Origin: Candidatus Saccharimonadota bacterium | Lineage (GTDB): Bacteria; Patescibacteriota; Saccharimonadia; Saccharimonadales; Saccharimonadaceae | Reading direction: 5' to 3' | DNA: 37,306 bases | Assembly (NCBI GenBank): GCA_017404515.1 | Contig: JAFRCG010000022.1 | Location: forward strand, 1 to 37,306 | Part shown: one piece after another, positions 1 to 37,306 of the stretch | How positions within the stretch are numbered: the first letter of the stretch is position 1 | Layout of the letters: every line of letters starts with the position of its first letter | Notes under the pieces: generated by a model | Seen by the model: the letters and a program-made list of their open reading frames with translations, nothing else | Databases searched by the model: none | Told to the model about the DNA's origin: nothing | Position numbers and translations under genes: made by a program

Positions 1-6
1 TAGGTG

Positions 7-12
7 TATAAT
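7..12 (+). promoter_or_regulatory. -10 element of leaderless zinc-ribbon gene
   Basis: TATAAT lies exactly 6 nt before the ATG at 19, so transcription should begin at or next to the A of the start codon. The same spacing recurs at seven other genes in this window. The -35 region is outside the window. Confidence 0.7.
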
Positions 13-18
13 AGGGGT

Positions 19-501
19 ATGGATAGAATATGTCCAAATTGCGGACGCACACTAGATGAATTTGAGCCTCATTGCGGCCCGGATGGTTTAGGCTGCCTTT
101 ATTGCACTACGACCTGTCCGAATTGTGGTAAAGAAGTGTATGAAACAGACATCAGATTTGGATATTCTAGGACATATTGCCAATATTGCGAGTCGGAAGT
201 TATCCAGGAAGAAGAAGTAGAAGAAGACGATGAAAATTATGATGATACTGGCGATTCTTATAGTTATGGTAATTATTCTAAAAAGAAAACTGGCCAGAAT
301 ATGAAGAAGCAAGAGGATAAGCTCAAAGCTGCCAAAGCCAAGCTCCGGAAATCAAATATCGAGTTTCTGAAGGCCGCCGCAAAAGCAAATGGTGAGCCGG
401 TTCCGGAAAATTTAGAAAGTCTAACTGATGAAGAACTGAACGCCAAGGTTGAACCTTTAATGAAAAAATTCCTAAAGACTTATTTCTCAAACCAGAATTA
501 A
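19..501 (+). CDS. Zinc-ribbon protein of unknown function
   Basis: Protein of 160 residues. The N-terminal 55 residues carry three CxxC pairs (CPNC, CPNC, CQYC) plus extra cysteines, which suggests one or two zinc ribbons. Then come a run of acidic residues (E/D/Y, about 60-85) and a lysine-rich helical C-terminus (about 90-160). There is no signal peptide or membrane segment, so it is probably cytoplasmic. The start at 19 is chosen over an ATG at 4 because TATAAT at 7-12 overlaps the latter and sits 6 nt before 19, and because the zinc ribbon begins immediately after it. Zinc ribbons of this kind often bind nucleic acid or protein partners. The actual role is unknown. Confidence 0.75.
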   Translation: MDRICPNCGRTLDEFEPHCGPDGLGCLYCTTTCPNCGKEVYETDIRFGYSRTYCQYCESEVIQEEEVEEDDENYDDTGDSYSYGNYSKKKTGQNMKKQEDKLKAAKAKLRKSNIEFLKAAAKANGEPVPENLESLTDEELNAKVEPLMKKFLKTYFSNQN

Positions 502-541
502 GAAACTTTATAAGATCTATGAAAAAATCAGAAAGCAATAT

Positions 542-991
542 CTAATGGTCGTATGTAGATAGGTCGATATCGACAAAAATGGCTTGAAATATATTGTCTG
601 ACCGATACCCTACAAGCCTAGCATTTTGGCTATTAAATCGTAAAACATAGAGGTGGTCTATATCCTCTGTAACGCAGGCCGGCAGCGGAACCTTGAATGC
701 TTCTTTACCAATTATTTCCATCCCGCCAGATTGCTTATTCTTTGTAAAAAGCGTATTCCAAGTATTGCAGCACAGAGTCTGGAGCTTCAGTATTAGCTGG
801 CTCCGTATGTAGTCTGTGCACTTATTGGACTTCAAGTCATATCCATTTACTAAATTCTTTAAAGAAAACACTATATAGTCATCGTCATCGTTTGCTTGTT
901 GTAAAATTGGCTGCTGCGAAAAAGCATCTTGCTTGGCTTTTTGCTGCTTTTTGAGTCTTCGCTGTAGCCTTTGCTCGGATTTATTCGGCAT
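542..991 (-). CDS. Putative toxin of a Panacea toxin-antitoxin pair
   Basis: Protein of 149 residues. The N-terminus is very basic and glutamine-rich (about 1-30), followed by a compact domain (about 38-149) ending in a pattern of the type LRF..ARLVGYR....F..IFVDIDLSTYDH. I do not recognise the family with certainty. It lies directly downstream of the Panacea-domain antitoxin, with its SD (GGAGG) overlapping the antitoxin stop codon and only 8 nt between the genes, so the two are cotranslated. Position and size make it the likely toxin. The target (RNA, membrane or nucleotide) cannot be read from the sequence. It could instead be a non-toxic accessory gene. Confidence 0.6.
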   Translation of the reverse strand: MPNKSEQRLQRRLKKQQKAKQDAFSQQPILQQANDDDDYIVFSLKNLVNGYDLKSNKCTDYIRSQLILKLQTLCCNTWNTLFTKNKQSGGMEIIGKEAFKVPLPACVTEDIDHLYVLRFNSQNARLVGYRSDNIFQAIFVDIDLSTYDH

Positions 992-999
992 TTACCCTC

Positions 1000-1461
1000 C
1001 TATGCCGCAGCAGTAGAAAACTGGCTAGAGAAAAACTCTTTAATCGACTGTTTTGTTATAATTTCGTTTATATTAACATTCTTCCAGGGGGCCTCTTTAT
1101 GCGTCATATCGCGAAGCTTCCATGCTGAAAACTGCCCGTATGTTTTATAAACGCTTATTAGAATGTCCATCTGCTCATTAGAAAATTTATCTAGATCAAG
1201 GTCATCTGGTAAATCAATTTGGCTTCTACCAAAGGTCTTGAGTTCATCGTATAGAGCCGGAATAACCGGACCATGTTGCCATGCTACAAAATCATCCTCA
1301 AATAATGCTTTATTTGTTTTTGCTAAGCTTACACCCTGTGCATAGTATAATAATTTCTGGGCTTTTAGATTCGTAATAACATCGCCACTATCACTATCTG
1401 CATTTTGGAGCTTCAAAAAGAACTTCACGACATCTATTGGTGTTATTTCACTTTTCTTCAT
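1000..1461 (-). CDS. Panacea-domain (DUF4065, SocA-like) antitoxin
   Basis: Protein of 153 residues resembling the DUF4065/Panacea family (SocA, GepA). Visible family features are an N-terminal segment of the type ITPIDVVKFFL, LKAQKLLYYAQG (about 35-46), an AWQHGPV-IPALYDELK stretch (about 60-77), and near the C-terminus LRDMTHKEAPWKN. Panacea domains are known as versatile antitoxin modules that neutralise many unrelated toxins. The start at 1461 is chosen because AAGGAGT lies just upstream. An in-frame ATG at 1494 has no such site. It is the first gene of a two-gene operon with the toxin at 542-991. Confidence 0.8.
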   Translation of the reverse strand: MKKSEITPIDVVKFFLKLQNADSDSGDVITNLKAQKLLYYAQGVSLAKTNKALFEDDFVAWQHGPVIPALYDELKTFGRSQIDLPDDLDLDKFSNEQMDILISVYKTYGQFSAWKLRDMTHKEAPWKNVNINEIITKQSIKEFFSSQFSTAAA

Positions 1462-1540
1462 AGATAACTCCTTATAATGCTTATATTTTACCATAAATTA
1501 CTTATTTTGTAAAGAGGTATGTTGTCCTCCCTACATTTTT

Positions 1541-1546
1541 ATTATA
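1541..1546 (-). promoter_or_regulatory. Extended -10 of the toxin-antitoxin operon
   Basis: On the minus strand this reads TATGATATAAT, matching the extended -10 seen across the window. It predicts a leader of about 70 nt before the antitoxin start at 1461. A second, weaker TAAAAT lies closer to the gene, at about 1484-1489. Confidence 0.5.
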
Positions 1547-1566
1547 TCATAAGCACAATAAAAACG

Positions 1567-2349
1567 CTATTTGCGAGTAATTCGACATTTATTTGCTAAA
1601 ACTTCGGTCATGGCGTCTTTTTCTGCTTGGCGAACCGATAAATCATAGTTTTTCTTAATATCTATCTGGTAAATCACATATTTGCACTGAAAATCTAGGT
1701 TATTCGGCACCAACCAGTCAGCAGCATCTTTATCGCCTTTGCTACGGTTCTCTGACGAAGAAACTGCTATCAAAACATTTCTATCGTTGACAAATTCTTC
1801 CCATTTTTCTTTATCCCATGAGTATCCGCCGCTTTCCCAGGCGTTTTTCTTTGATACGATATGATCTATATCTATACCGCCGCCAGGAACGGAACTATCA
1901 TACTTAATAATTTTACCCGTATAATAGTCAAATAGCGAGCCAGTCTGGATGCTGCATGCTTTTTCTCCGTTTGTCATGCCAGCTAATTCGCCAAAAAGGA
2001 TGTCATATCTAGTTTTGCAGCCATCATTGTCTAAATCAGCAAAATCTTCTGGAACAAAATCGTTGTCATTGTATGATCTTTGCGTTTCCTTAGCCCTTAT
2101 ATCTAAAGAAGATAGTTTCTGTTTCGCCATGCGAAGCTTATACTGAGTAACAGTATATTCTGGTTCTGGTAATGTGCTTCGAGAAGCAGTAATATCATCA
2201 ATTTCTGGGGTAGTAGCGGCCCTATATACATAACCACCGGCTCCACCTATGGCAGCCAACCCAATTGCTCCGGCAATCAATGGAGCTTTTAAGCTTTTCT
2301 TACTAGATTTTGTCGTTTTTTTGGTTGCTCGTGGTTGCACTTTTGCCAT
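1567..2349 (-). CDS. Membrane-anchored extracellular HNH nuclease (DUF1524 type)
   Basis: Protein of 260 residues. A basic N-terminus and one membrane segment (about 23-42, Gly/Ala-rich) put the rest outside the cell. The C-terminal domain (about 100-258) matches the secreted HNH family that is common in Actinobacteria: DLDNDGCKTRYDIL, then a TG-KI segment, then the core DIDHIVSKKNAWESG (about 160-175), NDRNVLIAV, and SSSENRSKGDKDAADWLVP. The two cysteines near the C-terminus are also typical. The likely role is degradation of extracellular DNA or RNA, either for nucleotide supply or against neighbours. The ATG lies 10 nt from a minus-strand TATAAT, giving a very short leader. Confidence 0.85.
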   Translation of the reverse strand: MAKVQPRATKKTTKSSKKSLKAPLIAGAIGLAAIGGAGGYVYRAATTPEIDDITASRSTLPEPEYTVTQYKLRMAKQKLSSLDIRAKETQRSYNDNDFVPEDFADLDNDGCKTRYDILFGELAGMTNGEKACSIQTGSLFDYYTGKIIKYDSSVPGGGIDIDHIVSKKNAWESGGYSWDKEKWEEFVNDRNVLIAVSSSENRSKGDKDAADWLVPNNLDFQCKYVIYQIDIKKNYDLSVRQAEKDAMTEVLANKCRITRK

Positions 2350-2359
2350 TCTACTATAA

Positions 2360-2365
2360 ATTATA
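2360..2365 (-). promoter_or_regulatory. Extended -10 of the HNH nuclease gene
   Basis: The minus strand reads TATGATATAAT and the hexamer ends 10 nt before the ATG at 2349. The predicted leader is only about 3-4 nt. Confidence 0.6.
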
Positions 2366-2442
2366 TCATAACCACTATCTATATAATATGATTAAAACCG
2401 AGTTGTATATGTTTGTGTGCATATTATGTAATCAAAATGTGA

Positions 2443-2448
2443 TATAAT
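2443..2448 (+). promoter_or_regulatory. Extended -10 of the ADP-ribosylglycohydrolase gene
   Basis: TGTGATATAAT in the intergenic region. Unlike most promoters here it is followed by about 120 nt of untranslated leader. AACCGAG at about 2396 and CTCGGTT at about 2458 form an inverted repeat flanking it. Confidence 0.5.
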
Positions 2449-2454
2449 AAAGTA

Positions 2455-2575
2455 AATCTCGGTTATTTGGTCTGACAAACTGGTTGATAGGCGAAATAAA
2501 CGGGGTTTTCGCTAGTGAGTCTATTATTAAGGTTCTGACTTCGCTTACAACGGCGGTACCAATCTATCTAAAACT
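2455..2575 (+). other. Long, possibly structured 5' leader
   Basis: About 120 nt lie between the predicted transcription start and the ATG at 2576, with no Shine-Dalgarno sequence. The segment contains a perfect 6-bp hairpin (GCGAAA...TTTCGC) and a possible closing stem TTGGT...ACCAA that brings the ends together close to the start codon. It matches no riboswitch class I recognise. It could be a regulatory RNA element or an unstructured leader. Confidence 0.3.
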
Positions 2576-3577
2576 ATGACTATCAAGTCTCATTCTCGCG
2601 GTATGTTTCTCGGCCTCGTTGTAGGTGATGTTCTTGGTGCCCCAGTCCAATTTGGAGTTAGTAGTGCTGCCATCCGTGAGCATTTAGACAGTCTCAGAGA
2701 ATATCACGATAATTGCGAACTCCCCAAAGGTGTTTACACAGATGATACTTCCATGGCGCTCTGTCTTGCTGATAGTCTGATAGAGAAAAAAGGCTACGAT
2801 TCTTATGACATTATGCAAAAATATTGCGACTGGGAAGACCATGGTTATCGTTCATATTTTGATTATGGTTTTGATGTCGGCACGCAAGTAATTCAATCTA
2901 GCATTGAATATTCCAAAAATAAAATTGTGCCAAAGACCAAAGAGCGCACCATATCTGCTGGAAATGGTTGCATCATGCGTCTTGCTCCTGCTATTATTGC
3001 CGCGGCAGAACATTCCACTTTGAAACAGACCGTCGAACTTGCCTGGATTTCTGGTAGAGAAACACATTATTCCGAAGTTGCGGAAATGGGAGTAGAAGTT
3101 TTTGCCAATTTACTTTATCGCGCACTTCACGCCGGTAGCGCCAAAAAATCTAAAATTATAGATCTCGAAAATCTCTATTTTACTTCTGATGAGCTCAAAG
3201 AAACTTGGCTAGATAATAACTGGCTGATTTCTGGTCGTGTCCATAGTGATGGTGAATGTCTGCGTGATCTCGGCGGCTATGTTATGGACGCTCTTACCAT
3301 CGCCATTTGGGCTTTTCTTGCTACGGATAATTTTGAAGATGGCATGTTAAAAGTGCTTTGCCTCGGTGGTGATACCGATACCAATTGTGCCATCTACGGA
3401 CAGCTTGCTGGTGCATTTTATGGAGTCGAGGCTATCCCCAAAAATTGGCAAAACGGCCTTGCTATCTCCAAAGAAGCTATCTTTGACTTAGTAGATCAAC
3501 TCTTAGCTTTAGACTCTTGCCCTATTTTAGCCACCCGTTTTGAAGAAGATTCTGAGTATTACAAACCTAGTTCATAA
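2576..3577 (+). CDS. ADP-ribosylglycohydrolase (DraG/ARH) family protein
   Basis: Protein of 333 residues, the usual size for the family. Diagnostic motifs are RGMFLGLVVGDVLGAP at the N-terminus, YTDDTSMALCLADSL (about 54-68, Mg-binding TDDT), GNGCIMRLAP (about 129-138) and GGDTDTNCAIYGQLAGAFYG (about 264-283, second metal-binding segment). Members remove ADP-ribose from proteins, nucleic acids or small molecules using two Mg ions. It is probably cytoplasmic. No ADP-ribosyltransferase partner is in the window, so the substrate is unknown. The start at 2576 has no SD. The gene follows the unusually long leader described above. Confidence 0.9.
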   Translation: MTIKSHSRGMFLGLVVGDVLGAPVQFGVSSAAIREHLDSLREYHDNCELPKGVYTDDTSMALCLADSLIEKKGYDSYDIMQKYCDWEDHGYRSYFDYGFDVGTQVIQSSIEYSKNKIVPKTKERTISAGNGCIMRLAPAIIAAAEHSTLKQTVELAWISGRETHYSEVAEMGVEVFANLLYRALHAGSAKKSKIIDLENLYFTSDELKETWLDNNWLISGRVHSDGECLRDLGGYVMDALTIAIWAFLATDNFEDGMLKVLCLGGDTDTNCAIYGQLAGAFYGVEAIPKNWQNGLAISKEAIFDLVDQLLALDSCPILATRFEEDSEYYKPSS

Positions 3578-3612
3578 ATTCGCTAAATCTGCTATTTTTG
3601 CTCCTCTTATGC

Positions 3613-3618
3613 TATAAT
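3613..3618 (+). promoter_or_regulatory. Extended -10 of the split phosphoketolase operon
   Basis: TTATGCTATAAT, with the hexamer exactly 6 nt before the ATG at 3625. This predicts a leaderless mRNA. Confidence 0.7.
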
Positions 3619-3624
3619 ATAACC

Positions 3625-4608
3625 ATGTGCGGGTTGGGCATAGACTATGACTATATCGAAAAACGCATTCGTGCCTGCAACTATCTTGTTGTAGCTCAAC
3701 TTTTTTTGCAGGATAATTTTTTGCTAAAACGCCCGCTTTCTTTTGACGACATCAAGCCACGCCTACTTGGCCATTGGGGCACTTGTTATGGCATCAATAC
3801 CGCCTATGCTAATCTCAAAAGTTTTTTCCAAAATTCCAATAAAGCTAATGCCAACTCTGATAATTCTTTTGCTTTTGTTTTAGGCCCAGGCCATGGCTTC
3901 CCAGCACTTCAAGCCAACCTTTTCTTGGACGGCGATTTGTTGAAGGTAGATTCTAAGGCCCAGCGCAATTTATCTGGACTTGCTTATCTCTGCAAAGAAT
4001 TTTCTTGGCCAGGTGGCTTCCCGTCGCACGCTAGCCCTATCACTCCAGGAGTTATTTGTGAGGGTGGGGAACTAGGCTATGCCATTTCTGCTGCCTACGG
4101 TGCCGCTCTTGGCCACCCAGAAAAAACCATTGCCGTCTTGATCGGCGACGGAGAATTAGAAACCGCCACTGCTCTGTCTTCGCTCAATCTCGTCAAGTTG
4201 CTTGGCACTAATAAAAATGGCAAAGTTCTACCAATTCTGCATCTCAATGGCTACAAAATTTCTGCCCCTACTGTCTATGCCAGAAAATCTGAGAGGGAAC
4301 TACTTTCACTCATTCGCGGTTTTGGATACACTCCATTTATCGTAAATGGGGACGATGCAGAGGCTTTCCAAATCGCACTAGACGAGACTACTTCTGCTGT
4401 TAATCCTTTCATAATTATGAAAACTGAAAAAGGCGCTACTGGCCCAGAATATATCAACGGCAAAAAAATCGCCGGAAACTTTTTGGCTCACCAAATTCCT
4501 TTGCCACACGCCAAGACTGATGCTTCTGAGCTAAAAATTCTAGAAACTTGGCTAAAATCCTACAATTTCGGGCAGCTCTTTAATGATACGGAGGGATTTG
4601 TTTTATGA
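3625..4608 (+). CDS. xfp: Phosphoketolase N-terminal half (separate subunit)
   Basis: Protein of 327 residues equal to the XFP_N domain of xylulose-5-phosphate/fructose-6-phosphate phosphoketolase. These enzymes use TPP and phosphate to cleave the ketose phosphate to acetyl phosphate and an aldose phosphate. Seen motifs: GHWGTCYGIN (about 49-58), GPGHGFPALQANLFLDG, SWPGGFPSHASPITPG, EGGELGYAISAAYGAALGHP, the TPP motif GDGELET (174-180) and its partner LHLNGYKIS with Asn about 208. It stops exactly in the linker where single-chain enzymes (about 800 residues) continue. Its TGA overlaps the ATG of the next gene. The start at 3625 follows from the 6-nt TATAAT spacing; upstream codons would overlap the promoter. 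Confidence 0.9.
   Translation: MCGLGIDYDYIEKRIRACNYLVVAQLFLQDNFLLKRPLSFDDIKPRLLGHWGTCYGINTAYANLKSFFQNSNKANANSDNSFAFVLGPGHGFPALQANLFLDGDLLKVDSKAQRNLSGLAYLCKEFSWPGGFPSHASPITPGVICEGGELGYAISAAYGAALGHPEKTIAVLIGDGELETATALSSLNLVKLLGTNKNGKVLPILHLNGYKISAPTVYARKSERELLSLIRGFGYTPFIVNGDDAEAFQIALDETTSAVNPFIIMKTEKGATGPEYINGKKIAGNFLAHQIPLPHAKTDASELKILETWLKSYNFGQLFNDTEGFVL
4590..4595 (+). promoter_or_regulatory. Shine-Dalgarno site for the C-terminal phosphoketolase gene
   Basis: GGAGGG lies inside the 3' end of the first phosphoketolase gene, 9 nt before the ATG at 4605. It indicates that the second gene has its own translation start, and argues against a simple frameshift artefact. Confidence 0.75.
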
Positions 4609-5828
4609 AACCACAAATAGAGCTTTCCAGGCCAACTTTCCCACTAGATCTTTTTGGCCCTACAGAGATCAAAAATCCTGGCACAGAATATTTTTCTTCT
4701 GCAGAGAAAATCGGCCAGTTTCTCAAAGAATCCTTAAAGCAAGATCCACATTTTTATCTTTTCTCGCCAGACGAAACCACTAGTAACAAATTAGACGCTG
4801 CTTTTGATGTTTCTGCTCGTGCTTGGGCTTTGCCTGTGCGTGAATGGGATTTACCAGAAGCGGAAAACGGCCGCATTGTAGAATTGCTTTCGGAAAATAC
4901 CTTGTTTGGCGTAATGGCCGGCCATGTACTTTCTGGCGAGCCAGCTATGATGACTAGCTACGAAGCCTTCTTTCCTATTATCACTTCCCAGCTTCTTCAG
5001 TATCTCAAATTCCTCAGCCAAAGTGCTGATGTTCCTTGGCGAAACTCAGTTCCAGCCATCAACCTTCTCTCCACCAGTACTTGTTGGCGCCAAGATCACA
5101 ACGGCTTCTCTCACCAATCACCAATGCTGATTTCTACTTTGCTTTCCCAACCTAGCAACTTAGTAAACTGTCTTTTCCCAGTAGATGATGTAGCCGCTGC
5201 CGCTGCCTACGATTTTATGTGCAATTCTCAAAATGTTGTAAATCTTACAACATTTAATAAGACTAACGAACCTCGTTGGATCGACCGGAACCACGCCGCT
5301 TTCCAATTTGATCATGGCGCCAGCATTTTTGGTTTTATTTCTGACGACAATCCGGATTATATTTTTACAGCTGCTGGCGATATTGCCACCAGAGAAGCCA
5401 TTCGCGCCATCGAAATCCTCAAACAAGATCTCCCGGAAAGACGCTTCCGTTTTGTTGGTATCAACGCACTGTCTTACGGAGCCATTGGCACCACTAACGC
5501 CAAGCTCAGCTACGATTTGTTTAACGAATTCTACACTACGGATCGCCCAATCATTGTCAATTTCCACGGCTATGCTGGGGCGCTAAGGAATATTCTTTCA
5601 AATTACACCAATCAGTATCGCCTTTCCGTCCATGGCTTTGAAGAACATGGCAGCACTACCACCCCATTTGAAATGCTCCGTTTGAACCACGCTTCCCGTT
5701 ACGACCTTTGTATTGATGTCGCCTACAAAGAACACCGCGAAGATCTTGTTGCTAGATATAGCAGTATCATCCAAGAAAACACCCGTCATGCTCTAGAGTT
5801 TGGCGAAGATCAGATAAGTATGTTATAA
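4605..5828 (+). CDS. xfp: Phosphoketolase C-terminal part (separate subunit)
   Basis: Protein of 407 residues covering the middle (pyrimidine-binding) and C-terminal XFP domains. Motifs: FSPDETTSNKLDAAFDV, LSENTLFGVMAGHVLSGEPAM, YEAFFPIITSQLLQYLKFL, WRQDHNGFSHQ (161-171), AAGDIATREAIRAIEIL, FHGYAG and HGSTTTPFEMLRLNHASRYDL. Together with the upstream gene it rebuilds about 734 residues, with no obvious gap at the junction. It overlaps the first gene by ATGA and has its own GGAGG site. The most likely product is a heteromeric phosphoketolase, by analogy with naturally split transketolases. The TAA stop lies within the TATAAT of the next gene. Confidence 0.9.
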   Translation: MKPQIELSRPTFPLDLFGPTEIKNPGTEYFSSAEKIGQFLKESLKQDPHFYLFSPDETTSNKLDAAFDVSARAWALPVREWDLPEAENGRIVELLSENTLFGVMAGHVLSGEPAMMTSYEAFFPIITSQLLQYLKFLSQSADVPWRNSVPAINLLSTSTCWRQDHNGFSHQSPMLISTLLSQPSNLVNCLFPVDDVAAAAAYDFMCNSQNVVNLTTFNKTNEPRWIDRNHAAFQFDHGASIFGFISDDNPDYIFTAAGDIATREAIRAIEILKQDLPERRFRFVGINALSYGAIGTTNAKLSYDLFNEFYTTDRPIIVNFHGYAGALRNILSNYTNQYRLSVHGFEEHGSTTTPFEMLRLNHASRYDLCIDVAYKEHREDLVARYSSIIQENTRHALEFGEDQISML

Positions 5829-5829
5829 T
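5824..5829 (+). promoter_or_regulatory. Extended -10 of the PIN-TRAM gene, embedded in the upstream stop codon
   Basis: TATGTTATAAT spans the last codons of the phosphoketolase C gene, whose TAA stop is part of the hexamer. The hexamer ends 11 nt before the ATG at 5841. Confidence 0.6.
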
Positions 5830-5840
5830 ATTTTCGTTCT

Positions 5841-6545
5841 ATGGAAATTCTAATTCTAACAATCCTCTTCCTACTTCTCCTAGAGACTTCTTTTTTGGTA
5901 ATCAAAAACATTCGTAAAATTTCCGCCAAATCCAGCCGTCGCAAAGTTTATATTGATACCTCTGCTTTGATTGACGGTCGCATTTTAGAAATTGCTCGCA
6001 CCGGTTTTATTGGCGACGATCTATACATCCCTCGTAGTGTCATTCGTGAACTTCAGCTTCTTGCTGATGGCAAGGATAAGGAAAAGCGTGAATCCGCCCG
6101 TCGTGGCATGGATACTGCCAGCGAGCTAGAAAGAGTGATTTATTGTAATACTTATATTTTACAAGATGATTTGGACCGCACACCAGTTGATGAGCGGCTG
6201 ATCACACTTGCCAAGGAAAATCATGGCCTTATCTGCACTAATGATTTTAACCTCAACAAAGTCGCCACTACGGAAAATATTGATGTCCTAAATGTTAATG
6301 ATTTGGCTTTGGCTGTGGCTAGCGATTACTACCCCGGAAAACACTTTACTGTCAAAATTACTCAAGAGGGCAGCAATAAAGGCCAAGGTGTAGGGCATAT
6401 CGAGCATGGCATTATGGTAGTGGTTGATAACGCCGCCAAAAATATCGGTACAGAAATAGAAGTAGAAACTATCAAATTTATCCAAAATTCTGCTGGGCGT
6501 ATGATTTTTGCTCGTCGTGCGTCGCACACTAGAAGGTCAAAGTAG
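5841..6545 (+). CDS. Membrane-anchored PIN-TRAM ribonuclease-like protein (YacL-type)
   Basis: Protein of 234 residues. One N-terminal membrane helix (about 2-22) is followed by a PIN domain (about 34-155) with the acidic residues expected for metal binding: YIDTSALIDGR, VIRELQ, DERLITLA and TNDFNLNKVA. A C-terminal TRAM domain (about 165-225; GKHFTVKITQEGSNKGQGVG, then a GTEIEVE segment) follows. The PIN-plus-TRAM order matches the B. subtilis YacL family, but YacL has several membrane helices and this protein has only one. The likely role is RNA cleavage at the membrane. The substrate is unknown. Confidence 0.85.
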   Translation: MEILILTILFLLLLETSFLVIKNIRKISAKSSRRKVYIDTSALIDGRILEIARTGFIGDDLYIPRSVIRELQLLADGKDKEKRESARRGMDTASELERVIYCNTYILQDDLDRTPVDERLITLAKENHGLICTNDFNLNKVATTENIDVLNVNDLALAVASDYYPGKHFTVKITQEGSNKGQGVGHIEHGIMVVVDNAAKNIGTEIEVETIKFIQNSAGRMIFARRASHTRRSK

Positions 6546-6574
6546 TAGAGGCCATAAAACCTCGCAAAATATGT

Positions 6575-6580
6575 TATAAT
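6575..6580 (+). promoter_or_regulatory. Extended -10 of the murB-folD operon
   Basis: TATGTTATAAT, exactly 6 nt before the murB ATG at 6587, predicting a leaderless transcript. Confidence 0.7.
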
Positions 6581-6586
6581 ATACAC

Positions 6587-7621
6587 ATGAACATCAAGGA
6601 AAATGTGCCGATATCAGAACTTACCACTATGCGTTTAGGCGGCAAGGCCAGATATGTTATAGAAATCCAAGATTTGAAAGATATTCCTACTGCTTATAAT
6701 TTTGCTGCCGAGAAAAAACTTCCTACTTGGATCATGGGCGGTGGTGCCAATACTATTGGCCAGGATGCAGGTTTTGCTGGCGTAATTTTGCTAAACAAAT
6801 TAAAAGGCATCGAGGTTGTTTCCGAGACTTCTGATGAAGTAGTAGTCCGTGCTATGGGCGGAGAAATTTGGGATGATTTGGTAGATTTTACCTGCGAGCG
6901 TGGCTATTCTGGTATAGAAGCACTCAGCAAAATTCCAGGCACAGTAGGTGCTGCTCCAGTGCAAAATATTGGTGCCTATGGTCAAGATATTGCTACGGTC
7001 ATAGAAAGCGTAGAAGCTTGGGATCGGGAGTCGCACGAGCTTATTATTTTAAGCAATACCGAAATGCAAATGTCCTATCGCTCCACTATTTTTAATACTG
7101 GAAAAGATACTGGTAGATACTTTATCGTGGCAGTAAATTTGATTTTGGCAAATGATGGCCATATGCAGCCGCCATTTTATAATGCTTTACAAAAATACAT
7201 TGATACACACAAAATTACAGATTTTTCACCCATGAGTATTAGAAAAATTGTATCAGAAATTCGTGCAGAAAAATTGCCAGACCCAGCCGTAGAGGCTAGT
7301 GCCGGCAGTTTTTTCAAAAACATTTTTGTAACTGACGATGAAGCCGCAGCTGTTACCGCCGCCGGTATCAAAGTATGGGAAAAGGAAAACGGCAAAAAAA
7401 TGATTAATTCTGGATACTTAATAGAAGGTGCTGGCCTCAAGGGTAAAGAACTCCACGGCATGAAAGTTTCCGACAAAGCTGCATTAGTCTTGATTAATAA
7501 ATCTGCCAAAAGCTACGCAGATTTGGATGCTGCCAGGACAGAAATTAGAAATGCTGTGCAAGAAAAATATGGTTTTATGCTAGAGCAAGAACCGGTAGAA
7601 ATTCCCACTGGAGTAAAATAA
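6587..7621 (+). CDS. murB: UDP-N-acetylenolpyruvoylglucosamine reductase
   Basis: Protein of 344 residues, the size of type I (E. coli-like) MurB. It is an FAD enzyme that reduces UDP-GlcNAc-enolpyruvate to UDP-MurNAc with NADPH in peptidoglycan synthesis. Visible features: TTMRLGGKARY, the FAD-binding GGGANTIG (about 50-57), GIEALSKIPGTVGAAPVQNIGAYG, YRSTIF (catalytic Arg region), SAGSFFKN (catalytic Ser) and the C-terminal glutamate in LEQEPVEIP. It is the first gene of an operon: its TAA stop overlaps the folD ATG by one base. Leaderless by promoter spacing. Confidence 0.95.
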   Translation: MNIKENVPISELTTMRLGGKARYVIEIQDLKDIPTAYNFAAEKKLPTWIMGGGANTIGQDAGFAGVILLNKLKGIEVVSETSDEVVVRAMGGEIWDDLVDFTCERGYSGIEALSKIPGTVGAAPVQNIGAYGQDIATVIESVEAWDRESHELIILSNTEMQMSYRSTIFNTGKDTGRYFIVAVNLILANDGHMQPPFYNALQKYIDTHKITDFSPMSIRKIVSEIRAEKLPDPAVEASAGSFFKNIFVTDDEAAAVTAAGIKVWEKENGKKMINSGYLIEGAGLKGKELHGMKVSDKAALVLINKSAKSYADLDAARTEIRNAVQEKYGFMLEQEPVEIPTGVK

Positions 7622-8448
7622 TGGTCAAAATTTTAGACGGCAGAGAATTGGCTGGCTTTATCAAAGAAAAGCAGGCTAGACAAGTCCGAGAAATGCGTTC
7701 AAAGAAAAAGTTTCCCAAGCTTATGATTATTCGTGATAGTGATAACCCTGTAATTGTTAAATATGTTAATCTCAAAAAACATTACGGCGAAGACATCGGC
7801 GTAGAAGTAGTAGATCAAAAAATCGCCGGCGTAGAAGATGAAAATACTCTAAATGCGGCAAAGGAAATAGTTTTAGCGGCCAATGCTGACCAAACGGTTT
7901 CTGGTATTATTATCCAGTTGCCTCTCAAGAACAAAGATCTAACAGACGATCTAGTCAACCTAATTAGCCCTAAAAAAGATGTCGATGGCCTCAACCAGAC
8001 TGTCGCAAAAGCTGAACGCAAATTTGAAAGTGCCACTGCTACGGCTATCAACTGGCTACTTAGCGGATACGATATTTCTTTGACTGACAAAAAAGTAGCT
8101 TTGATCGGCTATGGCCGTTTGGTAGGCCAGCCCCTCAAACGCATTTTTGATAATTCTGGAGTAGAAGCCAAAGTCTTTAGACACGACGATAGTTTGGAAG
8201 AGCTAAAAACTTTTGATGTCATAATTTCCGCTACTGGTGTTCCGCATCTCATCAAAACAGAATTGGTAAAACCCGGAGCAGTGATAGTTGATGCTGGCAC
8301 TGCCAGCGAGGACGGAGTCTTGGTGGGCGATGTTGACGAGCCTGTGCGCGAGCGCACAGACCTTGCCGCCATCACGCCTAAGATTGGCGGCGTAGGCCCA
8401 CTTACCGTTAGCGTCTTGTTTGATGATGTGATTCAAGCGATGAATTAA
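7621..8448 (+). CDS. folD: Bifunctional methylenetetrahydrofolate dehydrogenase/cyclohydrolase
   Basis: Protein of 275 residues, typical FolD length. It interconverts 5,10-methylene-, methenyl- and 10-formyl-THF with NADP. Motifs: KYVNLKKHYGEDIGV (catalytic Lys region), IIIQLPLKNKDLTDDLVNLISPKKDVDGL, the dinucleotide-binding IGYGRLVGQPLKRIF (family consensus GRSxxVGxP, here GYGRLVGQP), VDAGT and the C-terminal PKIGGVGPLTVSVLFDDV. The usual PGGVGP reads IGGVGP. It is coupled to murB by a TAATG overlap and has a GGAG site upstream. It converges with the minus-strand secretion gene after a 14-nt gap. Confidence 0.92.
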   Translation: MVKILDGRELAGFIKEKQARQVREMRSKKKFPKLMIIRDSDNPVIVKYVNLKKHYGEDIGVEVVDQKIAGVEDENTLNAAKEIVLAANADQTVSGIIIQLPLKNKDLTDDLVNLISPKKDVDGLNQTVAKAERKFESATATAINWLLSGYDISLTDKKVALIGYGRLVGQPLKRIFDNSGVEAKVFRHDDSLEELKTFDVIISATGVPHLIKTELVKPGAVIVDAGTASEDGVLVGDVDEPVRERTDLAAITPKIGGVGPLTVSVLFDDVIQAMN

Positions 8449-8462
8449 GCTTTTGGTTTTAT

Positions 8463-11400
8463 CTAAGAATTATCTCTTTGATTATCAAAGATTTCTTCAT
8501 AATTGTCGCCAACTCTATCAGCCGCATCCATGTTGTCAGCCCTCTGCTGGCGTCGTTCTTGATAACCAGCTTCTTGCATGATTTCATCCAGAGTCTCAGT
8601 TGAACTGCCACCGCTTGCATTTCCTGCACCACCTGTGCTATCAGCACCTCCGCTCGGTGCGCTGCCACTATTGCCAGAATTATGGACATTGATGTAACCT
8701 TCAGAAAGTTTGGCCAGCCCTTCAGCACGGGAGCCTTTGAGTGAGCTCCTGAGGCGAGGATCGGAAACGGCAGAATTAGCAACTTTCTGGATGCCGCTGA
8801 CATAATTGTTGATTCTACTCTGTTCCTCACTGGATAGTTTGCCCCACTCACTGGAGTTAGATTGAAGTTTCTTCATATTGTTTACGGCATTCATGATAGA
8901 GTTAAACTCGCCATCATCCATATTGGCAAATTGCTCTGGACGGTAAGAATCCACCTTTGGTGCTCTAGAGCCACCGGCCACAAAGTCATTGAAGTTGCCG
9001 GAGCTAGCTGTACCAGTGTTGGCTTTAGCCGCTTCGTATTGAGAGCGTGCATTGTTCTTGAAGTCTGCTGCATGCGCACCCAGCAAGTTGCTAGCCCAGG
9101 CTTGTCTTGCTTCGTTACTGATACTAGCAAAGTCAAGACCTTCCATCGCAGTGCCCATGGCAGAGCGTCCATCGTCGCCAATTTTATTAAGTGCATTCTG
9201 GATAGCACGGATCTTAGCGGAGTTATTGCCTCCAGAATCAGTCCTCATGAGATCGACCATGTCATTGGCAACCGCTGCATAGTTGCCAGTAGTAAATGCG
9301 GCACTACCTTCAATTTTAGCCTGTTCAGTAGCTACTTGCTCGGTATCAAGCTGAGCATCTTGCTCTGCAATTGCAGACTCCATATAGCCTTCAGTATTCA
9401 AGCGGTCTTCCCTTAGCTGATCAGAACGGTCTTTTAGATACGCCGCACGGCCTCTTGCCATAGAGCGAGAAGCGGCCCTTTGCATGCCAGGCACTCTGCT
9501 AAAGATTGATTTACCGCGAGCAATTTTATCCATTCTCTTACCCATGGCAGTTGCTTCACCACGGCTATTCACACCAGCCGCAGCACGAAGCTGGGCGTCC
9601 TTGACTGCCTGAGAATTTGCCACTGCTCCGCCAGCACGCCTGCCAAGGTTGGATCCCATTGCAGAAATCTTTCCGCCAATATTTCCCATTGCCGAGAATG
9701 CACCCTGGAGTAGCTTTGGTACAAAGAAGAATGGTACCACAGTCAGTAATGCAGCTAATAGATGCATAAAGAAATTATTGCTAGAAGAGGTTAGAATTTT
9801 GGAGGCTAATGCGCTGCCGCCAATTAATGCGCCACAAATAGGGTAGAGCAGCAAAAGCCCTTCCAGCATTTTCTTCCATTTGTCAAAGATCGGTTTGGTG
9901 TTTGGCAGCATATAACAGACAAAGGCTACCGGCGCGACTACTACTAATATAATTACACCTGCCTGGCGTACGCCTAGTAAGACAAACATAAATGCTACGC
10001 TGACTAGAATAGTGATAAGGCCGAGCAGCAGTGGAACAATTAGTGCTGGCACCCACATCTCAGCCGTAGCAATTGCCCCACCAATTCCAGCCGCACCAAC
10101 CAAGCCAGTAATAGCAGTAGTAAGAGCTGACTGCCCAGTTGATACAGCTGAGCCATTGATTTGAACATTGCTAAAGATTCCTTCTAGACCAGCACCCAAG
10201 ATATTTGAAGCATCTACCAGTAGCTGACAGATAAAGTATGAAATATTTATCAATATCGCCGTCACTATTAGCTTCGGCAAGATTCGTTTAATGCCATAAT
10301 TGTCTATGCCAATACCTGTTACCTGCGAGAATATTACAAATAGGAACAGTATTACGAAGAGGACATTTGCAATACCTTGGAACACTTGCCACCCCTGGAA
10401 TGTACCGCTGCTAGTATTGAAGGCACTAACATTAACCTGGAGGAATGGCTCAATAATACTATCATAAATATTCTGAACTGTAGCATGTAAGAATTTAATT
10501 ACTGGGCAGAGGATCCAACCAAGTGCATCGGCACCATTGAAACACTCTTTTAGATCCAAGCCACCACTACCACCTGGGTTGGTCGGATCGTCGTCTTCGC
10601 TGGTACAGGCACTAATATAACCTTCATACAGAGTTTTCCCATTCATAGAATCTAGTAGAGCATCATAGGTTGTGGTATTGACGCCAGTCCAGCCATTAGA
10701 ATCATCGGTAGTATAAAGCGTGCCATTGAAATCGGCCTTTTTCTTGACCCACATATCACTGGAATTGCCATCAATAACAAAGGAAACTTTTTTGTAGCCA
10801 CTTTCAGCTTTACAAGAAAAATCACCATAGTTGGCCAAATAATATTCGTTTAGTTCACGCTTTTGTAGATTTGTAAGCGTATAAGCGTTAGTTCCAAGGA
10901 CATGACCCCAAGCACCAGCAGTGCCACTTGGGTTTGTCAGTTCCCACTTTGATGCAATCCCACCACCAGGAATATCTTTTGTCTCTTCTGAGACTTCATC
11001 AAATAAATAATATAACGACGACCCACCATCTGGGCTTATGATTTCAACCTGATGTCCAATAGCGTTATTCATTATATTAGAAATCATAGACGAAAGACCA
11101 CTTTGAATATTTCCAATTGGGTCACCTACAGCAAAAGTAAAACTATCTTGTGAATTGAGATTCATCGAGATGAATTCTATTGATATATAGCCATTTTCAC
11201 TCGTTAATATGAAGAAAGGTGCCCTATTTCCTGATAGATTTCCTGGATAAGCTTTGTCATCGGAAATTTTTCCATCCACAGCAGTAACGCAAACTTTTTC
11301 AGATACTTTTATGTCGTCCGGAAAAGCATCGGTATCTCTATTGTGGAATCTCGCAGAATAACAATGTTCTGTGGCGGAATTAGGTACTGCAGTGTAGCCT

Positions 11401-11801
11401 AGTTTTTGTAAAATTGGAACTTTTTTGGTGGAATCATCACTTACAGCAACCTCGCCAAGCCCCAGCCCAGCAAAGCCACCTTTTCCCAAGAATAAATCTT
11501 TACAGGTAATATTATCGCTCTGTGTATAATTGCCATCTCCGCCCAAAGTTCCATTTGGCAAGTTAACCTCTACACCATCACCGTTGAAGATACTAGTGCC
11601 AGCAGTTTTTCCATATGAAAAATCAGCAATATTAATCTCTGGCTTCAGAAATCCACTTTCATAGCAACGCTTAAGATCGCCGACCATGGCACGCTCCAAA
11701 GTCTCGCTACTAATAGCGGAAACCGGGAATATTATGCCAAAGCTAGCGATAAGCACTGCTAACATGGCAGAATAAAGACAGATTTTTTTCACCCTTTTCA
11801 T
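8463..11801 (-). CDS. TrbL/VirB6-like polytopic membrane protein with large ectodomain
   Basis: Protein of 1112 residues. A signal peptide or first membrane helix (about 5-30) is followed by an ectodomain of about 380 residues, several cysteines and a short acidic-proline linker. Then come five to seven hydrophobic helices (about 430-690; segments such as VLFVILFLFVIFSQV and VILVVVAPVAFVCYM), as in the TrbL/VirB6 family of type IV secretion inner-membrane components. The last 400 residues are polar, Ala/Ser/Arg/Asp-rich and probably cytoplasmic. It overlaps the upstream gene by ATGA and has a GGAGGGAG ribosome site. No VirB4 or VirD4 ATPase is in the window. A role in secretion, DNA uptake or host contact is inferred. 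Confidence 0.7.
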   Translation of the reverse strand: MKRVKKICLYSAMLAVLIASFGIIFPVSAISSETLERAMVGDLKRCYESGFLKPEINIADFSYGKTAGTSIFNGDGVEVNLPNGTLGGDGNYTQSDNITCKDLFLGKGGFAGLGLGEVAVSDDSTKKVPILQKLGYTAVPNSATEHCYSARFHNRDTDAFPDDIKVSEKVCVTAVDGKISDDKAYPGNLSGNRAPFFILTSENGYISIEFISMNLNSQDSFTFAVGDPIGNIQSGLSSMISNIMNNAIGHQVEIISPDGGSSLYYLFDEVSEETKDIPGGGIASKWELTNPSGTAGAWGHVLGTNAYTLTNLQKRELNEYYLANYGDFSCKAESGYKKVSFVIDGNSSDMWVKKKADFNGTLYTTDDSNGWTGVNTTTYDALLDSMNGKTLYEGYISACTSEDDDPTNPGGSGGLDLKECFNGADALGWILCPVIKFLHATVQNIYDSIIEPFLQVNVSAFNTSSGTFQGWQVFQGIANVLFVILFLFVIFSQVTGIGIDNYGIKRILPKLIVTAILINISYFICQLLVDASNILGAGLEGIFSNVQINGSAVSTGQSALTTAITGLVGAAGIGGAIATAEMWVPALIVPLLLGLITILVSVAFMFVLLGVRQAGVIILVVVAPVAFVCYMLPNTKPIFDKWKKMLEGLLLLYPICGALIGGSALASKILTSSSNNFFMHLLAALLTVVPFFFVPKLLQGAFSAMGNIGGKISAMGSNLGRRAGGAVANSQAVKDAQLRAAAGVNSRGEATAMGKRMDKIARGKSIFSRVPGMQRAASRSMARGRAAYLKDRSDQLREDRLNTEGYMESAIAEQDAQLDTEQVATEQAKIEGSAAFTTGNYAAVANDMVDLMRTDSGGNNSAKIRAIQNALNKIGDDGRSAMGTAMEGLDFASISNEARQAWASNLLGAHAADFKNNARSQYEAAKANTGTASSGNFNDFVAGGSRAPKVDSYRPEQFANMDDGEFNSIMNAVNNMKKLQSNSSEWGKLSSEEQSRINNYVSGIQKVANSAVSDPRLRSSLKGSRAEGLAKLSEGYINVHNSGNSGSAPSGGADSTGGAGNASGGSSTETLDEIMQEAGYQERRQQRADNMDAADRVGDNYEEIFDNQRDNS

Positions 11802-13225
11802 TGCTCACTCCCTCCATTTGCGCTATTAGAAGTATTATCAGCAGGTTGGTTTTCTGTATTGCCAGTATCATTGCTAGTGCTATCATCGGAGTTCTTGCTA
11901 GTATTTGGAGCAACGGCATTATTCGTATTCTCAGCATTATCGGAGTCAGTTGTGTTCGTAGTATCATTATTTTCATCTGCGTTTGCCCCATTTTCTTGCT
12001 CTACATCTTGGGTTGGGTAAGTAATAGGATCTGGAGTTGCCCAAGCTTCTGGCAGATAGAAACAACCGCGCAAGACATCATTTGTAGCAATACTGATTAT
12101 GTTATTTTTAATAGCAGTAGTAGTTTCATAATTATTTTCTGCTGGAATTTCCGGAATTTGTTTGAGCTGGCCAGTACACTTAGTATCAATAGTGCCATCT
12201 TTGACGCAGTTGTTTTCCTTGAAATAATTATATCTTTCCGCCATAGCCTTGAGATATTTAGTGGAAACCTCTGCATAGCGTGCCCCCGCGCTAGAACTTT
12301 CTGCAAGGTTAGCATAAGATTCATCAATGTAAGCATTAACATCGTCTATGGACTCTGCCTCTGCAACTTTATTAAGAATAGTTGGAAGCGCCGGCTCATT
12401 GAGGCTAGCAAAAGCATTTAGGAAATTAATGCCGTCCGTCTGAGCGTAGATTAACGATTCTACTCTAGGGTAAGAAACAAAATCAATGTCCACAGATTTT
12501 TCCAAGAAATCTGAGTAATACGACATGGCGGTGTCAAAGAAAGTGCCAGAATTAATCAATTGGTACTGTGGAGAATTAGCAGTAATAGGTGTGGTAGCTT
12601 TGGTATAATTTGCTTCATCCGCCTCGGTAATTTCGTTGCGTCCAAAAGAATATTCAAGTTGGTAAGTTTCCTTATCGTCATAGGAACTTGTCAAGATTTG
12701 TTCAGAATCGTCCACTCCAAACAACACATAATTAGCATATCTATTGAACGCTTGTTGATAATCCAAATTTGAAGCTATAGTTCCGCCGCCCTGCTTGTTG
12801 CCCCCACCTTTTGGCATCAGTACTACTGCCAAAATAATCACCAGCACTCCCAATATACCGCCAGCTATCACTGCAATTTTTATCAGTACGCCTTTGTTTA
12901 TTGGTTTGTGCTCTTTCTTCACCGGGCCAGAAGATGGCAAGATAATATCACCATTAGGCTCTACCTTATCAAACTTATGCTTAGAAAACACCGAAGATCC
13001 TGTAGCAGATTGGTTTTTGCTATTCAGACTGTCCATCGTCCTAGAAACATTTGCTCCAGTGGATAAGTTCGCGGCGCCAAGCTGGCCCGCCATCGTAGAA
13101 TTACTCGCCGCACCGTTTCCTCCTGCAGCCCCAAAAACTGGCTGCGTGCCAGCAGGTTGCCCATTTTGACCTTCTTGCCCACCAGCTGGGTTATTTCCCA
13201 GAGGGGATGTTTGTTTTGGATCCAT
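11798..13225 (-). CDS. Single-pass surface protein, operon partner of the TrbL/VirB6-like gene
   Basis: Protein of 475 residues. A Gly/Asn/Ala-rich disordered cytoplasmic N-terminus (about 1-105) is followed by one membrane helix (about 108-134; IKIAVIAGGILGVLVIILAV), an extracellular domain (about 145-400) with a few cysteines, and an Asn/Asp/Thr/Ser-rich low-complexity tail (about 400-475). I do not recognise the domain. The 4-nt ATGA overlap with the TrbL/VirB6-like gene implies coupled synthesis and probably a common complex. The start at 13225 (MDPKQTS) is chosen from the -10 at 13236-13241; upstream in-frame ATGs overlap the promoter. Confidence 0.65.
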   Translation of the reverse strand: MDPKQTSPLGNNPAGGQEGQNGQPAGTQPVFGAAGGNGAASNSTMAGQLGAANLSTGANVSRTMDSLNSKNQSATGSSVFSKHKFDKVEPNGDIILPSSGPVKKEHKPINKGVLIKIAVIAGGILGVLVIILAVVLMPKGGGNKQGGGTIASNLDYQQAFNRYANYVLFGVDDSEQILTSSYDDKETYQLEYSFGRNEITEADEANYTKATTPITANSPQYQLINSGTFFDTAMSYYSDFLEKSVDIDFVSYPRVESLIYAQTDGINFLNAFASLNEPALPTILNKVAEAESIDDVNAYIDESYANLAESSSAGARYAEVSTKYLKAMAERYNYFKENNCVKDGTIDTKCTGQLKQIPEIPAENNYETTTAIKNNIISIATNDVLRGCFYLPEAWATPDPITYPTQDVEQENGANADENNDTTNTTDSDNAENTNNAVAPNTSKNSDDSTSNDTGNTENQPADNTSNSANGGSEQ

Positions 13226-13235
13226 GTATAACCGC

Positions 13236-13241
13236 ATTATA
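13236..13241 (-). promoter_or_regulatory. Extended -10 of the secretion/surface operon
   Basis: The minus strand reads TATGCTATAAT, ending 10 nt before the ATG at 13225. It predicts a leader of about 3-4 nt. Confidence 0.6.
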
Positions 13242-13286
13242 GCATAAACATTTTGATTTAACAAGACCTTTCTGTCTTAAACCACC

Positions 13287-13318
13287 AAAAAGCTTCCCCA
13301 TTTCTGAGGAAGCTTTTT
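13287..13318 (-). terminator. Intrinsic terminator (symmetric)
   Basis: AAAAAGCTTCC, a 10-nt loop, then GGAAGCTTTTT: an 11-bp stem with A/T flanks on both sides. It ends the minus-strand DUF11 protein gene and insulates the next minus-strand promoter. Confidence 0.9.
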
Positions 13319-13390
13319 GATTAGGCTAAGTTGTTAGCACCCGCCTGCTTGCCCACCCCTTTCCAAGCTTGTGCTTAAAGAGGCGGTCAA

Positions 13391-14710
13391 TTAGCGTAAA
13401 GATTTGCGGCTAGCAATATAGTAACCAGCTACAGTAACGATGCTACCAGCACCAATCACACCGCCAATGATGGCAGCAGGACCAGTAGAAGGCATTGTAG
13501 AAGGTTTTTTGTCGTCAGGAGTTGGGTTTGGATTTGGGTTAGAACAACCTTCAGTTTTCTTTACCATTACAAAGGCATTATCCTGAAGAGTAGTTTTACC
13601 TACACCAACCTGGCCCCAGTTAACAAGTTTGTTAGTTCCACAAACCATGCTTTTGTCAACAACTTTGGCACGGAAGCGGATGTAAGCTTCACCGTTGGCA
13701 TCATAACCACCGATATTTACACCAGTAGTGGTGATAGTATCGTCGTTATTTTTGATACCATTTGGGTTAGTGCTGTTGTAGATCTTAGTAGAACCAGCAA
13801 CATATTCCATGTTGTTTGGTAGAACATCTTTTACCATCACATTGTCAACATGCTCACCAGTAGTGTTTTTGTAGTAAATCTGGTATTCTACAGTATCGCC
13901 AATATTGGCATCAACAGAATCTTTGTAAGATTTGTCAGTGTCGCCAATCTTGCGTACAGTTTTCTCTACAGTGTAAGAGTTGTTAATATAAACAGCTTTT
14001 ACACGGATAGTAGTATAAGAAGCATATTGGAAACAACCAGGTATGTTACCATCTAGCTTATCATAACCAATGAGCACACCTTTGCTGGTGATAATATCAT
14101 CAGAAAGTTTAGCGCCACCATTGGCAGCTTTACCAATACTGTTGTTCTCATAGTGAGCAGAACCCTCAATATAATCTAGATAGAAGGTCTCACCATTTTT
14201 ACTCTTGAACACGACATCATCATACACACGAGTAGGATCAGCGTTAGAAGAGTCAATAGAACCTTGAACAGATAGGGAAGTGCCAGCAGTAGTTGGCAAA
14301 GTAAAGTGAAGGGTAGTATTCTTTGCAACGGTTTTAGTGCCGTTAGGGTTGTTGTTGTGGGCGTAAAGACGAATGATGTATTCTTTGCCGTCCTCAACGG
14401 TGATTTCGTTAGCATTCCAAGTTTGTTTGCCGTCGTTGATTCCGGTATTCTCACGAGCGCCAACGAAGTTACGCTCATCACCGCCAATCACAGGGTTGTT
14501 GGTGAAAGAGTTAAAGGTAATTTTGTTACCCATAGATGGGCTAACTTCACACTTAGTGTAGTCAGCGTTACAGTTTTTGAGGGTATAAGTTTGGCGGCCA
14601 CCCTCTTTGCCGCTATTATCACCCCAAGCCAAAGCGGCTGGAGCAAGATTTACTCCCACAATCGAAGCAGCAGCCAAGACAGCGGAAGCAGATTTAATAA
14701 ACTTGTTCAT
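13391..14710 (-). CDS. DUF11-repeat surface protein with sortase-like C-terminal signal
   Basis: Protein of 439 residues. A signal peptide (about 1-28, ending near APAALA) leads to an extracellular region with two beta-rich modules. The second (about 250-370) is a clear DUF11/isopeptide-type repeat: KTVRKIGDTDKSYKDSV, then NIGDTVEYQIYYKNTT and VKDVLPNNMEYVAGST. The C-terminus is a spacer rich in Pro/Asn/Asp, then MPSTGPA, a hydrophobic helix and a basic tail RKSLR, which is the layout of an LPXTG-type sorting signal. It is probably wall-anchored or membrane-anchored. No sortase is in the window. The start at 14710 is chosen for the AAAGGAG site just upstream. Confidence 0.8.
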   Translation of the reverse strand: MNKFIKSASAVLAAASIVGVNLAPAALAWGDNSGKEGGRQTYTLKNCNADYTKCEVSPSMGNKITFNSFTNNPVIGGDERNFVGARENTGINDGKQTWNANEITVEDGKEYIIRLYAHNNNPNGTKTVAKNTTLHFTLPTTAGTSLSVQGSIDSSNADPTRVYDDVVFKSKNGETFYLDYIEGSAHYENNSIGKAANGGAKLSDDIITSKGVLIGYDKLDGNIPGCFQYASYTTIRVKAVYINNSYTVEKTVRKIGDTDKSYKDSVDANIGDTVEYQIYYKNTTGEHVDNVMVKDVLPNNMEYVAGSTKIYNSTNPNGIKNNDDTITTTGVNIGGYDANGEAYIRFRAKVVDKSMVCGTNKLVNWGQVGVGKTTLQDNAFVMVKKTEGCSNPNPNPTPDDKKPSTMPSTGPAAIIGGVIGAGSIVTVAGYYIASRKSLR

Positions 14711-14728
14711 ATAATCTCCTTTCAAAAG

Positions 14729-14755
14729 ATTAATAAAACTATTTACTATTAATTT
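14729..14755. promoter_or_regulatory. AT-rich inverted repeat upstream of the DUF11 protein gene
   Basis: ATTAATA, an 11-nt spacer, then TATTAAT, close upstream of the minus-strand start at 14710. It may be an operator or part of the promoter. The surrounding 150 bases are AT-rich and no gene is seen in them. Confidence 0.25.
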
Positions 14756-14874
14756 GATAAATTTTAATAATTATTTTTGCTAGCCGAATTTTTAATCTTC
14801 GTCTTGACCATTGTCTCGATTGTGTAATACAAACGAGTAAAATCGAATCATCTCAGATGCAAATTTTGGTAAAT

Positions 14875-14899
14875 CCTGGCGGCTGGTAAGGCCGCCAGG
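14875..14899 (-). terminator. Strong hairpin downstream of the 14918-16516 gene
   Basis: CCTGGCGGC, a 7-nt loop, then GCCGCCAGG: a perfect 9-bp GC-rich stem about 19 nt after the stop codon. The T-run after it is poor on the minus strand, so it may act as an mRNA 3'-end stabiliser rather than a full intrinsic terminator. Confidence 0.55.
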
Positions 14900-14917
14900 A
14901 AGTAAGGTGCTTGTGTG

Positions 14918-16516
14918 CTAGTCGTCTACCGGCGGAGCTCCGCCCATTTCGCCATTATGGCTTCCTGTATCCCCATCGTTATTGGACGGGTGTTCCTCTA
15001 TGGGCTTTGTCTCCGGCGGTGTTCCACCATCCGTATTGTCTGCCGGCGGGCCCGGGTCATATGATTCGCCAGTGCCCGGGTTTTCCGAATTGCCCGGCTG
15101 GTATTGACTATCCGGGACATTGGGTGAGGGAGAGTTTCCAAGGTCAGGTTTCTGCTCACCCGGTCCAGAATCGTCATTTTTGCCTCCACCAATCGGGGCA
15201 TTGCCCCTTTCAGCAGGGTCTTCCGAAGGATTTTTAGTCTCCTTCTTTTTATCCGGCGGTGTCGGCTTCGGGTCCGGGGGGGTCGGGTTTGGCGTCGGTC
15301 CACCACCGCCTCCAGGCGTCGGTCCGGTGGTAACCTTCGTTACCCTCTGTGTCACCTTAGTTGTCTTATTGGTGACACTAGTCTTCTTCACCGAAGATTT
15401 CTTCACCGTGGAGGTGTTCTGGATTTCTCCAGGACTCCTGTCAGCTAAGTTAGCTCCGATGAAGAATGCCCTCTTGCCACCTTTTAAGTAGTAAGAGAAA
15501 GTCAACCAGTAATCAAGGTCCGGTTCATCCTCTTTGGTTTCAGTAGCCACTCTCAGGTGGTTATAATCGAAACCTACAAGATGATACCTTCTTGACACAT
15601 GGTATCTTCCAGCTCCTAACTCCAGCGGCTCCATGAAGCTTATCAGTTGGCAGACCGCCATTATATGTGATTGATTCACATATAAGTGGTCCACATCCTT
15701 GATCGCCATACCAGTGTTGCCTTCTTCGTCTCTCAATCTGATCATGATGCCAGCCCCGTTACCGGTTCTGGCCGCACGATTCTCCGAGAGGTAAGTCCGA
15801 AGTCCCGGGCAGTTTTCTGCCAGGGTGCCGGATTCTCCTACCTTGAGATCCTGCATAAAATTCAGCCAGGCCTCAAAGGCTACGGGATTCTCTAACCAAG
15901 TCTGGAACAGCTCCAACTTTACCTGCTCCTGGTTGGATAAATCAACCGTGGAGCCAAAGGTCAATTTCAGCAACTTCTTAATGTCTTCTTCCGTCAACTG
16001 GTCGAAGATACAATCCAGTGCATCGTTGATTTCTTTCTTGCTGAGCCCGGCCCAGACGGCACTCTTCTGACGGTTAAAATCGTTTTCCGTCATAGAATGC
16101 CAAGAGAATGGGATCTTGTAGTTTCCATCCGGCCACTGCTCGTAGCCAAACTGCGAATTATAATCCGCAATTATCTTATTTGCAGTGCCAGTAGTTAATA
16201 CCGGAAATGCGTTGTTGAAATCCTCTACATCTTCGGGTGTTACATCCTCAATGTAGGCTTCCTCAACTTCGCCGTTGGCGATAGCTTCAGGGACTATCAC
16301 CATTGCGTCCCCTCCGGTTTCAACCTCGGTTTCATCATTGCCCGCTTCTGCAACTTCCGTCGCCAGCTCATCGCTGGTTGCATTTTCAGTTTCAGTCGTT
16401 TTTGCCACCTCATCGGTGGTGTGATGCTTATTGTAGTATTTGACCCCGCCCGCTACGCAGACGGCAACCAATATTATTGATAGCACCACTATTAACGCAT
16501 TCTGCAATTTTGTCAT
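14918..16516 (-). CDS. Membrane-anchored protein with proline/glycine/aspartate-rich tail, unknown
   Basis: Protein of 532 residues, not recognised. An N-terminal membrane anchor (about 6-26) precedes an acidic Thr/Glu linker (about 33-85) and a globular domain (about 90-365). A Lys/Thr/Val-rich stalk (about 370-402) leads to a long Pro/Gly/Asp/Asn tail ending in PPVDD. The layout suggests an exported protein with a flexible surface tail. The start at 16516 (MTKLQN) places the membrane helix at the N-terminus; a longer start has no support. It follows the gene at 16534 by 17 nt, so the two form an operon. The DNA looks GC-richer than neighbouring genes by eye (not computed). Confidence 0.65.
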   Translation of the reverse strand: MTKLQNALIVVLSIILVAVCVAGGVKYYNKHHTTDEVAKTTETENATSDELATEVAEAGNDETEVETGGDAMVIVPEAIANGEVEEAYIEDVTPEDVEDFNNAFPVLTTGTANKIIADYNSQFGYEQWPDGNYKIPFSWHSMTENDFNRQKSAVWAGLSKKEINDALDCIFDQLTEEDIKKLLKLTFGSTVDLSNQEQVKLELFQTWLENPVAFEAWLNFMQDLKVGESGTLAENCPGLRTYLSENRAARTGNGAGIMIRLRDEEGNTGMAIKDVDHLYVNQSHIMAVCQLISFMEPLELGAGRYHVSRRYHLVGFDYNHLRVATETKEDEPDLDYWLTFSYYLKGGKRAFFIGANLADRSPGEIQNTSTVKKSSVKKTSVTNKTTKVTQRVTKVTTGPTPGGGGGPTPNPTPPDPKPTPPDKKKETKNPSEDPAERGNAPIGGGKNDDSGPGEQKPDLGNSPSPNVPDSQYQPGNSENPGTGESYDPGPPADNTDGGTPPETKPIEEHPSNNDGDTGSHNGEMGGAPPVDD

Positions 16517-16533
16517 AACAGGTGCCCCCTTTC

Positions 16534-17346
16534 TCAAATCAGGAGGACGATTCCTATGCCGATAGTTACGCACGCTGCAAGAGCGGCAATCACCGCCCAG
16601 CGAATCAGCGTACCATCAAGCAGCATTTTTTCGTCCTCATCCTCGTCCTCATCGTCATCTTCCTCGATCCTTTTGTTTTCCAAGTCGTTTTCTTTTGTAC
16701 ACCATTTCAGATCGAGAGCTTCACCTTCTGCTTCTGTCTCCTCAGCTTCGGCTTTCGCCTCCACCTTGGAAACTTCCGCGGCTTCTGCAATAATTTCCGC
16801 AGCTTTCTCCTCTGTCTTTGCTTCCGCTTCAACTTCGGTTTCCGGCTCTTTGGCTTCAGCTGCCTCAGCTTTTGGCTCCTTGGGCTTCTCTTCCGGCTCG
16901 GCCTTTTTTGATCCACGATTGTATTCGTTGATCAATCTTGCCTTTGCCATTCCTACTACCCATGCGGCAATGGGGAAGAGCAGCAGCCACAGCTGCCAGA
17001 ATTTTGGTCCTGACTTATCCCAACCCCTGGCAATCGCAAATACAAGTGCAATCCCGTAAATCAGAATAAGCGTATTCCAGCTTGCCTCACGCTTTTTTCC
17101 TTCCTGGTTGATGGCCTGAAGGCCAATCAGCAAGATGGAAATCAGCACAAAGGTTGCCGGATACATTAAGAACCAGACTGACAATCCAAGCAACAGGGAA
17201 TTGATCCCGGCAAACATCCAAATGGCTTTTTTGCCGATACCTTCCTCTCTGCCACCTTCATCAATCGCTGCAGAATTGGCATAGATGCCAGATATCAACC
17301 CAGCAATTGCGCCAACAATGAAACTAAAAATTACAGTCTTACTCAT
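16534..17346 (-). CDS. Polytopic membrane protein with acidic Ala/Glu/Lys-rich linker, unknown
   Basis: Protein of 270 residues, not recognised. About five hydrophobic segments fill residues 3-135. A long charged Ala/Glu/Lys segment follows (about 140-235), then a strongly acidic run of Asp/Glu near 230-240 and a final membrane helix (about 249-268). It is the first gene of the operon with the 532-residue protein. It has an ideal ribosome site (AGGAGGT, 7 nt spacing) behind a 200-nt leader with three hairpins, and a consensus promoter. It is probably a membrane platform for its partner (inference from operon position only). Confidence 0.65.
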   Translation of the reverse strand: MSKTVIFSFIVGAIAGLISGIYANSAAIDEGGREEGIGKKAIWMFAGINSLLLGLSVWFLMYPATFVLISILLIGLQAINQEGKKREASWNTLILIYGIALVFAIARGWDKSGPKFWQLWLLLFPIAAWVVGMAKARLINEYNRGSKKAEPEEKPKEPKAEAAEAKEPETEVEAEAKTEEKAAEIIAEAAEVSKVEAKAEAEETEAEGEALDLKWCTKENDLENKRIEEDDDEDEDEDEKMLLDGTLIRWAVIAALAACVTIGIGIVLLI

Positions 17347-17546
17347 TGACTTTACCTCCTATTTTGATATCTATTTTCTGAAACTGAAATTCTATATAAA
17401 AACAGGAGGCTACCAACCTCCTGGAAAAGAGATTGGAACCTTGCTTTGCAAGGTCAGCACACACCAGATACATTTGTATCTGGGATGATTCGATTTTAAT
17501 GGCCGTCTAGATGCAGGTGGTGCTTAACAACTCTCCCACATAGACT
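17347..17546 (-). promoter_or_regulatory. Structured 200-nt leader with attenuator-like hairpin
   Basis: Read on the minus strand, the leader contains three perfect hairpins. The first is 17464-17483 (CCAGATAC, 4-nt loop). The second is 17438-17454 (ACCTTGC, 3-nt loop). The third is 17403-17423 (CAGGAGG, 7-nt loop, CCTCCTG) followed by five T, which is the form of an intrinsic terminator. The CCTCCT arm of the third could also pair with the gene's SD AGGAGG at 17355-17360. This arrangement is typical of transcription attenuators and riboswitches. No known class is recognised. Confidence 0.5.
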
Positions 17547-17552
17547 ACTTAC

Positions 17553-17581
17553 ATTGTATCACACTTTGCACAAAAAGTCAA
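17553..17581 (-). promoter_or_regulatory. Consensus promoter of the 17346-14918 operon
   Basis: Minus strand: -35 TTGACT, 17-bp spacer, -10 TACAAT preceded by GTGTGA. The element is nearly identical to those at 18829-18857 and 25920-25948. The predicted start is near 17546. Confidence 0.75.
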
Positions 17582-17639
17582 TAGTATCAACATATTTTGG
17601 TTATGTATAAAACAGGGGTGATAATAAACATAAGGTGTT

Positions 17640-17664
17640 ATTTTAGGCCAAAAATCCTTGATTT
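17640..17664 (-). promoter_or_regulatory. Possible upstream tandem promoter
   Basis: Minus strand: the 15-mer AAATCAAGGATTTTT, 4 nt, then TAAAAT. The same 15-mer at the same distance from TATAAT forms the tRNA promoter at 19509-19533. It may give a second, longer leader for the operon starting at 17346. The 15-mer is also part of an inverted repeat (CTTGATTTT, TACTT, AAAATCAAG). Confidence 0.35.
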
Positions 17665-17727
17665 TTACTTAAAATCAAGTCTAGTATGGCATAACAGGGG
17701 TACGGATAGCCAGCAAAAGATCAGCAT

Positions 17728-17758
17728 AAAAAAGCCCCCGCAGATTAACTGCAGGGGC
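17728..17758 (-). terminator. Intrinsic terminator of the 17863-18756 gene
   Basis: On the minus strand, a 10-bp stem (one mismatch) with loop TTAAT is followed by six T. It lies about 105 nt after the stop codon. Confidence 0.85.
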
Positions 17759-17776
17759 CAATACCAATTGTGGCAC

Positions 17777-17842
17777 GCCAGGGGCGTGTTTTGCGTGCTG
17801 TTTCTCTCTTTGATTTGAAATCTGGAACCACGCCCCTTTGGC
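17777..17842 (-). other. Long inverted repeat in the 3' untranslated region
   Basis: GCCAGGGGCGTG at 17777-17788 pairs with CACGCCCCTTTGGC at 17829-17842 (2-nt bulge), around a loop of about 40 nt. It lies between the stop at 17863 and the terminator at 17758. It may protect the mRNA 3' end. No gene is seen in the 516 bases between 17346 and 17863. Together with the leader, promoters and terminator this accounts for most of that gap. Confidence 0.45.
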
Positions 17843-17862
17843 TGTGCCCGAAAGGAGGTGGT

Positions 17863-18756
17863 TTACTTCTTGTTGCCGATAAAGAGTCTCTGCCTCAGAG
17901 CCTCTTTATCTCCGGAAAATTGCTCGATGAAGTCCTTGACCTCGTCAATTCTGACGCGGTCTCCGATTTCGCCATTCTCGATCCGGCGATAAACCTTTGT
18001 GAATGACGAGTTAAATGTTGCCCCGATCGCCTTATACTGGGCGATGGAAGCCTCGGCCTCGTCTTTATCTTCGTACTCGGTCCCGTCCAACTTGCTGGCG
18101 AAAAGCACGATATAAGGTATCATGCTTGCCTCAACGGCGGCCACTGTCTTCTTCGCCGACTTCAGTAAATCTGAATTAGCCCGGATGGCATTTTCCAGAT
18201 CCTCAGAGATGAACTCCTTTATAAGGGAGTTGTCTGCAGCCATTGCCTTCTTAATCCAGGCCCTCAGATCTCCGGACAGGCCAAAGCCTCTGTCGAAGTC
18301 GTATGCCTGATTGCCCAACTGCTCATAAAAGTCCATTGATTCCATTTTTCTGTTCATATTCTCATTCTCCTCTTCTGTGTTCTTTGCAACATTTTTGCGG
18401 ACAATCTTGCCCGCGGGTTCCGGCTTGTCGGCTTCTTTGTCGGTATCTGGTCCAGTAGACCCGTCGTCATCACCGCCGATGTCAGAAGCGATGCCTTTCA
18501 TCGATTCGTTGATGATGGCATCAACCGCTGCCGCGGCTGCCGCTGCGTCGTCGGCCTTCTTGTCATCTGCCTTTTTAGCATCATCCGCCTTTCCAGCAGT
18601 GTCATCGGGTTTCTTTGCAGCATCAGCCTTGTCTGCGGGTGCAGGCTCGGGCTTGGGTGCCTTTGCCTTCTTGTTATCTTTCTTATCATCGGGTTCGTCT
18701 TTGCCAGCAGGTTTTGCCGCTCCAAGAGCAGTCAAAATTTTTCCATCAAGCTTCAT
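17863..18756 (-). CDS. Ala/Lys/Asp-rich protein with helical C-terminal domain, unknown
   Basis: Protein of 297 residues, not recognised. The first 130 residues are low-complexity Ala/Lys/Asp/Pro. A predicted helical domain (about 135-297) follows, starting near MDFYEQLGNQAYDFDRG and ending RLFIGNKK. There is no signal peptide or membrane helix, so it is probably cytoplasmic. The start at 18756 is set by an AAGGAGG ribosome site 7 nt upstream. It has a consensus promoter, a 65-nt leader and a strong terminator, so it is likely well expressed. It shares its promoter type with the 17346-14918 operon and the gene at 25849, so co-regulation is inferred. The DNA looks GC-richer than the flanking genes by eye. 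Confidence 0.65.
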   Translation of the reverse strand: MKLDGKILTALGAAKPAGKDEPDDKKDNKKAKAPKPEPAPADKADAAKKPDDTAGKADDAKKADDKKADDAAAAAAAVDAIINESMKGIASDIGGDDDGSTGPDTDKEADKPEPAGKIVRKNVAKNTEEENENMNRKMESMDFYEQLGNQAYDFDRGFGLSGDLRAWIKKAMAADNSLIKEFISEDLENAIRANSDLLKSAKKTVAAVEASMIPYIVLFASKLDGTEYEDKDEAEASIAQYKAIGATFNSSFTKVYRRIENGEIGDRVRIDEVKDFIEQFSGDKEALRQRLFIGNKK

Positions 18757-18828
18757 ATTGGATCCTCCTTCCAAAACAAATTTTTAAGTTACTTGCCCCA
18801 GCTAGGGCGCAATTGGTATTGTGATTAC

Positions 18829-18857
18829 ATTGTATCATACTTTGCTAGAAAAGTCAA
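18829..18857 (-). promoter_or_regulatory. Consensus promoter of the 17863-18756 gene
   Basis: Minus strand: TTGACT, 17-bp spacer, TACAAT. It differs from the element at 17553-17581 at 4 of 29 positions by my alignment. Confidence 0.75.
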
Positions 18858-18896
18858 GTATTACAATGCATTTTTAGGATTTTTCCAGATAGGAAT

Positions 18897-18980
18897 TTAA
18901 GCAAAAACTTTTTAATTTTAAGCAAAAGTGGCTTGGACTTAAGCAAAAGAAGTATTTATTTTACCAAAAGCGGTTTAGAT
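18897..18980 (+). repeat. Four 21-bp direct repeats
   Basis: Units begin at 18897, 18918, 18939 and 18960. The first three start with TTAAGCAAAA and the fourth with TTTACCAAAA. Units two and four also share the pattern AAAAGYGGYTTRGAY. Exact 21-bp (two helical turns) spacing between divergent promoters suggests protein-binding iterons. However, the unit is also a multiple of three and the differences between units two and four fall largely at third codon positions of an open frame. Confidence 0.7.
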
Positions 18981-18992
18981 TTTAGTGTATGC

Positions 18993-18998
18993 TATAAT
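18993..18998 (+). promoter_or_regulatory. Extended -10 of the 19005 gene
   Basis: TATGCTATAAT with the hexamer 6 nt before the ATG at 19005. It predicts a leaderless mRNA and lies immediately after the 21-bp repeats. Confidence 0.65.
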
Positions 18999-19004
18999 AA
19001 GCTT

Positions 19005-19451
19005 ATGGTAAGAAGTGACACCGCTTTACTAAAATATGTCATGCGGCATGACGACAAAAGTGATATGCTCCACAGCTCTAGTTACGCCAAGGCTCAGAAC
19101 GGAGAGAGTTTTGGTGCGGCTGGTGGATCTACTTTCTCTGAGCGGCAGAATATAGAGGAAAAACGCCGCTATATCCAGGGCTATAGAAACTCCAAAATCA
19201 TGAATGAATACTATGGAGTAGAGCGGGCACGCGCCACAGTCCCAAGAGCAGGCGGAGTAGCTGGACGGTCCCCAAATGCGGGCGGCTCAGACAACCCAAT
19301 GGATGTAGCTATGAGTAGGGCAAAATTCAGCGCCAGTGGTGGTAGAGGAATGCCAGCAACTGCTGGTATGGGAGGTCAGGCCCCAAACAGAGGTCCCGTG
19401 CTCAATAACGCCAGAGCGCCACAAATCCCTACCCGTAGAGCCGGCATCTAG
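19005..19451 (+). CDS. Small Gly/Ala/Arg-rich protein, unknown
   Basis: Protein of 148 residues, not recognised. A polar N-terminal half (about 1-75; LLKYVMRHDDKSDM, EEKRRYIQGYRNSKIMNEYYG) is followed by a disordered Gly/Ala/Arg/Pro-rich half ending TRRAGI. No membrane segment is seen. The start at 19005 is preferred on promoter spacing, although the frame stays open upstream to about 18849 through the 21-bp repeats. Confidence 0.55.
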   Translation: MVRSDTALLKYVMRHDDKSDMLHSSSYAKAQNGESFGAAGGSTFSERQNIEEKRRYIQGYRNSKIMNEYYGVERARATVPRAGGVAGRSPNAGGSDNPMDVAMSRAKFSASGGRGMPATAGMGGQAPNRGPVLNNARAPQIPTRRAGI

Positions 19452-19508
19452 CTAGCCCCATAGATTAGCCAGCAATCTCTCTTGACCAAAAGTGTAAAAT
19501 ATATTTTG

Positions 19509-19533
19509 AAATCAAGGATTTTTATGCTATAAT
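19509..19533 (+). promoter_or_regulatory. Promoter of the tRNA-His/tRNA-Gly unit
   Basis: AAATCAAGGATTTTT, 4 nt, then TATAAT at 19528-19533 (TATGCTATAAT). tRNA-His begins 27 nt after the hexamer. Confidence 0.6.
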
Positions 19534-19560
19534 CTATCTTACGGGGGAGTTATTTGCGAT

Positions 19561-19638
19561 GGCGGGTGTAGCTCAGTTGGTTAGAGCGTCTGATTGTGGT
19601 CCAGAAGGTCGCTGGTTCGAAACCAGTCACCCGCCCCA
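19561..19638 (+). tRNA. tRNA-His (anticodon GTG)
   Basis: Cloverleaf read by eye: G at -1, acceptor GCGGGTG/CACCCGC, D stem GCTC/GAGC, anticodon loop TTGTGGT, T arm GCTGG-TTCGAAA-CCAGT, discriminator C and encoded CCA. The templated G-1 opposite C73 is the identity element of tRNA-His. The last anticodon-stem pair is an A/C mismatch. Confidence 0.95.
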
Positions 19639-19658
19639 TAAAGCAAGCAACAAAGCAA

Positions 19659-19733
19659 GCGAGTATCGTACAACGGCTAGTATACAAGTTTTCCAAACTT
19701 GGGATGAGGTTTCGACTACCTCTACTCGCACCA
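19659..19733 (+). tRNA. tRNA-Gly (anticodon TCC)
   Basis: Acceptor GCGAGTA/TACTCGC, anticodon stem CAAGT/ACTTG with loop TTTCCAA, T arm GAGGT-TTCGACT-ACCTC, discriminator A and encoded CCA. It lies 20 nt after tRNA-His. The spacer repeats AAAGCAAGC twice. Confidence 0.93.
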
Positions 19734-19736
19734 ACA

Positions 19737-19760
19737 GCACTCTTAGATGGGTGTTTTTTT
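19737..19760 (+). terminator. Terminator of the tRNA unit
   Basis: A short CACTC...GGGTG stem followed by seven T, right after tRNA-Gly. Confidence 0.65.
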
Positions 19761-19804
19761 GTTGATAAAATAAGGATTAGCGTATTTACAGACGAGCCTT
19801 TATC

Positions 19805-19822
19805 ACGTAAAATAATTTACGT
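19805..19822. promoter_or_regulatory. Palindrome upstream of the methyltransferase gene
   Basis: ACGTAAA, 4 nt, TTTACGT: a perfect 7-bp inverted repeat 22 nt before the start at 19845. It is a candidate operator, for example for autoregulation of the restriction-modification genes. No controller protein gene is present. Confidence 0.4.
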
Positions 19823-19844
19823 ATAACACAGAATCAGAAAAGGT

Positions 19845-20939
19845 ATGAGTCAAAAATTTAATGTAATTGATTTATTTGCCGGTGTGGGCGGATTGAGCTT
19901 TGGATTTGAAGAAATGAAGGAGTTCAATATCGTAGCTGCCAATGAAATTTTGCCAGATATTGCTAAATCTTACGAGCTAAATCATCCAAAGACTAAGATG
20001 CTAACTTGCGATATTGCAGACATAACAGAGGACATGCTAAAAGCAGCAACTGGCGGCCAAAAAATAGACTTGGTGGTGGGTGGCCCGCCATGCCAATCTT
20101 ACTCTACCCTAGGCAAAAGGCAAATGGACGAGCGCGCCAATATGTTTGTTCAGTATAAGAGAATTCTAGAGATGCTTCGGCCACGCGCCTTTGTCTTTGA
20201 AAATGTTTCCGGTCTCTTGAGCATGCAGGGTGGGAAGCTTTTTCCCAAGATTAGAAATGAGTTTGAAGAACTTGGCTACACCCTAAAATACCAGTTACTA
20301 AATGCCGCAGATTACGGTGTCCCCCAAGAGCGCAAGCGTATTGTCCTAGTTGGTTTTATGGGGGAAAACACCTTTGAATATCCCAAGAAAACACATGGTA
20401 GCGGCGCCGGATTAAAACCTTATGTTACTCTAGAAGATGCTATCGGCGATTTGCCCAAAATAAAAAGTGGGGAGTCAAACAATAATTACGCCAAAGACCC
20501 AGACAATAGTTTTCTCAAATTTGTAAGGAGAAATGGAAAAACGATATTAACCGAGCATTCTGCCCCCAAAAATAACCAGCGCCTAATTGCATTAATGGAA
20601 GCACTTGGCGACGGCCAAGACAAAAATGATTTGCCAGAGGAGCTGAGGCCAACCAGTGGCTATGGCAACACTTACGCTAAATTATGGTGGAAGCGGCCGG
20701 CAACTACCATCACTAGGAATTTTTCTTGCCCATCATCTTCTAGGTGTATCCATCCTAGAGATTCCAGAGCGTTGAGCAATCGTGAGGGTGCAAGATTGCA
20801 AAGTTTCCCAGATGATTACAAATTTTATGGTTCTCAGACCAGCATAAAACTAGGCATAGGCAATGCGGTGCCGTGCTTGCTTTCTAGGGCTATTGCAAAA
20901 CAGATGCTAAAAGCATTGCAAGAGAGTATCAAGTTGTAG
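19845..20939 (+). CDS. DNA cytosine-5 methyltransferase
   Basis: Protein of 364 residues with the standard C5-MTase order: motif I DLFAGVGGLSFGF, motif IV GGPPCQSYSTLGKR (catalytic Cys about 83), motif VI FVFENVSGLLS, motif VIII QERKRIVLVGF, a short target-recognition region (about 185-290), motif IX REGARLQSFPDDY and motif X GIGNAVP. It methylates cytosine at C5 in a specific site using SAM. The site cannot be read from the sequence. An AAAAGG stretch precedes the ATG. The putative endonuclease follows after 32 nt, making a type II restriction-modification pair. Confidence 0.95.
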   Translation: MSQKFNVIDLFAGVGGLSFGFEEMKEFNIVAANEILPDIAKSYELNHPKTKMLTCDIADITEDMLKAATGGQKIDLVVGGPPCQSYSTLGKRQMDERANMFVQYKRILEMLRPRAFVFENVSGLLSMQGGKLFPKIRNEFEELGYTLKYQLLNAADYGVPQERKRIVLVGFMGENTFEYPKKTHGSGAGLKPYVTLEDAIGDLPKIKSGESNNNYAKDPDNSFLKFVRRNGKTILTEHSAPKNNQRLIALMEALGDGQDKNDLPEELRPTSGYGNTYAKLWWKRPATTITRNFSCPSSSRCIHPRDSRALSNREGARLQSFPDDYKFYGSQTSIKLGIGNAVPCLLSRAIAKQMLKALQESIKL

Positions 20940-20971
20940 TAGAATTATGATACTAATTCATAAGGAGATAA

Positions 20972-21799
20972 ATGGTTTCCGGTAGAAACAGATCAAGCGG
21001 GTGGAAACATGCAAAATTATCTGGTCACAAGAATGAAGACCTTGTTTGTGATTTGCTAAAAACCGATAAAGCCGCCCAAAACAGATTGAAAAAGATAGCA
21101 AAGATAGAGGATGCCGATTTTGTAGATTGCGACTCCGGCGGATTGCACGAAAAACATATTTTGAGCGCACTAGGCGGCAAAACGGCAAATAAAGCAGATA
21201 TAACTGCAAAATTTACCAATGGTAAGAAAATAGGTATTTCCCTAAAAAAGAGCCTAAGAGGCCAGGCTTATCTTATTAAACCAGAAACTTTCATCAAGGG
21301 TATAGAGACGCAGTATAACACCACAATTCCAGAAAATGTCAAAAAAGCAATATTATTGTTCTGGGGTCCTGTACCTAATATTGCTGATATCACCAGCAAG
21401 TACAGCGTAAATCCAAAAAATACAGCTCTTGAGTTGCACAAGAAAAGTCTTACGGCTGACACTCTAAAAAGATACGATGAGTCTCTGTATAACGCCTTGA
21501 TAGCTTGGTTCAAAGAGAATATCTATACCATCACGGATTTTTGCCTCTCAAAAGGACTTGCTCTTTGTCCAGACGATAGCGCTACGGTTATCTGGTACAA
21601 GAATATGCTCGGCGAAAATGATATTGACGACATGTATAATATCAGCGATTTGTGTGAGAAAGCAGAAGCGCGCAAGGATATGATCACCTATAGTACTAGA
21701 AATGGCGGAACAACAATAACACTGCCATTTGGCTTTGTAGAATGGCATCAGGGATGCATGCAGTTTCATCATAAGCATGAAAGCATAGCAAAACTATAG
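20972..21799 (+). CDS. Putative type II restriction endonuclease (PD-(D/E)XK-like)
   Basis: Protein of 275 residues placed 32 nt after the C5-methyltransferase, with an AAGGAG site. Residues 60-100 resemble a PD-(D/E)XK core: ADITAKFTNGKKIGISLKKS, with Asp about 76 and a Ser-Leu-Lys triplet (90-92) where most enzymes have Glu-x-Lys. The C-terminal end contains WHQGCMQFHHKH. Recognition by this pattern plus linkage is good but not certain, and I cannot name the site. Alternatively it could be another nuclease or a modification-dependent partner. Confidence 0.75.
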   Translation: MVSGRNRSSGWKHAKLSGHKNEDLVCDLLKTDKAAQNRLKKIAKIEDADFVDCDSGGLHEKHILSALGGKTANKADITAKFTNGKKIGISLKKSLRGQAYLIKPETFIKGIETQYNTTIPENVKKAILLFWGPVPNIADITSKYSVNPKNTALELHKKSLTADTLKRYDESLYNALIAWFKENIYTITDFCLSKGLALCPDDSATVIWYKNMLGENDIDDMYNISDLCEKAEARKDMITYSTRNGGTTITLPFGFVEWHQGCMQFHHKHESIAKL

Positions 21800-21815
21800 C
21801 CCTAGCAACTGTCTA

Positions 21816-23159
21816 TTACTGGAAAAACGCCAGATAGATCAGCGCGCCTACCCCAGCACCTAGCAATATCGTCAAAATCACTGCAATAATTAGCCCGTAA
21901 CTTCTGACTTTTTCCTCTTTTGGCGCAATGATAATAGTTTCTTTGGTGTGGGTAATGCGCCTTGGCTCGGCCTCAGGAGCGGCTGGGTGGGTTCTCTCTG
22001 GCTCTTTGTGCTCCGGTTTTTGAGCTTTTTCACGGTAAATATTCTTGAGTACGGAATGGCGTGGTCGCTCTGCGGCGATCTCAGAAAATTCTTTAGTAGC
22101 CGCGGCGGCGCTAGTAGCTGCTCCGGCTCCAGAAAGTGGGCGTTTTTCTACGCTAACAGAGGTAAGAAACGGAGATTTACCATCAATTGTGTATGGCCCT
22201 TTGTAGCGATTTGGCCTTGGCGTGGAAACGCCACTCTCTCTGCGGCTATCTGTATCAGCGTCACCTGCTTCAAACAGAGGCTTAGGCTCTGCTACAAAAT
22301 CTTCTGTTTCTTCCATTTCTCTAATTGCATCACCTACGGTCTTGTTCCCGTTCAAGATTTCGTCAGAGAGGCTGTCCATATCATCTAGCGCCTCAATTTC
22401 TTCGGCAAAGTCACTAGCCTCTTTGGAGAGATTATCAGATAGCGATGGCGTGTTGTCTTCCTCTGGATCATCGGCAAAACCAGCCAAAGCTACCGCTAGG
22501 TCAGCATCGCTCATTAGGGGTGGAGTATCATCCAAGAAATCTGCAGTAGCATCAATCAATGGTTGTCTTGAGGAAACTGGCTTTGGAACCTTGCGTGGCT
22601 CTCTAGCCGGAGCAGAAGGCAAATTTACCGCGCCAGAGCGTGTAATCTTTACTGGGCGCTTTCTGCGGCCACTCATAGGGGCGGCGGTAGCGATTTCTGG
22701 CATAGCGCCATCGGCGGTAGTGATAATCGTGGTCCTCTGTACTACTCTGGCAGGTGTCTCCATCTGTGGCATATTACTGCGCGCTGTACTAATTGGCACC
22801 GGGCGTTTTCTAGGAACTTTAGATCTTGGCGGCCTAACCACCGCAGGTCTAACAGGGGTGTCCGCCTTAGCCTCCACTACCTTACGAGTATCAACCTGTC
22901 CTTCAGATTGCATGCTGGAGCTTCTCTGAGGCATCTGGGGGCGTCCTGGTACAAAATCCATAAATCTGCCCCTACTAACCACAACCGGCTTCTCTGCGGC
23001 CTCTGGTGGCTTTTTAGCGGCATTTACTGAAGATGTAGCGCTCTTTGTGCTAGTTTTCTTTGCCACCTTTGCAGAAACCCCTGCCGGTTTTTTTGCCCGT
23101 GAAAAACCATCTGTAGTTTTTACGGGGGTTTTCTTAGGCGTGGTAGCTTTCTCTGTCAT
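21816..23159 (-). CDS. Tail-anchored, disordered Lys/Pro/Arg-rich protein, unknown
   Basis: Protein of 447 residues. Residues 1-190 are low-complexity Lys/Thr/Ala/Pro/Arg. An acidic central part follows (about 190-300), then a basic stretch and a single C-terminal membrane helix (about 421-444; YGLIIAVILTILLGAGVGALIYLAF). The bulk should therefore be cytoplasmic. No domain is recognised. It starts 2 nt after the tpiA stop, so the two are cotranscribed. No clear Shine-Dalgarno sequence is seen, so translational coupling is likely. Confidence 0.65.
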   Translation of the reverse strand: MTEKATTPKKTPVKTTDGFSRAKKPAGVSAKVAKKTSTKSATSSVNAAKKPPEAAEKPVVVSRGRFMDFVPGRPQMPQRSSSMQSEGQVDTRKVVEAKADTPVRPAVVRPPRSKVPRKRPVPISTARSNMPQMETPARVVQRTTIITTADGAMPEIATAAPMSGRRKRPVKITRSGAVNLPSAPAREPRKVPKPVSSRQPLIDATADFLDDTPPLMSDADLAVALAGFADDPEEDNTPSLSDNLSKEASDFAEEIEALDDMDSLSDEILNGNKTVGDAIREMEETEDFVAEPKPLFEAGDADTDSRRESGVSTPRPNRYKGPYTIDGKSPFLTSVSVEKRPLSGAGAATSAAAATKEFSEIAAERPRHSVLKNIYREKAQKPEHKEPERTHPAAPEAEPRRITHTKETIIIAPKEEKVRSYGLIIAVILTILLGAGVGALIYLAFFQ

Positions 23160-23161
23160 AT

Positions 23162-23932
23162 TTACAATTTTATTTTCTTAGCGAGTTCTATTATATCAAT
23201 AAACTGGTCAGCAATCAATGAGGCTCCCCCAATCAATAGTCCATCTATCCCTGGAATAGTGAGATAAGCCCCCGCATTGGACGGATTTACGCTTCCTCCA
23301 TAGAGTAGAGGCATTTTTTCGGCGATTTCTTTGCCGTAAGTGTCGCTCAGATGCTCTCTGATGATTTTAACGCTCTCAGCAATATCATCTGGAACAGCCG
23401 GGTGCGCACCCTTTACCCCAGAGATAGCCCAAACTGGCTCGTAGGCAATAATTACTTTGTCTAGATCTTCTCTAGAAACATCTGCTAGACCAGAGATCAG
23501 CTGGTCTCTCAAAACATCTTTGGTTTCTCCAAAAGACCTCTGGGATTCGGTCTCGCCAATACAAAGAATAGGGGTGATATTGTTGCGGATACAGGCTGCC
23601 ACCTTTTCTCTGATCATGTTATCAGTTTCATTAAAAACATGGCGCCGCTCTGAATGTCCTACAATGATGTAATTCACCAACCCGCGTAGCTGCGTAACAG
23701 AGGTCTCGCCAGTGTATGCCCCGTAATCTTTGGCGTTACAGTTTTGTGCCGCCAGTTTTAGCTTTTTGCGGTCAATCTGCAAAGAAAGTGGCTGCAAAGC
23801 GATGCTAGATGGCGCAATCACAATCTGTAAGCCCCTTGCTGGCTTAATGCGCTTTAGAAGTTTATGAAGATAGATAGACGATTCACCAATGGTAAAATTC
23901 ATCTTCCAGTTGCCCACGATATAAGTTCTCAT
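23162..23932 (-). CDS. tpiA: Triosephosphate isomerase
   Basis: Protein of 256 residues, the normal length. It interconverts dihydroxyacetone phosphate and glyceraldehyde 3-phosphate. Catalytic residues are visible: Asn8 and Lys10 in VGNWKMN, His in VGHSERR, Glu in AYEPVWAISG. The phosphate-binding YGGSVN is also present. The start at 23932 (MRTYIVGNWK) is fixed by homology and by a TATAAT 6 nt upstream. A longer frame runs through the promoter and is not used. Together with the phosphoketolase genes it supplies lower glycolysis from pentose or hexose phosphates. Confidence 0.96.
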   Translation of the reverse strand: MRTYIVGNWKMNFTIGESSIYLHKLLKRIKPARGLQIVIAPSSIALQPLSLQIDRKKLKLAAQNCNAKDYGAYTGETSVTQLRGLVNYIIVGHSERRHVFNETDNMIREKVAACIRNNITPILCIGETESQRSFGETKDVLRDQLISGLADVSREDLDKVIIAYEPVWAISGVKGAHPAVPDDIAESVKIIREHLSDTYGKEIAEKMPLLYGGSVNPSNAGAYLTIPGIDGLLIGGASLIADQFIDIIELAKKIKL

Positions 23933-23938
23933 AATGGT

Positions 23939-23944
23939 ATTATA
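23939..23944 (-). promoter_or_regulatory. Extended -10 of tpiA
   Basis: The minus strand reads TGTGCTATAAT, exactly 6 nt before the ATG at 23932, predicting a leaderless mRNA. Confidence 0.7.
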
Positions 23945-23981
23945 GCACAAGCCTAGCAAAACCAACAGGAAAAAAGCCCTC

Positions 23982-24010
23982 TTTACATTTTATGCTTTTT
24001 ATGTTAAAAT
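23982..24010 (+). promoter_or_regulatory. Promoter of the 24091 gene
   Basis: TTTACA, 17-bp spacer, TAAAAT. The predicted start near 24017 gives a leader of about 74 nt. Confidence 0.6.
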
Positions 24011-24019
24011 TTACACCAG

Positions 24020-24047
24020 TAAGCGTTGGAGTTGTGCCCAACACTTA
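24020..24047 (+). other. Leader hairpin of the 24091 gene
   Basis: TAAGCGTTGG pairs with CCAACACTTA (10 bp, one mismatch) around an 8-nt loop at the very 5' end of the predicted mRNA. It may stabilise the 5' end or regulate expression. A T-run follows 6 nt later, so an attenuator is possible but weak. Confidence 0.45.
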
Positions 24048-24090
24048 TGTAGGTTTTTCTCTGCAAATACCATGACAAAAAGGAGGGGTG

Positions 24091-24465
24091 ATGTTAATGA
24101 CCAGAGAGAATTTTATCTCAATTTGCCGCGAGCTTATCGCGTGTAACTGCAAGTTGGCCAAGTACTTCGGCGAAGAGTCTCAGGAGGCAGAGTCACTTTA
24201 TCAGGAGAATGACTACTTAAAATATGTCATTTCTGCTCTGGAAAAAGAGGACTTCGTCTTTGACGACACGGAAGAGCCGTGTGCTGGAGGTTTCTTCTTG
24301 GATGACGGCGATTTTGACGACGATTTTGATGAAGACTACGATGATAGTGAATACTATCTCGGCAAAGAAGAACATCATCACGGCCACCCGCTGGTGGCTT
24401 ACTGCTCTTGTGATTGTTTATCACCTTATAGTGATGACGCAGGCGCAGTCGAAATTATTGCCTAA
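24091..24465 (+). CDS. Small acidic protein, unknown
   Basis: Protein of about 124 residues, not recognised. The N-terminal helical part (about 1-50; NFISICRELIACN, EESQEAESLYQEN) is followed by a strongly acidic Asp/Glu/Tyr stretch (about 70-92) and a His/Cys-bearing end (EEHHHGHPLV, CSCDC). The histidines and cysteines might bind metal (inference). The ribosome site AAGGAGG is strong. GTG 24088, ATG 24091 and ATG 24097 are all possible starts. 24091 is my choice, and 24097 is nearly as good. Confidence 0.6.
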   Translation: MLMTRENFISICRELIACNCKLAKYFGEESQEAESLYQENDYLKYVISALEKEDFVFDDTEEPCAGGFFLDDGDFDDDFDEDYDDSEYYLGKEEHHHGHPLVAYCSCDCLSPYSDDAGAVEIIA

Positions 24466-24504
24466 AAGGCAAATCTTTTACGATGGCACAATGCACTTTG
24501 GAAG

Positions 24505-24528
24505 GCACCGCAAACGCGGTGCTTTTCT
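24505..24528 (+). terminator. Intrinsic terminator of the 24091 gene
   Basis: GCACCGC, AAAC, GCGGTGC, then TTTTCT. It lies about 40 nt after the stop codon. Confidence 0.9.
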
Positions 24529-24529
24529 C

Positions 24530-24558
24530 TTGACATCCCCTCAAAACATGGGTAGAAT
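24530..24558 (+). promoter_or_regulatory. Promoter of the HAD phosphatase gene
   Basis: TTGACA, 17-bp spacer, TAGAAT, directly after the terminator. The ATG at 24584 has a GGAG site at 24573-24576. Confidence 0.65.
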
Positions 24559-24583
24559 CGGAATAAATAAGTGGAGCGAAAAT

Positions 24584-25432
24584 ATGAAAAAAACAGTTTT
24601 AGCATTTGATATCGACCAAACCCTTAATATTGCCAAGACCCCAATCACCGAAGAAATCGCCGATCTTTTGATCGCCTGTCTAGACCATTACGAAATCTGT
24701 CCTATCTCTGGGCAGAAATTTGACCAATTCCTCATCCAGATTGTCAATCCTATGCTAGAGCGCGGCGTCAAGCCTACTCAGTTGGAGCATTTGCACCTCT
24801 TTGTCGCTCAGGGGACGCAATATTATCGCTACAATAATACCACCACCAAAAAATACGGTGGCGGCCCAATTTCTATAGAGGTATCTAAGGATCACCCTTT
24901 TGCCAAATATGATGAATCCAAATGGGAACAGGTTTACAGCTTCCCGCTAACAGATGAACAGGTCAAAAACATCACTTTTGCCATTGAAACTGCCGCCAAA
25001 GAGCTTGGCTTCTGGGAAGAGGACAAATTGCAAAAAGGAGACGAAATCATTGAAAACCGTCTCTCTCAGGTGACCTTTTCCGCTCTTGGCCAGAAAGCTG
25101 GCACTGAGGAGAAATACGCCTGGGATCCAGATTGCAAGAAACGCAATCAGATTGTCAAGCGTGCCAAAGAACTCGCCCCAGAGTTTGATTACGAAGTAGG
25201 TGGTACCACCTCTATTAACGCTATCACCCCAGGTATGAACAAGCAGTTTGGCATGAACAAGCTGCTAAAAGAGCTAGGCGTCAAAAAATCCGATATTCTC
25301 TATTTTGGCGATATGACGCAGCCTGGTGGCAACGATTACCCGGTAGTACAGATGGGTATAGATACCATCACCGTCAGAAGCCACGAAGACACTGCCTTTG
25401 CCTTGCGTGGGATTTTGGGCGTCTCTGACTAG
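24584..25432 (+). CDS. HAD-superfamily hydrolase (phosphomannomutase/Cof-like)
   Basis: Protein of 282 residues. Motif I is FDIDQTLN (Asp nucleophile about 9, DxDxT form). A cap region fills about 85-200. A lysine-containing segment GMNKQFGMNKLL precedes motif IV, FGDMTQPGGNDYPV (about 246-259, GDxxxxGGND). This organisation fits the type IIB HAD group that includes eukaryotic-type phosphomannomutase and Cof phosphatases. The substrate is unknown and probably a sugar phosphate. The frame is open far upstream through the previous gene and its terminator, but promoter, GGAG site and homology all place the start at 24584. Confidence 0.85.
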   Translation: MKKTVLAFDIDQTLNIAKTPITEEIADLLIACLDHYEICPISGQKFDQFLIQIVNPMLERGVKPTQLEHLHLFVAQGTQYYRYNNTTTKKYGGGPISIEVSKDHPFAKYDESKWEQVYSFPLTDEQVKNITFAIETAAKELGFWEEDKLQKGDEIIENRLSQVTFSALGQKAGTEEKYAWDPDCKKRNQIVKRAKELAPEFDYEVGGTTSINAITPGMNKQFGMNKLLKELGVKKSDILYFGDMTQPGGNDYPVVQMGIDTITVRSHEDTAFALRGILGVSD

Positions 25433-25462
25433 CCCCAGATAGGATTTAGCCCCAAAACCATG

Positions 25463-25492
25463 AAAAAGCCCCGGGATTTATCCCAGGGCTTT
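25463..25492 (-). terminator. Intrinsic terminator of the 25849 gene
   Basis: On the minus strand, a 12-bp stem (one mismatch) with loop TAAA is followed by five T, immediately after the stop at 25496. Confidence 0.88.
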
Positions 25493-25495
25493 AGG

Positions 25496-25849
25496 TTAGA
25501 GGTTAAATATTTTTGGCATCTGAGGCCTTTTGGCCTTTCTTTTTATCTCGTCGTCCAGTCGCCGCTGTATGTCAGGCCTGTAAATCACCTGACCCTGCGT
25601 ATTATAGAAGAAGTAGTTTCCCCTGTGACTCAGGGTTATAACTGGGTTTTTGTGGGTTTCTACCCACTCTTCTACTTCTGCTTCTGTCGGGCGATGTCCG
25701 GCGTTCTCCATGATAGCCTCAGCCTCTTTGTGGCTCTTGGCTGTCACTGCTATTGATAACGCCACAGATAGAAACAACATCCCCACAAATAGAAGGATGA
25801 TAAATTTTACATCCTTTGAATAGCTGCATTGTTCGTAATTTTCTGTCAT
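25496..25849 (-). CDS. Small membrane protein, unknown
   Basis: Protein of 117 residues, not recognised. One membrane helix (about 16-36; FIILLFVGMLFLSVALSIAV) is followed by a charged domain with HRPTEAEVEEWVETH and a short beta-like segment (GNYFFYNTQGQVIYRPDI), then a basic end. The ribosome site reads AGGGGGTG. It has its own consensus promoter, a leader of about 60 nt and a terminator. The promoter belongs to the same near-identical set as 17553-17581 and 18829-18857, so co-regulation with those genes is inferred. Confidence 0.65.
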   Translation of the reverse strand: MTENYEQCSYSKDVKFIILLFVGMLFLSVALSIAVTAKSHKEAEAIMENAGHRPTEAEVEEWVETHKNPVITLSHRGNYFFYNTQGQVIYRPDIQRRLDDEIKRKAKRPQMPKIFNL

Positions 25850-25919
25850 TTTTTCACCCCCTATGAAAAATATGATGTGATGTCTTTTAAGTTACATAGA
25901 CCTCTAAACCTATCTTTTG

Positions 25920-25948
25920 ATTATATCACACTTGCAATATAAAGTCAA
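25920..25948 (-). promoter_or_regulatory. Consensus promoter of the 25849 gene
   Basis: Minus strand: TTGACT, 17-bp spacer ending in GTGTGA, TATAAT. It differs from the element at 17553-17581 at 6 of 29 positions. Confidence 0.75.
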
Positions 25949-25999
25949 TGCTTATTTTACTCTTGGCTTAGAGCAGCCTAAAAAACGCCAAATTCATGC

Positions 26000-26005
26000 T
26001 ATAAT
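26000..26005 (+). promoter_or_regulatory. Extended -10 of tyrS
   Basis: CATGCTATAAT, exactly 6 nt before the ATG at 26012; leaderless mRNA predicted. Confidence 0.7.
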
Positions 26006-26011
26006 ATCCCT

Positions 26012-27307
26012 ATGATGAAATTATCAGAGGAATTAGTGTGGCGCGGATTTCAGGCCGAGACCACCATCAAAGATATTAGTTTTCTAGATGAGTCTACTCA
26101 CAAGTTTTACCTTGGTGCAGATCCATCAGCTGATTCTCTAACTATTGGCAACCTGGCTGCTCTGATGATGTGCGCCTGTTTTGCCAGGCACGGATACACT
26201 CCGTATCTGTTGGCTGGCGGCGCTACTGGCCAAATCGGCGATCCTAAAGATACCGGAGAGCGCGAACTGAAGCCTATAGCAGAGGTAGAGCACAACAAGC
26301 AGTGTATCGCGGCTCAGATGAAAAATGTCCTAAAAAACGCCGTTAAAATAGCCCAAGAAGACCCAAATTCCGGTAGCTCTACAGATATAGACAATATAGA
26401 AATGCTAGACAATTTAGACTGGTTCAAAGACATCAAATACCTAGATTTTCTCCGTACCATTGGCAAATCTTTCTCCATGACACAGCTAATGGATCGCAAA
26501 TTTATCCAATCCAGGATGGGCGAGGGCGGCTCTGGCATCTCTTATGCAGAGTTTTCCTACACCCTAATACAGGGTTACGATTTTTGGCATCTCTACAAAG
26601 AATATGGCATTGATTTGCAACTCTGTGGCGCAGACCAGTATGGCAATGCTTCCACCGGTATTTCTCTGATACGCAAGCTAGAAAATGGCGAAGCTCATGT
26701 TTGGTCCACACCTCTAGTTATCGACCCTGCCTCTGGTCGCAAATTTGGCAAGAGTGAGGGTAATGCTGTTTGGCTGGCCAGCACCCCTGTAGAATACGAT
26801 GGCCACATTTCAGAAAACTACACCCCAGTATTTGATTTTTACCAGTTTTGGCTAAATCAGCCAGACGACTCCGTAGAGTATCTCATGAAAATCTACACCG
26901 TCTATAGCAAAGACGAAGTAGAAGACATCTTGAGAAAACACGCCGAGCATCCAGAGGAGCATATCGCTCAAAAAGCCTTGGCTAGAGGCGTAACAGAGAT
27001 AATTCATGGCAGGGAGGCCACCGAGGCGGTAATTGATTTGTCAGAAAAGCTGTTCGCAAAAGACGCTTCTTTCTCTGACGAAGACATCAGAAAAGCCGCT
27101 CTCATTCTCCCAGTCAAGCCTCTAGGCGCCAATTTGACGGACGATTTGGTTACTACCGGGCTTTGCTCTAGCAAATCAGAGGCCAGACAGATGATCACCG
27201 CTGGGGCCATCTCTGTTAACGGTCAGAAATTCACTGACCCTACCACTGTTCTTAGTGCCCCAGCCATTTTAAAGCGTGGCAAAAACAAGTTTGCTGTAGT
27301 AGAATAA
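26012..27307 (+). CDS. tyrS: Tyrosyl-tRNA synthetase
   Basis: Protein of 431 residues, normal for bacterial TyrRS. It attaches tyrosine to tRNA-Tyr. Seen: the class I signature region GADPSADSLTIGNL (about 35-48), YTLIQGYDFWHLY and LCGADQYGNASTG (tyrosine pocket), the KMSKS equivalent KFGKS (244-248), and a C-terminal S4-type RNA-binding domain (about 370-431; GLCSSKSEARQMITAGAISVNG). The usual HIGH tetrapeptide reads TIGN (44-47). Two ATG codons are adjacent (26012 and 26015). The first lies 6 nt after TATAAT. Confidence 0.95.
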   Translation: MMKLSEELVWRGFQAETTIKDISFLDESTHKFYLGADPSADSLTIGNLAALMMCACFARHGYTPYLLAGGATGQIGDPKDTGERELKPIAEVEHNKQCIAAQMKNVLKNAVKIAQEDPNSGSSTDIDNIEMLDNLDWFKDIKYLDFLRTIGKSFSMTQLMDRKFIQSRMGEGGSGISYAEFSYTLIQGYDFWHLYKEYGIDLQLCGADQYGNASTGISLIRKLENGEAHVWSTPLVIDPASGRKFGKSEGNAVWLASTPVEYDGHISENYTPVFDFYQFWLNQPDDSVEYLMKIYTVYSKDEVEDILRKHAEHPEEHIAQKALARGVTEIIHGREATEAVIDLSEKLFAKDASFSDEDIRKAALILPVKPLGANLTDDLVTTGLCSSKSEARQMITAGAISVNGQKFTDPTTVLSAPAILKRGKNKFAVVE

Positions 27308-27340
27308 AATTAAAGCTTTTTTCATTTAATTTTTATATGC

Positions 27341-27346
27341 TATAAT
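27341..27346 (+). promoter_or_regulatory. Extended -10 of the PBP gene
   Basis: TATGCTATAAT, 12 nt before the ATG at 27359, giving a leader of about 5 nt. Confidence 0.6.
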
Positions 27347-27358
27347 AGAGAGAAGTTT

Positions 27359-30055
27359 ATGCATTTACCAAAAAAGAGCAAAAAATCCGATAAATCTATC
27401 AAAACCGCCAAGGCTCCAAAGCGTAGTCTTTTGAAGCGCTCCAGAAACAAGAGCATGGATACTTATTCTAGCTTGGTGTATCGTAGCAAGGTCAAAAAAG
27501 ACAAGCAAGCCAGAAAAAGAGCCGAAGATTTGGCTTCTCTGCCAAAGCAGCCAGTCAAGCGCTTTTTCATGCATTTTCACCCTAAGAGGGTATTTCACTA
27601 CTGGTTCTCCAAGCGTGGTCTCAAGACTTTTCTCAAGATTGTCGCTGCCACTGCACTAGTTATTATTATTGCCATTGGTGGCCTCTTCCTCTATTACAAG
27701 AAAGATTTAGACGCCATTCAGCTAGACGAGCTCAAAGTTTCAGAGACTATCAATACTTATCTAGACAGAAATGGAGAAGTCCTCTGGGAAGATAAGGGTG
27801 ATGGTGATTACCGCCTAGTAGTAGATGGTAACGAAATCTCCACTTATATGCGCCAAGCCACCGTGGCTATTGAGGACCGCAACTTTTACAATCACAACGG
27901 TGTAGATTTCTGGTCACTAATCAGGGCAGCATTTTCTACTCTTACTGGCAAGAGTGTCCAGGGTGGTTCTACACTCACTCAGCAGCTTATCAAGCAGGTT
28001 TATTTCTCTGACGAGGCTAAAGACCGCGGTCTTTCTGGCATCCCACGCAAGATCAAGGAAGCTATCTTGGCTCTAGAAGTAGAGAAGATGTACGATAAAG
28101 AGCAAATTATTACCATGTACCTCAACGAGTCGCCTTATGGTGGCCGTAGAAACGGTGTAGAGTCTGGCGCACAGACCTACTTTGGCAAGAGCGCCAAAGA
28201 TCTCAATCTAGCAGAATCTGCACTCCTTGCCGCCATCCCAAACAACCCAGCAGTGCTCAATCCATATAACGAATACGGTCACGAAGCCTTAATTTGGCGT
28301 CAGCAATACACCTTGGATGTTATGGCCGAGCTAGGCTATATCACCCAGGAAGAGGCTGATGAGGCCAAAAAAGTCAACATTCTAGATACTATCAAGCCAG
28401 AGACTAATCAGTACGACAATATCAAGGCTCCACACTTTGTTTTGGAAGTCAAAGATATGCTAGAAGACAAATACGGTGTCAAGACTATGCGTGCTGGTGG
28501 CTTCACCATCAAGACCACCTTAGATTATCGCGCTCAGCAAATGGCCGAGCAAGCCGTAGCCAATGGTGCTGCCCTGATGTACGCCAATGGTAGCGACAAT
28601 ATCGCGCTGGCATCTGTAGATGTAGAGACCGCCCAGGTCATTGCTATGGTTGGTTCGGCAGACTGGAAGATTGCTGGCTATGGCGAAGTCAACGCCGCCA
28701 CTTCTCAGCTAGAGCCGGGTTCCTCTATCAAGCCGATTGTTGACTATGGCCCACTATTTATGCAGCGTGCAGGTGTTAATTACGGCCCGGGTAGCATTCT
28801 GAAAGACGAAAACATCGATTCTATCTATTGTGCTGGCTACACCGGTACTTGTGCACTTAGAAATTACACTGGCACTTGGTATGGTAATGTTACTATCCGC
28901 CGGGCCCTAGCAGGCTCCCTTAACATCCCAGCCGTCAAAGCTCTATATATTAGCGGCGTAGAAAACGGCATAGATATTGCCCAAAAATTAGGTGACAAAT
29001 CTTACTGTGCATCCGATAGCTTCTCTGGTGGCTTGTCCGTAGCCATTGGTTCTGGTTGTACTGTCACTCCAGTAGAACACGCCAATGCCTATGCCTCCAT
29101 TGCTCGTGGCGGCGTATACAAAGAACTATCCTATATCCTAGAGCTCAAAAATTCCACTGGTGATGTCATAGAAAGCTGGTCCGATAATTCCGGAGAACGC
29201 GTCTATGATGATCAAGTAGCTTATATGCTCTCCAGTATTCTCTCTGATGCTAGTGCTCGTTCCATCACCTTTGGCTCACAAGGTTCATCCTTTGGCTTTG
29301 TAGTTCCGAATGTTTGGACCGCTACCAAGACTGGTACTTCTACTACTTCCAACGCTTCTGTAGCTAAGGATTCCTGGATGGTGGATTATTCACCAGTTAT
29401 TGCTACGGCTGTATGGAATGGCAATCACGATGGTTCTGGCCTTCGCGATAGCTCCAATACGGTAGTTCGCAGAGTAATTGCCGACTATGTTGAGCCAGTG
29501 CATACGCAGCTTTACGCTAGTGAAGGCAAATGGACTGCCAACCAATCCATCCCACAGCCAGCTGGTATCCAGAGGCTGACAGTCAACGGTCAGACCGATA
29601 TTTGGCCTAGCTGGTACAATTCCAAGACCTCAGGTGTTTCCACAGAAACTTTAGTCTTTAACAAATATACTCACAGCCTAGCTTCAGATTGTACTCCAGA
29701 ATCACAAAAGATTTCCATAGAGGTCACCAAGACCATTGATCCACTCACTAATAAAGCTGTCTATAGCGTACCAGATCCATACAACAAAGACGCTAAGGAT
29801 GATTGTTCCTACAAAGGCCCAAGTGTTAGTGTTTACAAATCTTCAGACAAAGACGGTTCAGTAATACGGGCGGTAGTAACTAAAGGTACCGCCGCGCTAT
29901 CCACCTTCTCCCTGATTGTAGACGGAAAGACTGAGCAGACTGGTAGTATTTCTGGTACCACCATCACCTTTGATTACGAGCCAACCGGCAAAGAAAAAAC
30001 CATTAAGGTGGTAATCACCGACGCTAATGGTTACGAAGTCTCAGATACACTCTAA
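27359..30055 (+). CDS. Class A penicillin-binding protein (GT51 + transpeptidase)
   Basis: Protein of 898 residues. A very basic cytoplasmic N-terminus (about 1-90) precedes a membrane anchor (91-113). The GT51 glycosyltransferase domain (about 130-320) has EDRNFYNHNGVDF (catalytic Glu about 172), QGGSTLTQQLIKQVYF and a segment of the type LNESPYGGRRNGVESGAQTYF. The transpeptidase domain (about 410-730) has SxxK as SSIK (455-458), SLN (520-522) and KTG (657-659). The C-terminal 150 residues resemble an Ig-like beta domain with two or more cysteines. It polymerises glycan strands and cross-links peptides on the outer face of the membrane. It corresponds to PBP1A/PonA. Confidence 0.95.
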   Translation: MHLPKKSKKSDKSIKTAKAPKRSLLKRSRNKSMDTYSSLVYRSKVKKDKQARKRAEDLASLPKQPVKRFFMHFHPKRVFHYWFSKRGLKTFLKIVAATALVIIIAIGGLFLYYKKDLDAIQLDELKVSETINTYLDRNGEVLWEDKGDGDYRLVVDGNEISTYMRQATVAIEDRNFYNHNGVDFWSLIRAAFSTLTGKSVQGGSTLTQQLIKQVYFSDEAKDRGLSGIPRKIKEAILALEVEKMYDKEQIITMYLNESPYGGRRNGVESGAQTYFGKSAKDLNLAESALLAAIPNNPAVLNPYNEYGHEALIWRQQYTLDVMAELGYITQEEADEAKKVNILDTIKPETNQYDNIKAPHFVLEVKDMLEDKYGVKTMRAGGFTIKTTLDYRAQQMAEQAVANGAALMYANGSDNIALASVDVETAQVIAMVGSADWKIAGYGEVNAATSQLEPGSSIKPIVDYGPLFMQRAGVNYGPGSILKDENIDSIYCAGYTGTCALRNYTGTWYGNVTIRRALAGSLNIPAVKALYISGVENGIDIAQKLGDKSYCASDSFSGGLSVAIGSGCTVTPVEHANAYASIARGGVYKELSYILELKNSTGDVIESWSDNSGERVYDDQVAYMLSSILSDASARSITFGSQGSSFGFVVPNVWTATKTGTSTTSNASVAKDSWMVDYSPVIATAVWNGNHDGSGLRDSSNTVVRRVIADYVEPVHTQLYASEGKWTANQSIPQPAGIQRLTVNGQTDIWPSWYNSKTSGVSTETLVFNKYTHSLASDCTPESQKISIEVTKTIDPLTNKAVYSVPDPYNKDAKDDCSYKGPSVSVYKSSDKDGSVIRAVVTKGTAALSTFSLIVDGKTEQTGSISGTTITFDYEPTGKEKTIKVVITDANGYEVSDTL

Positions 30056-30057
30056 AT

Positions 30058-30133
30058 TGGCACGCCCGATAGGAGTCGAACCTACGACACCCAGCTCCGG
30101 AAGCTGGTGCTCTATCCACTGAGCTACGGGCGC
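30058..30133 (-). tRNA. tRNA-Arg (anticodon CCG)
   Basis: On the minus strand: acceptor GCGCCCG/CGGGCGT (first pair G-T), D arm GCTC/GAGC, anticodon stem CCAGC/GCTGG with loop TTCCGGA, T arm with TTCGACT, discriminator G and encoded CCA. It converges with the PBP gene, 2 nt from its stop codon. Confidence 0.93.
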
Positions 30134-30189
30134 ACACGAATATAATATACCAGTTTTTTGGCATAAATACCAGAATGTAATAAAAACTC

Positions 30190-30218
30190 TTGACAAAAGC
30201 ATAAGCTTGATGTACTAT
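30190..30218 (+). promoter_or_regulatory. Promoter of the InlB-repeat protein gene
   Basis: TTGACA, 17-bp spacer, TACTAT. The leader is about 90 nt. Confidence 0.6.
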
Positions 30219-30264
30219 CAGGGTATAAAGGTTAAAATAAAGAGTTAAAACAAAAGGGAATTAA

Positions 30265-30290
30265 ACATACATGTTGTTGAGCATGTATGT
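30265..30290 (+). other. Leader hairpin near the start of the InlB-repeat gene
   Basis: ACATACATG, 8-nt loop, CATGTATGT: a perfect 9-bp stem. It contains the alternative start ATG 30287 and the ATG 30271 of a short out-of-frame reading frame (40 codons, stopping inside the main gene). It may limit initiation upstream of 30314. Confidence 0.5.
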
Positions 30291-30313
30291 CGGTTCTCGG
30301 CGGGAAACAAACA

Positions 30314-33103
30314 ATGCTAAAACAAGCTCCCATTTCTCACTGCAAGCCTATTCTTCTCATTGGCTCTATTTTGCTTCTGGGGGGAGGTGGTAGCCTTCTT
30401 AGCAACCTCTCTACTTCTGCTATATCTTCTGTCTCTGGCGATGTTGATATTTATACCGAGGTTGCCCCAGCCATTGCTATGACTATCACCGGTAACGCCG
30501 ACACCGATCCAGGTTGTGGCGTTGCTAATCGCTATGCTGATGCTCTAGATAGCGATAATAAGAAAGTGGATACTTTTGACGGCACCGAAGGTGGAGATAA
30601 TGAAGTAAACACTAATACTTCTTGCTCCAAGGCCATTATTCCACCAAGCTCTTTTGATACCACTTCTTCTGTAGTCACCGTCTATACTAATAACGCCAAT
30701 GGCTACAAACTCACTGTCCGCGCCACTTCTTCTACCGATATCGCCTTTGGTGACAACGATTCTATCGCTGCCGGAGTTTTGGAATCAGAAACTGGCGGGC
30801 AAGGTATTTGGTCTTACAAGACCGATTCTGACATTCTTGACTGGACCGCTATGACTACCACCGACCACATCATCAGGACAAGGCTTACTAAAACTACTGA
30901 CGGGGAAGCTACTAATGTGACTTATGGAATTTCTACCAGGCCAAATCAAGCTGCTGGTGTTTACCAAACCAAGTTGACTTATACGGCCACCACCATAGAT
31001 GGGTCGGAGGATCCAGATGATCCAATTCATAATTATTCTTTGTCGTACAATTTGAACGGCGGCACTGGCACAATCAGTGATCAGACTCACGATTCTGTTA
31101 GTAGTACTTGGACTACCAATGTTAGCTATACTTCGCCATCCAAGACGGGTTATAATTTCAAGGGTTGGACCACTGTTGAAGGTAGCAGCACTGCAGAATA
31201 TCAACCTGGTAACAGTATCACTATCTCAGCGGCAAATCCAACTGTTACACTCTATGCCGTCTGGGCACAGGCCTATACTTACGCTGTTACTGTCAACTGC
31301 GGCGGTGGTAGCGGTTGTGACTCTGGTTTTGGACCAATTAGCACCGAAAACTCCAGCTATAGTTACAACCACACTTTGTCTTCTGGCACACCAGCTAAGA
31401 CCGGCTATACTTTCATCGGCTACAGATCTAGCATAGACTCCTTGCTCTATAGTCCTGGAGATACAATTAGTCTTACTCCCGCCAATCGCACCGCTACTCT
31501 TACTGCCGAATGGGCAGAGAATCATAGCTACAGTATTGAATACAATATGAATGGCGGCAGTGGCACCATCGCTACTCAGAGCAATACCACCACGGCCACT
31601 TCTTGGACTACCACTCTTAGTGGCACCAGTCCTAGCCGCTCTGGATATAATTTCAAGGGTTGGTCCACTAGCAGTACTGCCACTACGGCAACATATCAAC
31701 CAAGTGGCAGCATTACTGTGACTGCTTCCCAGCCAAATGTTGTCCTCTATGCGGTCTGGGCAGAGACCTATACTTATGCTATCACCGTAAATTGTAATGG
31801 CGGCAGCAATTGTGATTCCGGCTATGGGCCAGTCGTTACAGAAAATTCCAGTTATTCTCATACTCACACCCTATCTTCTACCGAACCAACCAAATCTGGC
31901 TATGTCTTTAATGGATATCAATCCAGCGTAGGCAGTACCACCTATTTGCAGGGACAAAGCGTTACACTTAGTTCATCCATGAGACAGGTAACTTTGACTG
32001 CGCAGTGGGTAAAAACTTATACTTACTCTGTTTCCTATAATTGTCAAAGTGGTACCGGATGTCCATCCAACACAAATACAACCATAACTAATACTAGCTA
32101 TTCTTATACTATTCCGTCTACTACACCAACCAGAGACGGTTACAATTTCATAAAATATAATACTCAGTCTAATGGTGGCGGCACTGATTATTCGCCTGGC
32201 GGCACTATCAATTTGACTTCATCTAGTCCGTCAATTACGCTCTATGCGCAATGGGAAGAAAAAGCTAATGACTTTTGGTCAATTACTACAATGCAAGAAA
32301 TGACTACTGCTATCTGTAACACCGTATATACTCCATCTAGTACAACCAGTGCTAGCGCTATCAAAACCACCAAAGCATCCTACACCGCTACTAGCAATGG
32401 TGCTGACCAAGTCCCAAGCAGATCACTTAGAGATACTAGGGATGGCAAATACTATACCGTCAAGAAACTAGCTGATGGTAACTGCTGGATGACCGACAAT
32501 CTAAAACTCACACTTTCAGACGGCGTGCCAGTAGAAATTGCTAATAATACTACCGGTGCTTCGGCCGGTACATGGACACCGACGGCTACAACTGGTTCTG
32601 GCGGATATAACCAGGCAATTAATAGAAATACTGTGTTTGATAATTCTACTACTCATCAATGGTATTATAGTTGGTGGGCAGCTACCGCTGGGTCGGATAT
32701 CCAAACTGGCGGTGCTCAAGCTCAAAACTCTATTTGTCCAGTAGGATGGAAGCTTCCAAGAAGCTATGCTAATTCGTCGGCAAAATCTTTCGGTGGGCTA
32801 TTTGAAGCATACGGAATGAGTATTACTTACAATTCATCAGCGACTTATCCATATGTAATAAATGAAGTTAATGTCAGTGCGTTAGAGAGTCAAGTCATCG
32901 GGCTAGGTAGATATGGCCTATATACTGGTAGTTTCCAACATAACGGCGTTAGCGGTACTTACTATAATGGCGATGCGGCAGCAGGTTCCAACAATGGCAG
33001 CACTGGCGGCTATACCAATTATAGTGATAGTGGTAGCAGCGTCAGTGCTGGCGGCAACAGAAGTATCGGTAGAAATATCCGTTGCGTAATGGGCAGTAGG
33101 TAA
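30314..33103 (+). CDS. InlB B-repeat and FISUMP-domain surface protein
   Basis: Protein of 929 residues. A hydrophobic signal or anchor (about 10-35) leads to an Ig-like N-terminal region (about 40-235; DVDIYTEVAPAIAMTITG). Five Listeria-Bacteroides (InlB B/Flg_new) repeats follow (about 240-650), each with a G-Y-x-F-x-G-W/Y core and ending in T-L-x-A-x-W. The C-terminal FISUMP domain (about 695-929) is recognised by RDTRDGKYYTVKKLADGNCWMTDNL, CPVGWKLP and a C-terminal RNIRCVMG. Such proteins are secreted or surface-displayed, and adhesion is inferred. The start at 30314 puts the signal at the N-terminus. An ATG at 30287 is possible but lies in the leader hairpin. Confidence 0.85.
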   Translation: MLKQAPISHCKPILLIGSILLLGGGGSLLSNLSTSAISSVSGDVDIYTEVAPAIAMTITGNADTDPGCGVANRYADALDSDNKKVDTFDGTEGGDNEVNTNTSCSKAIIPPSSFDTTSSVVTVYTNNANGYKLTVRATSSTDIAFGDNDSIAAGVLESETGGQGIWSYKTDSDILDWTAMTTTDHIIRTRLTKTTDGEATNVTYGISTRPNQAAGVYQTKLTYTATTIDGSEDPDDPIHNYSLSYNLNGGTGTISDQTHDSVSSTWTTNVSYTSPSKTGYNFKGWTTVEGSSTAEYQPGNSITISAANPTVTLYAVWAQAYTYAVTVNCGGGSGCDSGFGPISTENSSYSYNHTLSSGTPAKTGYTFIGYRSSIDSLLYSPGDTISLTPANRTATLTAEWAENHSYSIEYNMNGGSGTIATQSNTTTATSWTTTLSGTSPSRSGYNFKGWSTSSTATTATYQPSGSITVTASQPNVVLYAVWAETYTYAITVNCNGGSNCDSGYGPVVTENSSYSHTHTLSSTEPTKSGYVFNGYQSSVGSTTYLQGQSVTLSSSMRQVTLTAQWVKTYTYSVSYNCQSGTGCPSNTNTTITNTSYSYTIPSTTPTRDGYNFIKYNTQSNGGGTDYSPGGTINLTSSSPSITLYAQWEEKANDFWSITTMQEMTTAICNTVYTPSSTTSASAIKTTKASYTATSNGADQVPSRSLRDTRDGKYYTVKKLADGNCWMTDNLKLTLSDGVPVEIANNTTGASAGTWTPTATTGSGGYNQAINRNTVFDNSTTHQWYYSWWAATAGSDIQTGGAQAQNSICPVGWKLPRSYANSSAKSFGGLFEAYGMSITYNSSATYPYVINEVNVSALESQVIGLGRYGLYTGSFQHNGVSGTYYNGDAAAGSNNGSTGGYTNYSDSGSSVSAGGNRSIGRNIRCVMGSR
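31046..32035 (+). repeat. Two diverged 495-bp tandem units inside the InlB-repeat gene
   Basis: Matching sites are exactly 495 bp apart: TACAA at 31046 and 31541 (start of a YNLNGG/YNMNGG repeat), GTCAACTGC at 31292 and GTAAATTGT at 31787. Each unit holds one repeat of the NLNGG type and one of the VNCxGG type (165 residues together). The pair is an old in-frame duplication with no indel seen between the units. Confidence 0.8.
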
Positions 33104-33133
33104 ACTTTACTATTCTTTAATTCCATCGTGTGT

Positions 33134-33139
33134 TATAAT
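33134..33139 (+). promoter_or_regulatory. -10 of the 33170 gene
   Basis: TGTTATAAT, 30 nt before the ATG. Unlike the leaderless genes, this one has a short leader with an AAAGGAG ribosome site. Confidence 0.6.
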
Positions 33140-33169
33140 TTCCTTAAAGATAACTTAAAGGAGTTCTCT

Positions 33170-33658
33170 ATGGCAGAAGAAAATGCTAAGAAAACCAATT
33201 CTAAAAAGACCGATAAAAAAGTAAACAAGGGCCTAATCGCTGGTATCATCGCAGCTGTAGTAGCCGTAATCGCTATCGTGGTCACTGTTATTCTTATCAA
33301 CGCGGCACCAAAAGTTGTTGGCAAATACAACCTTGTAGCATTTGTTGACTCTGACGGCAACGAAAGTACCTCTATGGTAGATTTCATCAAGGCCTTTGGT
33401 GGCAATTACACTATCGAATTCAAAAATGACAGGACTGGCGTTTTAGAAGTCTCCGTTGATAGCTCTTTGTTCTCATCTGATGACAGTACAAGCAGCAGCG
33501 ACAGCTCCAACAACTCTGTCAAATTCACCTATACCGACAAAAAGGTCAAATTTGATAAAGATGGACAAACTGAAGAAGCTGACTACGAATACAAAGATGG
33601 CACTGTCAAGCTAAACTATGATGGCCAAGGCATGAAATTCGAAAAAGAAAAGAAATAG
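33170..33658 (+). CDS. Small membrane-anchored protein, unknown
   Basis: Protein of 162 residues. A lysine-rich cytoplasmic N-terminus (1-21) and one membrane helix (about 23-46; LIAGIIAAVVAVIAIVVTVILI) lead to an extracellular beta-rich domain starting KVVGKYNLVAFVDSDG. This contains a Ser/Asp-rich loop (about 103-120) and ends in charged repeats (KFDKDGQTEEADYEYKDG). No enzyme motif is seen. The start is set by AAAGGAG. An upstream in-frame ATG at 33128 overlaps the promoter. Confidence 0.7.
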   Translation: MAEENAKKTNSKKTDKKVNKGLIAGIIAAVVAVIAIVVTVILINAAPKVVGKYNLVAFVDSDGNESTSMVDFIKAFGGNYTIEFKNDRTGVLEVSVDSSLFSSDDSTSSSDSSNNSVKFTYTDKKVKFDKDGQTEEADYEYKDGTVKLNYDGQGMKFEKEKK

Positions 33659-33692
33659 TCTAGTCACTAGATAATACACTAGTTAAATCTGG

Positions 33693-33720
33693 AAAAATCG
33701 GAGTTAAAGCTCCGATTTTT
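33693..33720 (+). terminator. Intrinsic terminator of the 33170 gene
   Basis: AAAAATCGGAG, TTAAAG, CTCCGATTTTT: an 11-bp symmetric stem, 34 nt after the stop. Confidence 0.92.
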
Positions 33721-33759
33721 CTAGGTTTGATATTTTTGTAGGTGCAAAGTAGATTGCGG

Positions 33760-33765
33760 TATAAT
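33760..33765 (+). promoter_or_regulatory. -10 of the 33772 gene
   Basis: GCGGTATAAT, exactly 6 nt before the ATG at 33772; leaderless mRNA predicted. Confidence 0.65.
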
Positions 33766-33771
33766 AATATT

Positions 33772-34260
33772 ATGAACGAATTTGTAAAACAAAGCATTGA
33801 TGCCCGAAAGTCTGCAATCTTTAACGCATACGAGGTAGGGTCGGCAGAAAAGAAAAAGGTAGATACACTATTTGAAAAGATTGAGGAACTAGGCAAAAAC
33901 TGTCAGGAAGTAGGCGAATTTGAAACAGAATTTGCAAAAAGCCCGTTCAATCAAGAATACCTAGATCTTTTCACAGAAATTGCCACAAGTTCACCAGCAA
34001 AAGGTCTTGCAGCTTCTGGCGGTTCTGCCGGAGTTCCTGCGGATGTTTCCACCGATATTGTCGCTGGCGCTGCAACCGGACTTGCCGAGAATGTCGCCAC
34101 AGGATTAAAACAATCCGTAGTGCCAACTAGGGCAGCGGTTCACCAAAAAGCCTATGACGCTGCGCGAGATGTGCCAGTGCTTGGTGAAGCCATCAATATC
34201 AAAGAAAAAGTTGGCTACGCCGCTCATCTTGGAAAATTATTTAAAAAACGAGGAAAGTAG
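33772..34260 (+). CDS. Protein of unknown function, alpha-helical
   Basis: Protein of 162 residues, not recognised. A charged helical N-terminal half (about 1-72) is followed by a Gly/Ala/Ser-rich stretch (about 75-115) and a basic end (LFKKRGK). No signal peptide or clear membrane helix is seen. The start at 33772 is placed by the 6-nt TATAAT spacing. The next gene begins 1 nt after its stop, so the two are cotranscribed. Confidence 0.6.
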   Translation: MNEFVKQSIDARKSAIFNAYEVGSAEKKKVDTLFEKIEELGKNCQEVGEFETEFAKSPFNQEYLDLFTEIATSSPAKGLAASGGSAGVPADVSTDIVAGAATGLAENVATGLKQSVVPTRAAVHQKAYDAARDVPVLGEAINIKEKVGYAAHLGKLFKKRGK

Positions 34261-34261
34261 C

Positions 34262-34813
34262 ATGCTATTTTTAATCATTAGTGTTATCACTATATCAATA
34301 ATTGGTACTTTGGCCCATTTCCTTTATGATTTAACTAACCACAACAAGTTTATTGGAATTTTTGCAGCTGTCAACGAAAGCACTTGGGAACACATCAAAA
34401 TTGCTTTGACGCCAACTCTATTATGGGGGTTAATTGACGGATTTATTTATGGAGAAAATCCCAATTACTTTTTTGCCAAAACTCTTAGTCTAATTACCAT
34501 TATAATTTTGATGCCACTACTATTTTACGGCCACAAACTGGTGGCAAGGAAAGATTATTTTGTTTTTGACATCATTAGTTTCTATATCGTAATCATCGCC
34601 AGCCAAGCAGTTTTTTACTGGCTATTGCAGCTTAATTCGATGGGATTTATTGTACATTATTTATCCTGTGTGGGCCTGTTTGTGGTATTTGGTGGCTATA
34701 TGGTACTGACGCTTCTTCCGCTAAAAAATTTCATGTTCAAAGATCCACTTACCAACAAATACGGATATCGGGCCCATTCTGAGAAATACAGCATCGTCAA
34801 AAAGAAAAAGTAG
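34262..34813 (+). CDS. Polytopic membrane protein, DUF6512-like
   Basis: Protein of 183 residues with about five membrane helices (about 1-20, 35-55, 65-85, 98-120, 130-155) and a lysine-rich C-terminus. AHFLYDLTNHNKFIGIF followed by AVNESTWEHIKI resembles the DUF6512 membrane family, which has no known function. A weak GGAAAG site lies just upstream of the ATG. It directly follows the 33772 gene. Confidence 0.7.
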   Translation: MLFLIISVITISIIGTLAHFLYDLTNHNKFIGIFAAVNESTWEHIKIALTPTLLWGLIDGFIYGENPNYFFAKTLSLITIIILMPLLFYGHKLVARKDYFVFDIISFYIVIIASQAVFYWLLQLNSMGFIVHYLSCVGLFVVFGGYMVLTLLPLKNFMFKDPLTNKYGYRAHSEKYSIVKKKK

Positions 34814-34821
34814 CGCTCATC

Positions 34822-34855
34822 ACAAGACTATAATAAGTACAAGACTATAATAAGA
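34822..34855 (+). repeat. Two 17-bp tandem repeats carrying TATAAT
   Basis: ACAAGACTATAATAAG occurs at 34822 and 34839, in the short gap between convergent genes. Each copy holds a perfect -10 hexamer pointing toward the minus-strand gene. Confidence 0.8.
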
Positions 34856-34874
34856 GTTTGCATAAAAGTTCTTA

Positions 34875-35777
34875 CTAGCGGAAAAGTTTTAGCTTGCTAA
34901 AATCAACCGCTTCTACTGCTTTGCGCAGCTCCGCTTCAGAGCCGTAAGCAGTCTGATTCCCAGGGCTATCGGATAGCATATGTTGCGCGTATGGGAAGGA
35001 TACTACACGATCTAGCCTTACGGTAAATTTAGCTCTCATAGTTTTAGCTTCTGCCACCCGCACGACACTTAGCGGAATGTCTAATGCACGGCTCATTTCC
35101 TCTGGGAAAAATGTTAGCGAGAAAAGATCCCCATCTTCTTCACCGGCTAGTCGCCCGTATGCTATAGATGTGTTACCCTCAATCCAAAGTCGCTGGTTGA
35201 GCTTACGCATCTTCGCTTTTTCCAAGTTTGCTTCGCATTTTACATATTTTTTGCCATCTAGACTTGTCATATCGCAAACAAAATCACCTTCGCAAGTAGT
35301 GGTCATTACGGCGGCTTTTGCATCAGGAGATTTTAGACCGTTTCTCTCGTCGTAGCTGATGGTGTCGCTGATATAGTCCATCATCACCCAGGAGAGTAGG
35401 CCGGTCTTAGCGTTCTCGGCCATCAGGTAGAATTCCGCTCTGGCACCCCAAAATACGCTGGTGTGGATCCGAAACATAGAAACAATGCCGTAATATTTGG
35501 CGGCATCTCCTTCAAAAACACTAGATTTAGTCGGAACAAAGCCATCTGGCAAAAACTTTTGGATTTCTTCTGGCTTCAAAAGTTCGTAGAACAGGAACGA
35601 GCAATATGGCTCCACCACAAAAGGCATTTTATCAGCTTTTTTGGTGGCCTTTTTTACAATTTTGCGTTGCCACGAAACTGGCAAACGCCTGAGTTTGGTC
35701 TGCATATAATGTGCGCGGCCAACCTCCATTGGGTTCACCATTTTTTCTACATTTTTGGCGTAATTTAGTATGTCCAT
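34875..35777 (-). CDS. Conserved hypothetical protein, possibly acetoacetate decarboxylase-like fold
   Basis: Protein of 300 residues, not recognised with confidence. The central part (about 50-280) is beta-rich (MPFVVEPYCSFLFYELL, YYGIVSMFRIHTSVFWGARAEFYL, SLTFFPEEMSRAL). The segment order loosely recalls the acetoacetate decarboxylase/DUF2071 barrel, but I cannot identify a catalytic lysine. No signal peptide is seen. The start at 35777 is chosen because TATAAT lies 9 nt upstream on the minus strand. Confidence 0.6.
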   Translation of the reverse strand: MDILNYAKNVEKMVNPMEVGRAHYMQTKLRRLPVSWQRKIVKKATKKADKMPFVVEPYCSFLFYELLKPEEIQKFLPDGFVPTKSSVFEGDAAKYYGIVSMFRIHTSVFWGARAEFYLMAENAKTGLLSWVMMDYISDTISYDERNGLKSPDAKAAVMTTTCEGDFVCDMTSLDGKKYVKCEANLEKAKMRKLNQRLWIEGNTSIAYGRLAGEEDGDLFSLTFFPEEMSRALDIPLSVVRVAEAKTMRAKFTVRLDRVVSFPYAQHMLSDSPGNQTAYGSEAELRKAVEAVDFSKLKLFR

Positions 35778-35786
35778 ATTGTTTTT

Positions 35787-35792
35787 ATTATA
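35787..35792 (-). promoter_or_regulatory. Extended -10 of the 35777 gene
   Basis: The minus strand reads TATGTTATAAT, 9 nt before the ATG at 35777. Confidence 0.6.
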
Positions 35793-35838
35793 ACATAAAC
35801 GGCTCCTCTCAAGTTCGGATTTAGGCAAGTTATTATGG

Positions 35839-35844
35839 TATAAT
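35839..35844 (+). promoter_or_regulatory. Extended -10 of the 35851 gene
   Basis: TATGGTATAAT, exactly 6 nt before the ATG at 35851; leaderless mRNA predicted. It is divergent from the 35777 promoter. Confidence 0.7.
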
Positions 35845-35850
35845 TATTGT

Positions 35851-36363
35851 ATGGAAAATAGCTCACCCAAGAAAAAAGATGAAAAAGTAAACACTTTAAT
35901 TGACGACGCAAAAGATGCGGCGGATAAAGGTGATAATACACAAATTCAACTTAGTAATAACTTAATCTCAATTACGCTTGCTTTTGTGGCATTACTCGCA
36001 ACGGCAATTAGCACAAGTAGTGTGCTGCCAACAATTGATTTCTCGCAAAAGATTTTAATCATGATTGCAATTGTGATATTTTGCATTTCGATTTTTGTAG
36101 GGCTGACAAATTTTTATCTAAACATGAGGCATCATCAAAAGACTGCCAAAATAGATAGAAAAAAGGCGCAAAAAGCTAAAACGGTTAAAAGCACAGAAAA
36201 ACTAGATAATGTTGAGAGAACAGAAGTAGCCGTTACTGTGCCAAGCTCAGTAAAACGCAATAATGCCTTGATCTTGACTCAAGTAGTTTTGCTGATGATA
36301 GGTTTAGTATTCTGTGTAGTGTTTATTGGAACAATTCTATTTGGAACGAGCAATAAGATATAA
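35851..36363 (+). CDS. Small membrane protein, unknown
   Basis: Protein of 170 residues with three hydrophobic helices: about 37-57 (LISITLAFVALLATAI), about 70-92 (ILIMIAIVIFCISIFVGL) and about 140-165 (LILTQVVLLMIGLVFCVVFIG). A basic cytoplasmic loop (about 97-135) separates the second and third. No family is recognised. Confidence 0.65.
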   Translation: MENSSPKKKDEKVNTLIDDAKDAADKGDNTQIQLSNNLISITLAFVALLATAISTSSVLPTIDFSQKILIMIAIVIFCISIFVGLTNFYLNMRHHQKTAKIDRKKAQKAKTVKSTEKLDNVERTEVAVTVPSSVKRNNALILTQVVLLMIGLVFCVVFIGTILFGTSNKI

Positions 36364-36421
36364 GGCTTAGTTCGCATTGCCTGTTCAATATGTTCTATAA
36401 TAGCATTAATTAACCCGGTGA

Positions 36422-36427
36422 TATAAT
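36422..36427 (+). promoter_or_regulatory. -10 of the guanine deaminase-like gene
   Basis: GTGATATAAT, followed by a leader of about 55 nt that ends in AAAGGAA before the ATG at 36489. Confidence 0.5.
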
Positions 36428-36488
36428 ATGAGCAGTAACAGTTAAAAGCTTTAAAATTAAATATAATTGAAATAAAGGAAATGAATAA

Positions 36489-36956
36489 ATGTACAAAAAA
36501 GAATTCATGGAGATTGCAATAAGCGAAGCAAGAGAGGGGATTTTTAACAATGATGGTGGGCCTTTTGGGGCAGTAATAGTAAAAAATGGCGAAGTTATTG
36601 CATCGGGACATAACCGAGTACTTTCTTCTAATGATTCAACTTGTCATGGCGAGATTGATGCAATACGAAAAGCAGAAAGTAAACTTAAAACTTATGATCT
36701 TTCGGATTGCGAGCTTTACACTACAGGCGAACCTTGTCCGATGTGTCTTGCGGCAATTTTATGGGCAAATATCAAAAAAGTATATTATGGATGTAGACTA
36801 AGTGATAATGAAAAAATCGGATTTCGTGATGCAAAGTTTGACAAAATAATGGGTGGAAGATCCGATTTGCCAGATGGGTTTATGGAAGAAAAAGATCGCG
36901 AAATGTGTCTGGAAGTATTTGAAAAATACGAAAAAATGGAAGCAAAAAAATACTAG
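36489..36956 (+). CDS. Guanine deaminase / nucleoside deaminase family protein
   Basis: Protein of 155 residues, the length of B. subtilis GuaD. It has the zinc-dependent deaminase signatures HGEIDAIRKA (His53, Glu55) and PCPMC (Cys83, Cys86), plus GGPFGAVIVKNGEVIASGHN near the N-terminus and a C-terminal extension. The HxE here is HGE rather than HAE. Guanine deaminase turns guanine into xanthine. tRNA adenosine deaminase is the main alternative, but the overall pattern is closer to GuaD. It would serve base salvage in an organism that takes up nucleotides. The AAAGGAA site supports the start. Confidence 0.8.
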   Translation: MYKKEFMEIAISEAREGIFNNDGGPFGAVIVKNGEVIASGHNRVLSSNDSTCHGEIDAIRKAESKLKTYDLSDCELYTTGEPCPMCLAAILWANIKKVYYGCRLSDNEKIGFRDAKFDKIMGGRSDLPDGFMEEKDREMCLEVFEKYEKMEAKKY

Positions 36957-37077
36957 AAGAGTATCCAAATTTTACGTAGCAACGCGACTTTTTCTTAATA
37001 ACATAGTGACCAGTAAGAATCGCGCCTTACAGCAGGTTTATTTTTTCATCTGGTGAGAGACAAGAAGACTGTTATGG

Positions 37078-37083
37078 TATAAT
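37078..37083 (+). promoter_or_regulatory. Extended -10 of the cation efflux gene
   Basis: TATGGTATAAT. The ATG 5 nt downstream (37089) opens only a 13-codon frame. The transporter ATG lies 15 nt from the hexamer. Confidence 0.6.
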
Positions 37084-37098
37084 AGAAAATGCTCACAT

Positions 37099-37306
37099 AT
37101 GAAAAACGATCGCGAAAAAACAATAGTTAAAACCAGTATTATAAGCATCTGCGCAAATTTGATGTTAGTAGGATTCAAAGCGACAGTAGGTCTACTATCA
37201 AACTCTATCGCAATTATTACGGATGCCGTTAATAACCTTAGCGATGCACTATCGAGCATTATCACAATCATTGGCACGAAACTTGCTGGCAAAGCACCAG
37301 ACAAGA
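37099..37306 (+). CDS. Cation diffusion facilitator transporter, N-terminal part
   Basis: The first 69 residues only; the gene runs off the window. The first membrane helix (ISICANLMLVGFKATVGLL) is followed by the family signature SIAIITDAVNNLSDALSS, which holds the Asp residues of the transmembrane metal site. CDF proteins export Zn, Mn, Fe or Co in exchange for protons. The metal cannot be told from this fragment. Confidence 0.85.
   Translation, partial: MKNDREKTIVKTSIISICANLMLVGFKATVGLLSNSIAIITDAVNNLSDALSSIITIIGTKLAGKAPDK

Follow-up and report, generated by a model that had tools for sequence, protein, structure and literature searches.

The locus raises the question of what the 200-nt leader at 17546-17347 (minus strand) does for the membrane-protein gene behind it. 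The initial annotation had proposed a self-contained, riboswitch-like switch whose 5′ part would be the sensor. Our results support a different layout: the conserved 5′ part of the leader (M, H1 and P below) is instead complementary to the 3′ untranslated region (UTR) at the far end of its own message, some 2.5 kb on. We hold with high confidence that this 5′–3′ UTR pairing is kept by selection, and give about even weight to the whole account including its mechanism, in which the leader forms the first half of a two-part RNA element that acts in cis within a fast-evolving surface-protein message and would control its translation by folding back.

The cassette and its transcript

Leader and cassette lie on the minus strand of the window (the whole 37,306-nt stretch of DNA analysed), which is contig 15 in the 763-kb genome of a Candidatus Saccharibacteria. 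Saccharibacteria are tiny symbionts living on other bacteria, and the relatives that carry the motif and have a name are rumen and gut Saccharibacteria MAGs. A strong intrinsic terminator (GCCCCTGCAGTTAATCTGCGGGGGCTTTTTT; 17726-17755, minus strand) separates the upstream gene (18774..17863) from the leader promoter, and the leader is thus the start of its own transcription unit. Transcription would begin at about 17546, and the leader runs to the ATG at 17346. A promoter-like site at equal distance was present in 93 of the 97 loci screened, although it served as a selection criterion and the remaining loci were those that failed the pattern filter. The unit contains the following features.

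17553-17581, minus: promoter TTGACT-17-TACAAT, near-consensus, recognised from sequence
16534-17346, minus: cassette ORF1, a 270-aa membrane protein with a weak, below-cut-off TctB-like match
14918-16573, minus: cassette ORF2, 551 aa, membrane-anchored, with a Pro/Gly-rich C-terminus and no family; stop codon 14920-14918
13391-14725, minus: ORF3, a 444-aa DUF11-repeat surface protein with a signal peptide

Many relatives have one cassette ORF of about 600 aa in place of two, and the largest cassette ORF encodes about 390-880 aa in all loci except one. An AlphaFold model of ORF2 (mean pLDDT 64.7) had no PDB neighbour. No promoter of its own was detected for ORF3, so it is probably transcribed at the main locus by read-through from the cassette promoter. 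The DUF11 protein is present in 61 of 122 genera searched, half of those in the order, and the host genome has a second DUF11 gene copy, 78% identical to 13391-14725, at a contig end (C27:2-1276). At 8463-13264, beyond the DUF11 gene, a protein of 488 aa and a TrbL/VirB6-like membrane protein of 1112 aa are encoded, a hint that the locus may serve the cell surface or secretion. Elsewhere the window encodes an ADP-ribosylglycohydrolase (2576-3577), a PIN-TRAM protein (5841-6545) and a C5 cytosine methylase (19845-20939).

Pairing between the leader and the 3′ UTR

A BLAST search of the leader against the host genome returned a 27-nt inverted copy of its motif directly after ORF2, and relatives show equal pairing. 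We built two covariance models, R1 for the 5′ part (46 positions) and R2 for the 3′ part (57 positions). Each matches 155 of the 174 genomes of the genus, including 104 of 110 high-quality ones, generally at one locus per genome, in fixed order and with 0.5-3 kb between the parts. R1 had no match outside this genus (392 genomes, 156 genera; more than 300 genomes of the order beyond the genus), nor had R2 (197 genomes, 122 genera), and the viral contigs and plasmids searched gave no match to the element. These distributions suggest either that the element is younger than the DUF11 gene behind it or that it is too diverged elsewhere for R1 and R2.

The anatomy was derived from 92 non-redundant loci, with orientation set by the promoter and by TTAAMAA criteria. 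Part 1 is the leader; part 2 starts where the last cassette ORF has its stop codon and ends upstream of the DUF11 gene. The order along the transcript is P1 stem, M, H1, P, T platform, Shine–Dalgarno (SD) sequence, one or two ORFs, P′, H2, M′, piece 2b and the SD of ORF3. In the window, the elements outside the platform are as follows.

17505-17546, minus: P1, 5′-terminal stem-loop AGTCT...AGAC, from folding; its stem is variable and present in relatives
17472-17497, minus: M, conserved strand AAAATCGAATCATCCCAGATACAAAT, partner of M′ (model R1; covariation with M′)
17464-17483, minus: H1, local hairpin CCAGATAC-AAAT-GTATCTGG, with compensatory stem changes
17456-17463, minus: P, TGTGTGCT, 5′ strand of the second long-range helix (swap tests)
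14912-14919, minus: P′, AGCACACA, partner of P, overlapping the ORF2 stop codon (14920-14918)
14874-14900, minus: H2, GC-rich hairpin TCCTGGCGGC-CTTACCA-GCCGCCAGGA, whose loop can kiss the T loop (UACCA:UGGUA)
14839-14864, minus: M′, ATTTGCATCTGAGATGATTCGATTTT, partner of M (model R2; covariation)
14780-14811, minus: piece 2b, ATGGTCAAGACGAAGATTAAAAATTCGGCTAG, conserved in the ORF3 UTR

Two long-range helices join the parts: M:M′, 24-26 bp and covarying, and P:P′, 8-17 bp, variable in sequence and always complementary. In the window, helices of about 26 and 8 bp span about 2.5 kb of coding sequence. In nearly every genome, M′ and P′ are complementary to the leader's M and P, which allows the message to form a closed loop.

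The strand M has the consensus AAYCGAAUCAUCYCAG across the 92 loci. Cells of the M:M′ alignment were paired in 96.2% of cases, compared with 92.6% for shuffled partners and 20-49% for slid ones. Changes on both sides affected 33 cells in six columns, against 11 in shuffles (0/500). Among these double changes, G-C to A-U (column 5) and C-G to U-A (column 3) are typical. A locus's own partner paired better than that of its nearest relative in 39 comparisons, equally well in 11 and worse in one. The permutation tests ignore ancestry, for which the nearest-relative swaps are a partial control.

The hairpin H1 is likewise preserved, with 737 Watson–Crick, 15 G.U and 5 A.C stem pairs. In addition, both its arm and its loop pair with the sequence just before M′ (own 5.60, swapped 3.89; 0/20000), as in CAAAU:AUUUG, CGAAA:UUUCG, CUAAU:AUUAG and CAAGC:GCUUG. 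It follows that formation of H1, at about -10 kcal/mol, excludes the extended M:M′ helix, at about -34 kcal/mol, and vice versa.

Judged by sequence comparison, the strongest evidence for pairing is the P:P′ helix. The sequence of P is free to vary among genomes (TGTGTGCT, TCCAATACGAACT, TTGCCTATATAT, TTTTGTGTATTGCGCTT and others), and it is complementary to P′ within each one. Lenient Smith–Waterman scoring blurred this signal, which was resolved by scoring contiguous helices: the score was 23.5 for own partners and 16.0 for swapped ones, and the own partner beat that of the nearest relative in 78 of 92 loci (p=1e-12). Cofolding gave -24.2 kcal/mol for own parts and -14.1 kcal/mol for swapped parts, in a calculation that ignores proteins, ribosomes and kissing loops. 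The position of P′ is also constrained: it starts a median of 1.5 nt past the stop codon, and within -6 to +10 nt of it in 60 of the 68 cases with a clear helix.

Nearly all of the 92 loci have the GC-rich H2 hairpin. Second copies of the whole unit occur in four genomes (L179 in G031, L181 in G118, L174 in G002 and L180 in G179), where they adjoin ndk/rplL and their product is a different Pro-rich surface protein. In the G031 and G118 copies, both long-range helices are kept and an intrinsic terminator lies directly after M′, while the DUF11 gene and piece 2b are absent. Since these copies end right after M′, part 2 is the 3′ UTR of the cassette mRNA.

Several variants of the layout were also seen. 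One genome (G150, L182:4342-8198) has two tandem units, both complete with promoter, leader, ORF(s) and 3′ part, and a DUF11 gene after the second. In another (G191, L173:2034-2573), M and M′ are only about 508 nt apart around a 133-aa ORF1-like frame, which may be a deletion, an assembly error or a minimal unit. Piece 2b at 14780-14811 (GACGAAAATTAAMAATTCGGCTAGC) resembles the linker before M (GACGACCATTAAMAAYCG), and pairing between its GGCTAG and the TAGTC of the 5′ end is possible; a divergent clade pairs AUGGACC in piece 2b with GGUCCAU of part 1. The clade of the window has an extra hairpin, ACTCG...CGAGACA, between M′ and piece 2b (14812-14838), which is longer in L041/L095 and L044.

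The hairpin platform upstream of the Shine–Dalgarno sequence

Between P and the start codon lies a set of competing hairpins.

17438-17454, minus: accessory hairpin ACCTTGC-AAA-GCAAGGT, from sequence and folding; not general in the genus
17427-17436, minus: segment 1 (anti-T), CCAATCTCTT, from constrained folding
17403-17423, minus: T hairpin CAGGAGG-TTGGTAG-CCTCCTG, comprising segment 2 (CAGGAGGTTGG, 17423-17413) and segment 3 (CCTCCTG, 17409-17403, the anti-SD)
17398-17402, minus: U-run (T5), whose partner in the predicted off state is CAAAAT upstream of the SD
17355-17360, minus: segment 4, the ORF1 Shine–Dalgarno sequence AGGAGG

Much of what the initial annotation described here is borne out. 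It had counted three perfect hairpins in the leader, and these lie at 17483-17464 (H1), 17454-17438 and 17423-17403; the last is followed by the T-run it reported (T5, 17402-17398), and the CCTCCT arm is indeed complementary to the SD (17360-17355), 43 nt downstream. The leader as a whole folds at -68.0 kcal/mol, compared with -43.7 ± 4.6 kcal/mol for 200 dinucleotide shuffles (z -5.3, 0/200). Constrained folding yields three competing helices: segments 1+2 (anti-T), segments 2+3 (T), and segment 3 plus the U-run with CAAAATAGGAGG, the last being a 12-nt stem that sequesters the SD. The combined anti-T and SD-sequestered state is at -68.9 kcal/mol at equilibrium, against -56.7 kcal/mol with T forced, and the isolated leader is therefore predicted to be off. 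Predicted SD accessibility is near zero in the window (0.01), versus 0.33 in shuffled leaders.

That these hairpins are mutually exclusive, as had been claimed, is a conserved trait of the leaders: a T-like hairpin (GGRGG-loop-CCYYC) is present in 52 of 92 leaders and in only 23 of 1840 shuffled ones (1.25%), and 48 of the 52 have a partner upstream (anti-T) whose pairing is better than that of control segments. The proposed terminator/anti-SD switch stands only in its second half. By inspection, the CCTCC arm is predicted to sequester the SD in about 36 of the 92 leaders, whereas a U-run follows T in only 7 of 52 and, in the window, is itself paired in the SD stem. With the hairpin conserved and the U-run not, the structure is better described as a translational platform than as a conserved terminator. 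The platform is weak or absent in genomes with short leaders. In the window, the SD is about 95-140 nt downstream of M and P and has its own partner inside the leader.

Possible regulation by a closed message

To our knowledge, few bacterial 5′–3′ UTR pairings are known, and the well-studied ones that we found are single short contacts or small toxin mRNAs. Pre-rRNA processing stalks, in which flanking sequences pair over 1.5-3 kb, are comparable in scale, but here a protein-coding ORF is enclosed, together with an SD platform and a stop-codon helix. By analogy, the closest worked-out mechanism is that of the aapA3 and hok messages, in which metastable SD-sequestering hairpins act during transcription and a 5′–3′ long-distance interaction locks the full message (PMC6733600). 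As in hok/Sok and aapA/IsoA, local 5′ and SD-sequestering hairpins are followed by long-distance pairing with the end of the message, here detected by covariation and swap tests. The local 5′ hairpin also appears to exclude the long-distance pairing, since H1 and the extended M:M′ helix share a strand and both show compensatory change. The differences are equally clear: the message is about 2-2.6 kb and encodes a membrane or surface protein of about 600 aa instead of a small hydrophobic toxin, the second helix sits on the stop codon, and M:M′ lies upstream of the SD without pairing with it. Promoter-like antisense sites in the leader and 3′ UTR were no commoner than in shuffles, and none was conserved. 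With neither a small toxin nor an antisense promoter, membership of the type I toxin–antitoxin systems is ruled out.

In the monocistronic icaR message of Staphylococcus aureus, the 3′ UTR also pairs with its own 5′ UTR, through one 7-nt UCCCCUG motif and the SD, which can block initiation and recruit RNase III to the duplex so created (PMC3868564). Here, in contrast, there are two helices (24-26 and 8-17 bp) upstream of the SD, found genus-wide and accompanied by a bistable leader; the 3′ UTR does not pair directly with the SD, whose partner is in the leader, and icaR-type membership is ruled out. RNase III of B. subtilis commonly uses long-range duplexes within one transcript (PMC11780869). 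These too join distant segments of one mRNA, although they are scattered single sites rather than one recurrent, covarying architecture.

The best reading, which by analogy with these systems we put at about an even chance, is fold-back control of translation on the message of a roughly 600-aa surface protein. H1 and the SD-sequestering hairpin would form first on the nascent leader and hold back initiation. Once the 3′ UTR has been transcribed, M′ would displace H1, and P:P′ would close beside the ribosome-binding region. Because P′ begins at the stop codon, we infer that terminating ribosomes keep P:P′ open; ribosomes completing the ORF would pull it apart, and the lock would set only under light ribosome traffic. 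Once locked, the duplex would be a plausible RNase III substrate. As a net outcome, the surface protein would be made under autoregulation, in low amounts or in pulses, and the transcript might in addition be segmented from the downstream DUF11 gene.

The sign of regulation is not decided by sequence alone. We favour the closed form as the off state, with roughly even confidence, over the opposite arrangement, which we consider distinctly less likely. There, the isolated leader would be off, in keeping with its predicted near-zero SD accessibility, and pairing with the 3′ UTR, together with a kiss between the T and H2 loops, would stabilise T and free the SD, such that only complete messages are translated. 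By inspection, T loops UGGUAG/UGGUAA match H2 loops CUUACCA/CUACCA/UUACCA in the window, L044, L045, L095 and L098; however, this kissing is confined to these five related genomes, and the precedents hok, aapA and icaR all lock their messages and none licenses them.

It is also possible, though improbable, that M:M′ serves chiefly as an RNase III stalk, at which the cassette and DUF11 messages are cut apart and so acquire separate lifetimes. A duplex of 24-26 bp, an RNase III gene in the host genome, the GC-rich H2 ahead of M′, the apparent lack of an ORF3 promoter and the B. subtilis precedent are all consistent with such processing. However, the second-locus copies keep both helices where there is no downstream gene to separate, and a simple stalk explains neither the position of P′ on the stop codon nor the invariant sequence of M.

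A metabolite riboswitch or transcription attenuator lying wholly within the 200-nt leader, as first suggested by the mutually exclusive hairpins and the U5 after T, is very unlikely given the scarcity of U-runs, the complementarity of the conserved part to the 3′ UTR, and downstream genes for surface proteins rather than metabolic ones. The initial statement that no known class fits holds, in that the leader has no Rfam match even at permissive thresholds: at the gathering threshold the window gives tRNAs only, and at E<=5 the region 17200-17900 gives chance-level matches only, most of them to the upstream gene's GC terminator. These searches covered group I and II introns, and an intron reading is rejected since no Rfam covariance model matched. 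Our survey, which covered the open-access literature, found no paper on structured RNAs of Saccharibacteria.

Several observations favour an RNA acting on the sense strand. Non-Watson–Crick pairs in H2, read on that strand, comprise 64 G.U and 8 A.C (35 and 1 when two pairs flank), and 11 H2 hairpins have C(UUCG)G loops. Clean internal wobbles in P:P′ number 11 G.U and 4 A.C, compared with 39 and 49 in swapped controls, and the long cassette ORF reads from the promoter in 92 of 92 loci. The M:M′ helix, with 59 G.U and 64 A.C cells at three fixed columns, of which column 13 alone is explained (by H1), is uninformative on this point. Least probable of all is that M and M′ are DNA-level inverted repeats at the ends of an invertible or mobile cassette: they are imperfect inverted repeats around variable genes, with strand-symmetric mismatches and with second and tandem copies of the unit, but P/P′ are out of register relative to M/M′, H2 has its G.U excess on the sense strand, and the opposite orientation, which MAG consensus could hide in a minority, was never seen in the 92 loci, so that an invertible cassette is rejected.

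Fold-back control remains our preferred reading. We propose, more tentatively, that these loci form a genus-wide family of kilobase-scale closed-loop messages in which the stop-codon helix would sense translation state through terminating ribosomes. Although the enclosed protein evolves fast, 155 of the 174 genomes in the genus keep one architecture of two long helices with fixed stop-codon geometry. Confirmation of the family would make it a naturally occurring system in which to study closed-loop bacterial mRNAs, and would offer a way into the control of a variable surface protein in Saccharibacteria.
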